Shown here: positions 1 through 64,000 of the stretch, piece after piece | How positions within the stretch are numbered: position 1 is the first letter of the stretch | Layout: every line of letters starts with the position of its first letter | NCBI GenBank assembly: GCA_905181785.1 | Contig: CAJIZC010000005.1 | Location: forward strand, 86,538 to 150,537 | Length of the DNA: 64,000 nt | Direction: 5' to 3' | DNA from: an uncultured Candidatus Poseidoniales archaeon | GTDB lineage: Archaea; Thermoplasmatota; Poseidoniia; Poseidoniales; Poseidoniaceae | The notes under the pieces: model-generated | Seen by the model: the letters and a program-made list of their open reading frames with translations, nothing else | What the model was told of the DNA's origin: nothing | Database searches by the model: none | Made by a program: the position numbers and the translations under genes

Positions 1-558
1 CTCTGAGGAAAAACCTTCAACGAAGAAAATGATGGCGTTTGGATTTGCGTTCAAAACCGCTCCAGTCACAGCGGAGCCGTGACCGTCGTTAGGGTCGTCC
101 AGGATCAGAATATCGCTGTCGCCATCTGGAGAACTGCCGATGATTTTGGTACCCGGGAAGTAAACGATGTCGCTTGCAGTAAGGGTGTCCCAACATTCGC
201 TTTTGTCCGCTTCATAGCGTTCTTGCCATGTGCCTTCAAAGGTCAAGGTACACACCTTGTTGACGCCAAGACCATCCTGAATCCATTGAGGATAGGTCTC
301 ATTGGTGCGGTAATGATCGTGATACACATTGATCCCAGTGTCAATTGGTGCGACAACAGAAAACGCTCGCCAATCATCGCCTTGTGGCGTCGTTTGTGCA
401 GTTGTCTGCGAAGCGGGGGATTCGTTCAACATTGCCAAAACTGTAGCAAAAGAAACGACTAGAATCGTCGCTAAACTGAGGGCCATCAACTGCTTAGCCC
501 CCATCGACTTTGCGCTTAATTCGCTGACCAAAAGCACAGCCTCCTCAGTTCCTGCCAT
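1..558 (-). CDS. Subtilisin-like serine protease (S8), truncated by window edge
   Basis: The frame is open from an ATG at 558 down to base 1, giving 186 residues with no stop, so the C-terminal part lies outside the window. A hydrophobic segment at residues 26-43 looks like a signal anchor. The catalytic Asp motif (APIDTGIN, Asp73) and the catalytic His motif (DGHGSAVTG, His160) of the subtilase family are both visible; the Ser motif should lie beyond the edge. It is probably an exported protease acting on environmental protein. It diverges from the oligoribonuclease gene 71 bp away. Family assignment is firm; substrate unknown. Confidence 0.85.
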   Translation of the reverse strand, partial: MAGTEEAVLLVSELSAKSMGAKQLMALSLATILVVSFATVLAMLNESPASQTTAQTTPQGDDWRAFSVVAPIDTGINVYHDHYRTNETYPQWIQDGLGVNKVCTLTFEGTWQERYEADKSECWDTLTASDIVYFPGTKIIGSSPDGDSDILILDDPNDGHGSAVTGAVLNANPNAIIFFVEGFSSE

Positions 559-629
559 GAACATCCCTCCACATCAGTGCCTCAAGAACCCTGCGCCCCA
601 TTGAAGAACCGCCACCTTGTGGCCGTTCT

Positions 630-1172
630 ATGAGCAAAGCCGGAGAACGCTTGGTTTGGATTGATCTTGAAATGACTGGCCTGGACGTCACCCGCGAATC
701 GATCATCGAAATTGCCACGGTCATCACAGACGGCGAACTGAATATTCTTGCTCAAGGCCCAAACTTGGCCATCAAGGTGGACGATTCACTGTTGGCCGAG
801 ATGGATGAATGGAACACCAGCCATCACACCTCAAGCGGCCTCGTGGACCGTGTGAAGCACAACAGTGTCAGCCTCGAAGAAGCAGAACAGCAGACCCTTG
901 AGTTTGTTCAAGAATGGGTGCCCGCTGGCGTTGCGCCACTGTGCGGAAACAGCGTTTGGAACGACAAAAAATTCATGGAAAAGGAAATGCCAAACCTCGT
1001 CGAACACCTGCACTATCGAATGATTGATGTTTCCACGGTCAAAGAATTGGCCCGCAGATGGTATCCAGAAGTGAAGCGATATGAGAAAAAAGGCGCTCAC
1101 CTGGCCCTTGATGACATCCTCGAATCGATTGAGGAACTGCGCCACTTCCGTTCTCGAGTGTTCAAGGATTGA
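630..1172 (+). CDS. orn: Oligoribonuclease (DEDDh 3'-5' exonuclease)
   Basis: A 180-residue protein of the usual Orn length. It degrades 2-5 nt RNA fragments to mononucleotides, the last step of RNA turnover. The ExoI motif WIDLEMTGLD is at residues 10-19, supplying the first Asp and Glu. An NSVWNDKKFM segment carries the ExoII Asp, and the ExoIII region near the C-terminus (KKGAHLALDDILESI) carries the DEDDh His and Asp. The ATG at 630 starts a protein aligning end to end with bacterial Orn. Orn is mainly bacterial and eukaryotic, so presence in an archaeon-like genome points to ancient transfer. Confidence 0.93.
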   Translation: MSKAGERLVWIDLEMTGLDVTRESIIEIATVITDGELNILAQGPNLAIKVDDSLLAEMDEWNTSHHTSSGLVDRVKHNSVSLEEAEQQTLEFVQEWVPAGVAPLCGNSVWNDKKFMEKEMPNLVEHLHYRMIDVSTVKELARRWYPEVKRYEKKGAHLALDDILESIEELRHFRSRVFKD

Positions 1173-1175
1173 AGT

Positions 1176-2051
1176 TCAAACCCGCCATGTGGCGTCGCTT
1201 GGATTCACGCCTTTGTGAAGTGACATAATTTGAGCCACAACCGCAACTGCAATTTCTTCGGGCGATTCAGCTCCAATGTTGACGCCAATGGGGCATATCA
1301 CTTGATCAAGAACCTCTTGTTTGACACCCTGATTCAAAGCAGCCTGTTCAAAGGCCTGCCATTTTGATCGGCTCCCAATCACACCAACTCGAGGCGACAA
1401 TCGGCCATCAAGAGGGGCGTTCTGATCCTGTAACGCAGCCAGAAGGCCCAACAAGCGAGTTTGATCTTCGGCCCAATCATGACCAAGCAGCAAAACATCC
1501 GAGTACCGACTGAGCGTCATTGCGTCGTGATGTTCGACAAAAGAAGATGCTTCCATGTGAAAGTGATCTTTGGCCTGAGGGAACAGGTTTGCGTTGCAAA
1601 ATTCTTCACGGGTATCGTGAATGGAATGCGACCATCCAAGCGCCTCAAGGGCCGGAGCAATTGCTTGGGCGCAGTGGCCTCCTCCAATCAGCAACACGTG
1701 TGGCATTGGAACAAGAACCTCCATACTGAGGGTAACGCGCCCCCCACATAGGGAATCTAACGCCGTTACTTCATAGCCCTTCGCACCCTTATTCAAACCG
1801 AATGTGTGCACTTCACCAGCAGGCAAGTTATGCTTGCTAAGCAGCAAGGCGCTTCGCTTCAGCACTGTCATTTCAAGACCAGCCCCCCCAACCGTACCGA
1901 CCCATTCCTCATCCAAAGAGCGCATGGCAAGTCGAGCGCCTGCCTTGCCTGGAACGCTTCCAGAAGTATCGATGACGCTTGCCAAGACGACCTTGTGGCC
2001 CGCCTCGAGTTGAGCCAATGCCCAAGCGAGAACGGTTGCTGTCATATTCAT
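1176..2051 (-). CDS. xdhC: XdhC/CoxI family molybdenum hydroxylase maturation protein
   Basis: A 291-residue XdhC-type protein, in bacteria a chaperone that sulfurates and inserts molybdenum cofactor into xanthine dehydrogenase-like enzymes. The N-terminal XdhC/CoxI domain shows GSVPGKAGARLAM and a CGGRV motif. The C-terminal Rossmann-like domain starts at HVLLIGGGHCAQA. It lies 44 bp downstream of mocA on the same strand, which strongly suggests a joint Mo-cofactor role. The ATG at 2051 is used; a second ATG at 2045 is equally possible. No molybdoenzyme is visible in this window. Confidence 0.85.
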   Translation of the reverse strand: MNMTATVLAWALAQLEAGHKVVLASVIDTSGSVPGKAGARLAMRSLDEEWVGTVGGAGLEMTVLKRSALLLSKHNLPAGEVHTFGLNKGAKGYEVTALDSLCGGRVTLSMEVLVPMPHVLLIGGGHCAQAIAPALEALGWSHSIHDTREEFCNANLFPQAKDHFHMEASSFVEHHDAMTLSRYSDVLLLGHDWAEDQTRLLGLLAALQDQNAPLDGRLSPRVGVIGSRSKWQAFEQAALNQGVKQEVLDQVICPIGVNIGAESPEEIAVAVVAQIMSLHKGVNPSDATWRV

Positions 2052-2095
2052 CGCTTGAAGCGCTTACACATACCCTTTGCCCTTGTGCTCGGTGC

Positions 2096-2683
2096 TTATT
2101 CAAGCAACACAGATTCAAGGCCCAGCAAAGCGTCTAAATCTTCAGGAGCGTCGATGTTAAGCCCAATGTGCGGGCAGGAACCTTGCACAAGTTGCGGCGC
2201 AATGAGGTCTCGAAGAGGTGTCTGGGGTGGCGCAGCGAGCACAGCCTCAATGTCGGGGTCATGAAGGAGCAAGGGATGGCCGGATCGGCCCTCATACGCC
2301 AGCGTTGAGGTGGCGGCTTGCCCCATGAGCAAGCGAGCATCGTTCGAAGTCCAACCCGGGCGGTCAACTGGGGCGATGACGACGCGCCTTGGCATGCGTC
2401 CCTTGTCCCCCATAAGCGACATGATGCCGCATTGAACACTCCCTGTACGCCCTTGTTCCGGCTTCTTGTTCACAACCACCGTCGCATCCACGGCCTTTGT
2501 CATGATTTCAAACAGCAGAGACTGGCGAGTGACGACGACGATTGGGGTGCAGCCTGCTTGTTGCAAACGTCGCACTGCAAGACCGACGAGGGTTGTCGGG
2601 CCAATGGGGACCAGTGCTTTTGGTTGACCCAACCGGCTGCTTGCCCCAGCGGCGAGAACAAGCGCTGGGCATCCCCGGACCAT
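2096..2683 (-). CDS. mocA: MobA/MocA-like molybdopterin nucleotidyltransferase
   Basis: A 195-residue nucleotidyltransferase of the MobA/MocA/GlmU fold. The N-terminal nucleotide-binding signature LAAGASSRLGQPKAL is at residues 10-24, and the metal-binding Asp is in VIAPVDRPGW. This family transfers CMP or GMP to molybdopterin; the adjacent XdhC favours the CTP-using MocA type serving xanthine dehydrogenase-like enzymes. It is the first gene of a two-gene minus-strand operon. A more general NTP-transferase role cannot be excluded without the partner enzyme. Confidence 0.8.
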   Translation of the reverse strand: MVRGCPALVLAAGASSRLGQPKALVPIGPTTLVGLAVRRLQQAGCTPIVVVTRQSLLFEIMTKAVDATVVVNKKPEQGRTGSVQCGIMSLMGDKGRMPRRVVIAPVDRPGWTSNDARLLMGQAATSTLAYEGRSGHPLLLHDPDIEAVLAAPPQTPLRDLIAPQLVQGSCPHIGLNIDAPEDLDALLGLESVLLE

Positions 2684-2728
2684 GGTGAGGGCTTAGATTG
2701 GGGTGTCAAGGCCTTTTCGATTTTCCTT

Positions 2729-2737
2729 GAAATACAC
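2729..2737 (+). promoter_or_regulatory. TATA-like box of the 2756 gene
   Basis: The A/T-rich element GAAATACAC is centred about 23 nt before the ATG at 2756, the spacing expected for a leaderless archaeal transcript. It lies in the short gap between divergent genes. Inferred from position and composition only. Confidence 0.35.
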
Positions 2738-2755
2738 TGACCGTTCTTTGCCTGT

Positions 2756-3526
2756 ATGAACGCAAGCGTATCCCCATTTACAGAACCAGAGCAGCGTTCG
2801 CTGGAACTTCTTGCCAGCATCATCGAAGCAAACCCTTGGGCGGAGAGTTTGGGTCAAGAAGAGCATGAAATCAAAATTAGGGTGCAAGGTCAATCGAAGC
2901 GTTGGTACCTTATTTCGGCTGCACGGCTCAAAGGTGCTATGACGAGGCTTTCCATCGACAGTTCGAACCCTTGGAGCGTGAACGTACAAGGGGGGGCCCG
3001 AAAGAGGGATATCATCCATAAAAATCAGTACTGCGCAAACCTCTGCCTCAACATTCGTCATGCATCTCCGCTGCCTGTTGGGGATCAACTCGCAGCGCTT
3101 GGACTCTCGCTTCACAATGATCTTACAACAGCAATGACCATTCCTCTGCTTGCTCAATTCCTCATTTGTCCGCGTGAAGAACTGGCCAAGATCATGGTGT
3201 TTCAAGATGAAATGGTTGTGTTTCACTCGATGGCTTTCGGCAATGAAGGGCCTTTTGGTGCATTTGAAGACCATGAGGAGTTTGAAGAAGAACCAGACAA
3301 TGTGCACGGGGGATGGGATGAGAGTTTCTTGGAGATTGAACCCTCGGAATCCGTCCCCTCACCTCAAGAAACTCGAGACAGGACCGCTGTTGAAGCAAAC
3401 CCTCCGTTTCAGGACCCGCCACAACTCAGCGAAGAGGAACTGGCTGAACAACGGATGTGGGAAGCCTATGAACAGCACATGGAAGAATTGGCTCAAAGCA
3501 GCCGTTGGGACGATAGATCGCCTTAA
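2756..3526 (+). CDS. Hypothetical acidic protein
   Basis: A 256-residue protein of unknown family. The first ~165 residues look globular with mixed alpha/beta character (KRWYLISAARLKG, MTIPLLAQFLICPREELAKIMVF). The last ~90 residues are strongly acidic and proline-rich, probably disordered, ending in a short Glu-rich helix (LSEEELAEQRMWEAYEQHM). No signal peptide or membrane segment is seen. It is monocistronic, convergent with the acyl-CoA dehydrogenase gene and divergent from mocA. No function is assigned. Confidence 0.75.
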   Translation: MNASVSPFTEPEQRSLELLASIIEANPWAESLGQEEHEIKIRVQGQSKRWYLISAARLKGAMTRLSIDSSNPWSVNVQGGARKRDIIHKNQYCANLCLNIRHASPLPVGDQLAALGLSLHNDLTTAMTIPLLAQFLICPREELAKIMVFQDEMVVFHSMAFGNEGPFGAFEDHEEFEEEPDNVHGGWDESFLEIEPSESVPSPQETRDRTAVEANPPFQDPPQLSEEELAEQRMWEAYEQHMEELAQSSRWDDRSP

Positions 3527-3532
3527 TTCGGC

Positions 3533-4681
3533 TCACAGGTCTTTAGTGATTTCACGGCCAATAATCATGCGTTGAACTTGCGATGAGCCCTCGTAGATTT
3601 GCATCACCTTTGCAGCCCGCATCAACCGAGCCACCGGGTATTCTTCTGAATATCCATAGCCACCGTACACCTGGACTGCATCAGTAGAAACTTCCATTGC
3701 GGTGTCAGCTGCAAATCGCTTTGCATGGGCAGCGGATTCAGTGTTGCGAATGCCAGCATCAGATTCAGCGGCCGATTTCCAAGTTAACATGCGAGACGCC
3801 TCAATCTTTGTTTTCATGTCAGCCAGCATGAATTGAATCGCTTGGTGTTGATGTAAATGCTTTCCAAACGTCTTGCGCTCTCCCGAATATTGCAATGCGT
3901 GTTCGTAAGAGGCGCGCGCCAAGCCCGTTGCGTGAGCGGCAATGTTTGGACGTGACACGTCAAAGGCCTTCATGGCGTTCATCCACCCTCCGGATTCAGA
4001 ACCGCCAATGAGGTGTTCGGCTGGCACCCTTACGTCATCGAAGTTAATCGAGCGAGTGTCTGAGCATCGCTGGCCCATGTTGCTTTCTTTCTTGCCAAGG
4101 CTGAACCCTGCTGCATCCTTCTCGACGATGAAGCCAGACATGCCACGGTAACCTGCGTCCATGTCTGTTTTGGCAAGAACGAAGAAGAAATCTGCATGAC
4201 CAGCGCCAGTGATCCACATTTTTGAACCGTTGATGATGTAATCATCACCGTCACGAACTGCGCTTGTTTTGCACGCTGCGACATCGGAACCAGCTCCAGG
4301 TTCAGTTACAGCGTACGAGGCAAGCGCTCCTTCTTCTGCAACCTTGCGTAGCCATACTTCCTTCTGAGCGTCTGTTGCCCCGGTGATAATAGGAGCGCAT
4401 GCGAGGGCGGTGGCGTAAGCTGCTGTTGCGAATCCAGGGTCGCCCCATGCCAGTTCTTCATTGACGAGGACTTCCTCCATTGATCCAAGACCAGGGCCTC
4501 CGTATGCTTCCGGGATGTGGAGGTTGAGCAAACCCATTTCGTGGGCTGCGAGGATTGTTTCTTTTGGGTAAGTGGAGGTCGCGTCCCAGTGTTCTGCTTT
4601 AGGACGAATCTCTTCCAAAGCAAACTCACGGGCGAGTTCCTTCAACATCTCCTGCATTTCATCGAGTTGGAAGTTGACCAT
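3533..4681 (-). CDS. Acyl-CoA dehydrogenase
   Basis: A 382-residue FAD enzyme catalysing the alpha,beta-dehydrogenation of acyl-CoA in beta-oxidation or branched-chain amino-acid breakdown. Family signatures include AVTEPGAGSD, a GSKMWITGAGHADFF segment, and a C-terminal GGYGYSEEYPVAR followed by MQIYEGSSQVQR. The Glu in IYEGSSQ (about residue 364) matches the catalytic base position of short/medium-chain enzymes. Electrons would pass to ETF, not seen here. Bacterial-type in appearance. Chain-length specificity cannot be read by eye. Confidence 0.93.
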   Translation of the reverse strand: MVNFQLDEMQEMLKELAREFALEEIRPKAEHWDATSTYPKETILAAHEMGLLNLHIPEAYGGPGLGSMEEVLVNEELAWGDPGFATAAYATALACAPIITGATDAQKEVWLRKVAEEGALASYAVTEPGAGSDVAACKTSAVRDGDDYIINGSKMWITGAGHADFFFVLAKTDMDAGYRGMSGFIVEKDAAGFSLGKKESNMGQRCSDTRSINFDDVRVPAEHLIGGSESGGWMNAMKAFDVSRPNIAAHATGLARASYEHALQYSGERKTFGKHLHQHQAIQFMLADMKTKIEASRMLTWKSAAESDAGIRNTESAAHAKRFAADTAMEVSTDAVQVYGGYGYSEEYPVARLMRAAKVMQIYEGSSQVQRMIIGREITKDL

Positions 4682-4718
4682 GCCAATGGGAGAAGGCCGC
4701 CCCTTATGTCTTCATTGT

Positions 4719-5903
4719 TTAGGAGAAGACAAGAACACCACGACGGTGCGCTTCGAGGGTGATGAGGAAGATTCCATAGATTGCAATCATAACCCATCCT
4801 TCCCACTTCTTGAATTCGTAGGAAGTGCGCATCATCAACAAAGCAGCAAAGCAACCAAAAATGGTGAATGGCATGATGATGTAAAGAATGAGATCGTGCC
4901 CCGCATCCGTGATCGCGAGGGGGTAAACCAATCCAGCAATACCGACGGAAAGCAACGGGTCGGTAATGTTTGAACCAATGAGGGTCCCAATCGCCACGCC
5001 TTGGCTGCGTTTTGCAGCCATCAAAGCAATGGTAAGTTCTGGAAGAGAGGTCCCAATGCCAAGAATCGTCGTGCTGACAATCGCATCTGGCACTTTGAGT
5101 TCATGTGCAATTTGAGCCACATTTTGAATCAATTCATTGGCAGCATAAACGGCGAACGTCAAGCCCACAAGCACCATGAGGAGGTAGGCCGCTGTACTCC
5201 AGGAAGTGCCTTGAACTTCAACTTGGATTCCATCTTCCATCTCTTCTTTTTGAATTTCCTTCCTGTTGGTCAACAACCATGTGATGTAAAGCAAATAAAG
5301 GCTCACGAGGATGGCAGCTTCCCATTGCTGTAGCGTCGCTTCTGTGATCAAAAAGAGGCTGAGGATGAGAACGGAGAGCACCATGATTTGGCCATCTCTT
5401 TTCAACCATGACTCCCTAATTTTCAAGCCCTTATTGATGACAACAACACCCAAAATCAAAGTGATTTGAACCAAAATCGAACCCAGAATGTTTCCAATAG
5501 CCGTATCTGCAAACTCCGGCGCCTCGGCAATGTTTGAAGCCGATGAGGCTGAAATGAGGATTTCAGGCAAGGAAGTTCCAATCGAGACGATGGTGAGGCC
5601 AATCACCACTTCGGGCAGGCCAACCCTGCGAGCAAGCCCCTTTGCACCTTCGATGAAGAAATCGGCGGAGAAAATCAACAAGAAAAGGGCGAGAATAACC
5701 ACGCTAAGCGCAACAATCAGGTTGTTAAGACTAATTCCGTTTGAGATTAATTTCACGGCTAAAAGGCCAAGAAAGAGGCCCCCAGTGGTGACAAGGGTCT
5801 GGAAATGAACCAGTTGGGGAATCCCCATTACCTCCTGGTCGGACCCCATGTTCAACGGTCGATGCCCTCCTTCTTCACCATTCTCCTTCAAGTCAAGCGA
5901 CAT
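4719..5903 (-). CDS. Sodium/calcium exchanger family membrane protein
   Basis: A 394-residue CaCA-family antiporter with about ten hydrophobic segments. Both alpha-repeats are visible: GLTIVSIGTSLPEI in the N-terminal half and TILGIGTSLPELTIAL followed by GTLIGSNITDP in the C-terminal half. The conserved Glu in each GTSLPE motif and the Asn/Asp of the GSNITDP segment bind Ca2+/Na+. A hydrophilic acidic loop (KEIQKEEMEDG) separates the halves. It is probably a plasma-membrane cation exchanger. Start ATG at 5903; an internal ATG (MGSDQEV) could also serve. Confidence 0.88.
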   Translation of the reverse strand: MSLDLKENGEEGGHRPLNMGSDQEVMGIPQLVHFQTLVTTGGLFLGLLAVKLISNGISLNNLIVALSVVILALFLLIFSADFFIEGAKGLARRVGLPEVVIGLTIVSIGTSLPEILISASSASNIAEAPEFADTAIGNILGSILVQITLILGVVVINKGLKIRESWLKRDGQIMVLSVLILSLFLITEATLQQWEAAILVSLYLLYITWLLTNRKEIQKEEMEDGIQVEVQGTSWSTAAYLLMVLVGLTFAVYAANELIQNVAQIAHELKVPDAIVSTTILGIGTSLPELTIALMAAKRSQGVAIGTLIGSNITDPLLSVGIAGLVYPLAITDAGHDLILYIIMPFTIFGCFAALLMMRTSYEFKKWEGWVMIAIYGIFLITLEAHRRGVLVFS

Positions 5904-5948
5904 GGGTGATTGAAAAGGGATTTAGAGCATGGCTGGCTCCAGCAAACC

Positions 5949-6572
5949 ATGTGGCAACGTGCCCTTGCCGAATTTGGTGGCACGTGGTTCATGGTGTTCA
6001 TTGGATGCGGGAGCATTGCACTTGGAGCGCCAGGTTGGTTGGTTTCATTGGCTTTCGGAGCAGCAGTTACTGCTGCAATCCTGGTGCTCCAGCCGATCAG
6101 TGGCGCTCACATCAACCCTGCAGTGAGCATTGCCTTCATGCGAACTGGCCACTTGGAACGTTCGGCATTGATGCCTTACATCACCGCACAATTGGGCGGA
6201 GCCCTGCTTGCAGCATGGATGCTGAATGGAGTCGGTCCAACTCAACTCGCAGACGGTGTAAGCGTTGTTGAGGCCACTGCCATTGAAGTGTTCATCACCT
6301 TCATGCTGATGGCTTCGATCTATTGGATTGTGATCAAGTCCAAAACTCATGTTTCAATTGCCTTTTTTGTTGGAGCAACGGTTGCTGTGCTGGCTTACTT
6401 TTTCGGACCCCTTACCGGGGCCTCGATGAACCCTGCAAGAACATTTGGACCGAACATGATGGAGGGATTGTATTCAAGTATTCCTTTCTATAGTTTTACG
6501 ACAATCGTTGGAGCCTTAATCGCAGCGGAGGTTTACCTGCGCTTTTACAAGAACCTACAGGCTCAAGACTGA
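5949..6572 (+). CDS. Aquaporin / glycerol facilitator family channel
   Basis: A 207-residue MIP-family channel with six hydrophobic segments and two NPA boxes, HINPAV (NPA at 56-58) and MNPARTF (NPA at 161-163, with selectivity-filter Arg164). By eye against AqpZ, the filter is Phe36, Ala149, Ala158 and Arg164. The His typical of strict water channels is thus replaced by a small residue, hinting at a wider pore for glycerol or other small solutes. An upstream TTG at 5910 would add 13 residues, but the ATG at 5949 matches the family N-terminus better. Confidence 0.88.
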   Translation: MWQRALAEFGGTWFMVFIGCGSIALGAPGWLVSLAFGAAVTAAILVLQPISGAHINPAVSIAFMRTGHLERSALMPYITAQLGGALLAAWMLNGVGPTQLADGVSVVEATAIEVFITFMLMASIYWIVIKSKTHVSIAFFVGATVAVLAYFFGPLTGASMNPARTFGPNMMEGLYSSIPFYSFTTIVGALIAAEVYLRFYKNLQAQD

Positions 6573-9166
6573 GCGGTAAAACGGACAACATCCACGACAT
6601 GTTCAGTCGATGGAACTGTGAAGTCTTCAAGCGGTGGGGAGAATGGAACCGGTGTGTCGATCGCACCGATGACAACGGGTGCTGCCTCAAGTGCGTAGAA
6701 ACTTGATTCCAAAATACGACTTTGCACCGTGTGGCCAAGACCTCCATTCCATTGCCCTTCTTGTAGAACAACCAGCCGACCAGTACGGGTGACGGAGTCG
6801 ATACAAGTTTGTGCATCAAAAGGAAGCAAGGTTCGCAAGTCGACGATTTCGACTTCGATGCCTTCCTTGGCTAGAGCATCAGCTGCTTGTTTGGCGACGT
6901 GAATCATCGCGCCCCAAGTCACGAGGGTGATGTCACGGCCACCACGGATGACCGCAGCCTTGCCGATTTTGAGGTGTCGTTGTTCTTCAATCGCTTTCTT
7001 CACCGGCTCTGTGTCGACCTTTTGATTGATGTTTTGACCCCAACCTGTCAAGCCACCTCCAAGGCCGTAAAGGCCAATGTGTTCAAGCATAATCACTGGA
7101 TCATCGAGTTCAGCGCCTTCCATGAGAAGGTCATAGGCGTCTTGTGGAGAACCGGGTGCGATAACAACCATTCCAGGGTCGTTTGCAAACCACGATTCAA
7201 TCATATTGGCATGGAAGGGTCCAGATCGAGTCTTGGCCCCTAAAGGCACCCGGATTGTCATGGGGCAATCAGCACCCCAGCGCCATCGAAGCATAGCGGC
7301 GTTATTGATCAAGGCGTTGTAGCCGAGTGCAGCAAAGCCACCAAATTGTATTTCCACCATCGGACGCATGCCAGAGAGAGCGGCGCCCGTGCCCGTATGG
7401 ACAATGACTGCCTCGCAAAGGGGCATGTCTACAAGTTTGTCAGCGTGGCCAGCATTTTTGAGCGCCATGTTCATCCCAAACGCCCCGGCTACTTCCATGT
7501 CTTCGCCAATGAAAACGCATTTCTCACCATGTCGAGTTGCGATGTCCGCCATCGCTTGTTGAATGGCTCTGGCGTAAGTCCAACCTCCTGTTTCGACATA
7601 GTTGAGGGTTGTTTCTCCGACTTCGAGAGGAGCGGTTGATTCGGATTCCAACGATGGTTGTTGGAGGCGTGCAAAGCGCTCTTGATGAGTCTCAGCATCG
7701 TTGAGTGTGGTGACGCCCTTCGTCACGGTCGCCGGGTCCGGCCAAGCCATTTCAGTGACATCGCTCAGGGCTTTGTCCACCATTGATTGCTCTTCTTCTT
7801 CCATGTTACTGAGTGCGATTTCGTCCACACCTAAATCCAAAAGCAGTTGCCGGTGGGTTGGCAGTGGGTCTTTTGCTTCCCAATACTCCAACAAATCTCG
7901 ATCCACATAACCGGGCGGGGTGCCCGAAGCGTTTCCTAAGTACAGATCATCATGATGATGAGCATGCCCGCATCCGCGCATGGTTTCCACGTGGATTAAG
8001 GTCGGGCCGCCGCCCTCCATTGCGAATTCTCGGGCGACCGCCGCACTAGCGTGCCATGCAGCAGGGTCAGATCCGTCAATGGTCCAAGCTGGGAAGCCCA
8101 TAGCAACCGCTTTATCAGCCCAAACTTCAACACCAGATTGCTTTGCTGGAGGCGTATCAAGAGCGATTTGATTGTTTTGTAAGATGTAACAAATGGGCAA
8201 TCCACGAGCTCCTGCGAGGTTCATGGCTTCCCAAAATTCGCCAGAAGATGATGCCCCTTCACCGATGCATGCAACGTGAAAGCGATCGAGGTTTTGTCGC
8301 CAAGCAGCAAACGCCAACCCTGTCATCGTTACGCTTGCAATCGGCAGAGGCGCTGTTGGAGGCAGCACGCCGACGTGCCACGCCCCGACGTGTAGATCGC
8401 GCCCGCCAGCATCCTTCCAACCGCCGTTTTGGTTGGACCCTGCTTTGCCTAGATTGGCAGCCATAACGTCAAGCGGTGTGTCCCCCATAGCGAGGCCAAG
8501 GCCAATATCCCGAATCATTGGAGCGACTAAATCCCCATCATAGCCTTGCCCGGGTCGAGCGTCTCGAGGTGAATCTTGTTGCCGATTGAGAGCGGTTGCC
8601 ACAGCGACAACGCCTTCCTGCCAGGTGGAACGGAAGCCTTTACCTCCAAATCGACCGCCATCAGGGGTCGACATACCGTCGGTGTAAATGGTCTTGAGAT
8701 GAGCATCGAGTTTTCGCGTACGGGTCATCAAGCGTTGCCACTCAAGACGGTCGCCAATGTGGACCGCCATGTAATGAGCAAGCCGTCGGAAGGTGAGGCG
8801 CAGATCGATGAGGAAGTGTTGTGAACGGCGATCAAGGAATTCAGTCATCGTTCGACGGGGAATGACTTCAACCGCTTCGTCTTCACCCATCTTCGCCTGA
8901 ATTTGGGCTTGCAGGCCCCTGTGTACTGCTTCAATGAAACGATTGGTGAAGGTGTGCCATGCTTCTCCCTCAAACTGGCTTGGTTCGTTTTCAATCAAGA
9001 CATCCCAAACATTGGCTACCAAAAACAGGTGGCCGTCATGGCGTTGGGCCACGAAACGAAGGAGTTCCCTGCGAGCAGCGTCAGCAAGCAAAGGCTGATT
9101 GAATTTGAGCGGTGAACTTGCCCTCCATTCTGAACCGTGAATTACGGGCAAGTCGCTTTGGCTCAT
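6563..9166 (-). CDS. 2-oxoacid dehydrogenase E1, alpha and beta subunits fused
   Basis: An 867-residue fusion. The E1 alpha-like part (roughly residues 90-440) has the TPP motif GEGASSSGEFWEA followed by ILQNNQIA. The E1 beta-like part (about 520-860) begins at YARAIQQAMADIA and contains FIGEDMEVAGAFGMNMAL, VEIQFGGFAALGYNALIN and RVPLGA. It decarboxylates a 2-oxoacid, branched-chain or pyruvate type, and passes the acyl group to a lipoyl E2. No E2 or E3 gene is adjacent. An in-frame GTG lies at 9184, but the ATG at 9166 (MSQSDLPV) is preferred. It converges with the aquaporin gene, overlapping it by 10 bp. Confidence 0.9.
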   Translation of the reverse strand: MSQSDLPVIHGSEWRASSPLKFNQPLLADAARRELLRFVAQRHDGHLFLVANVWDVLIENEPSQFEGEAWHTFTNRFIEAVHRGLQAQIQAKMGEDEAVEVIPRRTMTEFLDRRSQHFLIDLRLTFRRLAHYMAVHIGDRLEWQRLMTRTRKLDAHLKTIYTDGMSTPDGGRFGGKGFRSTWQEGVVAVATALNRQQDSPRDARPGQGYDGDLVAPMIRDIGLGLAMGDTPLDVMAANLGKAGSNQNGGWKDAGGRDLHVGAWHVGVLPPTAPLPIASVTMTGLAFAAWRQNLDRFHVACIGEGASSSGEFWEAMNLAGARGLPICYILQNNQIALDTPPAKQSGVEVWADKAVAMGFPAWTIDGSDPAAWHASAAVAREFAMEGGGPTLIHVETMRGCGHAHHHDDLYLGNASGTPPGYVDRDLLEYWEAKDPLPTHRQLLLDLGVDEIALSNMEEEEQSMVDKALSDVTEMAWPDPATVTKGVTTLNDAETHQERFARLQQPSLESESTAPLEVGETTLNYVETGGWTYARAIQQAMADIATRHGEKCVFIGEDMEVAGAFGMNMALKNAGHADKLVDMPLCEAVIVHTGTGAALSGMRPMVEIQFGGFAALGYNALINNAAMLRWRWGADCPMTIRVPLGAKTRSGPFHANMIESWFANDPGMVVIAPGSPQDAYDLLMEGAELDDPVIMLEHIGLYGLGGGLTGWGQNINQKVDTEPVKKAIEEQRHLKIGKAAVIRGGRDITLVTWGAMIHVAKQAADALAKEGIEVEIVDLRTLLPFDAQTCIDSVTRTGRLVVLQEGQWNGGLGHTVQSRILESSFYALEAAPVVIGAIDTPVPFSPPLEDFTVPSTEHVVDVVRFTAQS

Positions 9167-9231
9167 GGTTCGGCCAATCGTCACCCAAATACAAACCCCA
9201 CGGGCGATAAAGTTGCTGCAAATCAGCGACT

Positions 9232-10017
9232 TTATTCGCTCTCATCACTCATTGCACCGCCCAAAGCCCGCATCGAAGCCCGAGTGACGAATACCGTTGC
9301 CAGAATGGAGGCAATGATGCCTAAGCCGAGCATGATGCTTCCGGAAGAGGAGGTTTGCACCTCTTGCAAGGCGTTCCTATTGAGAGCAAAACTACCCAAC
9401 GCATGGCCGTAATAAGCGTAGGCCAACGAATAGATGATGCTCGATGCGTTTGAGAGCATGAACACTCGAAACGAGACTGGGCCTGCCGACATCATGTAAT
9501 TGAGCCACTCATCTGGAATCAATGGAGAAAGGCGTACAAGGACGGAGATTCGCATGGCATCTTCTGCCAATGCCCGTTCAATGCGTTTCATTTTTTCATC
9601 GTCTGCAATCGAGGCCTGAATTGTATCCCTAAACAACCAGCGGCCCAAGAGAAAGGCGATCATACCACCAATCATTGAGGCTGCGTAGTTGACCAGTGTG
9701 GCGACCCAGAAAGGGAAAATGGCCCCTGCGGCGACCTTGAGCAACGGTGAAGGGATCAACAATACAATGCCAAGGGAAACAGCAAGAGCGTAGAGAATCG
9801 GCCCGAGAGGGCCAACGTCTTCAAACCAAGAAATAATCACTTGTGCGTCTTGAAAAAGGACATACCCTGCACCAGCGCATCCAACCAACATCACGGCTCC
9901 GAAAAGAGCACGCCAACGGTACAACTGCGGTTGGTTTTCCTTCATTTGTTGAAGGTTGACCTTCCCGTCGATCAATTGCATTTCAGCCGGCTTGGGAAGG
10001 GAAGCAAGGCGCTTCAT
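9232..10017 (-). CDS. TVP38/TMEM64 (DedA-like) family membrane protein
   Basis: A 261-residue protein with about five to six hydrophobic segments. The VTT-domain pattern is clear: PLLKVAAGAIFPFW, then GGMIAFLLGRWLFRD, then RLSPLIPDEWLNYMMSAGPVSFRVF. These proteins are linked to lipid scrambling or membrane homeostasis; the substrate here is unknown. Its start overlaps the stop of the receiver-domain gene by 4 bp, so the two are translationally coupled. The N-terminal 35 residues are hydrophilic and cytoplasmic. Confidence 0.82.
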   Translation of the reverse strand: MKRLASLPKPAEMQLIDGKVNLQQMKENQPQLYRWRALFGAVMLVGCAGAGYVLFQDAQVIISWFEDVGPLGPILYALAVSLGIVLLIPSPLLKVAAGAIFPFWVATLVNYAASMIGGMIAFLLGRWLFRDTIQASIADDEKMKRIERALAEDAMRISVLVRLSPLIPDEWLNYMMSAGPVSFRVFMLSNASSIIYSLAYAYYGHALGSFALNRNALQEVQTSSSGSIMLGLGIIASILATVFVTRASMRALGGAMSDESE

Positions 10018-11102
10018 TCCTCTTCCTCCGCTGCTGGTAAGGCTTCAAGAACATCCTTGAGCATTTGTGCAGCGTCTTCGACCTGCGTCATCAGGGTGAT
10101 GTCCGAAACGGCCCCTGGCTGCCCAAGGTTCCAAAGTAAATCCGATACAAATTCGGTGGTCAGTCTTGTCATTTGGAGCACTTCGGGGTCAATGGGCGTC
10201 ATGTTGGCCTCGTGATAAATAGCCACAAGGTCGGGCGTTTCGCTCAAGATGTCATCCATTGCGTCTTCGACGTCTTGGGCCAAACCTTGGGCTTGAGCCT
10301 CAAGAATATCTTCCATTGAAGATTTGAATCCTTGGTTCATCGATTCTAAGCCAGGCTTACCTTTGCCGAGGGATTCACTGCGTTGGATGTCTCCAAAAGA
10401 GGGTGCTTGGGATGTTGGTTGCCCGAGCGCTTGCCCAGCCAAGCCTCCTTGAGCTGCTGACAAAGCCGTACCGTCGGCTTCTCCGACGAGTTTGTTCAGA
10501 GCTAAACGAAGCATTGCCGACATCGTTGATGGGTCCAATTCCTCGTTGACTTCCAATCCTTCTTCGCCCATTTGGCCGAGGATTTCATCGATGAAACCGC
10601 TGTCAATTTTTTCTGGACCAACAAGGCCTTTCAGCATAGGAAGAGCCCAGGTGCTGTCGCCCATCGTCATCGATACATCGAAACTTCCACCTTTGCCTCC
10701 ACCAACGTTGACTTCTGCCGGCGGTGGAACAAATTGTTTTCGAGTGTGCCGATTGAGTTGTTCAATCAGCGCCGACATATCAATCGGTTTGCCCATCACT
10801 TCAGCGACACCTGCCTGCGCCGCACCCACGAGGTATTCTTGACTCGTGTTTCGGGATAGAATGACGATTCGGCACTTAAATGCAAATTCTGGGTCGCTCA
10901 TTAACCGCTGTGAAGCATCAATAGCATCGCCGTTTTTCCATTCACTGTCAAACAAAACCACCTCTGGCATGATTGCCAAAGCAGTGCCTTCTGCTTGCCG
11001 TAGAGTCCCTGCACGGGTGATTTCGAAGCCCTCTCGCTCAAGGGTGTTGGCGAGGAGGCTTCGACGGCCTTCGTTTTCATCTGCGACGATTACCTTGGCC
11101 AT
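10014..11102 (-). CDS. Receiver-domain protein with uncharacterised C-terminal region
   Basis: A 362-residue protein. Residues 1-120 resemble a CheY-like receiver: acidic pair in VIVADENEGRRS, a phospho-acceptor Asp in VVLFDSEW, Ser/Thr switch region in IVILSRN, and the conserved Lys in VMGKPID. The remaining ~240 residues match no output domain I recognise. They are Gln/Gly/Met-rich in the middle (TALSAAQGGLAGQALGQP) and end with helical acidic segments. There is no DNA-binding or kinase motif. It shares a 4-bp overlap with the TVP38-like gene, so it may act at the membrane. Sensor partner not visible. Confidence 0.75.
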   Translation of the reverse strand: MAKVIVADENEGRRSLLANTLEREGFEITRAGTLRQAEGTALAIMPEVVLFDSEWKNGDAIDASQRLMSDPEFAFKCRIVILSRNTSQEYLVGAAQAGVAEVMGKPIDMSALIEQLNRHTRKQFVPPPAEVNVGGGKGGSFDVSMTMGDSTWALPMLKGLVGPEKIDSGFIDEILGQMGEEGLEVNEELDPSTMSAMLRLALNKLVGEADGTALSAAQGGLAGQALGQPTSQAPSFGDIQRSESLGKGKPGLESMNQGFKSSMEDILEAQAQGLAQDVEDAMDDILSETPDLVAIYHEANMTPIDPEVLQMTRLTTEFVSDLLWNLGQPGAVSDITLMTQVEDAAQMLKDVLEALPAAEEEE

Positions 11103-11212
11103 GTTCTCCCCCCTTTTCCCTCAAGGGGTTGCTGAGGAGTCTTGAACCTCACCCTTCATTCTGCCCATGCCATGATGATTGGCAGTGCGCCGGTTGGCGG
11201 CCAATGTCGAGG

Positions 11213-12397
11213 TCATTGAAGAATTTCTTCAGGTTGTGCAGCGTTCCACGCCAAGATACCACCCTCGAGGTTGTAGAGGGTGTTACCATCCATGCCCGCT
11301 TGCATTAACAGCATGGCAGCCATCTGTGATCGCATGCCACTCTTGCAGTAAATCAAAATGTCACGGTCTTTGGGCAGAACATCGATTGAATCGGTGACTA
11401 ATTCATGCGCCACGCGATGGTCGCATGAGGCAACACGGGCCTGTTGATGTTCCATAGCCGAACGCACATCGAGTATGAATGGTGCCCAGCCTTGACTTCT
11501 TCGTTCAATAAAATTAGACATTGATATGCGTTGGAACATTGACCCTTCATCGGAGGCTTCACCCTCTTGAATTGAACGCTTGGGGTCCGCAACTGCACAC
11601 CATTCAGGTGAATTGAACATAGCAGCAGCAGCCTCCAAGGTGGTGATGGTTTCACGGTCGTGATTGCGACTGAACCGGAGGGTGTTGAAGGCCATTTCTT
11701 CCGCATCGTACAGCAGAAGGCGCCCAGTCAGTACTTTGCCTAGATTGAGGATGATTTTCAGCGCTTCATTCGCTTGTAGAGAGCCGATCACACCCGGCAA
11801 AACGCCGAGAACTCCGCCTTCGCTGCATGATGGAACCGCACCCGGTGGTGGCGAGGTGGTGAAAAGGTCACGGTATGTGGGTCCACTTTGGTAATTGAAG
11901 ACGCTGACTTGGCCTTCATATCGATATATAGAACCATACACCCAAGGTATATTTAGCAAAGTGCAACAGTCATCCACAAGGTAACGTGTCGGAAGATTAT
12001 CGGTCCCATCGATAATTAGATCCCATCCTTCTTGGAAGATCCCCAATGCGTTTGAAGGGGTGAGTCTTGTGTCATAGGCTACAACTTCGATCTCATCGTT
12101 AAGCTCCCGAAGGCGATTTTGAGCAGAGGTTACCTTTTTTTCTCCAACGGCTCCTGTCGAATGGATGATTTGACGTTGGAGGTTTGAAAGGGCCACTGTA
12201 TCATCATCCACAACCCCTAATCGGCCGACGCCGGCTGCTGCAAGGTAAAGCAAAACAGGACTACCAAGGCCGCCAGCACCGACGACAAGAACGCTCGCTG
12301 CAGCAATTTTTTCTTGGCCTTCCAAGCCGACCCCTGGTAAAACGAGGTGGCGGTCGTATCGTTCATTCGTGCTCATTTCGACACCATCAGAAGCCAT
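11213..12397 (-). CDS. moeZ: MoeZ-type E1-like adenylyltransferase/rhodanese
   Basis: A 394-residue two-domain protein. Residues ~10-260 form a ThiF/MoeB adenylation domain: nucleotide-binding VVGAGGLGSPVLLYLAAAG, DDDTVALSNLQRQ, and a PSCSEGGVLGVLPGVIGS segment typical of MoeZ/MoeBR proteins. Residues ~290-394 form a rhodanese domain with active-site Cys in IYCKSGMRS. Such proteins activate the C-terminus of ubiquitin-like sulfur carriers (MoaD/ThiS/SAMP) and transfer sulfur for molybdopterin, thiamine or tRNA thiolation. It overlaps the preceding small membrane protein gene by 11 bp; an in-frame ATG at 12376 would remove the overlap. Confidence 0.88.
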   Translation of the reverse strand: MASDGVEMSTNERYDRHLVLPGVGLEGQEKIAAASVLVVGAGGLGSPVLLYLAAAGVGRLGVVDDDTVALSNLQRQIIHSTGAVGEKKVTSAQNRLRELNDEIEVVAYDTRLTPSNALGIFQEGWDLIIDGTDNLPTRYLVDDCCTLLNIPWVYGSIYRYEGQVSVFNYQSGPTYRDLFTTSPPPGAVPSCSEGGVLGVLPGVIGSLQANEALKIILNLGKVLTGRLLLYDAEEMAFNTLRFSRNHDRETITTLEAAAAMFNSPEWCAVADPKRSIQEGEASDEGSMFQRISMSNFIERRSQGWAPFILDVRSAMEHQQARVASCDHRVAHELVTDSIDVLPKDRDILIYCKSGMRSQMAAMLLMQAGMDGNTLYNLEGGILAWNAAQPEEILQ

Positions 12398-12809
12398 TCG
12401 TCATCAGTAATGCGAGAAACAATCCTATGATGATCACGCCGAGGAGCAACAAAGTGACAATGATAAGAGAGATGATTTGTGCCGCTCGTGCTACTCCGTG
12501 TTCAGTATGCCCGGGATACATTTCCGTAACACTGAGGGATTTGTTGGCGAGGATCAACGACACCGGTGCGAGAAAAAAGGGGAAGAAGAACAGAAATCCG
12601 CCAACAAGAGCGATGAGAGAGACCACGAGGGCGGCTGTTGCTTGAGTTTGCTGTTGTACCGACTGGTCAAATCTGACAATCATAGGTTCCTGTGAGCCCT
12701 GGAGTATTTGTTGGGGGCTGCCGTACAAGGGTTGTCCCGCCTCATTTCCGGGTCCTTCAGGGGTTGGGTCCCACTTGAAGCCTTGAGGAGGGTTGTCATC
12801 GGAGGTCAT
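12387..12809 (-). CDS. Small membrane protein, DUF4190-like
   Basis: A 140-residue protein: a Pro/Gly/Gln-rich hydrophilic N-terminus (~60 residues), then two hydrophobic segments (TAALVVSLIALVGGFLFFF and IISLIIVTLLLLGVIIIGLF) separated by a short loop with NKSLSVTEMY. This two-helix layout resembles DUF4190-type proteins of unknown function. ATG at 12809 is chosen; an ATG at 12827 and a TTG at 12848 are upstream alternatives. It is in an operon with the MoeZ-like gene. Confidence 0.65.
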   Translation of the reverse strand: MTSDDNPPQGFKWDPTPEGPGNEAGQPLYGSPQQILQGSQEPMIVRFDQSVQQQTQATAALVVSLIALVGGFLFFFPFFLAPVSLILANKSLSVTEMYPGHTEHGVARAAQIISLIIVTLLLLGVIIIGLFLALLMTNGF

Positions 12810-12851
12810 GCTTCGTCCAAGACCCATGGCAAAATAAAGGATATGCAAGCC

Positions 12852-13781
12852 TCAAGCATGGTTGTCTTCCAACCACTTTTCGACGTCAATGGCTGATTGG
12901 CAACCCATACCTGCTGCAGTGATGGCTTGTTTGTAGCGAGTGTCCACAACATCGCCTGCGGCAAAGACGCCTTCGACTGAAGTCATGGTGTGATGCTTGT
13001 GAAGGATGTAGCCTTCTTCATCGGTCTCAACTTGACCGCCAAGGAATGCTGTGATGGGTTTGTGACCGATCGCAATGAAGGCCCCAGTGACGTTAATCGT
13101 CTCTGTGCTTCCATCGCGTGGGTCTTCCAGAATCGCTCCTGAGAGCCCCTTTTCATTCGATAGCCAAGACTGAACTTGACGGAAAGTTTTGATTTCGATT
13201 TTCTCATTAGCAGCAGCGCGCTCGTACATGATGGTGGAGGCTTTGAACACATCTCGTCGGTGAACGAGGGTGACCTTTGAAGCGAAGCGAGTTAGGAAAG
13301 TTGCTTCTTCGCAAGCTGAATCTCCGCCACCAACAACCATGACTTCTTCGTCCCTGAAGAAAGCCCCATCGCATGTGGCGCATGTGGAGATTCCTCGCCC
13401 CTTTTGCTCTTCCTCACCAGGTACATTGAGCCAAATGGATTCAGCACCAGTGCAGACAATGATGGCATGGGTAAGGAAGACTTCGCCTTCCACGACCACC
13501 TTATATGGTCGTTCGGACAAGTCGACGGATTCTACATTTTGATCTCGGACTTCCAATCCAAAACGCTCGGCTTGTTCGCGCAACTCGGTCATCATTTCTG
13601 GCCCACCAATGCCCTTAGGGTAGCCGGGGAAGTTCTCTACGTCGGAAGTAAGCATCAACTGACCTCCAGACATGTACCCTGCAAACATCAGGGGGTTGAG
13701 CATGGCGCGAGCAGCGTAGAGGCCTGCGGTGTATCCGGCTGGTCCGGAACCGATGATGATGACATTGTGAATTTCTGACAT
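12852..13781 (-). CDS. trxB: Thioredoxin reductase
   Basis: A 309-residue flavoprotein reducing thioredoxin with NAD(P)H in the cytosol. The FAD-binding motif IGSGPAGYTAGLYAARA lies near the N-terminus and the redox-active CATC motif (STCATCDGAFF) in the middle. The second dinucleotide motif VVGGGDSACEEA and a C-terminal FAD contact (VFAAGDVVD) are also present. ATG at 13781 (MSEIHNV) matches the family start, with GGAG about 12 nt upstream; the longer frame beginning at 13832 is unlikely. It could support the glutaredoxin and rhodanese proteins in this window, but that link is only inferred. Confidence 0.94.
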   Translation of the reverse strand: MSEIHNVIIIGSGPAGYTAGLYAARAMLNPLMFAGYMSGGQLMLTSDVENFPGYPKGIGGPEMMTELREQAERFGLEVRDQNVESVDLSERPYKVVVEGEVFLTHAIIVCTGAESIWLNVPGEEEQKGRGISTCATCDGAFFRDEEVMVVGGGDSACEEATFLTRFASKVTLVHRRDVFKASTIMYERAAANEKIEIKTFRQVQSWLSNEKGLSGAILEDPRDGSTETINVTGAFIAIGHKPITAFLGGQVETDEEGYILHKHHTMTSVEGVFAAGDVVDTRYKQAITAAGMGCQSAIDVEKWLEDNHA

Positions 13782-13917
13782 AAAGATGCACTCCAGTAAG
13801 TTACCAAGGGGTGGGAGTCGCCATTTGAACATTCACATGCATTCACATCAAAGTGAAGCCGTCAAGGTTGAAGAAAAACATGCGCTGTGCTTCGCCTCAC
13901 CATGTGGATTTGCTCGT

Positions 13918-14316
13918 TCAGAGCATGCTTGCAAGAGCAGCCACAGCCGCCCTTGCATGGGGTTCCAGTCTTGGTTCAATGTGTTCAGGTTCAGCGCCCG
14001 GTCCAATAATGCCGAGGCCAACTGGCTTTTCATGAACAAGCTGAAGTTCAATAATCGATTTAATCACGGCTTGACCCATGGCCAATCCGTGTTGAGTTTG
14101 GCCCCGTTCAATGATGCCCAAGCACGCTGCTGCTGCAATGTCTTCTCGACCAAGCAATCTGTCGATGGCCAGTGGAACTTCCATGGCCCCTGGCACCCAG
14201 ATCACCTCAACCACCTCGAGATCGTGTTGCTCGGCTTCTTGTTTAGCCCAAACAAGCATGCGTTCAATCTCCTTTTTGTGGAATGAACCACAGACGAATC
14301 CGATCGGTGCTGTCAT
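13918..14316 (-). CDS. ribH: 6,7-dimethyl-8-ribityllumazine synthase
   Basis: A 132-residue lumazine synthase, condensing ArP (5-amino-6-ribitylaminouracil) with dihydroxybutanone phosphate, the penultimate step of riboflavin synthesis. Visible motifs are FVCGSFHKKEIERM, the substrate loop VPGAMEVPLA, and RGQTQHG with the conserved His. It is short, as in archaeal RibH. ATG at 14316 has an AGGAG sequence about 9 nt upstream. The gene follows ribE by 4 bp in the ribB-ribL-ribE-ribH order. Confidence 0.93.
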   Translation of the reverse strand: MTAPIGFVCGSFHKKEIERMLVWAKQEAEQHDLEVVEVIWVPGAMEVPLAIDRLLGREDIAAAACLGIIERGQTQHGLAMGQAVIKSIIELQLVHEKPVGLGIIGPGAEPEHIEPRLEPHARAAVAALASML

Positions 14317-14320
14317 ATTT

Positions 14321-14929
14321 TCATGCTCCTTTTTGTTGAGATAAGTACCGTTCGACGGTCTCGACGATGGTTTGGGTGGTTGAATCAATTTCCAGGTTGA
14401 CTGCGTCCCCTACTTCCCGCTGACCCAGCGTGGTGAGGCGGAGCGTTTCAGGAATGATGTGGAGGGAAAAACAGCCCTTTTCCACCGCACCAACGGTCAG
14501 TGAGATTCCGTCAACCCCAATGTAGCCTTTTTCGAGAATGAATTTCCGAAGTTCTTCAGGCACCAAGATTTCCAAGTTCATGCCTTCACCGCTGGCGTTG
14601 ACTGCGTGCACTAACCCGGTCCCCATGATATGGCCAGAGAGAAGATGTCCGCCGATTTCATCACCAAAAGCAAGAGAGCGCTCAATGTTGACCTTGTGGC
14701 CTGCATCAAGTTCGCCAGTGCTCGTTCGTTGAAGGGTTTCTTCAATGACATCGAAATGGACGCTATTGGATTGGATGGTGGTTGCTGTCAAGCAAACGCC
14801 GTTAATGGCTACGCTTGCCCCGATGGCAAGGTTCTCGACGTTTGGCAGTTCAATCACAAGCGTTCGGATGGTTTCTCCATCCTTGATTGAAAGAACTGTA
14901 CCTGTCCCTTGGACAATACCTGTGAACAT
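14321..14929 (-). CDS. ribE: Riboflavin synthase, alpha-subunit (bacterial) type
   Basis: A 202-residue riboflavin synthase, dismutating two lumazines to riboflavin. It shows the family N-terminus MFTGIVQGTG and two lumazine-binding repeats. Repeat 1 has VAINGVCLTAT and SVHFDVIEETLQRTS; repeat 2 starts after GHIMGTG and has IGVDGISLTV. Many archaea use an unrelated RibC-type enzyme, so this trimeric bacterial type is notable. Start ATG overlaps the ribL stop by one base (TGATG), indicating coupled translation. Confidence 0.94.
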   Translation of the reverse strand: MFTGIVQGTGTVLSIKDGETIRTLVIELPNVENLAIGASVAINGVCLTATTIQSNSVHFDVIEETLQRTSTGELDAGHKVNIERSLAFGDEIGGHLLSGHIMGTGLVHAVNASGEGMNLEILVPEELRKFILEKGYIGVDGISLTVGAVEKGCFSLHIIPETLRLTTLGQREVGDAVNLEIDSTTQTIVETVERYLSQQKGA

Positions 14930-15375
14930 CAAGCCTCATCCCCTGTTGTACGAGCGAGTTCGAGGATCCGGGCAATAATCTTGCGAGTTCCATCGAGGTC
15001 TTCCGAAAGGCCTTCGACCCTTGTCACTTCGATATGTTCGTATCCAAGATCCTTGAGTTGCGTGCGTATTCTGTCTTCAGCGTGTTCTTGGTCATAGCCA
15101 AGAGCAATCACGTTTGGATTGATGGAAGGAAGAATGTCAAAGATTGGCACATCGGGAGGGTTTCCGATCACTGCGCTATCCACTGGTTTGAGCCCTCGAA
15201 CCATGCGCAGCCTGAGGTCTTGGCCTGTAACGGGTTCATGCTTTCGCTTTCGTACCGTATCGTCATGAGCAACGACCACAGTCAAATGATCGCCAAGCGC
15301 TTTGGCTTGCTCCATGTAATGCAAATGACCTGCATGCAAGAGGTCAAACACACCAACCGCCATCACGCGCTTCAT
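14929..15375 (-). CDS. ribL: FAD synthetase RibL (archaeal nucleotidyltransferase)
   Basis: A 148-residue cytidylyltransferase-family protein with the HxGH motif (FDLLHAGHLHYM) at the N-terminus. Its length and position inside a riboflavin operon match archaeal RibL, which adenylates FMN to FAD. Other members of the fold make CDP-glycerol or CDP-alcohols, so the call rests partly on context. The ATG at 15375 (MKRVMAVGVFD) is the natural family start. The stop overlaps the ribE start. Confidence 0.85.
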   Translation of the reverse strand: MKRVMAVGVFDLLHAGHLHYMEQAKALGDHLTVVVAHDDTVRKRKHEPVTGQDLRLRMVRGLKPVDSAVIGNPPDVPIFDILPSINPNVIALGYDQEHAEDRIRTQLKDLGYEHIEVTRVEGLSEDLDGTRKIIARILELARTTGDEA

Positions 15376-15428
15376 TGCCTCACCAAATCTGTTCAAAATG
15401 CCCTTGCACAAGGTTCTACCGGCGGTGT

Positions 15429-16136
15429 TCAAGCACCGAGTGCCTCAATCAGTTGAGCGCCTTCGAGGAAGGGGATACCACGCTCAGTGGCCCAAACACG
15501 GGCATCATTCACCGAAAGGGCATGGTCGCCATCAGGCTGAAGCATCTCTGCGCCGATGACAACTGGGGTCATGCCGGCAAGTCGGGCCAGCCCCACGGCC
15601 AATTCAGTGTGGCCTTGTCGACGGGACAATCCACCTTCAGTTTCTCGGCACACCGGGATGTGACCTGGTGTTCGGAATTCTACGCCAAGCGCCTTTTGAG
15701 CGGCTTGACCTTCGGTCCCGGATTCAATGAGTTCGGCTGTGAGTTCAGCAAAGCGCCGGGTGGTTAAGGCCCGGTCATGGTCGGTAATTCCGGTGTATGT
15801 TTCTCGGTGGTTGAGTGAGAGTGTGAAGGCTGAGCGGGCATCATAGCGTAAATCGTTGGTGACCAAGTGACTGAGCACTTCATGATCGTTGACCAAACTG
15901 GGGTGGGTGTGAAGATCTTGTAAAAACGGCAAAGAAAAACGCTCACCAACGTCGTGGCCAATCGCCAAGAAGAGCAAACCGCCGCAGTCGAGGCGAAGTT
16001 GCCGCATTGTAGCAGGCTCAGCGCATTGGCCGGGGAACAACAGATCGGTTTCTCCTTCTCGCTTTTCGGAATCGAAAAGGCAGACTGGTTTGCCGTGCTG
16101 AAAGGCTTTGATTGCGGCTTGAACTTGCTCGTCCAT
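15429..16136 (-). CDS. ribB: 3,4-dihydroxy-2-butanone 4-phosphate synthase
   Basis: A 235-residue DHBP synthase converting ribulose 5-phosphate to the four-carbon riboflavin precursor. Family motifs are present: DSEKREGETDL near the N-terminus for Mg2+ and substrate binding, DLRYDARSAFTLS, TGHIPVCRETEG-like region (TPGHIPVC), and RQGHTELAVGLARLAG. It heads the minus-strand riboflavin cluster, 53 bp before ribL. ATG at 16136; a GTG two codons upstream is ignored. No GTP cyclohydrolase III or reductase is present locally. Confidence 0.93.
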   Translation of the reverse strand: MDEQVQAAIKAFQHGKPVCLFDSEKREGETDLLFPGQCAEPATMRQLRLDCGGLLFLAIGHDVGERFSLPFLQDLHTHPSLVNDHEVLSHLVTNDLRYDARSAFTLSLNHRETYTGITDHDRALTTRRFAELTAELIESGTEGQAAQKALGVEFRTPGHIPVCRETEGGLSRRQGHTELAVGLARLAGMTPVVIGAEMLQPDGDHALSVNDARVWATERGIPFLEGAQLIEALGA

Positions 16137-16272
16137 ATCCACGGGTCACCGGCTGGAGTTCATGAAGGGTCGTATGGTAGCACCCTCAGCAGGGGCTAAG
16201 AAATCGTTTGATTTTGCGGACAGCCAACGGAAAGGGGTTATCATAGGATGTCCCTTGGCTTGGACCTGCGGG

Positions 16273-17520
16273 ATGCAAATTATGCCAGTAAAACTCGGAC
16301 CCGCAGGTGTACCTTTGTCGTGCAAAGGACGAACGATTGTCGAAGGAATGGACGATATCATCTCCCTTGGCCTCGAAACCATGGAAGTTCAAACCGTTCG
16401 CATGGTCGCACCACACCACTTCGAACAGTACTGGCAAGCTGGTGTCTTGGCTAACAAAACCGAGTTCGAAATGAACATTCACGGACCTTACTACTCTGAA
16501 CTGCTTGGCAACCGCGTTGAACGAGGCCGATCGTTGGCAAAAATTGAGTCCACCCTTCAAGCGGCAAGAACCATCAATGCTCGCCACATTACACTCCACG
16601 CTGGCCACTATGGTGGCATGAGCCCAGGCTCAGCCGCCAACGAACAGGTTGCGAATGTATTCGCTGGTGTTGTTGATCGTGTAGCCGAAATTTGGCATGA
16701 CGATGAGGATGAATTCCCCGTGTTCCCTTGGATTAAAGACGGAACCCCTTCGAAAATAGGCATTGAAACCTCAGGTCGCCAAGAACTGTGGGGCAGCCTC
16801 GAGGAAGTTCTTGAAGTCGTCAACCACGTCGAAGGTACGATTCCAGTTCTCAACATCGCTCACATCCACGCTCGTGGTCACGGCAAGATGAGAACCTCCG
16901 AAGATTATGGCGAATTGTTTGATCAAGTCCGTGAAACAATTGGAACCAAGGAATTCTACTGTCACTTCTCAGGCGTTGAGCACAGAACTGGAAACGCCAT
17001 GCATTACACACAGATCAAGAAATCTGACTTGAACTTTGAACCGCTCGCTGAATTCATCGTCGAAGATGGTGGTTGGTTGGACATCACCTTGATTTCCGAC
17101 TCCCCGCTCCTTGAACACGATGCAATGTACATGTTGCAAAGCATCGAGAAGTCCCGTCACCGACAACTTGAGCGAAAAGCACGTGAAAACCGACGCCGAG
17201 CTCTCGCTGCACAAACTGGCACAACGCCCGCTGCATTGGCGGCTAAAGAAGCGCAACAAGCAGCGCTTCGCCCCGATGCGCAACCTGGTGCCAAGAAAGC
17301 AGAACCTGAAGCGGTTGTCGAAGAAGCGCCTGCTGCAGTTGCAGAACCCGTTGTTGAACCAATCGAAGAAGCGACCGCCCCAGTGGCTGAAGCTGCTGAG
17401 CCTGCTCCAAAAGCAAAGCCTGCAAAAAAGGCCGCTAAGAAGAAGGCGACCAAGGCAAAAGCCGAGGAGAAGAACGACGATGTCTTTGACTTCGAAGAAG
17501 AAGACGAAGACTTGTTCTGA
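16273..17520 (+). CDS. Endonuclease IV (AP endonuclease family 2)-like TIM-barrel protein with Ala/Lys tail
   Basis: A 415-residue protein. Residues ~1-290 match the Nfo/xylose-isomerase-like TIM barrel, with likely metal ligands in EMNIHGPYY, TLHAGHYGG, GIETSG, NIAHIHARG and CHFSGVEH. It may repair abasic sites in DNA. The last ~120 residues are low complexity, rich in Ala, Glu, Pro and Lys (KPAKKAAKKKATKAKA) and end acidic, a histone-tail-like extension absent from typical Nfo. The frame opens at 16162, but the ATG at 16273 sits about 30 nt after a TTATCATA element and fits the family N-terminus (GPAGVPLS). The ATG at 16282 is also possible. Confidence 0.82.
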   Translation: MQIMPVKLGPAGVPLSCKGRTIVEGMDDIISLGLETMEVQTVRMVAPHHFEQYWQAGVLANKTEFEMNIHGPYYSELLGNRVERGRSLAKIESTLQAARTINARHITLHAGHYGGMSPGSAANEQVANVFAGVVDRVAEIWHDDEDEFPVFPWIKDGTPSKIGIETSGRQELWGSLEEVLEVVNHVEGTIPVLNIAHIHARGHGKMRTSEDYGELFDQVRETIGTKEFYCHFSGVEHRTGNAMHYTQIKKSDLNFEPLAEFIVEDGGWLDITLISDSPLLEHDAMYMLQSIEKSRHRQLERKARENRRRALAAQTGTTPAALAAKEAQQAALRPDAQPGAKKAEPEAVVEEAPAAVAEPVVEPIEEATAPVAEAAEPAPKAKPAKKAAKKKATKAKAEEKNDDVFDFEEEDEDLF

Positions 17521-17620
17521 ACCTCACGACGCTCATTGAAGGCTCGCAAAACCACCTTTGTGGCAACGCTAACCGTGGGAACCAACATAAATGAAGTGGA
17601 CCGCGTTCGATATGGTCGCC

Positions 17621-18619
17621 ATGGCACACATCGCAATTCTTGGACTTGGAAACTGGGGCACTGCAATCGCTCGCATGTGGCTTGCTGACGGCCACAGCGT
17701 CAAAGGCTGGACCATTGAGCAGGAAGTCTATGAATCCATCACGATGGAAGGTGTGAACAAGAAATACCTCCCCAACCATCCTGTCAAAGGCATGGAAGCA
17801 ACCATGCATGTAGAGGAGGTGTTGGACGGCGTGGAGATCGTGGTTCTTGCTGTTCCATCATCGGTCATTCTCGATGTCGTCGATCAAGTCATTCCTCATC
17901 TGCGTCCCGGCCATGTGCTGTTGGATCTGGCCAAAGGCCTTGCACCAGGCAACCAACTGATTTCTCAGGCCATTCATGAAAAACTCCAAGCCGCTGGAAA
18001 AAACAACCCTCTTGCAGTCGTCACCGGGCCAACAATTGCACCGGAAGCCGCTGCCGGCGTGATGACGACAGCTCTTGTAGCGAGCGAGGATGTCTCTGTC
18101 GCTCAACATCTTGCTTCAACCTTGACAACACAGACGTTTATTCTTCACCCTGCAGCAGATCCTGCGGGAGCTGAATTGTGGGGGGCGTTCAAGAATGTCG
18201 TCGCTCTTGCTTGCGGATTAGTTGACGGATTGAAGCAGGTTGGCACCCTTGGTGGTGACAACCTCAAAGCAGCCATTTTCATGGCTGGATTCAAAGAAGG
18301 CTGTATCTTACTCCCTCAACTCGGTGCACGGGCTGAGGTGGCGTTTGGTCCTGCAGGCCTTGGAGACTTGTACGTCACGGCCACTTCACCTCACGGCCGA
18401 AATCGGTCGATGGGGGAAAAACTCGGAACGGGCCTCTCAGTGGAAGAAGCCCTTGAAGAAATGCACATGGTGGCTGAAGGCGTTCGTGCAGCACAAATGT
18501 TCGGTGAACGTGCTGAGGCTTTGAAGATTCAAATTCCTTTCACGAAGGCACTGAACACCCTTTTGGATGGTTACATCGATGCGGAAGAATGTTGCCGACG
18601 GATGGTCGCGCTTCACTGA
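17621..18619 (+). CDS. gpsA: NAD(P)-dependent glycerol-3-phosphate dehydrogenase
   Basis: A 332-residue enzyme reducing DHAP to sn-glycerol 3-phosphate. The N-terminal Rossmann motif IAILGLGNWGTAIA, the VVTGPTIAPEAA loop, catalytic-region FKNVVALACGLVDGL and GPAGLGDLYVTATSPHGRNR are all GpsA hallmarks. Archaea normally build lipids on glycerol 1-phosphate using the unrelated EgsA; a bacterial GpsA is a known peculiarity of Marine Group II. ATG at 17621 is the family start; in-frame ATGs at 17591 and 17612 add up to ten residues. It could also serve glycerol catabolism in reverse. Confidence 0.93.
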   Translation: MAHIAILGLGNWGTAIARMWLADGHSVKGWTIEQEVYESITMEGVNKKYLPNHPVKGMEATMHVEEVLDGVEIVVLAVPSSVILDVVDQVIPHLRPGHVLLDLAKGLAPGNQLISQAIHEKLQAAGKNNPLAVVTGPTIAPEAAAGVMTTALVASEDVSVAQHLASTLTTQTFILHPAADPAGAELWGAFKNVVALACGLVDGLKQVGTLGGDNLKAAIFMAGFKEGCILLPQLGARAEVAFGPAGLGDLYVTATSPHGRNRSMGEKLGTGLSVEEALEEMHMVAEGVRAAQMFGERAEALKIQIPFTKALNTLLDGYIDAEECCRRMVALH

Positions 18620-18685
18620 CCAGCACCTCTTAGCCCCTTCAATCCTCATCGGTGTTGTTTTCATCTATGGCCCCGTGGCCGTAGC

Positions 18686-18901
18686 ATGGCCGAAGAACTG
18701 ACTGAATTGGAAGCACGTATCTTTGAATGGATTCGTCAATCCGATTTCGAAACAGTAGCATGGTCCACAGCGAAGGCTGCTCGTTCGTTCAAGGTCAAGC
18801 AAGATGAAGTCTACGAAGCGGTCGCTGCGTTGACCCGCAAGGTTCCAGATCGAATTCAAGTGTTCTACAAAGATGGCTCAGTCCACATTGCTGCTGAATG
18901 A
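18686..18901 (+). CDS. Small conserved winged-helix-like protein
   Basis: A 71-residue protein whose pattern fits a winged helix-turn-helix: an initial helix (LTELEARIFEWIRQ), a second helix pair (TAKAARSFKVKQDEVYEAVAALTRKV) and a beta-wing (RIQVFYKDGSVHIAAE). It could bind nucleic acid or act as a subunit of a larger complex. It follows gpsA by 66 bp and its last 24 bp overlap the 3' end of the convergent phnE-like gene. No named family is recognised. Confidence 0.65.
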   Translation: MAEELTELEARIFEWIRQSDFETVAWSTAKAARSFKVKQDEVYEAVAALTRKVPDRIQVFYKDGSVHIAAE

Positions 18902-19789
18902 TTGCTCGGCGTTAGCAGAAGCATTTCTCTTGGCCTTCGCTCGAAGGATCATGTTCAACCAGGTCGGCTTTCGTACATCGCCTTCTTCGTTAACAAAGGA
19001 GCGAACCATCAAGGAGAGCAGGTCGATGAGAACGACAACAACGAAAATAAGGATCAGCAACGCAAAGACCTTGTCGTACTGAAGGAATTTAAGATAGGTG
19101 CTGATGTAATATCCAATACCACCTGCACCAACAATGCCAATGACAGTGCCATGTCGAACATTGTACTCAAACATAAACATCAGTTGACTTAACAGATGGT
19201 TGCTGTTTTCAGGAATGACAATGAAGGCAAAGATGCTTGGTCTACTCAACCCCATGGCCCGACCGGCTTCCAGTGGATCGTTCTGCATGCCTTCAAACAC
19301 CTCATACTGAAGTTTACCCAAGTAGCCCACGGTGTAGAAGGTCATTGCGAGGACACCAGAAAGCGGACCAAAGCCGATAACGATGACAAACAGAATGGCC
19401 CAAATCAGGCTTGGGAGACTTCGTACGGCTGAAAGGAATACCCGAATAGGGATGGAGATGTAAAGCGGCGTAAGGTTGCGTGCTGCTAGGGATGAAAGGC
19501 AAATGGCCCCTACAAACCCGAGGATGGTTGAGACAAAAGCAATCTTCAGCGTCTCCATCATACCCAAGTAGCCAACCGAGCAGAAAAATTCGATTTTTTC
19601 GTCACATACAGGGTAAGAGCGGGCTTCGAGAACGCTCCAGTTCGGAGGCCACATGCTTTCGCTAAAGAAGATTGAAAGATTTGCAAGACCGCCTTCAAGC
19701 CGCCCCCAATCCCCTTCGACCAGCCCATCAAGGGTATGCCAAGCAAGGATCAGGAGGACGGAAAAAATCCCGAGCAAACGGAACTTCAT
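18878..19789 (-). CDS. PhnE-like ABC transporter permease
   Basis: A 303-residue inner-membrane permease of the phosphonate/phosphite transport type. A signal-anchor helix opens it, then a periplasmic stretch with two Cys (YPVCDEKIEFFCSVGYLG). About five more membrane segments follow, with the EAA-like loop EAGRAMGLSRPSIFAFIVIPE and the C-terminal IGIVGAGGIGYYI motif typical of PhnE. Start ATG at 19789 overlaps the PhnC-like stop as ATGA, so the longer frame from 19822 is rejected. It functions with the two upstream genes; see the binding protein for doubts about substrate. Confidence 0.87.
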   Translation of the reverse strand: MKFRLLGIFSVLLILAWHTLDGLVEGDWGRLEGGLANLSIFFSESMWPPNWSVLEARSYPVCDEKIEFFCSVGYLGMMETLKIAFVSTILGFVGAICLSSLAARNLTPLYISIPIRVFLSAVRSLPSLIWAILFVIVIGFGPLSGVLAMTFYTVGYLGKLQYEVFEGMQNDPLEAGRAMGLSRPSIFAFIVIPENSNHLLSQLMFMFEYNVRHGTVIGIVGAGGIGYYISTYLKFLQYDKVFALLILIFVVVVLIDLLSLMVRSFVNEEGDVRKPTWLNMILRAKAKRNASANAEQSFSSNVD

Positions 19790-20472
19790 TCTTCTTCCCC
19801 CAAATCCGACTTTGATTGCCATTCTTCAATCGAAGCGTCAAGAAAGCGGCCATCTTTGAGTTCCCAAATCCGGGTGGCAAAATCCATCACATTGTCTTCA
19901 TGGTGCTCCACCATAATCACCGAAGTGCCATTGTTGACCAAACCTGAAACAGCGCTCAGCACTGTATCGACGTTGTCTTGATCAAGTTCACCTAAGAACT
20001 CGTCCGCCAGCATAAGTTGAGGGCGCTGTGCCAACGTTCGGGCAGTGGCAACACGGCGTTGCTGACCACCTGAAAGGCGTCGAACTGGTTCCTTGGCTTT
20101 TTCTTCTATGCCAAGGGTTCGCATGGCATCCTGAGTGCGTTCTTTTCGCTCTTGGAACATGGTTTTTGACCATTTAACGCCGCACCGTGCTCCCAAGGCC
20201 ACATTGTGGGCGACGGTTGCATGCCGCACCAAACCCAAGCGTTGTGGAATATAACCAAGATTTCCACGCCCATCAAGGTCCATATCGAAGTGCCCAGAGA
20301 GTGGTCGGACAAGCCCTGCAAGGGTGCGGATTAAGGTGGTCTTTCCGATGCCAGATGGTCCTAGAATAGCGATGATTTCTCCGGCCTCGACCGTGAGGCT
20401 GATCGGTTCGACCAACGGTTCACCGTAGCCGATGACCAAGCCATCAAGGGTCAAGACAACGCCGTCACTCAT
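19786..20472 (-). CDS. PhnC-like ABC transporter ATP-binding protein
   Basis: A 228-residue ATPase energising the adjacent permease. It has Walker A (GPSGIGKTT), Q-loop near YIPQRLGLV, the ABC signature (RRLSGGQQRRVATARTL), Walker B (QLMLADE) with the catalytic Glu, and a switch His in IMVEHHED. Length is usual for importers. It lies 194 bp downstream of the binding-protein gene and overlaps the permease gene by 4 bp. Confidence 0.9.
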   Translation of the reverse strand: MSDGVVLTLDGLVIGYGEPLVEPISLTVEAGEIIAILGPSGIGKTTLIRTLAGLVRPLSGHFDMDLDGRGNLGYIPQRLGLVRHATVAHNVALGARCGVKWSKTMFQERKERTQDAMRTLGIEEKAKEPVRRLSGGQQRRVATARTLAQRPQLMLADEFLGELDQDNVDTVLSAVSGLVNNGTSVIMVEHHEDNVMDFATRIWELKDGRFLDASIEEWQSKSDLGEEE

Positions 20473-20666
20473 TGCATCCCCTCAGGCTGCCCTGCAGGCA
20501 GGTCTTTTTCAAACGGTTGGCCCATGAACATCGCCAAGAAGCAAGAGGAAAGGTGTGAGGAATGGTCATATCGTATCTCCGAGGTGCCGACGAAGCAATC
20601 CAGTCTGTTGGGTGAGGCGATTGGATTGCTCCGCCGACGGTTTTCAGTCAAGGAAGACTGGCTGAA
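20473..20666. other. Intergenic gap inside the PhnCDE-like operon
   Basis: A 194-bp gap separates the binding-protein stop from the ATPase start. I see no convincing gene; a 60-codon frame starting with TTG has no recognisable features. The gap may allow differential expression of the abundant binding protein, but no clear hairpin was identified by eye. Confidence 0.4.
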
Positions 20667-22787
20667 TCATTCAGTGATCTCGTACTTGCTGTCGAAGTAG
20701 CTTGAGATTCCTGGAATCGCACTAATTAGACCGCTGTAGCTGCCCAGATGCTCTTGGGAATTCACTTCAACGAGTCCGGGGGTGTTGAGTACATTGCCCA
20801 GAATCTGATCGCCACAAGCGGCTTGTGGAGAGGTCGAATCAACTTGATGGGAGACCATCGAGTAGCATCCAGTGTAGGTTTGACCCTGCATGGAATAATC
20901 TTCCACGTACATTTCGCTGTTCATTGCAAGCAATGCGTTGAGGATTGCCGTTCGGGTTTGAACATCCAAGGTCGCAGGATTGTACATCACTGGGTGCGAT
21001 GGTGCAGTTCCATACGAAGGCAGGAGGATGTACTCGGATTCCGGCAAGCACCAATCTGCATTGTCGCTGGTGTTATCGTTCCCACAGTAGGATGCGACGG
21101 TTGAGTCCTTGGCGAAAGCCACGTCACCGACGCCTTCTGTCAAGCACTTCACCGCTCCAGAGTATGAATAGTATGGAGTGCCTGAATCAGGGATGCTTGC
21201 GTTCTCGTTGAAATACGAAGTGATGGTGTTTCTCAACGACTCAATGTCATCTTGAGGGCCGACAACCGGGGCGTAGCCTTGGGAGATCAAATGCCCCATT
21301 GGCAAAAGCATGCCCGCGGATTTGAGCCATCCTGTGTGGCACGAAGTCTTCCCTTCCATCATTGCAAATGGGTCGGTCGAGGAATCGTTGTCGAGGTAGG
21401 CATTAGCGATCTCAGAACCGTTGAGCACAACAGCATGAGCGTCATAATGGGTTCGGCCATCGGACTTCAAATCTGCAGCCATAGCAGCAAGACCGTACTC
21501 TTTCCAACCCACCCAAGCAGCACCTCCATCCATGAAGGCAATGTCAGCGTTGCCGAAGCGAAGAGCCTCGATGATTGCTCCTTCGGAAGTCACCGGGTAC
21601 AGTGTGACGGAAACGCCAGTTTGTTCTGCGATGAAATCAGCTAGAACTTGTGGGTTCTCGGCTGGGTTTTCATAATCGTCCTTCATTTCGAAAGCAATAC
21701 GAATGTTGGAGATGGTTGGCTCAATCGAGTCGTTGATGGTGAACTTGGTATCGTAGTATGCTGAGATGCCTGGCACATCTTCGATGAGGTTGCCATAGGA
21801 AGCGAGGTGTTCCGCAGCGGTTGTTGCGGAGATGGCTGGTGTGTTGAGCACGCTCTCAAGGATTGAGGCCCCTTCAGTGGAATCCTTCATGGCCACAAGT
21901 GCCTCTTGAACAAGAGTCATGGTCGCTGAATCCGAAGTTGCTGGATTGTACATCACTGGGTGAGATGGTGCGTTCCCGTAGGTAGGAAGCAGGATGTAAT
22001 CTGATTCTGGAAGGCACCATGCTTCGTTCGTGGATGCATCTTCATTGCCACAGTAAGAAGCAACGGTTGAATCCTTCACAAAGGCAACGTCGCCCACCCC
22101 TTCGGTCAAGCACTTCACTGCACCAGAGTAGGAGTAGTAAGGCGTGCCGGAATCGGGGATGCTTGCATCTTCGTTGAAGAAGTTCGTGATGGTGGAGCGC
22201 AGCGATTCAACATCGTTCGCATCTCCAATCACGTTTGCGTATCCATTACCGATGAGGAAGCCCATAGGAAGGAGCATGCCTGCCGACTTGAGCCATCCTG
22301 TGTGGCAAGAAGTTTTTCCTGCGAGCAAGGAAAACGGATCTGTTGTTGGATCGTCATCGAGGTGTGCCGCTGCCATTTCAGAATCCTTGTGAACCACAGC
22401 GTGAGCGCTGTAGTAGGTGCGACCGTCGGACTTTTGATCAGCGGCGATGGCGTCAAGGCCATACTGTTGCCAGCCAACCCATGCTGCTCCGCCGTCCATG
22501 AAGGCGATGTCAGCGTTACCGAATCGAAGCGCTTGCAGTGCAGCCCCTTCAGAGTCGATTGAGTACAAAGACACATCCATGTTGAGGGTCTCACCGAGGT
22601 AATCAGCGAAGCGTTGAGGGTTTTCATCGACGTTGGTGTAGTCGTCTTTCAAGCTGAATGCTACCACGAGTTTTTCCAATTCGCCAGCGTCTGCTTCATC
22701 GCTTCCTTCGAGGCAACCCGCAAGTGCTGTTGTTCCAATGAGAAGCGTCATAATTAGGGTTTTTGCGATGTTTGGGTTCATGTCCAT
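20667..22787 (-). CDS. Duplicated PhnD-like substrate-binding lipoprotein
   Basis: A 706-residue ABC importer binding protein. An N-terminal signal peptide ends in a lipobox (ALAGC), so it is probably lipid-anchored outside the membrane. Two PhnD-type domains follow in tandem (about 40-365 and 370-706), sharing near-identical blocks: LRFGNADIAFMDGGAAWVGW, TSCHTGWLKSAGMLLPMG and SGTPYYSYSGAVKCLTEGVG. Each domain has several Cys. PhnD family members bind phosphonate, phosphite or related anions, but two DtxR-like palindromes at the promoter suggest metal-responsive control. The actual ligand is therefore open. ATG at 22787, or the ATG at 22781. Confidence 0.87.
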   Translation of the reverse strand: MDMNPNIAKTLIMTLLIGTTALAGCLEGSDEADAGELEKLVVAFSLKDDYTNVDENPQRFADYLGETLNMDVSLYSIDSEGAALQALRFGNADIAFMDGGAAWVGWQQYGLDAIAADQKSDGRTYYSAHAVVHKDSEMAAAHLDDDPTTDPFSLLAGKTSCHTGWLKSAGMLLPMGFLIGNGYANVIGDANDVESLRSTITNFFNEDASIPDSGTPYYSYSGAVKCLTEGVGDVAFVKDSTVASYCGNEDASTNEAWCLPESDYILLPTYGNAPSHPVMYNPATSDSATMTLVQEALVAMKDSTEGASILESVLNTPAISATTAAEHLASYGNLIEDVPGISAYYDTKFTINDSIEPTISNIRIAFEMKDDYENPAENPQVLADFIAEQTGVSVTLYPVTSEGAIIEALRFGNADIAFMDGGAAWVGWKEYGLAAMAADLKSDGRTHYDAHAVVLNGSEIANAYLDNDSSTDPFAMMEGKTSCHTGWLKSAGMLLPMGHLISQGYAPVVGPQDDIESLRNTITSYFNENASIPDSGTPYYSYSGAVKCLTEGVGDVAFAKDSTVASYCGNDNTSDNADWCLPESEYILLPSYGTAPSHPVMYNPATLDVQTRTAILNALLAMNSEMYVEDYSMQGQTYTGCYSMVSHQVDSTSPQAACGDQILGNVLNTPGLVEVNSQEHLGSYSGLISAIPGISSYFDSKYEITE

Positions 22788-22796
22788 ACCTTCCGG

Positions 22797-22812
22797 TTTA
22801 GGCCGCCCTAAA
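22797..22812. promoter_or_regulatory. DtxR-like palindromic operator, proximal copy
   Basis: The 16-bp palindrome TTTAGGCCGCCCTAAA has 6-bp arms around a 4-bp centre and sits between the TATA element and the start codon, at the expected transcription start. It resembles the TTAGG...CCTAA boxes bound by DtxR/IdeR-family metal-dependent repressors. The regulator is not encoded in this window. Confidence 0.65.
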
Positions 22813-22820
22813 TCCCACTT

Positions 22821-22830
22821 CTACATATAG
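22821..22830 (-). promoter_or_regulatory. TATA box of the PhnD-like gene
   Basis: On the minus strand the element reads CTATATGTAG, a good archaeal TATA box, centred about 26 nt before the proximal palindrome's far edge and ~38 nt before the ATG. It lies exactly between the two palindromes. Confidence 0.6.
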
Positions 22831-22846
22831 TTTAGGTCGCCCTAAA
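22831..22846. promoter_or_regulatory. DtxR-like palindromic operator, distal copy
   Basis: The second 16-bp palindrome, TTTAGGTCGCCCTAAA, differs from the proximal copy by one base in the spacer. It abuts the TATA box on its upstream side, where BRE and TFB would bind. The two copies are 34 bp apart start to start, close to three helical turns, so proteins on both could contact each other. Confidence 0.65.
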
Positions 22847-22889
22847 TATTTCATTTTCAAAAAAAAATACTGCGAGGCAACCTCATCCA

Positions 22890-23789
22890 TCATTCAGCCA
22901 GCCATTCCAAAACGATGGCTTCAGCGAAACGGTCAGAAGAAAGCCCTGGGTGCAAAACTGGGCGCACAACAATCAGCATCTGAAGTTCGCCTCCAAGGTT
23001 GGCTTTTGCCACACAGAGCACCTCGCCAACCCGAGTGCCATCGGATGAGGTGCTGAGCAAACTCCGCAATTCAAAAACTCGAACCTCGACTCGTTCATCC
23101 ACCCCAAGGGCGGTGGAAATGTAACGGTGGGATTCTTCCGTACTGACAGCCTTCAAGTCCATTTCATCGGGGTCCAGTGATGCTCCAGTGAGTTGTTGAT
23201 CGAGCAATTCAATCGCTTGTCGCATCCTTCCGTTCTCCATGCCGAACAATTCTGACACATCGAGCGCTGATGAAGAGGCCCCAATCGTTCCGTATTGATA
23301 GGGGAGCCTCAAACTGATCGATTGAACGATTTCAACATCGAAACCCGCCGACTCGGGCAGCATGAGCCAAGTGTATTGCTCACTGGCTGGATAGAGCGGA
23401 GCGTTTGGATTTTCTTGCAACAGCGGTTCACCCCACGCAGCTGGAGCAATGGGTTGGCCAACGGGAACGAAACCCCCGAGTAAAATCATTGTGACCAGGC
23501 AGGTGCACAACGTAATCCTTGTACGACGATGAGTGCGCCAATCTTCGCGACCTGCTGGACTCAAAGCCGATACTACAAGCAAAACAGGAAGCACAACGAG
23601 CACGCCCCATGGCACCACCCAAAGAAGAAGAAAACCGCCAATCACCGCTTCAAGCCCATATGGACCCAAGAGGGGGCGAAGGTTGCGGGTGGCATCTTCC
23701 TTGTCAAGCCCCCTTCGCAACCACCAAACGGCAATGAGGGTACCAAAGAACACCAACAGAGAAGGAACAAGGTTCCACAGTTGGCTCAT
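22890..23789 (-). CDS. Hypothetical membrane protein
   Basis: A 299-residue protein. Three or so hydrophobic segments occupy residues ~5-110 (LVPSLLVFFGTLIAVWWL, a long LLLWVVPWGVLVVLPVLLVV stretch, and ITLCTCLVTMILLGGFVP). A ~180-residue soluble domain follows, probably extracytoplasmic, ending in LQMLIVVRPVLHPG. No family recognised. It is divergent from the ABC exporter genes, sharing a ~90-bp promoter region, and may work with them. ATG at 23789 is used; the extension upstream has only a TTG start. Confidence 0.7.
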   Translation of the reverse strand: MSQLWNLVPSLLVFFGTLIAVWWLRRGLDKEDATRNLRPLLGPYGLEAVIGGFLLLWVVPWGVLVVLPVLLVVSALSPAGREDWRTHRRTRITLCTCLVTMILLGGFVPVGQPIAPAAWGEPLLQENPNAPLYPASEQYTWLMLPESAGFDVEIVQSISLRLPYQYGTIGASSSALDVSELFGMENGRMRQAIELLDQQLTGASLDPDEMDLKAVSTEESHRYISTALGVDERVEVRVFELRSLLSTSSDGTRVGEVLCVAKANLGGELQMLIVVRPVLHPGLSSDRFAEAIVLEWLAE

Positions 23790-23880
23790 GAACGTTGGTG
23801 CGTTGTTGCCGGTCAAGAGGGTTGGGGTTCGTGGATGATTCGAACGGTATGTTGTCAAGTCATGACCTCATCGCCGTACC

Positions 23881-24894
23881 ATGGAGGAAGGCGTGCTTGA
23901 ACTCAAAAACGTCACCTTTCGTCATTTGATTCATGCTCCAACGCGCATCAAACCGTGGAGAAAACAGCCCGGGCCGGGGGTTTTGGGTGTTTCTTTGAGG
24001 CTGCAGCCAGGTGAAATTCTCGGCCTTGTCGGGCCAAACGGTGCTGGAAAAACCACCTTACTGCGTATGATAGCAGGGGTATTACCGATTGAAAAAGGAA
24101 AGATTCATTTGAACAAGAACGGTACTTTTGAGGCGCTTGATGGCTCTTCTCTGCGCACCGTCGTCGGGCACATGCCGGAGCAGGTTCGTTGGCAAGGACG
24201 GCAAACCGTTGAAGATGCTTTATTCGAACTTGCACAAATGCGAGGAAGTTCACTCAAGCGGGTGAATGATTTGCTCCGCTTGGTCGGTTTAGCAGAACGC
24301 ACCAAAACACCTCTGTCCAGTTTAAGCCAAGGGATGAGGCAACGCCTCACATTAGCCGCAGCCTTGTTGGGCACGCCCAAGTACCTGCTTTTGGATGAAC
24401 CCTTGAACGGCCTCGACCCCGTCGCTGCTGCGGCCTTCATCCGATTGTTGAAGCAATTAACCACGAAGGGGGTCTCGATTGTGATCTCATCCCATCAAGT
24501 CGAAGGCCTTCAAGCGATCACCGACCGAGTTGCATTGATGCATCGCGGTCAAGTGTTGGCATGCGGTACGCTGGAAGCCATTGCCCAGAACCTAGGATTA
24601 ACAAGCACAATCGAAGCAAGAGGGATTGGAGATGCACCAGACTTCTCTTGGTGCAACCTCACTGAACAAACAGAGGAAAAGGGGCAATGGACTGCTGTTT
24701 TGCACGACACTCAACCAAACATGCTGGCTGAAGTTCTCAGCCGCGGGATTGACTTCACCGCCTGGATTCCGAAACCACCCGGCATTGTTGAGATGTTGTG
24801 TGCTGCAACTGGCATGGACGTCGAAGAAGTTGGATTGGATATCGCAACTGCGGCAATGCTCCCTCACCGACGCTTAGGAGGGGAGGAAGAATGA
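23881..24894 (+). CDS. ABC transporter ATP-binding protein (ABC-2 exporter type)
   Basis: A 337-residue ATPase with Walker A (GPNGAGKTT), signature motif (LSSLSQGMRQRLTLAAALLG), Walker B (YLLLDEPLNGLDP) and the switch His (VISSHQVEG). A C-terminal extension of ~100 residues follows, as in exporters of the NosF/CcmA/YxlF type. Pairs with the next gene through an ATGA overlap. Cargo unknown; nearby anchored secreted protein could be related. Confidence 0.9.
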   Translation: MEEGVLELKNVTFRHLIHAPTRIKPWRKQPGPGVLGVSLRLQPGEILGLVGPNGAGKTTLLRMIAGVLPIEKGKIHLNKNGTFEALDGSSLRTVVGHMPEQVRWQGRQTVEDALFELAQMRGSSLKRVNDLLRLVGLAERTKTPLSSLSQGMRQRLTLAAALLGTPKYLLLDEPLNGLDPVAAAAFIRLLKQLTTKGVSIVISSHQVEGLQAITDRVALMHRGQVLACGTLEAIAQNLGLTSTIEARGIGDAPDFSWCNLTEQTEEKGQWTAVLHDTQPNMLAEVLSRGIDFTAWIPKPPGIVEMLCAATGMDVEEVGLDIATAAMLPHRRLGGEEE

Positions 24895-25721
24895 ACGACG
24901 GAGTGCGTATATTGGCCCTTGCTCGACGCGTGTTTTTGGATCGTGTAAAGTCGACACGAATGATGATCATGCTCCCCATCTTGGTGCTCTTTTTGCCCGG
25001 AATGGCGTGGGGGTTTTCCGACCCTGATATTATTCTGCCCGGAGGCCACCAACCCGATGAACCGATGGAAGTTTTGTTTTACGCAAGCCTTGGCGTTGTG
25101 TTTGGCGCAACAATGTGTGCGGTCTTGCTGGCCTTTGATGGCGTGAGCAGGGACCGAGCAAGTGGAGTGTTCGAATTGAGGCTTGCGCAACCTATGCCAC
25201 GCACACACCAAGCAATCGCTCTGGTTCTCGGCATGTGGCAGGCTATTTTCATTCCAGTGGCAATTTTAATTTTCATCTCGATTGCAATCATCCGTTGGCG
25301 TCTTGGCGAATGGGCAAGCGTTGGCGATGCATTGATGCATTTGTTGGCAACAAGTTTGATTCTGCTATGGTATGTCGTGTTCACCCTTCTCGCTTCTTCA
25401 AGGACCAAAGACCAAGGCACCGCCATCGCTTTTGGAGTGGGCATGTGGTTTTTATTCACCTTTTTGTGGGCCCTCGTGACAACCATGGTTGCTTACGCTT
25501 CAGGGGTCACCATTGGAGAGCAAAATGACATGCAATGGATCGCTCTTGAAGGAGCGCTTGACCTTCTCTCACCAAACGGAGTCTACCACCATCTCCTCGA
25601 AACGAGATTGATTGACATCGACCGAGGTGTAGCCGCATGGCAGACATGGAGCATGGCCCTCGTCTGGACCGCCCTCCCCACCTGGTGGTTTATTCGCAAA
25701 ATGGACGAATTGCAACCTTGA
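24891..25721 (+). CDS. ABC-2 type transporter permease
   Basis: A 276-residue membrane protein with about six hydrophobic segments, beginning with a cytoplasmic RRVFLDRVKSTRMM stretch before the first helix. The motif FDGVSRDRASGVFELRLAQPMPR between helices 2 and 3 is typical of NosY-type ABC-2 permeases (shown here in part: SRDRASGVFELRLAQP). Start ATG overlaps the ATPase stop (ATGA). Together they form a two-gene exporter. Confidence 0.85.
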   Translation: MNDGVRILALARRVFLDRVKSTRMMIMLPILVLFLPGMAWGFSDPDIILPGGHQPDEPMEVLFYASLGVVFGATMCAVLLAFDGVSRDRASGVFELRLAQPMPRTHQAIALVLGMWQAIFIPVAILIFISIAIIRWRLGEWASVGDALMHLLATSLILLWYVVFTLLASSRTKDQGTAIAFGVGMWFLFTFLWALVTTMVAYASGVTIGEQNDMQWIALEGALDLLSPNGVYHHLLETRLIDIDRGVAAWQTWSMALVWTALPTWWFIRKMDELQP

Positions 25722-25809
25722 CTGTACCCCGGCTCGATTGTTCAAAGACCGGTGCTGTTTGGTTCAACAAGGGGAAGTCTCTTTGAGAGTAGACACGCCC
25801 GCATTAAGC

Positions 25810-27780
25810 ATGGAGAAGCAACGTTTCGCCCAGACATCAATCGCATTCACGGTCATCATCCTGTTCTTGATGATGGCTGCGTCAAGTATGATCACAGGAA
25901 ATTCAACCATGATCGAATCCTCTGAAGCACCGACGAGCGCCCGTCAGGGCAGCCTTGATGTCGATTGCAGTGGTTACAAATTCGAAGATTTATTCGATTA
26001 CAACTACGCTGCCTTCGACATCAACATTGGCGAAGATTGGGCCACTGGACAAATGAGCGCTGTGGCTTTTGTCAACGGAAGCAATTCCGCAATTGTTCGA
26101 GAAAACCTCGATGAGCTGTTCGATGGCACCCCCGGCGGTAACAACTCTTGGATGAGCACGGATGAACGTGAGGCTGTGCGAGCCATTGGACCGGAATGCA
26201 TTGCTGACATGGACACGCGAATCGGCATGAGGGAGGGCTTGCCCCACCGTGGTGGCGTCGATTGGAACGATTTGGAATTCGTCAAGGATGGCATTTCGCT
26301 CGATGAAGTGAACCTTGTTCCTTCCAACCACGACGAAGAACGCGATTGCCAAGACCTCCTCGCTTCATCCGATTGCAAGGAAGTGCCAGTCACCATTACC
26401 GATGATTTGCAAATACACATGTTCACGAAAGAAGACGAAACTCACAATGTTCGCTTTGATCAACTTCCCAACAGTGGGGCATCAAACTTCACCCTCGCTC
26501 TCAACGTGACCAACATGAGCAACGCTGGCTTGGTCCTCACGTTCCCGCAACTGCAAGGATTGCGCTTGGTCAATTCTTCAATTCAAGATGACAACGCAGA
26601 AAGCACCGCTATGCCGCTTCCAGAACCACAGTACCTCCCTGATGGACGGTTGAGGGTCATTCAAGAGGTCAGTTATGCCGCAAACGAATACCCGATTCTT
26701 CGCAACTTGTTCTTAGATTTCACAACCATGGCACCTGAAACGAATGAAATCCCAGAATGGACTGCTGATGCCCCTGTTGACGGAACAGTAATTCCCTTTA
26801 GCGCCGAAACACGGGATGTTGTGGAAGGCGAAATCACTGAACTTTGGGCAACCGACGACAGCGGATGGGCAATCGATTGCGTATTTGCGAACCAAGAATG
26901 GGTTGGACAGTGGACCACTGGATTGGATGAAGAGGGGAGCCTCTTCCTCGACGGCCCTGACGACGTGGCACCAGACGCTCAAATCCAAGTTGAATGCAGC
27001 GTTGTGGATCCATTCGGAGCGTCTTCTATTGAAACTCGAAACTGGACCTTTGCTCAACCCTTTACCTCTGAAGCAACCATTTCTGAATCTGGAGATGCTC
27101 TTGAATTTACGGTCACACCTACGGGTGTTGTGAGCGAAATCTCAATCAGCGCACATGCTCACCAAACAGCAACAATGGGTGAAATGAGGATGGCGACCGT
27201 TGCCGGTGAAGCATCGATGCTCGCCCTTCCTTTGGATGGATTGGCACCTGGGCCAGTTATGATCATGGGCCATGCTGAATCAAACGGCATGCTCGACTAC
27301 GCATTCATGCTTGACTTCAACTTGGAAAAAGCCAGCGCACCTCCGGTGATTGAACTCGAAGTGAACCTCGACGGCACCAACGCCACATGGGATGCAAGTT
27401 ACCTCAAGTTCACCCTTCAAGGCAAGGTCTTGGACCCTGACGGTGAAGGCGTTGAAATGGCCCTTTCGCTGTGTGGTTATTCCACCAACGACTTTGTCCG
27501 ATCCGGTGTCGTGTGGGAAATTGATGTCAACATTGTTTCCTGTTCATCCCAAAACCCACCTGTCACAATCTACGACATAACCCTCATTGCAACAGACGAT
27601 TCCGGTACCATTGCCACCATGCAAGTGCAGGTTCCAGACCCATATGCAAGCACTGAGGAACCGGTCAACGATGAGGACGAAGTCACTGTCGAAGAAGGCT
27701 TGCCTGCAGTTTCCCTGCTCGCCACATTGTCCGTGGCTCTGCTCGGTGCTGCCGTGGTAAACAATCGAAAAAAGCAGTGA
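25810..27780 (+). CDS. Secreted, membrane-anchored surface protein
   Basis: A 656-residue protein. An N-terminal signal segment (SIAFTVIILFLMMAASSMI) is followed by a long Asp/Glu/Asn-rich extracellular region with paired Cys and many N-x-S/T sites (possible N-glycosylation). It ends in a C-terminal hydrophobic anchor (VSLLATLSVALLGAAVV) with a basic tail (NNRKKQ). The middle has beta-rich Ig/PKD-like stretches. ATG at 25810 is chosen because it directly precedes the signal sequence. It follows the ABC exporter pair by 88 bp. Function unknown. Confidence 0.75.
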   Translation: MEKQRFAQTSIAFTVIILFLMMAASSMITGNSTMIESSEAPTSARQGSLDVDCSGYKFEDLFDYNYAAFDINIGEDWATGQMSAVAFVNGSNSAIVRENLDELFDGTPGGNNSWMSTDEREAVRAIGPECIADMDTRIGMREGLPHRGGVDWNDLEFVKDGISLDEVNLVPSNHDEERDCQDLLASSDCKEVPVTITDDLQIHMFTKEDETHNVRFDQLPNSGASNFTLALNVTNMSNAGLVLTFPQLQGLRLVNSSIQDDNAESTAMPLPEPQYLPDGRLRVIQEVSYAANEYPILRNLFLDFTTMAPETNEIPEWTADAPVDGTVIPFSAETRDVVEGEITELWATDDSGWAIDCVFANQEWVGQWTTGLDEEGSLFLDGPDDVAPDAQIQVECSVVDPFGASSIETRNWTFAQPFTSEATISESGDALEFTVTPTGVVSEISISAHAHQTATMGEMRMATVAGEASMLALPLDGLAPGPVMIMGHAESNGMLDYAFMLDFNLEKASAPPVIELEVNLDGTNATWDASYLKFTLQGKVLDPDGEGVEMALSLCGYSTNDFVRSGVVWEIDVNIVSCSSQNPPVTIYDITLIATDDSGTIATMQVQVPDPYASTEEPVNDEDEVTVEEGLPAVSLLATLSVALLGAAVVNNRKKQ

Positions 27781-27840
27781 ATGCCGCTACCGGCACCCTC
27801 AAGAGGGAACGGTTGGCCCCCACAAACTGAGAGTGAGCAT

Positions 27841-29130
27841 ATGTTTGCAGGCACCGTCCAGTCGTTGAGCCACGAAGGTGGGCTCTTAGTGTCCTTTACC
27901 GGCTCCTCTCCAGCTTTAGAATCAATCATTGTCAACCTCGAAACTGGTGATTACATCGGTAAGGTTGACGCTGTGCTTGGCAGCACGAGTGCCCCTCTTG
28001 CACACGTTGCTCACTTGGACAGAAAACTCGACATCCCTGCCTTGGTCGGCATTGAAGTCAACATCCGAGCAAAAAAGGTTCGTGAAGAGCGAAAATTTGG
28101 CGAACGGGGCAACGATCGACAAGACAGAGGACGAAATGATCGTGGCGGCCGATTTGAACACAACGACCGCGGCGGACGCTTCGAGCGAAATGACCGCGGT
28201 GGTCGCCCAGACCGAAACGACCGTTCCAACGGTGGCGATTGGGACTGCCCCAAATGCCGAAACAACAACTTCGCTTTCCGACACGAATGCAACCGATGTG
28301 GCGAGCCACGCGGCAACGGTGGCGGAGGACGTTCCAACGACCGTGGATTCCAAGGTCGCGAACAACGGGCACCTCGATTTGAGCGAAACGATCGTCAAAA
28401 CAACCGCATGGATGGCGATTGGGATTGCCCAAAATGCCACAATGATAACTTCGCTTGGCGAACCGAATGCAATAAGTGCGGCGCACCAAAGGCAGGCGGC
28501 GGTCAAGGACGGCCACCCCGCAGAGACGACCGAAGGTCGTTCAACGACCGTGACAATCGAGGTGGCGACCGACGAGGTGGCGACCGACGAGGTGGCGACC
28601 GACGAGGTGGAGAAACATTCAACGACAACGATTGGGATTGCCCTCAATGCAACAACTCCAATTTCGCATTCAGACAAGAATGCAACCGATGTGGAGTTCC
28701 ACGAAGCGGTGGCCAAAGTCGGCCACCACGACGCGATGACCGACGAGGTGGCGATTCACGAGGTGGAAGCAGTTACGGTGGTGGCGGCCAACGAGGCGGC
28801 GACCGACGAGGTGGCGATTCACGAGGCGGAAGCAGTTACGGTGGCGGAGGCCAACGAGGCGGCGACCGACGAGGCGGCGATTCACGAGGCGGAAGCAGTT
28901 ACGGTGGCGGAGGCCAGCGAGGTGGCGACCGCAGCGGTTCCGATGACCGCCGTGGTGGAGACCGACAAGTTCGCAGTAACTTCGGTGGCGACCGAGGCGG
29001 GAACGATGGACGTCGTCCACCAAGAGAGCCACGAGAACCACGAGAATTTCGCAAAGCCCGAGGCAAGAGTTCGGGCCATGCCCACAACCGCCCACCACGC
29101 GACTTGATGGGACGAGATCGAGAAGATTGA
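27841..29130 (+). CDS. gar1: Gar1-like H/ACA RNP protein with three RanBP2-type zinc fingers and RGG repeats
   Basis: A 429-residue protein. Residues 1-80 align well by eye with archaeal Gar1, the H/ACA RNP protein that assists pseudouridylation: GTVQSLSHEGGLLV, then GDYIGKVDAVLGSTSAPLAHV, then LVGIEVNIRAKK. Three RanBP2-type fingers follow with C-x2-C-x10-C-x2-C spacing: Cys 136/139/150/153, 196/199/210/213 and 267/270/281/284, each starting DWDCP. Arg/Gly/Asp-rich linkers join them, and a tail of 21-residue RGG repeats ends the protein. Archaeal Gar1 is normally ~100 residues without RGG. Start ATG 27841 removes a spurious 20-residue extension. Confidence 0.85.
   Translation: MFAGTVQSLSHEGGLLVSFTGSSPALESIIVNLETGDYIGKVDAVLGSTSAPLAHVAHLDRKLDIPALVGIEVNIRAKKVREERKFGERGNDRQDRGRNDRGGRFEHNDRGGRFERNDRGGRPDRNDRSNGGDWDCPKCRNNNFAFRHECNRCGEPRGNGGGGRSNDRGFQGREQRAPRFERNDRQNNRMDGDWDCPKCHNDNFAWRTECNKCGAPKAGGGQGRPPRRDDRRSFNDRDNRGGDRRGGDRRGGDRRGGETFNDNDWDCPQCNNSNFAFRQECNRCGVPRSGGQSRPPRRDDRRGGDSRGGSSYGGGGQRGGDRRGGDSRGGSSYGGGGQRGGDRRGGDSRGGSSYGGGGQRGGDRSGSDDRRGGDRQVRSNFGGDRGGNDGRRPPREPREPREFRKARGKSSGHAHNRPPRDLMGRDRED
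28738..28926 (+). repeat. Three tandem 63-bp repeats in the Gar1-like gene
   Basis: Three consecutive 63-bp units (28738-28800, 28801-28863, 28864-28926) encode near-identical 21-residue blocks of the form DRRGGDSRGGSSYGGGGQRG. Only a few third-position changes separate the units, implying recent slippage or gene-conversion homogenisation. Confidence 0.9.
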
Positions 29131-29158
29131 TCGAGAAGTCAACGAAAGGTGTGTCGAT

Positions 29159-30193
29159 ATGGGCGCTGAAGAACACTACCTTGACGCTGTTGAAGCCTAT
29201 GATGAAGGTGACTTGGAAGCAGCATACGCTTCGGCAAAACTTGCTGTCAAAGAAGACCCACAGCATGTAGATGCATTGCAATTATGCGCAGAGGCAGCAC
29301 TCCCTCCGAAGGGAGAAAGTCCGACCCTCAAGCAAGCCGCACAGTCCCTTTCCGCTGTCAAGAAGATCATCGCAATCGAACCAGAAAGAACCGCAATGTG
29401 GTTTCTTGGCGGCCGATTGCTAAGCGATGAACTGGGCTTGCTGGATGATGCCCTCGACTGGTGGCAACAACTTCGCCACCACATGCCCGATGAAGTTACA
29501 CCGCTGGTTGAGCAAGCAACCTTGCTTGCAGACATGGGGTTGTACACTGAAGCTCGCTACAGACTCGAAGCAATCACTGAAGAGAACATGGACGTCAGCG
29601 GCCAGCAATACGCTAAGATTCAACAATTACATTCGATGGTTATGTCCGCTTCAATGCAAGACCAAGCGGAATTTTTCAAACCATGGGAACGGCACCACAA
29701 TGGATGGGGTGCCATCGAAATGAAGATGCGAAAACCTCCAGTCTCGGAGAGTTTCCTGTTCATGACAACGACCGTTCCTGTTCTTTTGCTTGAGGTCGTT
29801 TTTTCCAACAGGTTTGTCGAGCAAGGGTGGGGCGGTTTTTGCCTCACCACCTTGCTGATTTTCGGTACGGTACTGTTTGGTATGCGGTTCAGCCGTAAGA
29901 TCTTCAGAAGGGTGAATCGACCTGCATTCAACCTCTTGCGCGCAATGAATTTCGAAGCCTCGTCTGGCTATGTTGTGGTTTCTGAAGAAATACGAACTTC
30001 GGTGCTCTATGTCTACATCATGCAGCGAAAACCCAAAGCATGGCAGGAACGTATGCTCAAGATCATCCAAGATAAAACCAAATTGCCTGGTGGATGGAAA
30101 CAGACGCTTCCGGATTTCGACTCCCACATTGAGGAGATTGGCCATATTGAAGACGCCGATGATGAGCAATTCGAGCCCTTTGAAGAAGAGTGA
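29159..30193 (+). CDS. TPR-repeat membrane protein
   Basis: A 344-residue protein. Residues 1-165 are helical with TPR-like pairs (EEHYLDAVEAYDEGDLEAAY, PQHVDALQLCAEAAL, PLVEQATLLADMGLYTEARY). Two hydrophobic segments follow at about 200-245 (LFMTTTVPVLLLEVVF and GFCLTTLLIFGTVLFGM). The C-terminal ~90 residues are cytoplasmic and end acidic. Probably a scaffold placing TPRs at the membrane. It begins 28 bp after the Gar1-like gene, so likely cotranscribed. Partner unknown. Confidence 0.75.
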   Translation: MGAEEHYLDAVEAYDEGDLEAAYASAKLAVKEDPQHVDALQLCAEAALPPKGESPTLKQAAQSLSAVKKIIAIEPERTAMWFLGGRLLSDELGLLDDALDWWQQLRHHMPDEVTPLVEQATLLADMGLYTEARYRLEAITEENMDVSGQQYAKIQQLHSMVMSASMQDQAEFFKPWERHHNGWGAIEMKMRKPPVSESFLFMTTTVPVLLLEVVFSNRFVEQGWGGFCLTTLLIFGTVLFGMRFSRKIFRRVNRPAFNLLRAMNFEASSGYVVVSEEIRTSVLYVYIMQRKPKAWQERMLKIIQDKTKLPGGWKQTLPDFDSHIEEIGHIEDADDEQFEPFEEE

Positions 30194-30499
30194 TTTCTTC
30201 TCCGTTGGACGGTAACACACCAACCTCAAGCCTCTGCAAGCGATGACGTCCAGACAAAGAGCACACCTGCCAGAACGATGAGCAAAATCACTGCAATGAA
30301 CAATCCAATGGCCACCCTGGCGCAAATCTTAGCGGCTTTAGCAACCAGCGCCGGGATGATTTGGAACTTGATTGGTGAGGGTCAAGGCCGCTTCACCAAA
30401 TTCCTTCCAAAACCGGTCTGCTTAGATGGTGACAAGAACCTTCCTGCGTAGCTTACGCTCAACCATTGATCGCCCAAAGGGCGCGCTTGGTCCCTTCCA
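30194..30499. other. Intergenic region between convergent genes
   Basis: A 306-bp gap between the ends of the TPR gene (plus) and the giant surface protein gene (minus). The only coding-like content is the minus-strand hydrophobic mini-frame at 30226-30315, listed separately. I see no tRNA, repeat or other RNA gene. Confidence 0.5.
30226..30315 (-). CDS. Possible single-helix microprotein (pilin-like transmembrane segment)
   Basis: A GTG at 30315 would give 29 residues made almost wholly of one membrane helix (AIGLFIAVILLIVLAGVLFVW) ending TSSLAEA. The pattern resembles the N-terminal helix of archaeal type IV pilins and archaellins, although no prepilin signal site or mature domain is present. 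The stop-to-stop frame is 48 codons and has no ATG. It may be a true tiny protein, a relic, or chance. Confidence 0.3.
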   Translation of the reverse strand: MAIGLFIAVILLIVLAGVLFVWTSSLAEA

Positions 30500-33400
30500 T
30501 CATTGCTGCGTTTGAGCGTATTGAGCGGCGTATTGTTGTGCATACGTCGCTGCGGTTGCTTCATCGTAGCCTTGGGCAACAAACTGCTGGTAATACTGCT
30601 GGTACACTGCATCGTCAGCCACAGGAGCGGCCGCCGCTGCTGCTGGAGCTGCTGCTCCAGCCGCTTGGGCAGCGTACTGCTGTGCGTAAGTTCGAGCCGT
30701 CTCTTCAGGGTAGCCTTGAGCGATGAGTTGCTGAACGTATTGTTCAGTCGCATCGAGTTGAGCGGATCCGTATCCTGCAGAACTTGCTGCAAAGTCCTTG
30801 ATTGTGTCATCGCCACCGGCGCCGCCCTTTCGAAGGAAGACGAGGGTGAGAAGAATGATGATGATCAAGGCGCCTGCTGCAATACCGATTGTCATGGTAT
30901 CAACGCCGCTTTGAGTGCCGTCTGAGTCACCAGATTGTGCAGGGGCTTTCCACTCACCGTTTTCGTAGGTCCAAGCCCCACTCCATTGGCATTCACCATC
31001 TGCGTCAAACACGAACTCTCCGCCTGCTGTAAGTGCGCCTGCGTCTGCTTCCAAGCCTTGACAGGCTGGAAGTTGAATTTCGATCCACTTGATTGTGACC
31101 CATCGTTCGTCATCGCCTTCGTAAATCTTGATGAAGATTCGTTGGCTTTGTGACTTGTTGGTGTACATGTCTTCTAGGGAAAGGGTGAGGTCAAAAGTTT
31201 CAGCATCACCTGTCTTGTTTGACCGGTCCCAGGCTCCAATGAGTCCGAGGTTGTACTTGTCCACTGCACTTGCATCGAAATCAGATTCGACGAAGGCTGC
31301 TTCGACGTAAACGTCGCCGTTTTCTGCACCCGAGAGGACTGTACCAGAGATGGTCACTGTGTCTGAGGCAACACGGGAAGCGTTGAGGGAAGCGTCCAAT
31401 TGAACAACCGGTTCTTCATCGCCAAAGCCGTCAGGAACAACGACAAAGTACATTCGATACTTTTCCGAGAACTTGCCTGCTTTGTCATAAACAATTAATT
31501 CGATACGGATTTGATTCTCCGTTGTACCGCTTGGGTCCACTGTCACGTTGCGGAAGGTGTAAGCCCATGCGCCGTCGCTTGCTGCCGTTTGCTCGAAGGT
31601 GTGACCGTCGAGGCTGAACGAGTCGTCGCCGTACGGTGCATCGAAGAGAACCTTCCATTCATAGGTTTCAATTCCGCTGCCTTCCAGTGCGTCAAGGTCG
31701 GTTGAGTTGCTTGCATCAAAGTGCACTGTAACTTCACCATCTTCATCGAGAATAATTCGGTTGACAGACCATTCCGTGTTTGAGACGGTCTTCGTTCCAA
31801 CGAATTCGACAAGATCGGTGTATTCTTCACGCATGTCAATCATTGCTTCAGCAGTTGGTCGATATTCGTCAGCGTAAACGTCGTTGGTTTCGACGGTCAC
31901 CTCAATCACTCGAGCGTGCCCTGCAGCGTCGTGGAGCATCAGAGTGATGGTCCACTGCTCACCTTGAGCGCAGCCCGTAGCGGAAGAGAGGTCAGCCTTA
32001 CAGAAGTTCATCACAGGCATAGCATCGGTGTTGACTGCGGTCATTCCAGTGGCCATGGTCGATCCGTCCCACGAGGTTGGGCCAGAAACAATCCAGTCGG
32101 TGCTGAGGGTTTCTGTTGTCGTGGTCGTGTAGGAGAACGTCAAATCAGCGTCGCTCTTCATGTAACGAAGTTCGTAGCCACCGGTGCTTGGGTTGATGCC
32201 AGGCACTTGGTCGTTGATTTTCAAATCAAGACCGTTTCCAAGCGTTCCGAAGCCTTCAGGGTACGGAGTCACTTGGTAGGCAAGCATGTTTCCGAGAAGC
32301 GGGAGTGTGGTGCTGTCAGCTCGCTCTGAGTGGGTTGAAACGTCCATGGTGGAAACTATGAGTCCACCGGAGTAGTAACTGCACACGCCGAGGATGGTGT
32401 CTTGATTGTCTGCTCCGTCGCGGATTAACCGCTGGAAGTAACCACCGTCTTCCATGTAACCGTTGCAGGTCACTGGAACGTTGTTGGCGCTGACCGATTT
32501 TGTGTTCAGCACCGCTTGAGCAACGGTTGAATCTGCATCAAAGCCTTGGAAGGCGTTGATGTCAACGTTGTCCATCAATGGGTGGTATGGGTCGGCAAAG
32601 TCAGTTCCTGCAAAGTCAATTTGAGACTCTGGTGTGTTGCGGCTTTGCACGTCCAATCCGAATGGCAAACGTCCAGCGAGGCCTTGGTCGACACCGTAAA
32701 TCTGGCTTCCTTGAGGACCAAGGTGGGCCTGCACTGTACCACCGGAGGACATGAAGCCTTCCAAGGTGGTCTTGTGTGCGGTGGAGCCCAACTTCTGGTA
32801 GTAGCCACGGCCACCGTTTTCGATGTCCTTTGCTGCGATGTCATCTTGCCAAGGCAGGACGATCTTGTCGTAGTGTGTGAACCATCCAGCGTCGAGGTAT
32901 GTGTCCCAGTTGTTGATGGTGTACTGGGTGTAACTCATGCCAAGGATGTTCAGATCTTCCTTGATGGCGTTGGTTCGAACCGAGGTGTCGGAAAGGATTG
33001 CAACATCCACGTGGTCAGCAAAGGTTGCGTGGAAGTATCGCACGTTACCTGAAGGGTTACCGTTTGCAAGTTCAGCATCGAAGCTGATGTTGTAGGTGTG
33101 GCCGTCCATCCAGCCGTTCCAGGGCGTGAAGGTAAGATCGATCTTTTGTTGGGAGTCAAGCGACTGTGATGGCCCTGCGGTTGTGGTGTGAGCCATGCTT
33201 TGGGTCGTTTCATCATAGATGTTCATGTTGAACACATAATCACCAGCAAGCACACCGTTGGTGGCTTGTAGGCCCCAGTCGTGGGTGTAAGAACTGTCAA
33301 TTGGCATTACACATTCCAAAATCTGGTCGTTCAAGCAGGTAAGTGTGTTTGGCTTTCCAAGCGTGATGTCAACGGATTCAACATTGAAGATCACTCGCTC

Positions 33401-36400
33401 GATGTTGTTGGATGTGGATATTTCTTGGTCGTTAAACCAAGGCTTACCAGCAGTGGTGTTGTCGAAGATTGTTTCCACTTCAATCATGTACACTCCAGAG
33501 AAGAACTCGTGGCTTGCGACAATCTCAGTTGCGGATTGTTCTGCGTCAACGTTGGTTCGGGAGATGGTGTATGCGTTGTCTTCGATGAAGGTGAACTCTT
33601 GCAGCGAGATGTTGTTGAAAGCAACACCCTTGAATCCGTCATTGATACCGTTTCGTCCATCATCATCGGACTGGAATTCGAAGTTAATGTCCACGACGGA
33701 GCCGGAGAGTGACATGCACTCATAGCCCCAGTTGATTGAACTGGCGTCCGAAGTGTTGAGCACGTACAAGTGAGTCAAGTCAATCGATGTTGTAGCAACA
33801 AGATCGTTGGTGTTGAAGAAGACGTTGTAGTTTCCACCTGTTCCGTCAGTGCTGGAGTCATCACCAATGTAGGCGATTTCTGCGTTGTCAATCGGTTCGG
33901 AAGCGTTGACAATGTTGTCCCCGTTCTCATCAATTTGGCAGGTACCGTCTTCGTTGTAGTCGTTCCATTGACCGACCAAAACGCCAGAGTAGGTTGCGCC
34001 ATCCCGAAGGATGTCGAGGGTCATTGCAGCGTAATCATTGACATCGACGATTGAAGTGCCATCTGAGTCGATTCCATAGAAGGTATCTGCATAGTACTCA
34101 AAGTTCAAGGAGACGAAGTCGCCGCTCATCGAGGTCAAGTCAATGTCTGGGATGGTCAGCGTTTCGTTGGCCCATGCGTCACCATAGCCGTTGGCGCCGG
34201 TATCACACGGATGGCCGAACCAGTAGGCGTTGTTGTTGAAAATTAGATCTTGGCAGGTTGCTTCGTTGTAGATTACACCCTTGGGATTTGCGCTTTCTTC
34301 GTATCGGTAACCATTGGCACCGCCTTCAAAGTCTTCAGCACACAATGCGGTTGGTGTACCACAATAGACATCGGATGGTGTAGCGGAGAACACGGTTGCC
34401 TTCACATCGAAGTCCACTTCGGTGTTTCCGTAGTTGTTGGTTGCCACTTCAATGTCAAAGACACCTTCAGCGTACAATCCACCGGGATTGAAGTATTCAA
34501 TGCCCTCGACCATTGGGTCGTAGAGGTTGAAAGGTGTGATGTATCCAACGAGTTCATCGTTCTGGGCTTGCTCATCCCAACTGTTCGCAGAAAGGCTTGC
34601 AGAGATGCGATAAATTGTATCATTGAGCAAATCTGCGGTGATTGAAGCGGTGTATTCTTGACCTGGGCCAAGGTTGTTGAGGTTGATGTTGGTTTGTTGA
34701 ACTTGCGGGTTGGCCAAGAAAGCAGTGTTCTGCTTGGTAATGGTCAAATTATCCACTGCGAATCCGTCTCGACCGGTCCAACGGCTTTCATTGTCATCGG
34801 AAATCGATCCGGTGAATCCTGTGCGGAATCTGAAACGAACATCGACGGTTTCCCCAGCCCATGGACTGAGATCGAACGAACCGACGCCTTCTTCGGTGAA
34901 GTTGTTCCAGCCGTAGTAGGTGCCAGCGGAGTAGATACCGTAGTAGTAGACGCCTTCAGCAACGCCACCAAGGGCTTGCTTGTATTGACGGTCAAGGTCG
35001 AATCCGCCCCAAATTGAGTCACCTGAAGCGCATGCTCCGGAGATGTAGGCTTCTTGTGGGCAGGAGAGAATGTCCCATCCAGATTCTTCGCTGCCGATTT
35101 CAATCATGGCCACGTCATCCCAGACATCGCCTGCGAGGTAGTTTCCAGTTTGGTCAAGGCTACCGAGCACACCGTGACCGAGGTGCTGGAACAGTTCGAC
35201 GCTCATGAATGCGCGATCTGAGCCGGTCAGATCGACGTCTTCGAGGACCATAGCATCGTCCCAGTTCTTGTCGTATCCAGACCATAGGTCGCCGGAAGAG
35301 TTCGTCTTGTAGTGCCCAGCCCACATGAAGTCAGTTGGGTTCTGGTAGTTGGCAGAAACGTTTGGATCGTTGTTTCCATCGCTTGCCCCTTGGGAACTGT
35401 TGGTTTCTTCATGCCACTTGGTTGCTTGATCGATGTACTCTTCGAATGCCCAGTTGCAGCCTGTGCCACAGCCCGTCTTGACTTCTGGATTGTCCCAATC
35501 CATTTGGTACACGCTGCTGTTGGTTGAACTTGCTTCATCAACAACCTTCAATTCAAGATCGAGGGTGGCTGATTGTCCGTTGAGGACGTCCATACCAGTG
35601 TTGGTAACCGTGACGTTGATGTCACGAGTTCCTTCTCCAACGATGCCGAAGAATCTGTCAGTTGGACTGATTTCTAACGAGGTTACAGCGAGATCCTTGC
35701 TGTCCATTTCCACCACGGTGATGGTGTCGTATTGACCTTCCCAACCAAAGTTGTCGACCCAGCTTCCAAAGTCGTAACTGGTGTGGCCAACAACAATGTC
35801 GAGGGCGGAATTTGAAGGTCCTGCAAGTTGACCAACTTCGACCATGCTCGGTCGGCGCCCAGCCTCGTATGAGAGCGGCGTCAAGTGGGTGCCGCTTCCA
35901 TCTGAGAGCGTTACTTGGACGGTCGTAGGGAAGTTGAGGAAGAAGTTCGATGTTGAACCGCCAGCAGAGTCACTGCTGTTTTGTTGGTAGGCAACGGTTG
36001 GGTTGACGAAATCAGGCTCACCATCGTTGTTGAGGTCAGCCACAGTAACGGAATACGAAATGTAAGGTCCGAAGTAGGCTAGAGTGGGTGATGTCCAGGT
36101 CCCAACAGCAGAAGAAGTCACGAAACTCACGTTTTCGACGTTGCCATCGTTCACAACCAAAGCATCGATTGCGCCGTTGTTGTCGATATCGGCGATGTCA
36201 AAATCATTGGTAAACGGTACGGCCATATTGATCAGGCTGGTACCGGTTTGCGGGTTTGCTTGGTTGTAGGTGAACGTTGCAGGATAGGTGTTGGTCAAGC
36301 AAGAGTATTCAATGATGGTGACGTTGTCGTCGTTGCCAGGGTTTGTGGTTTGACCTGTAGCATAGTCAACGCCCTCTGAGCGAAGAACCCAGATGTCGTC

Positions 36401-37156
36401 ATCCGTGCACGTGCCGCTGAGGCCACCTGTTTCAGTTTCGCCCCAATCGCCAACTTCGAGGCTTCGGTAAGCGTTTTGGTTCGAAGGACCGAGTGATGTA
36501 ATCATGCCTTGTGTGCTGGAGGTGATCGGCCCTCGGTAAGTCACGACGCGTTGATTTGAAACGTCATTGAGCAGGTCGAGGATGTAAATATCATCGTTCC
36601 CGTCTTGGTTTGCGTCGCCAACTGCGAGGTCCCAAGCCCAGAAGTGAGTGTAGCGCTGGCCGATGTTCCACGAGTTGTCATCGCAGCCTGCGTTTTCGAT
36701 GATGGTGACGTTGCCCGGTTCACCTGCTGGTGCGCCGTTGTCATCGGTCTTGAAGGGGTTGTTTCGCTGGAAAATCACAATGTCGTCTGCCCCGTCACCG
36801 GTGAACTCACCGACTTCGATAAATTGGACATTGGAAAATTCATCCCAATCTGCGTTTCGGCTTTGGTTCTCCGAGACCCAAATGTCCTGACGCTCGCTGA
36901 AATCCCCGTTCCCATCGTTCCAAAGAACGCTGATGGTGTGGGTGCCTTCAGTTGCCACGGCCATGTCGTTGAAACCATCGCAGTTGAAATCGCCAATAGC
37001 GACGTCCAACGGGTCACGGTTTGTTGTGTAAGACCGGGCGATAGAGGCGCTTGCAGTGGTGGCAAGAGCGGCGGTGGTCGACAAAACCATCAGCATGACG
37101 AGAAACATACTGAGGGCGCGGCTGTTTTTGTGGTTGTTTTTGGAGAACATCAACAT
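30500..37156 (-). CDS. Giant FG-GAP/VCBS surface protein with cytoplasmic repeat tail
   Basis: A 2218-residue surface protein. A signal segment (SMFLVMLMVLSTTAALATTA) comes first, then FG-GAP/VCBS-like beta-propeller repeats over roughly residues 45-440, with DxDxDG-type Ca2+ loops such as IGDFNCDGFND and VGDANQDGNDD. Next come CARDB-like and MAM/immune-inhibitor-A-like domains (WTGRDGFAVDNLTI), a GATase-like alpha/beta segment near VDVAILSDTSVRTNAI, and Ig-like domains. One membrane helix (GIAAGALIIIILLTLVFL) precedes a 110-residue cytoplasmic tail with two copies of a QQxxAQGYxEExAxTYAQQYAAQ pattern. Start ATG 37156 fits a TATA element; 37150 is possible. Confidence 0.88.
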   Translation of the reverse strand: MLMFSKNNHKNSRALSMFLVMLMVLSTTAALATTASASIARSYTTNRDPLDVAIGDFNCDGFNDMAVATEGTHTISVLWNDGNGDFSERQDIWVSENQSRNADWDEFSNVQFIEVGEFTGDGADDIVIFQRNNPFKTDDNGAPAGEPGNVTIIENAGCDDNSWNIGQRYTHFWAWDLAVGDANQDGNDDIYILDLLNDVSNQRVVTYRGPITSSTQGMITSLGPSNQNAYRSLEVGDWGETETGGLSGTCTDDDIWVLRSEGVDYATGQTTNPGNDDNVTIIEYSCLTNTYPATFTYNQANPQTGTSLINMAVPFTNDFDIADIDNNGAIDALVVNDGNVENVSFVTSSAVGTWTSPTLAYFGPYISYSVTVADLNNDGEPDFVNPTVAYQQNSSDSAGGSTSNFFLNFPTTVQVTLSDGSGTHLTPLSYEAGRRPSMVEVGQLAGPSNSALDIVVGHTSYDFGSWVDNFGWEGQYDTITVVEMDSKDLAVTSLEISPTDRFFGIVGEGTRDINVTVTNTGMDVLNGQSATLDLELKVVDEASSTNSSVYQMDWDNPEVKTGCGTGCNWAFEEYIDQATKWHEETNSSQGASDGNNDPNVSANYQNPTDFMWAGHYKTNSSGDLWSGYDKNWDDAMVLEDVDLTGSDRAFMSVELFQHLGHGVLGSLDQTGNYLAGDVWDDVAMIEIGSEESGWDILSCPQEAYISGACASGDSIWGGFDLDRQYKQALGGVAEGVYYYGIYSAGTYYGWNNFTEEGVGSFDLSPWAGETVDVRFRFRTGFTGSISDDNESRWTGRDGFAVDNLTITKQNTAFLANPQVQQTNINLNNLGPGQEYTASITADLLNDTIYRISASLSANSWDEQAQNDELVGYITPFNLYDPMVEGIEYFNPGGLYAEGVFDIEVATNNYGNTEVDFDVKATVFSATPSDVYCGTPTALCAEDFEGGANGYRYEESANPKGVIYNEATCQDLIFNNNAYWFGHPCDTGANGYGDAWANETLTIPDIDLTSMSGDFVSLNFEYYADTFYGIDSDGTSIVDVNDYAAMTLDILRDGATYSGVLVGQWNDYNEDGTCQIDENGDNIVNASEPIDNAEIAYIGDDSSTDGTGGNYNVFFNTNDLVATTSIDLTHLYVLNTSDASSINWGYECMSLSGSVVDINFEFQSDDDGRNGINDGFKGVAFNNISLQEFTFIEDNAYTISRTNVDAEQSATEIVASHEFFSGVYMIEVETIFDNTTAGKPWFNDQEISTSNNIERVIFNVESVDITLGKPNTLTCLNDQILECVMPIDSSYTHDWGLQATNGVLAGDYVFNMNIYDETTQSMAHTTTAGPSQSLDSQQKIDLTFTPWNGWMDGHTYNISFDAELANGNPSGNVRYFHATFADHVDVAILSDTSVRTNAIKEDLNILGMSYTQYTINNWDTYLDAGWFTHYDKIVLPWQDDIAAKDIENGGRGYYQKLGSTAHKTTLEGFMSSGGTVQAHLGPQGSQIYGVDQGLAGRLPFGLDVQSRNTPESQIDFAGTDFADPYHPLMDNVDINAFQGFDADSTVAQAVLNTKSVSANNVPVTCNGYMEDGGYFQRLIRDGADNQDTILGVCSYYSGGLIVSTMDVSTHSERADSTTLPLLGNMLAYQVTPYPEGFGTLGNGLDLKINDQVPGINPSTGGYELRYMKSDADLTFSYTTTTTETLSTDWIVSGPTSWDGSTMATGMTAVNTDAMPVMNFCKADLSSATGCAQGEQWTITLMLHDAAGHARVIEVTVETNDVYADEYRPTAEAMIDMREEYTDLVEFVGTKTVSNTEWSVNRIILDEDGEVTVHFDASNSTDLDALEGSGIETYEWKVLFDAPYGDDSFSLDGHTFEQTAASDGAWAYTFRNVTVDPSGTTENQIRIELIVYDKAGKFSEKYRMYFVVVPDGFGDEEPVVQLDASLNASRVASDTVTISGTVLSGAENGDVYVEAAFVESDFDASAVDKYNLGLIGAWDRSNKTGDAETFDLTLSLEDMYTNKSQSQRIFIKIYEGDDERWVTIKWIEIQLPACQGLEADAGALTAGGEFVFDADGECQWSGAWTYENGEWKAPAQSGDSDGTQSGVDTMTIGIAAGALIIIILLTLVFLRKGGAGGDDTIKDFAASSAGYGSAQLDATEQYVQQLIAQGYPEETARTYAQQYAAQAAGAAAPAAAAAAPVADDAVYQQYYQQFVAQGYDEATAATYAQQYAAQYAQTQQ

Positions 37157-37181
37157 CACTGCTTCGGCCACTGCCCGTTGC

Positions 37182-37192
37182 ACTTTAATTCC
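37182..37192 (-). promoter_or_regulatory. TATA-like box of the giant surface protein gene
   Basis: Minus-strand GGAATTAAAGT centred about 31 nt before the ATG at 37156 fits a leaderless archaeal promoter. A second A/T-rich block (GAAATTTTAAATC, near 37255-37267) lies further upstream and could be an alternative promoter. Confidence 0.4.
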
Positions 37193-37333
37193 TTTGCTCC
37201 TAAGTTCAGTCCATCCCGCCTTAACCTTTCTCGCAGTACCCCGTTTAACAACAGATTTAAAATTTCAATACCCGACAGGGAGTCAGCGGAGTTTTTACGG
37301 TCAATCCGAGCCGTTTTATAGAGGCAAAAGGGT

Positions 37334-38005
37334 TCAAAATTTACCTTTTAGCCAAGCTGGGGAAGGGCCCCAACCAGTCGCATCTCCGCCGTGAACTTTC
37401 ACTAATTTCCCAGCGCCAAACAATGACTCCAACCAGACTTCCAAGGCCGTACCTTCGCGCCCGCCGAGTTTCTTACTTGCAACCTCTTCGATGACTTCGG
37501 TTCGGAGGGCTGTAATGCCGTATTCACGCACCACAAGGTGCATCAATTCGCGCAACCATGCTTCCGCCATTGGATCGATGCTCATCGCCCCTTGGATTGG
37601 AAGCGGCTCTTCCATTTCATCGAGTGCCTCCATGAGTTCAATTGGGTCAGGCCGAGCGGGGAGTTGCAAACCAATGGTGTCCAATTCCAGCTGGAGGTCC
37701 AGTTGGCCAATAGGACGTCGGACAACAGGGATTCGACTCGGGTCTGGTGTAGGTCCCATGTCGAGTGGTTTCTCACCCATTGGCGAATCATCAAGAGCGT
37801 CTTTTGGCCCCCCTTTAGCCGGCACAACACCAGAGGAATTCGTAGCGATGACTTCGGACCCAATCGGCATCGACCAGCCGACGCCCTCTAGACCGAGTTC
37901 CTTCACACGGTCATCGACCCATGATGAATCGCCCTCAAGCAAGACATTGATATCGTGCTCATCGGAGCGGAAACGATAACGAACATTGCCTCTGAGTTTC
38001 GACAT
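37334..38005 (-). CDS. Hypothetical protein
   Basis: A 223-residue protein. Residues ~1-45 form a possible small domain (RYRFRSDEHDINVLLEGDSSWVDDRV). A Pro/Asp-rich linker with RRPIGQLDLQLELDTIGLQL follows, and the C-terminal ~95 residues are helical (DPMAEAWLRELMHLVVREYG). Soluble and acidic; no signal or membrane helix. No family recognised. ATG at 38005 is preferred to the GTG one codon upstream. It lies between the giant surface protein and aconitase genes on the same strand. Confidence 0.7.
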   Translation of the reverse strand: MSKLRGNVRYRFRSDEHDINVLLEGDSSWVDDRVKELGLEGVGWSMPIGSEVIATNSSGVVPAKGGPKDALDDSPMGEKPLDMGPTPDPSRIPVVRRPIGQLDLQLELDTIGLQLPARPDPIELMEALDEMEEPLPIQGAMSIDPMAEAWLRELMHLVVREYGITALRTEVIEEVASKKLGGREGTALEVWLESLFGAGKLVKVHGGDATGWGPSPAWLKGKF

Positions 38006-38073
38006 CACTGAGGCCTCATTTTAGTTAAACCAATTTGATTGATGAACTTTTTCATGACGGACGCCCTCATGAA

Positions 38074-40743
38074 TCACTCCGCCAAAGCCAGTTGACGCAA
38101 CACGGTATGGAGAATCCCGCCGTTTCGGTAGTATTCAACCTCAACAGGCGTGTCAAGACGGACCTGAGCGTTGAACTTCAAATTCGAGCCGTCGGCCCGA
38201 ACGGCCGTAACTTCGAGCATTTGGAGCGGTTCAACATCGTCACCAACTGGGATGGTAAACGATTCTGTCCCATCCAAGCCAAGTGTTTCGTGAGATTCAC
38301 CTTCGACGAAGGTCATCGGAAGAACGCCCATGCCAACAAGGTTCGATCGATGAATTCGTTCAAACGAGGTTGCAATCACTGCGCCAACACCGAGCAAATA
38401 GGTACCTTTAGCAGCCCAGTCTCGAGAGGAACCTGTACCGTATTGACTGCCAGCGAGCACGACCTTTGGCCCGTCGTAACTCTGTGCTGCATCGTACACT
38501 GAAACCACTTCGCCCGTGACAAAATCAAGCGCATAACCGCCCTCTGTACCGGGTGCCATTTGGTTGCGAATGCGAACGTTGGCAAAGGTGCCCCGCATCA
38601 TCACTTCGTGATTTCCGCGGCGGCTTCCAAAGGAATTGAAATCAGTTTGGCTAATGCCTCGTTCGACAAGCCATTTACCAGCCGGCCCATCCTCTGGGAA
38701 TGCACCAGCGGGAGAGATGTGATCGGTCGTAATCGAATCGCCCAACTTGAGCAGAACGCGAGCGTTTTCGATGCTCGAGATTGGCTGGGGTTCCGCTGAA
38801 AGGCCTGAAAAGAAGGTTGGCAAGCGAATGTAAGTTGATTCGGCTTCCCATGGATAAAGCGGGCTTGGTTCGGAAGGTATGCTGTCCCAGCGAGGCTCGT
38901 TCATGGCGTCAGCATAGCGCTGACGGAACATTTCGGGCGTGATGACAGAAAGAGCTTCTGCCAGTTCCTCATCGCTTGGCCACAGTTCGCTGAGCATGAC
39001 TGGTGCACCTTCGGGCGTGTAGCCAACCGGTTGGGTTGACAAATCCACTTCGAGCGAACCTGCAAGAGCGTAAGCGACAACAAGCGGCGGGCTCGCAAGG
39101 TAGGACGCCTTGACTTTCCCATGCACTCGACCCTCGAAGTTTCGATTGCCTGAAATAACTGAACCAACAATAAGGCCAGCGTCATCGATGGCTGCTTCAA
39201 TTTCCTCGGGAAGTGGGCCGGAGTTTCCGATGCAGGTGGTGCATCCATAGCCGACAACATTGAATCCGAGGGCGTTGAGATCTTCTTGTAGACCAGACGC
39301 TTCGTAGTACTCTGTAACAACCCTTGAACCAGGGGCGAGGGAGGTTTTCACCCACGGTTTGACTTCCAAGCCGTGCTTTCTTGCGTTTCGGGCAACAAGC
39401 CCTGCTGCGAGCATGACTCCAGGATTCGAGGTGTTGGTGCAACTCGTAATCGCTGCAATCACAACGTCGCCGTGATTCAAATCATAAGTTTCGCCGTTGC
39501 GCGTGACCAGAGCGCTCTTCGATAATTCTTCATGCGCCAAACCGTGCCCGTGATGGCCCAATTCATGAGTAAGGGATTCCAAGAAATGAGGCTTCATCTT
39601 CGTAAGATCAACTCGGTCTTGTGGCCGCTTTGGCCCTGCAAGAGCCGGTTGAACGGTCGAGAGGTCGAGTTCTAAGGTAGCCGTGTAGGTTTTTTCAGCA
39701 GCGCTTGCATCATACCACAAGCCTTGAGCGCGAGCATAGGCTTCAACGCCAGCGATGGCCGCATCTTCACGCCCGCTCAAGCGCATGTAATCGAGGGTTC
39801 GCTCGTCAACAGGGAAAAAGCCGCATGTGGCGCCGTATTCAGGAGCCATATTGGCGATGGTTGCACGGTCTGCAAGCGTCAAAGCCACCATGCCTTGCCC
39901 GAAGAATTCAACGAATTTCCCAACAACACCGTGGTTGCGGAGGATCTCAACAATTCGAAGGGTCATGTCAGTCGCAGTCACACCGGAGTTGAGTGCGCCT
40001 GTTAAGCGAACGCCGACGACATCGGGCGCAAGCATGTAGATGGGTTGGCCAAGCATGACTGCCTCTGCCTCAATTCCACCGACACCCCAACCAAGTACAC
40101 CCAAGCCGTTGATCATCGTGGTGTGAGAGTCTGTACCGACGAGGGTGTCTGCGAGCCAAACGCCGTCTTCTTGACGCGCAACGCTTGCCAGGTATTCGAG
40201 GTTGACCTGATGCACGATGCCACGTGAGGGGGGGACCGCTTGGAAATTAGCAAGGGATTGCTGGCCCCACTTGAGGAAGGTATAGCGTTCCATGTTTCGG
40301 TGGTATTCAATGTCGAGGTTCATCTCTAAGGCTTGGCTGCTTGAGCCGTCGACGTCGACCTGAACTGAATGATCGATGACAAGATCAACAGGCACTTGTG
40401 GGTTGACCTTCTCAGGATCCCCGCCCATCTCCACCATGGCATCGCGCAGGGCCGCCAAGTCAACCACTGCGGGTACGCCAGTGAAATCCTGTAAGATCAC
40501 ACGGGAAGGTCGGAAGGGAATTTCTCCACGCTCACCGTTCGGTGTCCATGCTGCGATGTTTCGGATGTCTTTCTCGCTGACCAAGAACCCGTCATTGCCT
40601 CGCAATGCCCCTTCGAGGAGAATTCGAATGGAGTAGGGTAATGCACCAGTGGCGATGCCATTTTCATCAAGACCGTCCAGTGAATAATAGTCGCCGCCGA
40701 CAGAAAGGGTTCTGCGTGCGTTGAAGGGGTCCAAGGTCGCCAT
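38074..40743 (-). CDS. acnA: Aconitate hydratase A
   Basis: An 889-residue aconitase/IRP1-type enzyme interconverting citrate and isocitrate in the TCA cycle. The [4Fe-4S] cluster Cys are visible in SCTNTSNPGV and GYGCTTCIGNSGP. DSHTTMINGLGVLGWGVGG and the C-terminal swivel-domain loop AGSQYGTGSSRDWAAKG complete the active site. Length is normal for AcnA. ATG at 40743; the frame extends to a TTG at 40755. A TCATAGATTAG element ~24 nt upstream may be its TATA box. Confidence 0.95.
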   Translation of the reverse strand: MATLDPFNARRTLSVGGDYYSLDGLDENGIATGALPYSIRILLEGALRGNDGFLVSEKDIRNIAAWTPNGERGEIPFRPSRVILQDFTGVPAVVDLAALRDAMVEMGGDPEKVNPQVPVDLVIDHSVQVDVDGSSSQALEMNLDIEYHRNMERYTFLKWGQQSLANFQAVPPSRGIVHQVNLEYLASVARQEDGVWLADTLVGTDSHTTMINGLGVLGWGVGGIEAEAVMLGQPIYMLAPDVVGVRLTGALNSGVTATDMTLRIVEILRNHGVVGKFVEFFGQGMVALTLADRATIANMAPEYGATCGFFPVDERTLDYMRLSGREDAAIAGVEAYARAQGLWYDASAAEKTYTATLELDLSTVQPALAGPKRPQDRVDLTKMKPHFLESLTHELGHHGHGLAHEELSKSALVTRNGETYDLNHGDVVIAAITSCTNTSNPGVMLAAGLVARNARKHGLEVKPWVKTSLAPGSRVVTEYYEASGLQEDLNALGFNVVGYGCTTCIGNSGPLPEEIEAAIDDAGLIVGSVISGNRNFEGRVHGKVKASYLASPPLVVAYALAGSLEVDLSTQPVGYTPEGAPVMLSELWPSDEELAEALSVITPEMFRQRYADAMNEPRWDSIPSEPSPLYPWEAESTYIRLPTFFSGLSAEPQPISSIENARVLLKLGDSITTDHISPAGAFPEDGPAGKWLVERGISQTDFNSFGSRRGNHEVMMRGTFANVRIRNQMAPGTEGGYALDFVTGEVVSVYDAAQSYDGPKVVLAGSQYGTGSSRDWAAKGTYLLGVGAVIATSFERIHRSNLVGMGVLPMTFVEGESHETLGLDGTESFTIPVGDDVEPLQMLEVTAVRADGSNLKFNAQVRLDTPVEVEYYRNGGILHTVLRQLALAE

Positions 40744-40776
40744 GGGAAGAGCCAAAAGGCCCTAATCTATGAACAA

Positions 40777-40792
40777 AACCCTTGATAGGGTT
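40777..40792. promoter_or_regulatory. Inverted repeat between cyclophilin and aconitase genes
   Basis: AACCCT-TGAT-AGGGTT, a 6-bp inverted repeat with 4-nt spacer. On the minus strand it is followed by TTG and lies just upstream of the presumed aconitase TATA box, so it may be an operator or a weak terminator for the cyclophilin gene. Low confidence. Confidence 0.3.
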
Positions 40793-40825
40793 GTTCTTTC
40801 AGCACCAAAAGATTCGCTTAACGAA

Positions 40826-41905
40826 TCAGAAAGGCCACCAGCTGGATGATGATTCACCGCTGAACGAGGCATCGATGAGCGTCACCGGGTAAGCAGGATC
40901 GCTTCCAGATTGGCCGCCGGTCTCAATTGCGTCGATTTTGTCCACAACATCCTGGCCTTCAATGACCTTGCCAAAGACGGTATGAACACCGTCAAGGTGA
41001 GAAGGAGTCGAGCCTGGTGAAACGATGAAGAATTGGGAGCCACCTGTGTGGGCGTTGTTTGTCTTGGCCATCGAGAGCATGTATGGTTCGTGCTTCAAAC
41101 CGTTGTCGGCTTCATCCCCAATGGTCCAAGCCGTTTTGGAGCAATCCGATTGACTGGCGCTTGGGCTGCCGTTGCAGTAACCGTCCCAAACAGCAGCGTG
41201 GCCACCTGTGCCGTCGCCGTTGGTAAAGTCGCCACCTTGGAGCATAAATCCTGCAATAATTCTGTGATAAATGGTTTCGTCATAAGACCCATCACGGACA
41301 AGTTCCTTGAAATTTTCAACGTGAGTTGGTGCTTCGTTGCCGTACAATTCAATGGTGATGGTCCCTTTCTCAAACGAACCATCGGCGTTTGTCCAAGACA
41401 TCTCGAAGACCACGTTTTCTCCGTCAGCCTGTGGTTGGCTGAGCGCTGCTATGCCTGCAAGAACGAGCAAGAAGGCCGTTCCGAAGGCGAAAACGCCAGC
41501 GAGGGTTGGTGTACCATCTCGAACCATTCGAGGAAAGACCGTCTCGCTGATCCGTGCGTCCTGCATTTCATTGAGCAGGTTGTTGTACTGAGTGTTTGTG
41601 CGCTTATCGCTTGAATTGCCTTTCATTGAATCCCTGAATAGGCTCGCTGCCTTCCGGTAATCAGAACTTGACCGGGTGTCTTTGGCTTTGGCCCATGTCG
41701 CTTCGGCAGCGATTCGAAGGGTGGTTGGATGCTGCCCTTCACCGTCGATGGAGCGAAGTGTGTCCAGTGCACCCTCATACTTTCCCTTCAACAACGTTTT
41801 CTCTGCTTTGTCCCATGCGGCCTTTCGAACTTCTGCTTCGGTGAGTTCCGGCTTGCTCAAGGACTTCTTGACTGAAGATTTCTTTGCTGCGGTGCTGTCG
41901 GCCAT
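40826..41905 (-). CDS. Membrane-anchored cyclophilin-type peptidyl-prolyl isomerase
   Basis: A 359-residue protein. The N-terminal ~130 residues are cytoplasmic and helical with a TPR-like stretch (AEKTLLKGKYEGALDTLRS). A membrane helix follows (TLAGVFAFGTAFLLVLAGIA), and then an extracytoplasmic cyclophilin domain: GTITIELYGNEAPTHVENF, YHRIIAGFMLQGGDFTNGDG and GSQFFIVSPGSTPSHLDGVH. The catalytic Arg is in YHRII. It probably folds exported proteins such as the large surface proteins here. ATG at 41905 chosen; ATGs at 41911 and 41944 are alternatives. Confidence 0.88.
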   Translation of the reverse strand: MADSTAAKKSSVKKSLSKPELTEAEVRKAAWDKAEKTLLKGKYEGALDTLRSIDGEGQHPTTLRIAAEATWAKAKDTRSSSDYRKAASLFRDSMKGNSSDKRTNTQYNNLLNEMQDARISETVFPRMVRDGTPTLAGVFAFGTAFLLVLAGIAALSQPQADGENVVFEMSWTNADGSFEKGTITIELYGNEAPTHVENFKELVRDGSYDETIYHRIIAGFMLQGGDFTNGDGTGGHAAVWDGYCNGSPSASQSDCSKTAWTIGDEADNGLKHEPYMLSMAKTNNAHTGGSQFFIVSPGSTPSHLDGVHTVFGKVIEGQDVVDKIDAIETGGQSGSDPAYPVTLIDASFSGESSSSWWPF

Positions 41906-42083
41906 ATGCATCCGAGGCCGCTCCCCGTTTTGAGCATCACGCATCAATTATGAAGCGGCACAAAGCGTGAAAACAGGGCCAAATATGGGCGGTGCGCATC
42001 AACATGTTCAAAGGGTGCATGCGGAACCCCAACCCCATACAGCCCCTCATTTCGGTGAGTCTGGCCCTCAGGGGACACGAACA

Positions 42084-43871
42084 ATGGAAACCATTGCCAA
42101 CGATTACACAATCAACATCGCAACTGCAAACGGAACAGGCTCTCAATCTGCAAACCTGATCCTTCTCCAAGCCCTGTTCGAAATGGGCGTCCCCGTCAGC
42201 GGGAAAAACATGTTTCCGTCCAATATTTCCGGCCTACCAACGTGGTACATTGTTCGTCTTTCAGACAATGGCTATCAAGCGCCAGGCGACCGAACTCACA
42301 TTCAAGTTCTCGTCAACCCGGCAACATGGCATGACGATCTGGCCGCCCTCGAACCCGGCAGCGTCGTCATCTGGAACGAGAACGCAAAAATGGAAATGAC
42401 CCGCGACGACGTGGTATCTTACCCTGTACCAATGTCTGCACTCGCACGTAAAATCAATCCGAAAATTGCAAAACTTGTCACCAACATCATCTATGTCGGT
42501 ATCATTGCTGAAATGTTAGGCATCGATCAAGAGGCACTCAACAGTGCGGTTGCAAAGCAATTCAAAGGCAAAACAAGCGCCATTGAACTCAACATCACCG
42601 CTCTTGGCCTTGGTCGAGATTACTTCAAGGACAACTTCACCAAAGAAGACCCCTATGTCGTGGAAGCGCGAACGGTCGACACGCCCAAGTTTTTCATCGA
42701 TGGCAACGAAGCAGCAGCGCTTGGTTGCATCTTTGGCGGTGTCCAAATGCTTGCATGGTACCCAATCACACCGTCTTCTTCCCTTGCGGAAGGCATCATC
42801 AATTACATCCCTCAACTCAGGGTTGATGAAGAAGGCGACGCAACCTGCGCCGTCATTCAAGCAGAAGATGAACTCGCCGCAGCTGGCATGGTGCTTGGCG
42901 CCGGATGGGCTGGTGGCCGAGGCATGACTGCCACCTCAGGACCAGGTATTTCGCTGATGCAAGAATTCATCGGCCTTGCCTACTTTGCCGAAATTCCTTC
43001 TGTGTTCTGGGACGTGAACCGTGTTGGTCCATCCACCGGACTCCCAACAAGAACGCAGCAATCTGACATCACCATGCTGTACGAAGGCAGCCACGGTGAC
43101 ACGCAACACATCGTGCTGATTCCAGGAACCGTCGAAGAATGCTTTGAGTTCGGATGGCGCGCTTTCGACATCACAGAGCGGTTCCAAACACCGGTGTTTG
43201 GGCTTAGCGACCTTGATCTTGGCATGAACCGCTGGGCGTGTGAAGGCTTTACTTATCCTGATCAACCCATGGACAGAGGAAAGGTTGTTCGCGACAAAGA
43301 TGTCTTCGAAGCGTTTGAAGAATTCGGACGTTACCTCGACGTAGACGGCGATGGCATCCCCTACCGAACCCTTCCCGGCTCAGGCATGGATCCGATATTG
43401 TACCGAGGCACTGGCCACAACCCAAAGGGCGTTTACTCCGAAAAGCCTGAAGATTACTTCAACCTCATGGAACGCCTCCGTTCAAAGATTGACGGAGCAC
43501 GCGACAAGTTGCCTGCTCCAATTCTTCGAGAAGAAGAGGAATGTGAAGTCGGCATCATTTACCTTGGCAGCATGGAAAATACCATTCAAGAAATCGACGA
43601 TATGCTCGAAAGCACAGGCCTCAAAGTCAGCCAGTGCAGGGTCCGTGCACTTCCGTTCCACAGCGGTGTTGAAGAATTCATTCGACGCCATGAGACCACA
43701 ATTGTGCTCGAAATTAACCGCGACGGCCAACTCTATGGTATCTTGAGAAAGGAATTGCCAAACGATTTGATCACCAAGGTTCACTCCGTCGCCTACAGCG
43801 ACGGTATGCCACCTCGCGCCCGCGTCTACTCCGACCGAATTCTTTCCACCCTTCTGGAGGTGAACCAATGA
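42084..43871 (+). CDS. korA: 2-oxoacid:ferredoxin oxidoreductase, fused gamma/alpha subunit
   Basis: A 595-residue subunit. Residues ~1-190 are the gamma domain (IATANGTGSQSANLILLQAL) and ~200-595 the alpha domain with YPITPSSSLAEGI, AEDELAAAGMVLGAGWAGGRG and GLPTRTQQSD. With the beta subunit it oxidises 2-oxoglutarate or another 2-oxoacid to acyl-CoA, reducing ferredoxin. The GLPTRTQQSD motif favours the Kor type. ATG at 42084; the frame extends upstream to 41967 without support. Start of the beta gene overlaps its stop (ATGA). Confidence 0.93.
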   Translation: METIANDYTINIATANGTGSQSANLILLQALFEMGVPVSGKNMFPSNISGLPTWYIVRLSDNGYQAPGDRTHIQVLVNPATWHDDLAALEPGSVVIWNENAKMEMTRDDVVSYPVPMSALARKINPKIAKLVTNIIYVGIIAEMLGIDQEALNSAVAKQFKGKTSAIELNITALGLGRDYFKDNFTKEDPYVVEARTVDTPKFFIDGNEAAALGCIFGGVQMLAWYPITPSSSLAEGIINYIPQLRVDEEGDATCAVIQAEDELAAAGMVLGAGWAGGRGMTATSGPGISLMQEFIGLAYFAEIPSVFWDVNRVGPSTGLPTRTQQSDITMLYEGSHGDTQHIVLIPGTVEECFEFGWRAFDITERFQTPVFGLSDLDLGMNRWACEGFTYPDQPMDRGKVVRDKDVFEAFEEFGRYLDVDGDGIPYRTLPGSGMDPILYRGTGHNPKGVYSEKPEDYFNLMERLRSKIDGARDKLPAPILREEEECEVGIIYLGSMENTIQEIDDMLESTGLKVSQCRVRALPFHSGVEEFIRRHETTIVLEINRDGQLYGILRKELPNDLITKVHSVAYSDGMPPRARVYSDRILSTLLEVNQ

Positions 43872-44932
43872 GCGACGCACCAGCACGACCAGCCAAAGCA
43901 GCCCGACCCGTTAAACTCAACGTCATCAACGAGCCGAAAGAAAGTTACACAGGTGGAAAATCTTCGCTGTGCCCTGGATGTGGCCACGACCAAATTTCAA
44001 GTGTCATCATCGCTGCTGCTTGGGAAAACGGCATCGAACCTCACCGAATCGCAAAGATGTCTGGCATCGGTTGTTCATCAAAGACCCCCGCTTATTACCT
44101 CGGGCAATCACACGGATTCAACACCGTTCACGGAAGAATGCCATCGGTGACCACTGGCGCCTATGCGGTCAACAAGGACCTCCTTTACCTCGGAGTTTCC
44201 GGCGATGGCGATTCGGCATCGATTGGTATTGGCCAACTGATTCACGCCATTCGAAGAAATATGGACATGGTCTACATCGTTGAAAACAACGGCGTATACG
44301 GCCTGACAAAGGGCCAATACTCTGCAACTGCAGATGTCGGTTCCAAGAAAAAGAAAGGCAAGGTCAACACAACACAACCCATTGATTTGTGCGCTCTTGC
44401 CATCAACCTTGGTTGCACCTTTGTCGCTCGCTCCTTCTCCGGTTCTAAGAAGCAGTTAACGGCGCTCATCAAGGCAGCAATGTCTCACAAAGGATTCGCA
44501 TTTATCGACGTCATCAGCCCTTGTGTGACGTTCAATAACAACGACGAATCAATGCGGTCTTACGGATATGTCAAAGAGAACGAAATCACCCTGCACATGA
44601 CCGATTACATCCCTCACTTCAACCCCGTTGAGGAAGTTGAAGTCCCGGAAGGCCATTTCAGAGACATCGAACTTCACGACGGTTCAACCATCAGGCTCGA
44701 AACCATTTCCGAACACCACGACCCGAGCAGTCCTATGGCCGCACTCACCGCACTTCACGAAGCCGAAACAACCCAGAAGCACGTCACCGGTTTGCTCTAC
44801 TTCGACAACACAAAGCCTGCATTAGCCGAAGACCTTGGCATTGTTGACACACCACTGATCGACGTACCTGCAACTGAGTTGCGCCCCTCATCAGCTCTGC
44901 TCGATGAGTTGAATGCGGCATTGCTCGGATAA
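43868..44932 (+). CDS. korB: 2-oxoacid:ferredoxin oxidoreductase, beta subunit
   Basis: A 354-residue TPP-binding subunit. Cluster-binding Cys occur in SLCPGCGHDQ and GIGCSSKTP, with a third in the DVISPCVTFNN segment. The TPP motif is GVSGDGDSASIGIGQLIHA with ENNGVYGLTKGQYS. No separate ferredoxin-like domain is fused. It is translationally coupled to the alpha subunit by a 4-bp overlap. The GLTKGQ motif is common in 2-oxoglutarate and 2-oxoisovalerate types, so substrate is not fixed. Confidence 0.93.
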   Translation: MSDAPARPAKAARPVKLNVINEPKESYTGGKSSLCPGCGHDQISSVIIAAAWENGIEPHRIAKMSGIGCSSKTPAYYLGQSHGFNTVHGRMPSVTTGAYAVNKDLLYLGVSGDGDSASIGIGQLIHAIRRNMDMVYIVENNGVYGLTKGQYSATADVGSKKKKGKVNTTQPIDLCALAINLGCTFVARSFSGSKKQLTALIKAAMSHKGFAFIDVISPCVTFNNNDESMRSYGYVKENEITLHMTDYIPHFNPVEEVEVPEGHFRDIELHDGSTIRLETISEHHDPSSPMAALTALHEAETTQKHVTGLLYFDNTKPALAEDLGIVDTPLIDVPATELRPSSALLDELNAALLG

Positions 44933-44982
44933 AGACGAAAAGAACAGAACCTGCAATAAGGAGCAGGGGGTAGAGGCTATCG

Positions 44983-45870
44983 ATGACCGCCATGGCCACC
45001 GTCGCAGTTTTCATAGCCCTCGGTGCGGTCGTCACCGGAACGGTGGTGCGAATCATCAAACAACGACGGTTAGAGGCACTGCGTCTTGCGCGCAAGAACA
45101 AATACGCTCAACGGTTTGAGCGACCCCCTCAACAAGCCACTCAAAACCTCAGGGGTCGTCAAACAGAGGACTTGGACGAAGTTGAGGCAGTGGCTTATGA
45201 AAACAGAGAAGTTGCTCGAAATCAGAACATACAATTCTTGCGGTTGCTCGTCAACGACCTTTTCGAAGCGGACGAACTGGATCCAATCCAAGAAGAAGAG
45301 CAGCGAGAAACACTGCTTGAAGAACGCCAATCTTGGATTGAAGAGCATCGAGAAAGTTTAGATGAACACGCTGCGTTGGTTGAAGAAGAAGAGATTGGCA
45401 GCGGCGTAACCATCATTGAGACCATAGCCCCCGAAGAAGATGACATCGAAGAGCGATTGCAGCGAGAAGGTGGCAAAAGTGGAACCGTTCAAATCTCCCT
45501 TGCATGGGACGATTACAACGACCTCGACATGCACGTGTTCTGCCCGTCAGGCGAACGAATATACTTCAACAATAAAAACAGCGAATGCGGCGGCGAATTG
45601 GACGTGGACATGAACGTCAGACCCGTCAGTAATAATTCGGTTGAGAACGTCGTATGGACAGAGGATGCTCCGCCTGGCAAGTACAAGATCGGCGTTCATT
45701 TCTACAAACACCACAAAAAGCGCCGCAGTAAGCGAACAACCACCTTCAGATTGCGAGTCATGGTTCGTGGCAAAAGCAGGGATTATGGCGGCACCATCAC
45801 CGCTGGGACCGCGATGCAAATGGTCTCCAGTTTTACGCTAAAACCGAACAACCCTCAAGAAGGCAAATAG
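44983..45870 (+). CDS. Membrane-anchored DUF2135-like protein
   Basis: A 295-residue protein. An N-terminal hydrophobic segment (TVAVFIALGAVVTGTVV) is followed by basic residues, then a long acidic coiled-coil-like region (~45-165, IQEEEQRETLLEERQSWIEE). A C-terminal beta domain follows with SLAWDDYNDLDMHVFCPSG, GGELDVDMNV and APPGKYKIGVHFYKHHKK. That domain resembles DUF2135/YfaP-type beta-sandwiches often tied to metal- or ligand-binding surface proteins. Function unknown. It starts 50 bp after korB. Confidence 0.72.
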   Translation: MTAMATVAVFIALGAVVTGTVVRIIKQRRLEALRLARKNKYAQRFERPPQQATQNLRGRQTEDLDEVEAVAYENREVARNQNIQFLRLLVNDLFEADELDPIQEEEQRETLLEERQSWIEEHRESLDEHAALVEEEEIGSGVTIIETIAPEEDDIEERLQREGGKSGTVQISLAWDDYNDLDMHVFCPSGERIYFNNKNSECGGELDVDMNVRPVSNNSVENVVWTEDAPPGKYKIGVHFYKHHKKRRSKRTTTFRLRVMVRGKSRDYGGTITAGTAMQMVSSFTLKPNNPQEGK

Positions 45871-45882
45871 ATCCTGGTTTAA

Positions 45883-46203
45883 TCAAAATGTTTGGCCACG
45901 CATCATCCTCATGAGTTTGGCTAAAACACTCACCTTCGGACGATCTTCAAGCCCCAGCAACCAATCCAATTCGTTCGCTCTGTCGTAGCGTAACGCATCA
46001 TCAAATCCGCCAATCCATTTCTCCTCAATGAAAATTTGAGGGACAGACTTACTCCCCTTGGTGCGAATCAGAAACTCACGATCCATTCGGGCTGAAGTCC
46101 CCAGTTTCTTTTCCTCATAGGCAACCCCCTTTCTGTCAAAAAGACGCTTGGCGTTGACGCAGGCCGCACAGCCTTTGTTGGTGTAAAGTTCGACCTTGAC
46201 CAT
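45883..46203 (-). CDS. Glutaredoxin
   Basis: A 106-residue glutaredoxin with the redox motif CAAC (NKGCAACVNAK) at residues 12-15 and the glutathione-family loop GSKSVPQIFIEEKWIGGFDD. A ~25-residue C-terminal extension (KVSVLAKLMRMMRGQTF) is amphipathic and basic. Likely a cytosolic thiol-disulfide oxidoreductase, possibly fed by thioredoxin reductase since archaea commonly lack glutathione. The CAAC motif differs from the classical CPYC. Confidence 0.88.
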   Translation of the reverse strand: MVKVELYTNKGCAACVNAKRLFDRKGVAYEEKKLGTSARMDREFLIRTKGSKSVPQIFIEEKWIGGFDDALRYDRANELDWLLGLEDRPKVSVLAKLMRMMRGQTF

Positions 46204-46247
46204 GTTCGTGCGAGGGTGAAGTGCCCTTCAATTGCACTGAAAAGCGG

Positions 46248-46323
46248 TGGTAGTCCCTCTCGGATTTGAACCGAGGTCGGAGGAACCAGAATCCTCCATG
46301 ATGGACCGCTACACTAAGGGACT
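46248..46323 (-). tRNA. tRNA-Gln (CTG)
   Basis: Read on the minus strand, a full cloverleaf: acceptor AGTCCCT/AGGGACT, anticodon stem GAGGA/TCCTC with loop TTCTGGT (anticodon CTG, U33 present), and T arm CTCGG-TTCAAAT-CCGAG. Discriminator A is followed by an encoded CCA (46248-46250). No intron. It lies 44 bp upstream of the glutaredoxin start on the same strand. Confidence 0.93.
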
Positions 46324-46522
46324 GTTGTACGGGCGTGCCGCCTTTCCTTCTTCAATTCAACGGTATGCTACCACGCTGAATCCGAAACCCTCACTGTTGT
46401 CAACCCGACGATGCACAAGAGCACCGCAAGGTGCCCCTTGCTTTGGTTGCCAGTGCGCATGCTGCACTGAAACAGAAGGAGACCACAAAGAAGGGCGAAG
46501 ACGATTCGCTTGTGCTTCGCAA

Positions 46523-46717
46523 TCACACTGTAACGAAACGGAACAGCACCTTGGACACAGCGCTGAGCATGAGGATGATCATGAACGAACCCAAGGCCCA
46601 TTTGGCCCAAGGACGTTCTGGTTTGTCGGCAGGCCACGGGTCAATCCCGAGCCGTTCAGCCTCGTTGACAATCTCTGCCAGTTCGGCAAGGTGTTCCTCA
46701 ACGGATTGAGCGGCCAT
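46523..46717 (-). CDS. Small single-pass membrane protein
   Basis: A 64-residue protein: an acidic amphipathic helix (SVEEHLAELAEIVNEAERLG), a Trp/Pro-rich turn (DPWPADKPERPWAKW), and a C-terminal membrane helix (LGSFMIILMLSAVSKVLF). Tail-anchored topology is likely. The frame runs further upstream but the ATG at 46717 begins the protein-like part. No family recognised. A 52-codon frame at 46368-46526 begins with GTG overlapping its stop as GTGA but is weakly supported. Confidence 0.55.
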   Translation of the reverse strand: MAAQSVEEHLAELAEIVNEAERLGIDPWPADKPERPWAKWALGSFMIILMLSAVSKVLFRFVTV

Positions 46718-46802
46718 AAAACCCCCAACAGCCCGAGATACATGACCTTCACGCTTCAACCCACATACAAAGCCTTGAAGCCGGGGGGTTCGAGCCCACG
46801 CC

Positions 46803-48308
46803 ATGAGTGAAGTTCCTCAAGGCGTGGCCATGCCTTCCATGGAACGGCGCGCTCCTCGGCCAACCGCCACAATGACGATGACACGCGATGGAGCGAACGG
46901 CGTGGAAGTGCTGCTCGGCTTGCGTTCACCAACAATGGCTGCCTTTCCATCGTACTGGGCCTTTCCAGGCGGTGGCGTATCCCGCGTCGATGCTGCTGCA
47001 GTCGAACAACTTGAAGGCCTTCAGGGACCTCAAGCCAAAACCATTGCATGCATCCTTCGGGAAATGAGTGAAGAGTTGGGGCTCGCTCCAACCCTGAATG
47101 GTCTCGTGGCTCTCAATCCAGAGGTGCGCGCTGAAATCATAGAAGACAAAACCCGATACCTCCCCCTTGCACTCGAAGGGCATGTCCCCCACGAACGTTC
47201 TGAAATCAAAATCCTCTGCCATAGAATCACTCCACCGTTTGGTCCTGTTCAGTTTGACAATGCCTTCCTTCACTACCACGCTGGGCTCGCAGATGCAATG
47301 CCCAAAATTGACTTGGAGCCGCAAACTGAATTCACAGATTTGATGTGGGATTTACCGGTCAACATCTTGGCCAGGTGGGCTCGCCATGAAATCAAAGTGG
47401 CGCCCCCCGTTGTCACCCTCTTGATGGAAATTGAGCGGACGCTCAGCCGAGTGAACCGAAGCATGAGCGATGCTGCAAGCGATATTGCAGACCGATTGCC
47501 CGGCCGAAGATCAATTCTGTTTGCGCATGGCGTCGAAGTCGTGCCCGTAAAAACGGCAACGTTGCCACCGGCAGACCACACCAACGCTTACCTCCTCGGC
47601 GACCCGGAAGGAGATTTCATTTTGATTGACCCTGCTGCTCACCTGCGTGAAGGGATGGAAGATTTAGCGACAGCCGTTGAACGCCACAAGGGCAACCTTG
47701 TCGCCCTCCTGTTCACGCACTCACACGGCGATCATTTGGGTGACATCGGCCTGTTGAGGGAAGCCTTTGATGTTCCAATTTGGGGCAGTGAATACACTGC
47801 CAAAACGGTTCATTGTGACCGGATTTTAACCGACGGCGAGACGCTCACGCTCGGCACCACCGCATGGGAAGTTCTCATCACGCCCGGCCATCACCCTGGC
47901 CACATATGCTTGCTTGGAGAAGCGGGCTTAATCGCTGGTGACATGGTTGCTGGCATTGGAACAATCCTGATTCCTCCGCACACTGGCGATATGGAAGTCT
48001 ACATCGAACAACTGCAACGCCTCAAGCAATTGAAACCACATTTGCTGTTCCCAAGCCATGGTCCTGTAATCGCTCAACCAACCCGTGTGTTTGAACGCTA
48101 CATCAAGCATCGCCAAGCAAGGCATCAACGGGTGCTTGATGCCGTAAGTGGGGCAACCTCGCTCACCCAAATTTCGCTGCAAGCTTATGCAGACACCCCC
48201 GACGCTCACCCTGGCCTAGCGGAAGATCAAACGCTGTCCCATCTTTTGGTCCACGAGCGCAATGGCTTTGTTGAACAAAGCGAAGATGGCTGGAAGCGCA
48301 TGAATTGA
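46803..48308 (+). CDS. NUDIX hydrolase fused to metallo-beta-lactamase-fold hydrolase
   Basis: A 501-residue fusion. Residues ~20-215 are a NUDIX domain (FPGGG entry, REMSEELGL catalytic helix, with a NUDT19-like insertion inside the box). Residues ~225-460 are a metallo-beta-lactamase domain with zinc ligands in FTHSHGDHLGDIG, ITPGHHPGHICLL, AGDMVAG and FPSHGP, resembling LACTB2/glyoxalase II-like enzymes. A winged-helix-like C-terminus ends it. The combination suggests hydrolysis of CoA thioesters or nucleotide-linked acyl groups, but the substrate is not evident. ATG at 46803. Confidence 0.85.
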   Translation: MSEVPQGVAMPSMERRAPRPTATMTMTRDGANGVEVLLGLRSPTMAAFPSYWAFPGGGVSRVDAAAVEQLEGLQGPQAKTIACILREMSEELGLAPTLNGLVALNPEVRAEIIEDKTRYLPLALEGHVPHERSEIKILCHRITPPFGPVQFDNAFLHYHAGLADAMPKIDLEPQTEFTDLMWDLPVNILARWARHEIKVAPPVVTLLMEIERTLSRVNRSMSDAASDIADRLPGRRSILFAHGVEVVPVKTATLPPADHTNAYLLGDPEGDFILIDPAAHLREGMEDLATAVERHKGNLVALLFTHSHGDHLGDIGLLREAFDVPIWGSEYTAKTVHCDRILTDGETLTLGTTAWEVLITPGHHPGHICLLGEAGLIAGDMVAGIGTILIPPHTGDMEVYIEQLQRLKQLKPHLLFPSHGPVIAQPTRVFERYIKHRQARHQRVLDAVSGATSLTQISLQAYADTPDAHPGLAEDQTLSHLLVHERNGFVEQSEDGWKRMN

Positions 48309-48348
48309 ATACGGCAAGATTGATTCAACCGTTGGAAGTGGAACGATC

Positions 48349-49368
48349 ATGCCCCGACGTGTTGTGCTCACAAAAGCCGGCTCCCCATCCACGCTTGCTG
48401 TGCAAGAAATGGAAATGCCCACCCCAGGAGCAGGTGAAATCAGAATTAAAGTGGCGTTTGCAGGGATTAATTTTGCTGACCTTCTGATGCGACTTGGGCT
48501 CTATCAGCCTCGACCAGAGTATCCGTTCACACCTGGGTATGAAATGAGCGGTACCGTCGATGCAATCGGCGATGGTGTCGAGGGCTTCTCTGTTGGTCAA
48601 CGGGTTGTTGCTGGTGTCCGGAACGGAGGCCAATCGAGTCATGTGCTCGTTTCAGCCAACAAAGCCCTTGTCCTACCAGAAAGCATCAGTTTGGAAGTTG
48701 CTGCTGCCATTCCAGTCACTTACCTTACCGCTCATCACATGCTTCACCACCTTGGCCACATCACTCCGGATGAATCTGTTCTGATTCATGGCGGAGCAGG
48801 TGGCGTTGGCACCGCTGCCTTACAGCTCTGCCAATGGGCAGGCGTCACACAAGTCTGGGCGACCGCTTCGGGAGGAAAGGCATCAACCATCGAAGGGTTC
48901 GGAGGCGTCGCCATCGATCGCCACAACGAGGATTTCGTTCAAGTGATCAAACAAGCTACCGACGGCAAAGGCGTGGACCACATTCTCGATCCGATTGGTG
49001 GAGATAACTTAGCGCGGTCCCTCTCGGTGCTCAAGGAAGGAGGACGGTTGTACACCTACGGAATGTCAGCTGCTGCTCCATCTGCGAAGCGGAGTTTACT
49101 GCGTTCCTTTTTGGCTTGGAGAAAAACTCCGAAATTTGACCCGCTGCGGTTGATGACGCGAAATCGAGGGGTGTTCGGTGTTCACATGGGGACATGGAGC
49201 AATGAAGTGGTCATGGTTGAACAACTCAATCGCATTCTTGAAGGCGTCAAAGAGGGCCATTTGGTCCCTGTTATTGATTCCATCTTCGATGTCGAAGACG
49301 TGGCTCAAGCCCACCATCATATCCATGATGGGAAAAACATCGGCAAAGTTCTGCTCCGGTTCAAGTGA
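48349..49368 (+). CDS. Zinc-independent quinone oxidoreductase/MDR family protein
   Basis: A 339-residue medium-chain dehydrogenase/reductase lacking the catalytic zinc Cys. Motifs are AGINFADLLMRLGLY, PGYEMSGTVDAIG, NADPH-binding HGGAGGVGTAALQLC and VLKEGGRLYTYG. It resembles VAT-1/quinone oxidoreductase (QOR) subfamily members, reducing quinones or enones with NADPH. It begins 40 bp after the NUDIX-lactamase fusion gene, so the two are probably cotranscribed. Specific substrate unknown. Confidence 0.88.
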   Translation: MPRRVVLTKAGSPSTLAVQEMEMPTPGAGEIRIKVAFAGINFADLLMRLGLYQPRPEYPFTPGYEMSGTVDAIGDGVEGFSVGQRVVAGVRNGGQSSHVLVSANKALVLPESISLEVAAAIPVTYLTAHHMLHHLGHITPDESVLIHGGAGGVGTAALQLCQWAGVTQVWATASGGKASTIEGFGGVAIDRHNEDFVQVIKQATDGKGVDHILDPIGGDNLARSLSVLKEGGRLYTYGMSAAAPSAKRSLLRSFLAWRKTPKFDPLRLMTRNRGVFGVHMGTWSNEVVMVEQLNRILEGVKEGHLVPVIDSIFDVEDVAQAHHHIHDGKNIGKVLLRFK

Positions 49369-49412
49369 GCATTCAAGAAGCGTCGGCCCACCGTTGAGAC
49401 TGGGCGACAGCA

Positions 49413-51584
49413 ATGAAGGCGGCAATGTCAGGGTTCGATCTTCGTGCGGTAGCACAAGAATTGAATGCCTTTTCAGGGGCCTATGTCAAGAAGGCCTACA
49501 TGCCTCATTACGAGCAAATCGTTCTTCGTATCAATCCCAAAGATCGAGATCAATTTGATCTGGTATTGGTTCGGGGTGCTCGCATCTACACCTCACATCG
49601 TGACCGCCCAATGCCAATGACGCCACCTCCTTTTGCTATGGTGCTGCGCAAGCACCTCAAGAACGCCCGCATGACTGGCGTTCGCCAATTGGGATTTGAC
49701 CGAGTTCTCGCTTTTGATTTCGATACCAAACACGGGTCGTACCATTTGTATGTGGAAGTGTTTCGAGACGGAAACATCATCCTCACCGACCAAGAAGGCG
49801 TCATCATACAGCCATTGACGCATGCATCCTATGCAGGTCGTACGCTGAAAAAGGGCGTTGAGTACCAACCACCGCCACCAGCAATGGACCCTCATGAATT
49901 GGACGTCAAAATCCTTACCGAATTGTTCGAGGGCTCAGACCGAGATTTGGTGTCGACGCTTGGTGGGAAAGCAAACCTCGGTGGAACCCATGCAAACGCT
50001 GTGTGCGACCTTGCCGGCATGGAACCAAACATGGCCACACAAGAGGCGGATGTCGAAAAGATTCATGCTGCTCTGCACACCCTTCTCGGCCACCTAGCAG
50101 AGGATCGACACGGCATCCTTTTGATGAAACCAAACGAAGAAATGGATCGACCATCGCTTGAAGCAAAGGCGGAAAATATGGAGGAAAATGGACTTCGCGA
50201 CCGGTTTTACGAACAATATGCTGTTGAAGCGACGCCAACCTTGTTGCCTTCTCATGCTGCATTGGCTCAAGCCATGTTTCCAACCCTGTGTGAGGCTGTA
50301 GACGCATGGAAGGGCGCTCATGATGCGGGCGCACTTGCTCGACGTGAAGCAGAAAGGTTAGACATTGCAGCACCCGGCAGAGGCCACTCGACGGATGTTG
50401 AACGGCTTGAGCGGCGTAAGGTGCAACAGGAAAAAGCACTGCAAGGATTTTCCAAAAAAATCGAGAAGCAACAAATGCTCGGTCATGAAATCCAAAACAA
50501 TTGGAGTCACGTTGAAAGCCTCCTCAAACAAATGGAAGAAGCCGTTGAATCTCACGGTTGGAAGGAAGTCAAATCGATGGCTAAGAGCATTCCATGGATT
50601 GTTTCTCTTGCTCCTGCTGACCGAACCTTCATGACGGTGCTTCCTGATGAAAACGGTGAACCAAAAGGGCCACAAGCGACCCTTTCGATTGACGAGTCGG
50701 TGCATCAAAATGCACAGCGTTACTTTGAATCTGCACGCAAGCAGAAAGACAAGACCAGAGGTGCTATCGAGGCGCTTGAAGAAACCATGCTCCACCTTCA
50801 ACGAGCGCAGAAGAAGGAAGCCAAGCAAGAAGCCACTGGGAAACTCAACAAAATCAAGCGGAGCAAACGCTTGTGGTTTGAACATCATCGATGGTCAATG
50901 ATTTCCGGAGGCCATCTCTTGGTTGGAGGCAAGGATGCGAAAGGCAACGATGCAGTGGTCAAAAAGCACCTTTCTGGACAAGACCGTTACCTCCACGCTG
51001 ATCTGCACGGGGCACCAAGTTGCAGCCTTCGCGCTACGCAAGGTTTTGTGATTGATTTGCACAAACCAGCCCACATTCCTGCTGATGTGCCGGCCTACAA
51101 AATCGTGGATAAGCTCGGAGATGAGCGTATTACGGATGAAAAATTAATCGAAGCAGCGACAATGGCCTTGTGTTGGAGCCGCGCTTGGGCTGGTGGCGGT
51201 GCGCATGGAACGGTGTATTCCGTCAAACCCGCTCAAGTTTCGAAAACCGCTCAGACTGGAGAATTCGTTGGGAAAGGATCGTTCATTGTTCGAGGTCAGC
51301 GCCAATGGTTCAAAGACCTCGATGTCCAAATCGGCATTGGTATTGTCGCCATCAACGGTGTGCCACTGCTGATGGGTGGACGACCCGAAACCATCGCTCA
51401 AACATGCCAGAGGTATGCGATATTGAGACCCGGATTAACCAAAAAAGAGCAATTAGCCAATCGAATTTACAAGAACACTGGACTTGTTACCGACGATGTT
51501 TTGCCTGTGCTCCCAGGTGCCTCAGACATTGTAGAGGATCATGGTATCTTTTCTCCACCAACTGCAATCGCAGAAGAAGAGTGA
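49413..51584 (+). CDS. rqcH: RqcH/NFACT (Rqc2/NEMF homologue), ribosome quality control
   Basis: A 723-residue NFACT protein. The N-terminal NFACT-N domain (~1-220) shows MVLRKHLKNARM and the conserved FDR motif (LGFDRVLAFDFD). A coiled-coil middle (~285-480) is followed by the NFACT-R domain with KRLWFEHHRW, GGHLLVGGKDAKGNDAVV and RYLHADLHGAPSC. It would bind stalled large ribosomal subunits and recruit tRNA for C-terminal tail elongation. Length is within the archaeal/eukaryotic range (~650-1000). ATG 49413, or 49425 (MSGFDLRA). Confidence 0.92.
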   Translation: MKAAMSGFDLRAVAQELNAFSGAYVKKAYMPHYEQIVLRINPKDRDQFDLVLVRGARIYTSHRDRPMPMTPPPFAMVLRKHLKNARMTGVRQLGFDRVLAFDFDTKHGSYHLYVEVFRDGNIILTDQEGVIIQPLTHASYAGRTLKKGVEYQPPPPAMDPHELDVKILTELFEGSDRDLVSTLGGKANLGGTHANAVCDLAGMEPNMATQEADVEKIHAALHTLLGHLAEDRHGILLMKPNEEMDRPSLEAKAENMEENGLRDRFYEQYAVEATPTLLPSHAALAQAMFPTLCEAVDAWKGAHDAGALARREAERLDIAAPGRGHSTDVERLERRKVQQEKALQGFSKKIEKQQMLGHEIQNNWSHVESLLKQMEEAVESHGWKEVKSMAKSIPWIVSLAPADRTFMTVLPDENGEPKGPQATLSIDESVHQNAQRYFESARKQKDKTRGAIEALEETMLHLQRAQKKEAKQEATGKLNKIKRSKRLWFEHHRWSMISGGHLLVGGKDAKGNDAVVKKHLSGQDRYLHADLHGAPSCSLRATQGFVIDLHKPAHIPADVPAYKIVDKLGDERITDEKLIEAATMALCWSRAWAGGGAHGTVYSVKPAQVSKTAQTGEFVGKGSFIVRGQRQWFKDLDVQIGIGIVAINGVPLLMGGRPETIAQTCQRYAILRPGLTKKEQLANRIYKNTGLVTDDVLPVLPGASDIVEDHGIFSPPTAIAEEE

Positions 51585-51592
51585 GCCTGAAA

Positions 51593-53113
51593 TCAGTTCG
51601 AGCGTCCGCCTTTGAAGCCGCCTTTTGATGGCTTGTTGCTGCGATTGGCTTGACTCTCGCCAAAGCCTTTGCGAGCGTTATTCGAAGGTTTGTAGGTTTG
51701 ACCTCGAGCTTGGCCTCTGTAGCCTTTTGACTGACCGCTTGAACCGCCGCTGGAACGGGTGTCTTGGCTTCCGCCTCGATTCCCGTCTCTGAAGCCTGAT
51801 CGACCGCCGCCTCCGCCGTCGTTGCCACCATCGCTGTTTCGGCCACCGCCACGGTAACCACCGCCACCGCCGCCACGACCACCGCCGCCACCGCCACGGT
51901 AACCTCCGCCACCGCCGCCGTTGCGACCGCCACCGTTGCGTTGACCACGATCGCGAGAACGTCGGTCTGCTGCAATGTAGACCACTTCAAATTCTGGAAG
52001 CACTGAAAATTCTGGGGGCATAAACTCGACGTGAACACCCACGTCGCGTTGGATTCGAACATACGATTTCTTTTGCGGGCGCTGAACGAGAGAAACAACA
52101 ACGCCAGATTTACCACCGCGGGCGGTTCGACCGCTTCGATGCTTGTACGCCTTACCGTTTTCTGGAGGATCATAATGAATCACACAATTGACGCCTTCAA
52201 CGTCAATTCCACGCGCAGCGACATCGGTTGCCACGAGTGCCATGCATTCTCCGTGTTGGAAGCGCTGCATTGCCATGTCACGCCCGCGTTGGCTTAATCC
52301 ACCGTGGAGGGTTTCGATTGCAAGGCCCTCATGGGTCAGGTCATCGCCAACTCGGTCAACACCGGCTCGGGTTCGGCAAAACACAATGCTTCGGCCGCAC
52401 TTGCGGATTAATTCTGCAGTGATATCGGGTTTCTTTGAGTTTGGCAACAGCCAGAAATGGTGAGTCATGCTCTCCATGCTGACTTCCTTAGGACCGACTT
52501 CAATGGTGACTGGGTCGGTTTGATAGTCACGGACGAGGTCTGCCACTTCATCATCAAGCGTAGCGCTGAAAAGAATGGTTTGCCGGTCTTTCTTGCATTG
52601 GTCGAGGATTTGGCAAACGGGTTCCATGAAACCCATGTCCGCCATTCGGTCTGCTTCGTCGAGCACGACCACTGCCACGTCATCCAGTGACACAGCCCCG
52701 CGGTCGAGAAGATCGTTAAGGCGGCCTGGGCAAGCAACAAGCACATCGACACCTCGGTCGAGCGCCCGGAATTGCTTCTGGTAAGAGACGCCGCCGTAGA
52801 TGGCATGAACGTAGAGTTGGAGTTCGTAGGCAAGTGGATCGAGAACTTTGTAAATCTGTTCTGCAAGTTCACGGGTCGGTGTGAGGATGAGGGAGGTTGG
52901 TCGTCGTGGTTCCGCTTCTGCTGTTCTCGACAGCAAGGGGAGGCCAAAAGCGAGGGTCTTGCCTGATCCAGTTGGAGCTCGGCAACAAACGTCCTTGCCA
53001 AGCATACCATCTGGGATGGATTCTGTTTGAACTTCGAACGGTTCAACTATGCCTTGTGCCTTGAGCGCTTCGACCAACGCCGGCTCGATTCCAAGATCAC
53101 TGAAGGAAACCAT
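51593..53113 (-). CDS. DEAD-box RNA helicase with RGG-rich tail
   Basis: A 506-residue RNA-dependent ATPase. It has the Q-motif region (FSDLGIEPALVEAL), motif I APTGSGKT, PTRELAEQ, motif II VLDEADRM, motif III LFSATL, and motif VI YKHRSGRTARGG. From ~385 onwards there is a long low-complexity tail of GGG, GYRGGG and RGG blocks, then Lys/Asn-rich repeats. It probably unwinds structured RNA in ribosome assembly or decay. ATG at 53113. It converges with rqcH, with an 8-bp gap. Confidence 0.94.
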   Translation of the reverse strand: MVSFSDLGIEPALVEALKAQGIVEPFEVQTESIPDGMLGKDVCCRAPTGSGKTLAFGLPLLSRTAEAEPRRPTSLILTPTRELAEQIYKVLDPLAYELQLYVHAIYGGVSYQKQFRALDRGVDVLVACPGRLNDLLDRGAVSLDDVAVVVLDEADRMADMGFMEPVCQILDQCKKDRQTILFSATLDDEVADLVRDYQTDPVTIEVGPKEVSMESMTHHFWLLPNSKKPDITAELIRKCGRSIVFCRTRAGVDRVGDDLTHEGLAIETLHGGLSQRGRDMAMQRFQHGECMALVATDVAARGIDVEGVNCVIHYDPPENGKAYKHRSGRTARGGKSGVVVSLVQRPQKKSYVRIQRDVGVHVEFMPPEFSVLPEFEVVYIAADRRSRDRGQRNGGGRNGGGGGGYRGGGGGGRGGGGGGYRGGGRNSDGGNDGGGGGRSGFRDGNRGGSQDTRSSGGSSGQSKGYRGQARGQTYKPSNNARKGFGESQANRSNKPSKGGFKGGRSN

Positions 53114-53199
53114 ACATCCACCCCGTTCATGCCCGCCGTCCGACCCTATTTAGAACCCGCTGTAGAAAAAAATGTCCATTTGGACGGCTCCGGCAAACT

Positions 53200-54393
53200 T
53201 CAAGCGCCCCGAACAAGCATTGCTACGGCGTTTCCTCCGCCGAGGCAAAGGGTGACAATACCGCTTGATGCCTCAAGCCGACGCATCACGCCGAGCATGG
53301 TGATCAAGCAGCGTGTACCGCTGGACCCGAGTGGATGGCCAAGGCTTACTGCCCCTCCGTGAAGGTTGAAACGGTCGTCTGGAATGTTGAGTTCCTGAGC
53401 GACTGAACACGATGCCGAAGCAAAGGCTTCATTGTGTTCGAAAACGTCGATGTCCATCACGTTGAGGTCGTTGCGCTTGAGCAACATCTGAACTGCGGTG
53501 ATTGGTGCGCTCATGACCCTTGCAGGTTCGACGCCGGTTGTGCAGTAATCTTCCACATAACCAAGCACTTCCCAACCCTGCTGTTGGGCGTAGGTTGCAT
53601 CGGCGAGAAGAACTGCACTTGCCCCGTCGTTGAGGGTGCTTGCGTTGCCTGCAGTGACTTGACCGTCTTTCTTGAACACGGGCCGCAGTCCAGCAAGCGA
53701 GGCTTCAGTGGTGCCTGCACGAACACCTTCATCGTGGTTAAAGCGAACCGGATCGCCTCTGCGTTGAGCGATTTCAATGGCAAACATTTCCCAATCAAAC
53801 CAGCCGTTCTCTTGGGCGGTCGCTGCGCGTTGCTGACTTCGAGCAGCGTAAGCATCCGATGCTTGTCGAGTAATGTTGCATTCATCTGCAATGGTTTCAC
53901 CCGTGGTCCCCATGTGAACGTCGTTGTACCCGTCCCATAGACCGTCGTGGATCATTGAATCGACAAGCGTAGAATCACCCATTTTCGAACCTTTGCGGTG
54001 ATTTTGGAGCAGATGTGGAGCGTTTGACATGCTTTCCATGCCACCAGCGATGATGGCTTTGTACTCACCAGCACGGATGCTGTTCGCTGCCATCATGGCC
54101 GCTTTGAGGGAACTTCCACAGACTTTGTTGATGGTGACGCATGGTGTGGAATAGGGCAATCCTGCACCGAGAGCGACTTGCCGCGCAGGGTTCTGACCAG
54201 CACCTGCTTGGAGCACCTGTCCGAAAATCACTTCATCGACCACGCCAGATTTAGCCTCAATGCCTGCGCGTTGGCACAGCTCCTTGACCGCTAAGACCCC
54301 AAGGTCGACCGCTGTAAAGCCTGAAAGGGAGCCCATGAACTTGCCAATTGGCGTCCGAGCGACCGCGCAAATGGCAACCTTAGGTTGAGTCAT
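53200..54393 (-). CDS. Acetyl-CoA acetyltransferase (thiolase)
   Basis: A 397-residue thiolase II-type enzyme. The nucleophilic Cys is in NKVCGSSLKAAMMAANS, the GGMESMSNAPHLL motif follows, and the C-terminal His and Cys occur in NLHGGAVSLGHPLGSSGTR and VTLCLGGGNAVA. It condenses or cleaves acetyl-CoA units, joining the acyl-CoA dehydrogenase of this window in fatty-acid or ketone metabolism. No hydroxyacyl-CoA dehydrogenase is local. Bacterial-type in sequence. Confidence 0.94.
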   Translation of the reverse strand: MTQPKVAICAVARTPIGKFMGSLSGFTAVDLGVLAVKELCQRAGIEAKSGVVDEVIFGQVLQAGAGQNPARQVALGAGLPYSTPCVTINKVCGSSLKAAMMAANSIRAGEYKAIIAGGMESMSNAPHLLQNHRKGSKMGDSTLVDSMIHDGLWDGYNDVHMGTTGETIADECNITRQASDAYAARSQQRAATAQENGWFDWEMFAIEIAQRRGDPVRFNHDEGVRAGTTEASLAGLRPVFKKDGQVTAGNASTLNDGASAVLLADATYAQQQGWEVLGYVEDYCTTGVEPARVMSAPITAVQMLLKRNDLNVMDIDVFEHNEAFASASCSVAQELNIPDDRFNLHGGAVSLGHPLGSSGTRCLITMLGVMRRLEASSGIVTLCLGGGNAVAMLVRGA

Positions 54394-54490
54394 GGACCCC
54401 CCAATGAGAACCTATTCTTCAATGTGCGCGACCAAAAACCAGCCAAAATGATGGGAGAAGCATTGATGATGAGGAGGTGCTGGCCGGGGT

Positions 54491-55315
54491 ATGGCCAAAT
54501 TCAAGACCGGATTTAACACCGACCGAGCAGCGAACGAAATGCGAAGCGTCGAAGTTGAAATTGATTTCACTCCAAACGCACTTGCATCAATCCTCTACCG
54601 ACAGGGCGACACCGTCATTTTGGCCTGCTGCACCAAAGAATCCCGCTTGCCAGGATGGTTCCCCCGTGATTCAACCAAGGGCTGGGTTCACGCTGAGTAT
54701 TCCCTTCTTCCAGGATCAACCGACTCAAGGTTCCGCCGTGAACGCCGTGGCGCAAAAGGCCGCACGCAAGAAATCGAGCGCCTCGTCGCTCGTTCGTTGC
54801 GAGCCGCTGTTGATTTGGAAGCCCTTGGGCCCGTCGCACTCAATGTCGATTGTGATGTCCTTAACGCAGATGGAGGCACCCGGTGCGCTTCGATTACCGC
54901 TGCAAACATCGCTTTGCGCCTGGCAGTCCGCCGACTCATTGCTCGTGGCGATTGCCTGCCGCTCGACATGCGTCCAACTGAGGACGAACGACGCAATGGA
55001 TGGACCGCTCCATCCCTTTCCAAGACCGAACAAACCAACCATGAAAACGCAGTTATTCCTCACGATTTGGCTGCTATCTCTGTCGGCTTGATCGACGGGA
55101 ATGTGTGGCTTGACTTGGATTACATTCTCGACTCAAACGCAGATGTCGATATGAACGTGGTGAAAACCGCTGATGGAAAGTACGTGGAAATCCAAGGCAC
55201 TGGTGAAGAATCAACCTTTTCGGCAGAGGAACTGGTCGCACTGCTTGCTCAGGCAGACGGTGGATTGGAAGCACTCTTCGACGCTCAAGTCGCCATTCTT
55301 GACGGCATCGAATGA
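54491..55315 (+). CDS. rph: RNase PH-type 3'-5' exoribonuclease
   Basis: A 274-residue phosphorolytic exoribonuclease. Family blocks are GWVHAEYSLLPGST, KGRTQEIERLVARSLRAAVD, LNVDCDVLNADGGTRCASI and the C-terminal DVDMNVVKTADGKYVEIQG. The GRTQEI and DCDVLNADGGTR blocks are closer to single-gene bacterial RNase PH than to archaeal Rrp41, which typically pairs with Rrp42 (not seen beside it). It trims tRNA or other RNA 3' ends using phosphate. Promoter region is shared with the divergent thiolase gene. Confidence 0.85.
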   Translation: MAKFKTGFNTDRAANEMRSVEVEIDFTPNALASILYRQGDTVILACCTKESRLPGWFPRDSTKGWVHAEYSLLPGSTDSRFRRERRGAKGRTQEIERLVARSLRAAVDLEALGPVALNVDCDVLNADGGTRCASITAANIALRLAVRRLIARGDCLPLDMRPTEDERRNGWTAPSLSKTEQTNHENAVIPHDLAAISVGLIDGNVWLDLDYILDSNADVDMNVVKTADGKYVEIQGTGEESTFSAEELVALLAQADGGLEALFDAQVAILDGIE

Positions 55316-55370
55316 GGCATGATGCTCAGGCGGAAGCCTTGATATGGCAGGGGTCATCGCAAAGTTGCAC

Positions 55371-55443
55371 GGGTCAGTAGCTTAGTTGGGAGAGCGCGGC
55401 ACTGAAGATGCCGAGGTCGCTGGTTCAAGTCCGGCCTGACCCA
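55371..55443 (+). tRNA. tRNA-Phe (GAA)
   Basis: Cloverleaf with acceptor GGGTCAG/CTGACCC, D-arm GCTTAGTTGGGAGAGC, anticodon stem CGGCA/TGCCG with loop CTGAAGA (anticodon GAA), and T arm GCTGG-TTCAAGT-CCGGC (one U-G pair). Discriminator A is followed by CCT, so the CCA is not encoded. No intron. It follows the RNase PH gene by 55 bp. Confidence 0.95.
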
Positions 55444-55565
55444 CCTCGTCGCACCTTTACAGCGCAAGCCTTGTTGATTTATTCGGTCCAAAAAAGGCCG
55501 TTTGATTCGTATTGAGTTGAGTCGCCAATCGTTGGGTTCATTTGGTTGAACCTCTTGTGAGAAAT

Positions 55566-57677
55566 ATGGGCGGCAGAAGCGATGACACCGCCGCCCACGG
55601 TGACGGCTCTGAGCATGAAGCCCGCAAAGACAAAGTCATCAAAGAACTCGAAGTTATTCGCAACCGACGAAACGGTGGCTCAGGGCGTAGTTTGCTGGCA
55701 AATAAAGAAAACTTCGTCCTGGTTGCTGGTCTCCTTTACACGGTCCTTTACGCCTTGATGATCTTCTCGATGTCGGCTGGCATGCTCGGTGAATCAACAG
55801 CCCTTGACCATGCCGCATCCAAAACCTTCCTTGATATCGGGGGCGAGTGCGAAGAGATCACAGATGAACCTTGGATTCACATGTTCCCCAACGAAGAAGC
55901 GCATGCATTCTCTCTATGGGGCCACAACCTTCCCGAGGGGCATGCTTCGCTTTCTTACACCATCGAAACAATGGATGAGGACACACCCGCATGGTCCGAA
56001 ACCAACGCCAGCGTAAAAACTGTGAAAATGAAAGGCACCTCTGAAACAGGCCGAGCCTACTGGGAAGCGTCGTACGCAGACTTGGATGAAGGCCACTATG
56101 ATTTGACATTCAATATTGAAGTGTACAACCAATCAGATATCGCCAACGCAAGCGTTGTTGAAGGCGGCGAACTGATTTCAAAAACCATTGAATTTGAGAT
56201 GGATGTGTCGAAGCAGACCTTGGCTTTCCTCCCCTTCGTCGATGACGAAACCAAGAAAGAAGTCCGGGTCACTGAAACTGGAGCGCGCTCGTGTTGGAGC
56301 GTCCAAGACCTTGGCGATTGGGGCTACATTTTGATCGGTGCTGAAATTGGTGGCGGGCGAGAAACAGCAATGCTTTCGGGTGGTTCTGCCGGAATCCCTG
56401 CATGGTGGATGGCGTTCACCTCTCTTTCCCTTTCCGGCATCACACTGTTCGTCCTTTACCCGCTGATGTACAAGATCTATCATCAAGACAGCGACGACAT
56501 TCTTTCACGCTCCCACATCAACCGATTGGTCGAAGATATTCTTTCACGGACCGCAACGAGGCTAAACATTAACGTGGATTGGGAACTGTATAAGATTGAA
56601 CCAAGAGAACTGTCAATTGACATCATGGTCCCCTACAAGAATACGGAATCAACCCTCATCGACAGCAAGGATGTCCGAGCCGAAGTGCTTCGTGAAATTC
56701 TTGATGAATTTGCTCTGTTCCGCGTCTTCAAGCCGGTTCAGCTCACCGTGCGTACGATCGGCGTCAATCAGGGCATTGACTTCGATTCGGGCGTTGGCAT
56801 CGGGACATCAGCCGAAGAAGAAACAGAAGAAACTCAAAATTATTCTTCATTCTTTTCCGAACTCCACACCCTCTCGAGGGTCGAAGATGAGGTTCGAGAA
56901 AGCCTCGAACTGTTCTTTGCTCGACGCAACGACGTGTCGATGGAAGGCGCAGTGGTCACCAGCGATGACCGTGTTATCTTCGTTTCAGTCATTTACCGCC
57001 CGACCCAGCGCTTTGCCTTCTTCAGGTTCAAGAAAACCCGCGACGAAGTGCAAACTGAACTTCACCGCTTCATCTCCAAGCGAAACGCAGAACTCCTCGG
57101 TTCTCAAGACCTCATCGTCAAAGGTCGAAATCAAGTCTCGACGCTCGCCGATCGCTCTGGAGCAGGACGGGTCGAGCGGGCCGCAAACAGCGACGAGCGC
57201 ATTGTTGCGGTGGCCAAGCAGGATGGCCTTGGTGGCAAAATGCTTCAGACGAAACTCCTTGGAAACACGCTCTCCACCGTTGAGTACATGGCCAATGAGA
57301 AGCGTGAAATGATCAACAAATGGGGCTTCTGGGGCCTCATTGTCTTTGTTTGGATCCCGTTCATGGCATCCGGAGTGTTGGTTGGTGCCATGCTTGGTCT
57401 TCTTTCCAGAATGAACTTCATGCGCGTGTTGTCTGCAACCTTCATTGGAGGCTCCATCGCATCCATCACGTGGGCCTACACCGCTGAAGGTATTGTGAAA
57501 TTCATGCACCAGTACAAGCTCGAAGCCGTGATCCCGCTCATCATCATCGTGTTCGTTGCCGCCGCTTTCCTGCACATTCGTTCAACAAAGATGCGACGAC
57601 AAACCGAACTGTTTGAAGACACGCTTTTGGACAATTTCCACGCCAACATCCAAGCCAAATACGGCGAACAGGGATGA
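55566..57677 (+). CDS. Multidomain membrane protein with putative small-multidrug-export-like C-terminus
   Basis: A 703-residue protein. A basic cytoplasmic N-terminus precedes a first helix (FVLVAGLLYTVLYALMIFSM) and a ~200-residue extracytoplasmic beta-rich, Asn-x-Thr-containing domain. A second helix (AFTSLSLSGITLFVLYPLMY) leads to a ~270-residue cytoplasmic domain (VDWELYKIEPRELSIDIMVP). Three more helices form a C-terminal membrane domain (GFWGLIVFVWIPFMASGVLV) that resembles the PF06695 small-multidrug-export family. ATG at 55566 is used; the frame to 55542 starts with TTG. Transport role is inferred from the last domain only. Confidence 0.75.
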   Translation: MGGRSDDTAAHGDGSEHEARKDKVIKELEVIRNRRNGGSGRSLLANKENFVLVAGLLYTVLYALMIFSMSAGMLGESTALDHAASKTFLDIGGECEEITDEPWIHMFPNEEAHAFSLWGHNLPEGHASLSYTIETMDEDTPAWSETNASVKTVKMKGTSETGRAYWEASYADLDEGHYDLTFNIEVYNQSDIANASVVEGGELISKTIEFEMDVSKQTLAFLPFVDDETKKEVRVTETGARSCWSVQDLGDWGYILIGAEIGGGRETAMLSGGSAGIPAWWMAFTSLSLSGITLFVLYPLMYKIYHQDSDDILSRSHINRLVEDILSRTATRLNINVDWELYKIEPRELSIDIMVPYKNTESTLIDSKDVRAEVLREILDEFALFRVFKPVQLTVRTIGVNQGIDFDSGVGIGTSAEEETEETQNYSSFFSELHTLSRVEDEVRESLELFFARRNDVSMEGAVVTSDDRVIFVSVIYRPTQRFAFFRFKKTRDEVQTELHRFISKRNAELLGSQDLIVKGRNQVSTLADRSGAGRVERAANSDERIVAVAKQDGLGGKMLQTKLLGNTLSTVEYMANEKREMINKWGFWGLIVFVWIPFMASGVLVGAMLGLLSRMNFMRVLSATFIGGSIASITWAYTAEGIVKFMHQYKLEAVIPLIIIVFVAAAFLHIRSTKMRRQTELFEDTLLDNFHANIQAKYGEQG

Positions 57678-57687
57678 GGGATCGTTC

Positions 57688-58272
57688 ATGCAAACGACAA
57701 CAAAAACCACAGCCAAGGATGGCCATGTGGGTGACAAAGCAAAAATCGGCATCGTGACGGTCAGTGACCGAGCGAGCCAAGGCGATTATGAAGACAAGGG
57801 CGGCCCTGCTATTCTCGCCTTCATCGAGCAAGCCATTGCCAGCCCGTGCACCGTGCACTACCGCTGCGTGGCGGATGACCACCAAACCATTGCTTCGACG
57901 CTGATTGAATTGATTGATGAGTTAGGCTGCGATGTTGTGGTGACTACAGGTGGCACTGGGCCTGCAGAAAGGGACGTTACCCCCGAAGCGACCGAAGAAG
58001 TACTCGATCGAATCCTCCCCGGCTTTGGTGAGCAAATGAGAGCCATTTCGCTCAAGTTTGTTCCGACGGCAATCCTCTCTCGCCAGATTGGGGGTACCCG
58101 AGGGCAATGCTTGGTGTTCAACCTACCAGGTCGACCAAAATCAATCAGAGAGACAATCGACGAGTTGTGGCGTGCGGTCCCGTACTGCGTGGATTTACTC
58201 GGCGGTCCTTACATCGACACGGTTGATGAAGTCTGCAATGCATTCCGCCCTGCCTCTGCACGACGGCGATAA
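57688..58272 (+). CDS. mogA: Molybdenum cofactor biosynthesis protein MoaB/MogA
   Basis: A 194-residue protein adenylylating molybdopterin before molybdate insertion. It has the hallmarks IVTVSDRASQGDYEDKGGP, VVTTGGTGPAERDVTPEAT (the GGTG loop binds ATP) and a C-terminal FNLPGRPKSIRETI with the PGxP motif. It joins XdhC and MocA as Mo-cofactor genes in this window, although they are 55 kb apart. The ATG at 57688 is chosen as the frame upstream overlaps the 703-residue gene. Confidence 0.9.
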   Translation: MQTTTKTTAKDGHVGDKAKIGIVTVSDRASQGDYEDKGGPAILAFIEQAIASPCTVHYRCVADDHQTIASTLIELIDELGCDVVVTTGGTGPAERDVTPEATEEVLDRILPGFGEQMRAISLKFVPTAILSRQIGGTRGQCLVFNLPGRPKSIRETIDELWRAVPYCVDLLGGPYIDTVDEVCNAFRPASARRR

Positions 58273-58325
58273 TGCCAATCGTTTGAGCGAAAGGGTTCAT
58301 TGAGTAGGTTCTCCGACATCCGCCC

Positions 58326-59744
58326 ATGGAAAATGAAAATCGCGGTAACCTCCTCATTGTGAACGCAACAATGGTGCTCCCTGAAGACACTGTTATCGGG
58401 GATTTGCGAGTGGAAAACGGTACGATCACAAGCATTCTCGCCGGCGGAGGCTTGGAAGCACTGGATGGCGAGCATGTCATCGATGGAACTGGCCTGCATC
58501 TCTTGCCAGGGGCCATCGATCCACAGGTTCACTTTAGAGAACCGGGACAACCAGAAAAAGAAGACTTGGGAAGCGGGTCTGCTGCTGCTGTGAGCGGTGG
58601 GGTAACCTCGTTTTTGGACATGCCAAACAACAACCCCGCAATCACTGACTTGAAGGGTATGCAGATGAAACTCGACAGCGCCAGTGCCACATGCGTCAAT
58701 AATTATGGATTCTTCATTGGAGCAACCCCGACAAACCTTGCTGAACTTCAAGAGGCGGTCGGCACGCCCGATGCACCGGTGACCATACCAGGAATTTGTG
58801 GAACAAAGGTGTTCATGGGGTCTTCTACGGGAACTTTACTCGTCAATGAAAGGGAAGCGCTCAATACAATTTTCTCATCGATTGGCGGCCTCATCGCCGT
58901 TCACGCAGAAGATGAAGAGCGATTGAATGAACGCTACCCCACCTACAAAGATCGAACCGACATGGCAGCCCATGCTGAATGGAGGGACGATGAAACGGCC
59001 TTGCTGGCAACCAAATTAGCCGTGGAACTTGCTGAAACTCATAACCACAGGCTGCACATTCTCCACCTCACCTCTGGATTGGAAGCCGACTGGTTGGTTG
59101 GCCGAACCACAATGCCCAGCGAAGCAAAGGGTCAAACCATCATCACGACTGAAATTTTGCCTCAACACCTCACGTTCAACGAAGTGGACGTGGAAAACGA
59201 AGGGGTTCGATTGAAAATGAACCCTCCAATTCGCTATCAAGAAGATCTAGAAATTCTCTGGCGTCGACTTCATGATGGCACGGTGCAGTGCATCGCAACC
59301 GATCACGCCCCTCACACATTGGAAGCGAAGGCGAAGGGTTTTCCGGCCGCCCCAAGCGGTATGCCAGGCGTTGAAACGTCCCTACCGGTCATGCTCACCC
59401 ATGCAAAGGAAGGCCGATGCACCATCGAAGATGTGGTTCGTTGGATGTCGACCAATGTAGCAGATTGTTACAACATGGTTGGCAAAGGCCAGTTGATTGC
59501 GGGCTACGATGGGGATTTGGTGCTCGTGGACATGCAACAAGAATCGGTGGTTGAAGACCAACACGCTTGGACTCGTGTTGGATGGAACCCATTCCGTGGC
59601 ATGAGTTTGGTCGGCTGGCCAATGGTGACCGTTGTTGGCGGTGTTCCAGTGTTTGAGCGAACTGAAAACACTGGTGTGAAAGGCCAATTGTTGGTGCATC
59701 CTGGTGAAACTGGACGGCCCATTGAGATGGGACCTTGGAATTAA
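58326..59744 (+). CDS. pyrC: Dihydroorotase
   Basis: A 472-residue class-I dihydroorotase-type amidohydrolase, third step of pyrimidine synthesis. Metal and substrate motifs are DPQVHFREPGQPEKE, SFLDMPNNNP, the carboxylated Lys in CGTKVFMGSSTG, VHAEDEER, LHILHLTSG and ATDHAPHT. Related hydantoinases or allantoinases share some of these, but the HFREPG and MPNN motifs favour PyrC. No other pyr gene is adjacent. ATG at 58326 (MENENRG). Confidence 0.9.
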   Translation: MENENRGNLLIVNATMVLPEDTVIGDLRVENGTITSILAGGGLEALDGEHVIDGTGLHLLPGAIDPQVHFREPGQPEKEDLGSGSAAAVSGGVTSFLDMPNNNPAITDLKGMQMKLDSASATCVNNYGFFIGATPTNLAELQEAVGTPDAPVTIPGICGTKVFMGSSTGTLLVNEREALNTIFSSIGGLIAVHAEDEERLNERYPTYKDRTDMAAHAEWRDDETALLATKLAVELAETHNHRLHILHLTSGLEADWLVGRTTMPSEAKGQTIITTEILPQHLTFNEVDVENEGVRLKMNPPIRYQEDLEILWRRLHDGTVQCIATDHAPHTLEAKAKGFPAAPSGMPGVETSLPVMLTHAKEGRCTIEDVVRWMSTNVADCYNMVGKGQLIAGYDGDLVLVDMQQESVVEDQHAWTRVGWNPFRGMSLVGWPMVTVVGGVPVFERTENTGVKGQLLVHPGETGRPIEMGPWN

Positions 59745-59786
59745 TCATCAATTCTCGATTAAAATTGAGCATCGCGAGATAATATT

Positions 59787-59795
59787 AAGTATAAA
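59787..59795 (+). promoter_or_regulatory. TATA-like box of the 59826 gene
   Basis: AAGTATAAA inside an A/T-rich stretch is centred ~34 nt before the ATG at 59826, with TTGAGGAAC possibly acting as ribosome-binding site just before the start. Promoter call is by position only. Confidence 0.5.
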
Positions 59796-59825
59796 CCCAC
59801 TCTATTCCCGTTTGAGGAACTACAC

Positions 59826-60110
59826 ATGGGTTGGATTGAAGAAAATATTGGAGAAGGGTATCAACAGGTGATCATCGGCGTACTGCTGTTCATTGCAGGT
59901 GCTGCTATGGGATGGCTGGAAGCCGCTGACGGGGCCATGACCGCTGCTGATGTTTACGTACCATCTTTGTTGATGTTGTCTGGTGGAATGGTGACGCTCC
60001 TCGGGATCTCCTTTGGATCCGACCATGAAGACGATCGAACCAATGATTTGATGGACGCCATCAATGAATTGACCGCACGGATGAATTCCATGCTCGGCGA
60101 AGAAGAGTGA
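59826..60110 (+). CDS. Small membrane protein
   Basis: A 94-residue protein with two hydrophobic segments (VIIGVLLFIAGAAMGWL and VPSLLMLSGGMVTLLGISF) and an acidic C-terminus ending in a helical MDAINELTARMNSMLGEEE. Function unknown; possibly a regulator or scaffold helix pair. It is expressed from its own TATA-like promoter and converges with the M32 peptidase gene, 5 bp away. Confidence 0.72.
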   Translation: MGWIEENIGEGYQQVIIGVLLFIAGAAMGWLEAADGAMTAADVYVPSLLMLSGGMVTLLGISFGSDHEDDRTNDLMDAINELTARMNSMLGEEE

Positions 60111-60115
60111 ACCAC

Positions 60116-61612
60116 TCACAAGCCGTACAACTGGCCATACTTGGCCTCAACATAACGCAAAAACGGTTCCGGGCTAGGCGCTGAACCAGTCGCTTGCTCA
60201 ATCAATTCGGACGGTGACCACTTGCTTCCTTGGGCGTGGATTCGTGGTCGAAGCCAATTCAGCAAAGGCGACCAATCCCCTGTTTCCACCAATTGATCAA
60301 TGTCCCCAAATTCTTCAGCCATCGATTCAAGAAGTTGAGCAGCATAGAGGTTACCAAGGGTGTAGGTGGGGAAGTAGCCAAATGCACCCATGGACCAGTG
60401 AATGTCTTGGAGGCATCCAAGGCGATCGTTTGGAACTTCGACACCAAACCATTCTTGGAACATGGTGTTCCAAGCGTTTGGAAGGTCTTTGACTGCTAAA
60501 TCGCCGTTGAACAATTGCTTCTCAATCTCATAGCGAAGCATGACGTGAAGGTTGTAAGTGACTTCGTCGGCCTCAACGCGAACAAATCCAGTGGAAACCT
60601 TGTTCGCCATGCGGTTGAGGGTCTCAGCGTCCCAAGACGGTGCATCGGGGAAGTGTTTGGTGTACCACGGAAGGGCGACCTTCCAAAAGGCAGGCGTTCG
60701 TCCGATTTGGTTTTCCCAGAACCGACTTTGAGATTCATGAACGCCCAAAGAAACAGCGGCGCCTCGAGGTGTGTAAGCGTGTTCTGAAGCCAGCCCTTGT
60801 TCGTAGAGAGCGTGTCCAGTTTCATGCATGACGCCGTACAGGCATGAAAACGGCTCACTTCGATCGTACCGTGTGGTAAATCGGGTATCACCCGGCCATA
60901 GGCCTGCGGAAAACGGGTGAGTTGACGCATCCATGCGCCCTGCTTTGAAATCAAATCCCATTGCTTCTGAAACTTCGGTGCAAAAAGCGGTTTGATCGGC
61001 AACTGCGAAAACCAGACCTTCCGGCCATGGTGGGTCGGGCGTCGTGGCTTTGGCCGCCATAATTTTGTCTAAAAGCGGTACAAGCCGTTGACGCAGACCT
61101 GCAAACAATGGATCGTAATCTTCCACCTTCATGCCGACTTCAAACTCATCGAGCAGTGCGTCATAGGGTGTGCCATCGACCTGAAGGTAGGCGATTTTTT
61201 CTTTTGTCATCGAAATGAGACGTTCCAAATGGGGTTCGAAAGCAGAAAAATCTGATGCTGCACGTGCATCCTGCCAAGCCATCATCGCTTCGGATTTGCT
61301 GCGCGCATAATCGGCTACAAATTGTTCTGGGAGTTTGATGGCTTTTTCATATGAGCGTCTCATTTCACGGACGTTAGCCTGCTGGTCGACATCCAGACCT
61401 GCTTCGGCTTCCAACGCATCAAGCATGGCGCCAAGTCTTGGATTGATGAGACGAGCATGCGCTTCCTTGGCAAGCCAGGAAAGCATGTCTGCCCTTGCAG
61501 CTGCTCCTTTTTCAGGCATGATGGTTTCTCTGTCCCACCCAAGGTGGCCTTGCAATGCTTGAAGTCGGTGGATGTCTTTGACGGCAGCAATGAACTCGTC
61601 GTAAGTGCTCAT
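60116..61612 (-). CDS. M32 carboxypeptidase (Taq type)
   Basis: A 498-residue zinc metallocarboxypeptidase. The HExxH zinc motif is in GVMHETGHALYEQG and the third-ligand Glu in LGVHESQSRFWENQIGR; both are M32 hallmarks. DTRFTTRYDRSEPFSCLYG and IHWSMGAFGYFPTYTLGNLYA are further family blocks. It removes C-terminal residues from peptides, likely in the cytosol since no signal peptide is seen. Length matches the family (~500). ATG at 61612. Confidence 0.93.
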   Translation of the reverse strand: MSTYDEFIAAVKDIHRLQALQGHLGWDRETIMPEKGAAARADMLSWLAKEAHARLINPRLGAMLDALEAEAGLDVDQQANVREMRRSYEKAIKLPEQFVADYARSKSEAMMAWQDARAASDFSAFEPHLERLISMTKEKIAYLQVDGTPYDALLDEFEVGMKVEDYDPLFAGLRQRLVPLLDKIMAAKATTPDPPWPEGLVFAVADQTAFCTEVSEAMGFDFKAGRMDASTHPFSAGLWPGDTRFTTRYDRSEPFSCLYGVMHETGHALYEQGLASEHAYTPRGAAVSLGVHESQSRFWENQIGRTPAFWKVALPWYTKHFPDAPSWDAETLNRMANKVSTGFVRVEADEVTYNLHVMLRYEIEKQLFNGDLAVKDLPNAWNTMFQEWFGVEVPNDRLGCLQDIHWSMGAFGYFPTYTLGNLYAAQLLESMAEEFGDIDQLVETGDWSPLLNWLRPRIHAQGSKWSPSELIEQATGSAPSPEPFLRYVEAKYGQLYGL

Positions 61613-61729
61613 GGCCGGACCAACATCTCATTGCTCATGAACGCTCGTATGTCCAAAAATCCACCCTTGGCAACGATTGTTTCGTAAATCCTGCCACACC
61701 TTCAAGATGAGGGACGCATTGGTTTCGCC

Positions 61730-62902
61730 ATGGCCAAGACATCCCCTGAGAACGGTGATGAAAATGCCATCAATGAAGACGAAGAAATCAATCAAGCCGT
61801 CGCCGAACTTGAAGGCATTCATCCAACCCCTGATGCCAATGCCATAGCGGCCCCAACAAAGGCCCTTGACCCGATTGATGAGCGCCCATTCGAGGAACTC
61901 ACGACCGAGGAAGTGACTGAACAACTTCAGCGCAGCGGGCAAATGGTCATCGATACGTGCATGGACATTCGGCGCGGTGAAAACGTATTGATTGTGTGCG
62001 ACCCTACAACCGGAGATATTGGTCAAGCCTTGCATGAAGCAGCAAACAGGCGCTCTGATCGAGTTCTCTTGATCGTCATGCCGAAAGCTCGCCACCACGG
62101 CGAAGAACCACCCGCACCGGTTGCGAACTTGATGAGGCAACAGCAAGTTGTGATCGCCCCCACCCGTTACTCACTGACTCACACCCGAGCCGTTCGCCAA
62201 GCGTTGAAAGATCGCGCCAGGGTTGCAACGATGCCTGGAATGACCAATGAAATGTTCAGCCGAGGCGGCATGTCGGCGGATTTCACTGATGTCAAGCGAC
62301 GAATTGGAAACTTGCAGCCTCACTTAAGGCGACGACGCATTCTCAATGTCAAATCAGAACAAGGCACTGATGTCACGTTTGAAGTCAATTGGCGAGAATG
62401 GAAGCTTGATGATAATGGAATTTGTAACCGTCCGAAAATGCTGACGAATTTGCCCGCTGGGAAGGCGTTCATCATGCCCCGTGAAGGCACCATGAACGGC
62501 AAGGTTGTCATCGATGGATCGTGGGAATCAAATCTTGTGGACGAGCCGGTTACCCTCACCATCGAAAATGGATTGGTCGTTGACGTCACAGGCGGAACAA
62601 TTGCCGCTGCTATCCGCCAAGAGTTTGGAGAAGCGGCAGGACGTCTTCGGGTAAAGGACAGAGAAAACGTCTGGACCGTCGCTGAATTTGGCATCGGTAT
62701 GAACCCACAAGCTCGACTGTCTGGAAACGTATTGGAAGACGAAAAGAGGCTCGGCACATGCTACTTTGCTGTCGGCGATAACACTGCACTGGGTGGCACA
62801 TCATCAGTCGGAATTCACATTCCTGGCGTACTCAAGCAACCAAGCCTCTGGTTTGACGACACCCAAGTGCTTGACAAGGGCGAATTATTGCTGTCACTGT
62901 GA
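61730..62902 (+). CDS. M29-type aminopeptidase-like protein
   Basis: A 390-residue protein. An acidic disordered N-terminal ~60 residues precede the domain. The family core is visible: GENVLIVCDPTTGDIGQALHEA near the middle and a C-terminal metal-binding block WTVAEFGIGMNPQARLSGN followed by FAVGDNTALGG and a His-containing GIHIPG. These match M29 thermophilic aminopeptidase/NicX-like proteins, which use paired metals. It diverges from the M32 gene and may complement it in peptide breakdown. NicX-like dioxygenases share the fold, so exact activity is unproven. Confidence 0.75.
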   Translation: MAKTSPENGDENAINEDEEINQAVAELEGIHPTPDANAIAAPTKALDPIDERPFEELTTEEVTEQLQRSGQMVIDTCMDIRRGENVLIVCDPTTGDIGQALHEAANRRSDRVLLIVMPKARHHGEEPPAPVANLMRQQQVVIAPTRYSLTHTRAVRQALKDRARVATMPGMTNEMFSRGGMSADFTDVKRRIGNLQPHLRRRRILNVKSEQGTDVTFEVNWREWKLDDNGICNRPKMLTNLPAGKAFIMPREGTMNGKVVIDGSWESNLVDEPVTLTIENGLVVDVTGGTIAAAIRQEFGEAAGRLRVKDRENVWTVAEFGIGMNPQARLSGNVLEDEKRLGTCYFAVGDNTALGGTSSVGIHIPGVLKQPSLWFDDTQVLDKGELLLSL

Positions 62903-64000
62903 ACCTTGTGGAGCGTTCTGTGTCCCGCAAATCGGACAGAACCTCCAGTACGGATCAAGACCGATGCCACAGCCTCGGCACATGACACCAGACCGGATGG
63001 TTGGTTGCACTGAAGGCATGGTTGGATGCGGTTGATTCCACTGATGATTGGACTGTTGTTGCTGATTCCAGCCTTGCTGTTGTTGGGCGGGTTGTTGTTG
63101 ATTCCACGCCTGTTGCTGTTGTTGATTCCATGCCTGTTGTTGTTGCGCAGCTTGTTGTTGAGCGGCTTGTTGTTGAGCGGCTTGTTGCTGCTGGTTCCAG
63201 TCCTGTTGCTGCTGTTGATCCGGTTGTGGCGTTGGTTCAGGAACGGGTTGTGCTTGCTGTGCAGTTTGATTCAGTGGCTTTCGAACCGGTGCAATGGGCC
63301 GCGGGAGGGCTGCTGCTTTGTTTGCTGAAGAGGAAGCCATGAATTCAGAAAGGGAAACGCTTCCGTCCCCGTCTGTGTCTGCTTCGGCGTGAAGCGCTGT
63401 AGCTTCTTCGATCGAAGTCCCTGTTGCAATCGCCAATTCTTCAATCGACAATTGCTCGCTGCCGTCGGTGTCAGCGGCGATGAAGTGTTCTGCGGCACTT
63501 GTAAACAATTCTTCTTCAGAAATCGGCATTTCAAGGGGGGTCAGTTCAGGTTGTGCCATAGGTGTTGGTTGTGGCTCTGGAACTGGTTCAATCGCAGGTT
63601 CGGGGATTGGTTCAGGGACTGGCTCTTCCTCAACCACCGGTTCAGCCATTGGTTCAGGAACTGGCTCTTCCTCAACCACCGGTTCAGCCACTGGTACCTC
63701 CACAGGAGCGGGTGCTTCTGCCTCTTCTCCCCCGATTCCAAGGTCAAAGGCTCCGGCAAAAGCGTCTTGCGTGGCTTTAGCCACTTGCTTTTGGTTGGTT
63801 GTGTCGACGGTTGCTTCGACTGGAGTTGGGGCTGAGACAGGAGGCAGTTCCACCTTCGGTTGAGCGGGTTCGGCTTGGGCTGGAAGCGGAACTGGTGCTT
63901 CGGAAGGGAGTGGAACGCTCGGGGCAGCCGTCGCTGGCTTTTCTGAAGACGGCGCAGATTGAGCCGCTGGCGCAGAAGGTTTTGGCGGCAGAGCGACGCT
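62894..64000 (-). CDS. EF-hand, Pro/Gln-rich and zinc-ribbon protein, truncated by window edge
   Basis: The frame is open to base 64000, so the N-terminus is missing; 368 residues are visible. Pro/Ala/Glu-rich repeats come first (VAEPVVEEEPVPEPMAEP). A paired EF-hand follows with two Ca2+ loops, DTDGSEQLSIEE and DTDGDGSVSLSE (63370-63480). A Gln/Trp/Asn-rich stretch (WNQQQQ repeats) is next, and the protein ends in a C4 zinc ribbon (CRGCG...CPICG). The GTG at 63853 is internal, not the start. It overlaps the M29-like gene's 3' end by 9 bp. Function unknown. Confidence 0.8.
   Translation of the reverse strand, partial: SVALPPKPSAPAAQSAPSSEKPATAAPSVPLPSEAPVPLPAQAEPAQPKVELPPVSAPTPVEATVDTTNQKQVAKATQDAFAGAFDLGIGGEEAEAPAPVEVPVAEPVVEEEPVPEPMAEPVVEEEPVPEPIPEPAIEPVPEPQPTPMAQPELTPLEMPISEEELFTSAAEHFIAADTDGSEQLSIEELAIATGTSIEEATALHAEADTDGDGSVSLSEFMASSSANKAAALPRPIAPVRKPLNQTAQQAQPVPEPTPQPDQQQQQDWNQQQQAAQQQAAQQQAAQQQQAWNQQQQQAWNQQQPAQQQQGWNQQQQSNHQWNQPHPTMPSVQPTIRSGVMCRGCGIGLDPYWRFCPICGTQNAPQGSQ

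Follow-up and report, generated by a model that had tools for sequence, protein, structure and literature searches.

Gar1 proteins and RanBP2-type zinc fingers

Gar1 is a core component of the H/ACA RNP, which converts uridine in RNA to pseudouridine. Archaeal Gar1, as known from Pyrococcus furiosus (PDB 2hvy and 2ey4; Pfam family PF04410), has chains of 74-104 aa, which are too short to accommodate zinc fingers or a long tail. Archaeal Gar1 governs the thumb loop of the pseudouridine synthase subunit Cbf5 and the release of the product (PMC8096250; PMC10811338). According to PMC8096250, Gar1 stands alone among the H/ACA proteins in making no contact with the guide RNA. The account in PMC8096250 assigns RGG domains to eukaryotic GAR1 and none to archaeal Gar1, and calls the role of these extensions elusive; in the reconstituted eukaryotic snR81 RNP removal of the GAR1 RGG domains altered turnover in a hairpin-dependent manner, and its authors infer contact between the GAR1 RGG and the substrate RNA (PMC8096250).

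Zinc fingers of the RanBP2 type that belong to the GGU-reading class are found in FUS, EWS and TAF15 (the FET proteins) and in ZRANB2. The finger of FUS is flanked by RGG segments, and the FET proteins carry an RRM beside their RanBP2 finger; the RanBP2-type fingers of Nup153, TAB2 and RNF31 bind protein. Reading of GGU is attributed to residues D4, N14, R19, R20 and N24 together with a stacking tryptophan, R19 being replaced by W in FUS and EWS with retention of specificity, while loss of N14/N24 is linked to loss of U reading and a finger carrying K and S in place of R19/R20 showed no RNA binding; for two-finger arrays of ZRANB2, EWS and FUS a KD of 0.2-0.3 µM for (GGU)x2 was measured by ITC (PMC6384913).

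Here we describe a gene from a draft genome of an uncultured Candidatus Poseidoniales archaeon, contained in a 64-kb window (the whole stretch of DNA that was analysed), which joins a Gar1 barrel to RanBP2-type fingers and an RGG-rich tail, and which makes the Poseidoniales Gar1 an exception to the archaeal Gar1 without RGG of the contrast drawn in PMC8096250. The parts are already known, and what is new is that they occur together on the one Gar1 that searches detect in an order of marine archaea. No report of a Gar1-RanBP2 fusion was found in an open literature of 5.39 million papers, a body with most subscription papers outside it. Machine annotation has partly recognised the fusion, since the JGI annotation names P0030, P0152 and P0183 'rRNA processing protein Gar1' and P0195 'rRNA processing protein Gar1/predicted nucleic-acid-binding Zn-ribbon protein'; the NCBI names among those examined are hypothetical or zinc finger protein.

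Gene model and domain architecture

The gar1 reading frame runs on the + strand from an ATG at 27841 to a stop codon ending at 29130 and encodes 429 aa (Table 1), exactly the extent given by an earlier model reading of the DNA that used no database searches (the sequence-only reading). An alternative in-frame ATG at 27781 directly abuts the stop codon of the upstream gene. The start at 27841, the methionine of the MF... sequence, is preferred because 79 of 128 orthologous loci offer no other start codon back to the in-frame stop and because the near-identical database protein P0002 begins at this methionine. In the full-length fold model the barrel and the three fingers form four ordered islands (block means 80-90), with the rest mostly below 50.

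Table 1. Coordinates of gar1, its parts and its flanking genes in the window.
Feature	Position	Strand	Evidence
Upstream gene: 680 aa, hydrophobic segment at the C-terminus, no Pfam family above the cut-off	25738..27780	+	
gar1, full length: Gar1 barrel with three RanBP2 fingers and R/G/D-rich tail predicted to be disordered, 429 aa	27841..29130	+	
Gar1 beta-barrel, residues 1-80	27841..28080	+	
R/G/D/N-rich linkers and tail flanking the fingers	28084..29046	+	pLDDT < 50 outside fingers
RanBP2 zinc finger 1, DWDCPKCRNNNFAFRHECNRCG	28237..28302	+	Pfam; FUS 6g99_B E 4.8e-6; pLDDT 82-89
RanBP2 zinc finger 2, DWDCPKCHNDNFAWRTECNKCG	28417..28482	+	Pfam, motif search, fold model
15-bp tandem repeat, 3.5 copies, codes for RRGGD units	28558..28610	+	
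RanBP2 zinc finger 3, DWDCPQCNNSNFAFRQECNRCG	28630..28695	+	Pfam, motif search, fold model
63-bp tandem repeat, 3.1 copies, codes for RGG/SYGG units	28738..28931	+	
Conserved C-terminal motif FRKARGKSSGHAHNRPPRDLMG	29047..29112	+	
Downstream gene: 344 aa, TPR-like (TPR_19 below cut-off), with hydrophobic segments	29159..30193	+	

A barrel 99% identical to that of the window protein is present in a Candidatus Poseidoniaceae archaeon (L188). P0002 has 440 aa and differs from the window protein in the number of tail repeats, and P0001 has the first ~110 residues in common with it, followed by a different tail and fingers; possible readings of these tail differences (28558-28931) are repeat-driven variation, recombination or misassembly. 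The archaeal gene is also held by a record titled Rhodobiaceae bacterium (L245, CALDQY010000298.1), which is probably mislabelled or a mixed bin.

Identity of the Gar1 barrel

Assignment of residues 1-80 to Gar1, made in the sequence-only reading, did not carry at the Pfam cut-off for PF04410, where the single window sequence scores 12.5 bits for the full protein and 16.8 for the domain against 29.3, but was borne out by profiles and structure, which are required to see the homology. That a lone sequence should reach the PF04410 gathering score is no defining trait of Gar1: the cut-off is passed in one of the 145 genomes of the order and in two genomes of a control set of 14 that includes four archaea, and L173, an ordinary archaeal Gar1, scores 26.3 bits. 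PF04410 matches 45 of 50 members of the barrel family at E <= 0.1 (best 1.8e-7), the top four matches in a profile search of PDB sequences with the barrel (hmmsearch) were archaeal Gar1, and ranks 1-11 of a structure search with the predicted barrel were all H/ACA entries. Comparison by hhalign of the barrel profile (alignment A1, 50 of 75 representatives drawn from 126 domains) with 14 ordinary Gar1s (alignment A4) gave 98.5% and an E-value of 3e-15, with a mild circularity in that the 14 rows had been found using A1; 13 of them match PF04410 independently of A1. The A4 rows are 14 of 15 outgroup Gar1s, L179 being left out, and the 15 were taken from among 38 genomes outside the order having a match. 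Judged by profiles and predicted structure, residues 1-80 form a Gar1 barrel.

Another fold for these residues was rejected on the strength of the structure searches and hhalign. Naf1, a Gar1-like assembly factor, was rejected in favour of Gar1, its structural score being lower than that of Gar1 (12.1), and was absent among the PDB sequence matches of the barrel. A match of one barrel sequence to PEP-utilizers (E 0.005) was taken as a chance match because two of the 50 members show it, against the 45 that match Gar1.

Regarding the GPVxxP[YF] loop, which is typical of archaeal Gar1 without being a defining trait, the G, P, V and second P are invariant in the 14 A4 rows and the loop is altered in the Poseidoniales protein. 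Its first proline is missing in all 66 sequences of family f1 and in 35 of the 62 of family f2, and is kept in the other 27 (26 by pattern and L098 by eye). With this proline lost, the contact with Cbf5 may differ.

Gar1 copy number and H/ACA partners

At E <= 10 PF04410 has a single match in the source genome (a 1.66-Mb draft of 31 contigs), namely the fusion gene. At E <= 1 it has matches in 124 of the order's 145 genomes; 123 have one at the gar1 locus, and G066 only away from it. The 13 PF04410 rows off the locus are partial, have E > 0.1 and fall in reading frames 34-991 aa long. A separate canonical gar1, the short gene whose loss the sequence-only reading had envisaged, was found with PF04410 neither in the source genome nor in the order's 145 genomes, so that the outcome named there as refuting was not seen. 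The fusion gene is the only Gar1 homologue detected in the source genome, although at a completeness of 79.75% this draft could lack a second gar1.

The barrel was found in 132 of the 145 genomes and in all 21 genera of the order, and Cbf5 in 133 of the 145; G030 and G138 have neither, so the gaps look like draft incompleteness. In the source genome, Cbf5 scores over the equivalog cut-off, Nop10 over the Pfam cut-off (the 44-aa piece scanned falls under that of NCBIfam), and L7Ae has an E-value of 9e-34, under the equivalog cut-off. A search of the 64-kb window with Rfam, in which two tRNAs matched, gave no H/ACA guide RNA.

These data bear on whether the Gar1 fold may have left Cbf5 for a different RNA-binding function, such as one in ribosome assembly or in the binding of mRNA, which we regard as quite unlikely. 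Absence of the loop proline throughout f1, the single genome of 145 in which the Pfam Gar1 cut-off is passed, and conserved neighbours that comprise a surface-type protein and a TPR-like gene and no H/ACA genes would all be consistent with such a change, but ordinary archaeal Gar1s often miss the same cut-off, f2 orthologues in the same syntenic place retain the proline in 27 of 62 cases, and the protein is the sole detected Gar1 homologue alongside an intact Cbf5.

RanBP2-type zinc fingers

Three W-x-C-x2-C-x10-C-x2-C fingers occupy residues 133-154, 193-214 and 264-285, and both their number and their zinc spacing agree with the sequence-only reading. The Pfam RanBP2 family matches across the three stretches with an E-value of 1.2e-23, over its cut-off, and the finger motif was found nowhere else in the six frames of the window and in none of 20,000 shuffles of the protein; no other RanBP2 gene over the cut-off was detected in the source genome. 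The nearest solved relatives of finger 1 are FUS (6g99_B, E 4.8e-6), ZRANB2, TAF15, RBM10 and RBM5, with weaker matches (E >= 0.007) to the finger entries of Nup153, TAB2 and RNF31.

Finger positions were mapped by alignment with ZRANB2, taking the numbering of PMC6384913 to include a two-residue insert. All three window fingers keep D4, N14, an aromatic residue at position 17, R20 and N24, and have F or W at the R19 position, W being the residue of FUS and EWS. Among 143 fingers of f1, D4, aromatic 17 and R20 are present in all 143 and N14 and N24 in 136 each, with F (104), R (21), W (11), K (5) or S (2) at the R19 position, and the C-x2-C fingers of f2 keep D4, N14, aromatic 17, R20 and N24 in 34 of 34 cases each. 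The remaining 27 of the 61 f2 fingers have a C-x4-C second pair with K at R20 and S or N at R19 (seen in L073, L079, L088, L101 and others); these are predicted to be weak in guanine reading because the finger with K and S at R19/R20 in PMC6384913 did not bind RNA, and they are possibly sub-functionalised.

For the window fingers, residue conservation and nearest relatives support a position closest to the RNA-binding FUS/ZRANB2/TAF15 class, the GGU type to which they had been assigned from the sequence. It is highly improbable that they bind protein rather than RNA in the manner of the RanBP2-type fingers of Nup153, TAB2 and RNF31, for although the fold is shared with those entries the FUS, ZRANB2, TAF15, RBM10 and RBM5 fingers are closer and D4, N14, R20 and N24 are conserved. 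Very unlikely, too, is a targeting mode in which the fingers would choose the substrate and Cbf5-Nop10-Gar1 would modify, without any guide, mRNA or tRNA uridines that are flanked by GGU; conservation of the GGU-reading residues and the Rfam result for the window would suit it, yet L7Ae, Cbf5 and Nop10 are all present in the source genome and each finger recognises about three bases.

RGG tail and C-terminal motif

The window protein has 18 RGG between 28141 and 29001, the first at residue 101, and none of 5,000 tail shuffles attains this number, in accordance with the RGG repeats that had been read behind the barrel. The RGGDR pattern occurs in the source genome only in the gar1 fusion gene, six times. 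Complete orthologues contain between 0 and 29 RGG (with medians of 6 for f1 and 2 for f2), the tail net charge has a median of +30 in both families (range -6 to +38 in f1 and +18 to +41 in f2) and the tail length has a median of 291 aa in complete f1 proteins.

The description of these segments as eukaryote-like RGG domains, made in the same reading, holds in part. As in eukaryotic GAR1, the barrel is followed by an RGG-rich C-terminal extension, and an IGKVDxVLG segment resembles VGKVDEILG of yeast GAR1. The term is nevertheless loose, because the RGG number varies, because none is N-terminal (the Poseidoniales protein starts with the barrel, whereas PMC8096250 places RGG at both ends of eukaryotic GAR1) and because two other Gar1s of the phylum, L178 and L187, also have basic R/G/P-rich tails. 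The zinc fingers are an addition relative to eukaryotic GAR1, and the likeness of the tail is likely to be convergent.

Unlike the FET proteins, the window protein has its fingers fused to a Gar1 barrel and lacks an RRM (none in a Pfam scan at E <= 1). The pairing of a RanBP2 finger with RGG that is known from FUS occurs here in an archaeon, and this resemblance, the multivalency (40 of the 41 complete f1 proteins have one to four fingers, together with the long tail) and the predicted disorder of the tail could point to a condensate scaffold, in which fingers and RGG would mainly gather pre-rRNA and H/ACA, perhaps also other, RNPs into a nucleolus-like body and tethering would be secondary. 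We consider such a main function unlikely, as the RGG number falls to 0 in some proteins, some genera are finger-less, and neither an RRM (Pfam) nor a SYGQ-type domain is apparent in the sequence.

Near the C-terminus, 30 of 31 complete orthologues from genera g1, g2, g3 and g8, at loci between L003 and L058, carry H[AT]HN, the finger-less g8 included, against 0 of 56 from other genera, and GHAHN is invariant in all 24 rows of alignment A3, which come from g1-g3 only; the motif is therefore among the most conserved parts of the tail. No PDB relatives of it were found. GHAHN is possibly a docking peptide for a further partner, or a metal site. Genus g4 has another conserved C-terminal ending, KRVGGPR...KGHH.

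Distribution and synteny across the order

The locus search gave 134 matches in 132 genomes, of which 130 loci (L002-L131) were examined, the rows G098, G115, G052 and G070:C25 being left out; as g18 is outside this set, 20 genera were examined. A reading frame was obtained for 128 loci from 127 genomes (L117 and L131 were missed by tblastn at 1e-3), and with 34 frames running off a contig end, eight containing N and one of them both, 87 are complete. The gene is likely to be cut at contig ends so often because of its repeats, and as a result the full-length gene is probably under-represented in databases.

Allowing C-x2-4-C in the second pair, one to four fingers per protein were counted in 40 of 41 complete f1 proteins and in 25 of 46 complete f2 proteins, and at least one finger was found in 15 of the 20 genera (cut frames included), which is the outcome of the survey of Poseidoniales genomes for the fusion that the sequence-only reading had suggested. 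Canonical fingers are missing in 22 of the 87 complete orthologues, so the arm is dispensable in parts of the order; 18 of these proteins are finger-less (eight in g13, nine in g17 and one in g8), four in g11 have a degenerate ribbon, and g21 is represented by one cut frame without a finger. Of five genomes sampled from family f3, which belongs to the same class, one matched, with an 82-aa frame without fingers (L176). Presence in both f1 and f2 suggests an ancestral fusion with later losses.

A same-strand match to the upstream gene ends <= 1.1 kb 5' of gar1 in 127 of the 128 loci; in L069 the nearest one ends 2.0 kb 5' of it. The TPR-like downstream gene accompanies gar1 in 92 of the 128 loci; 87 have it within 600 bp and five (g17) further off, and gar1 is cut by a contig end at 34 of the 36 loci without it. 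With the same neighbours around them, the finger-bearing and finger-less versions are one gene.

In a sample of 194 genomes of the phylum, a finger that passes the Pfam cut-off occurs outside the order in G148 alone (G148:C2:2900-2983, in a 465-aa frame), and 20 genomes outside the order have weaker finger matches.

Proposed role as an RNA-tethering arm

We lean, with slightly more confidence than doubt, towards an RNA-tethering role for the fingers and RGG tail, which would form an arm that keeps the Cbf5 complex on single-stranded RNA containing GGU, most likely pre-rRNA. Like other Gar1s, the barrel would dock beside the thumb loop on the Cbf5 catalytic domain and aid substrate turnover, while the fingers, on flexible linkers, would bind several GGU/GGN sites of one RNA with avidity and the RGG segments would contribute non-specific affinity. 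Such an arm would raise the local substrate concentration and keep the RNP on long substrates, staying on one transcript between modification sites, with the C-terminal GHAHN as a putative extra docking point for a partner. The nearest experimental parallel is the snR81 RNP without GAR1 RGG domains (PMC8096250).

In a bolder and rather doubtful form, this Gar1 would read RNA sequence itself through a FUS/ZRANB2-like GGU-reading, condensate-prone arm that brings H/ACA RNPs to pre-rRNA (or beyond guide targets) in a nucleolus-like body, having arisen independently of the eukaryotic GAR1 RGG. The order offers a natural system for the effect of RGG and RNA-binding extensions on RNA-guided pseudouridylation, in which finger-less orthologues are natural controls.

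Genomic surroundings

A scan for promoters and terminators gave two promoter-like sites against 0.7 expected and three terminator-like sites against 2.6, and was given no weight because the promoter model is bacterial. Between 23881 and 30193, genes for an ABC ATPase, an ABC-2 permease, the 680-aa probable surface protein, gar1 and the TPR-like protein lie on one strand, and it is odd that the 680-aa gene has stayed beside an RNP gene so consistently. On the - strand, positions 30500-37183 contain a frame of 2227 aa that looks like a giant surface protein: it opens with a signal-like sequence, and at its C-terminal end a hydrophobic segment precedes an A/Q-rich tail.
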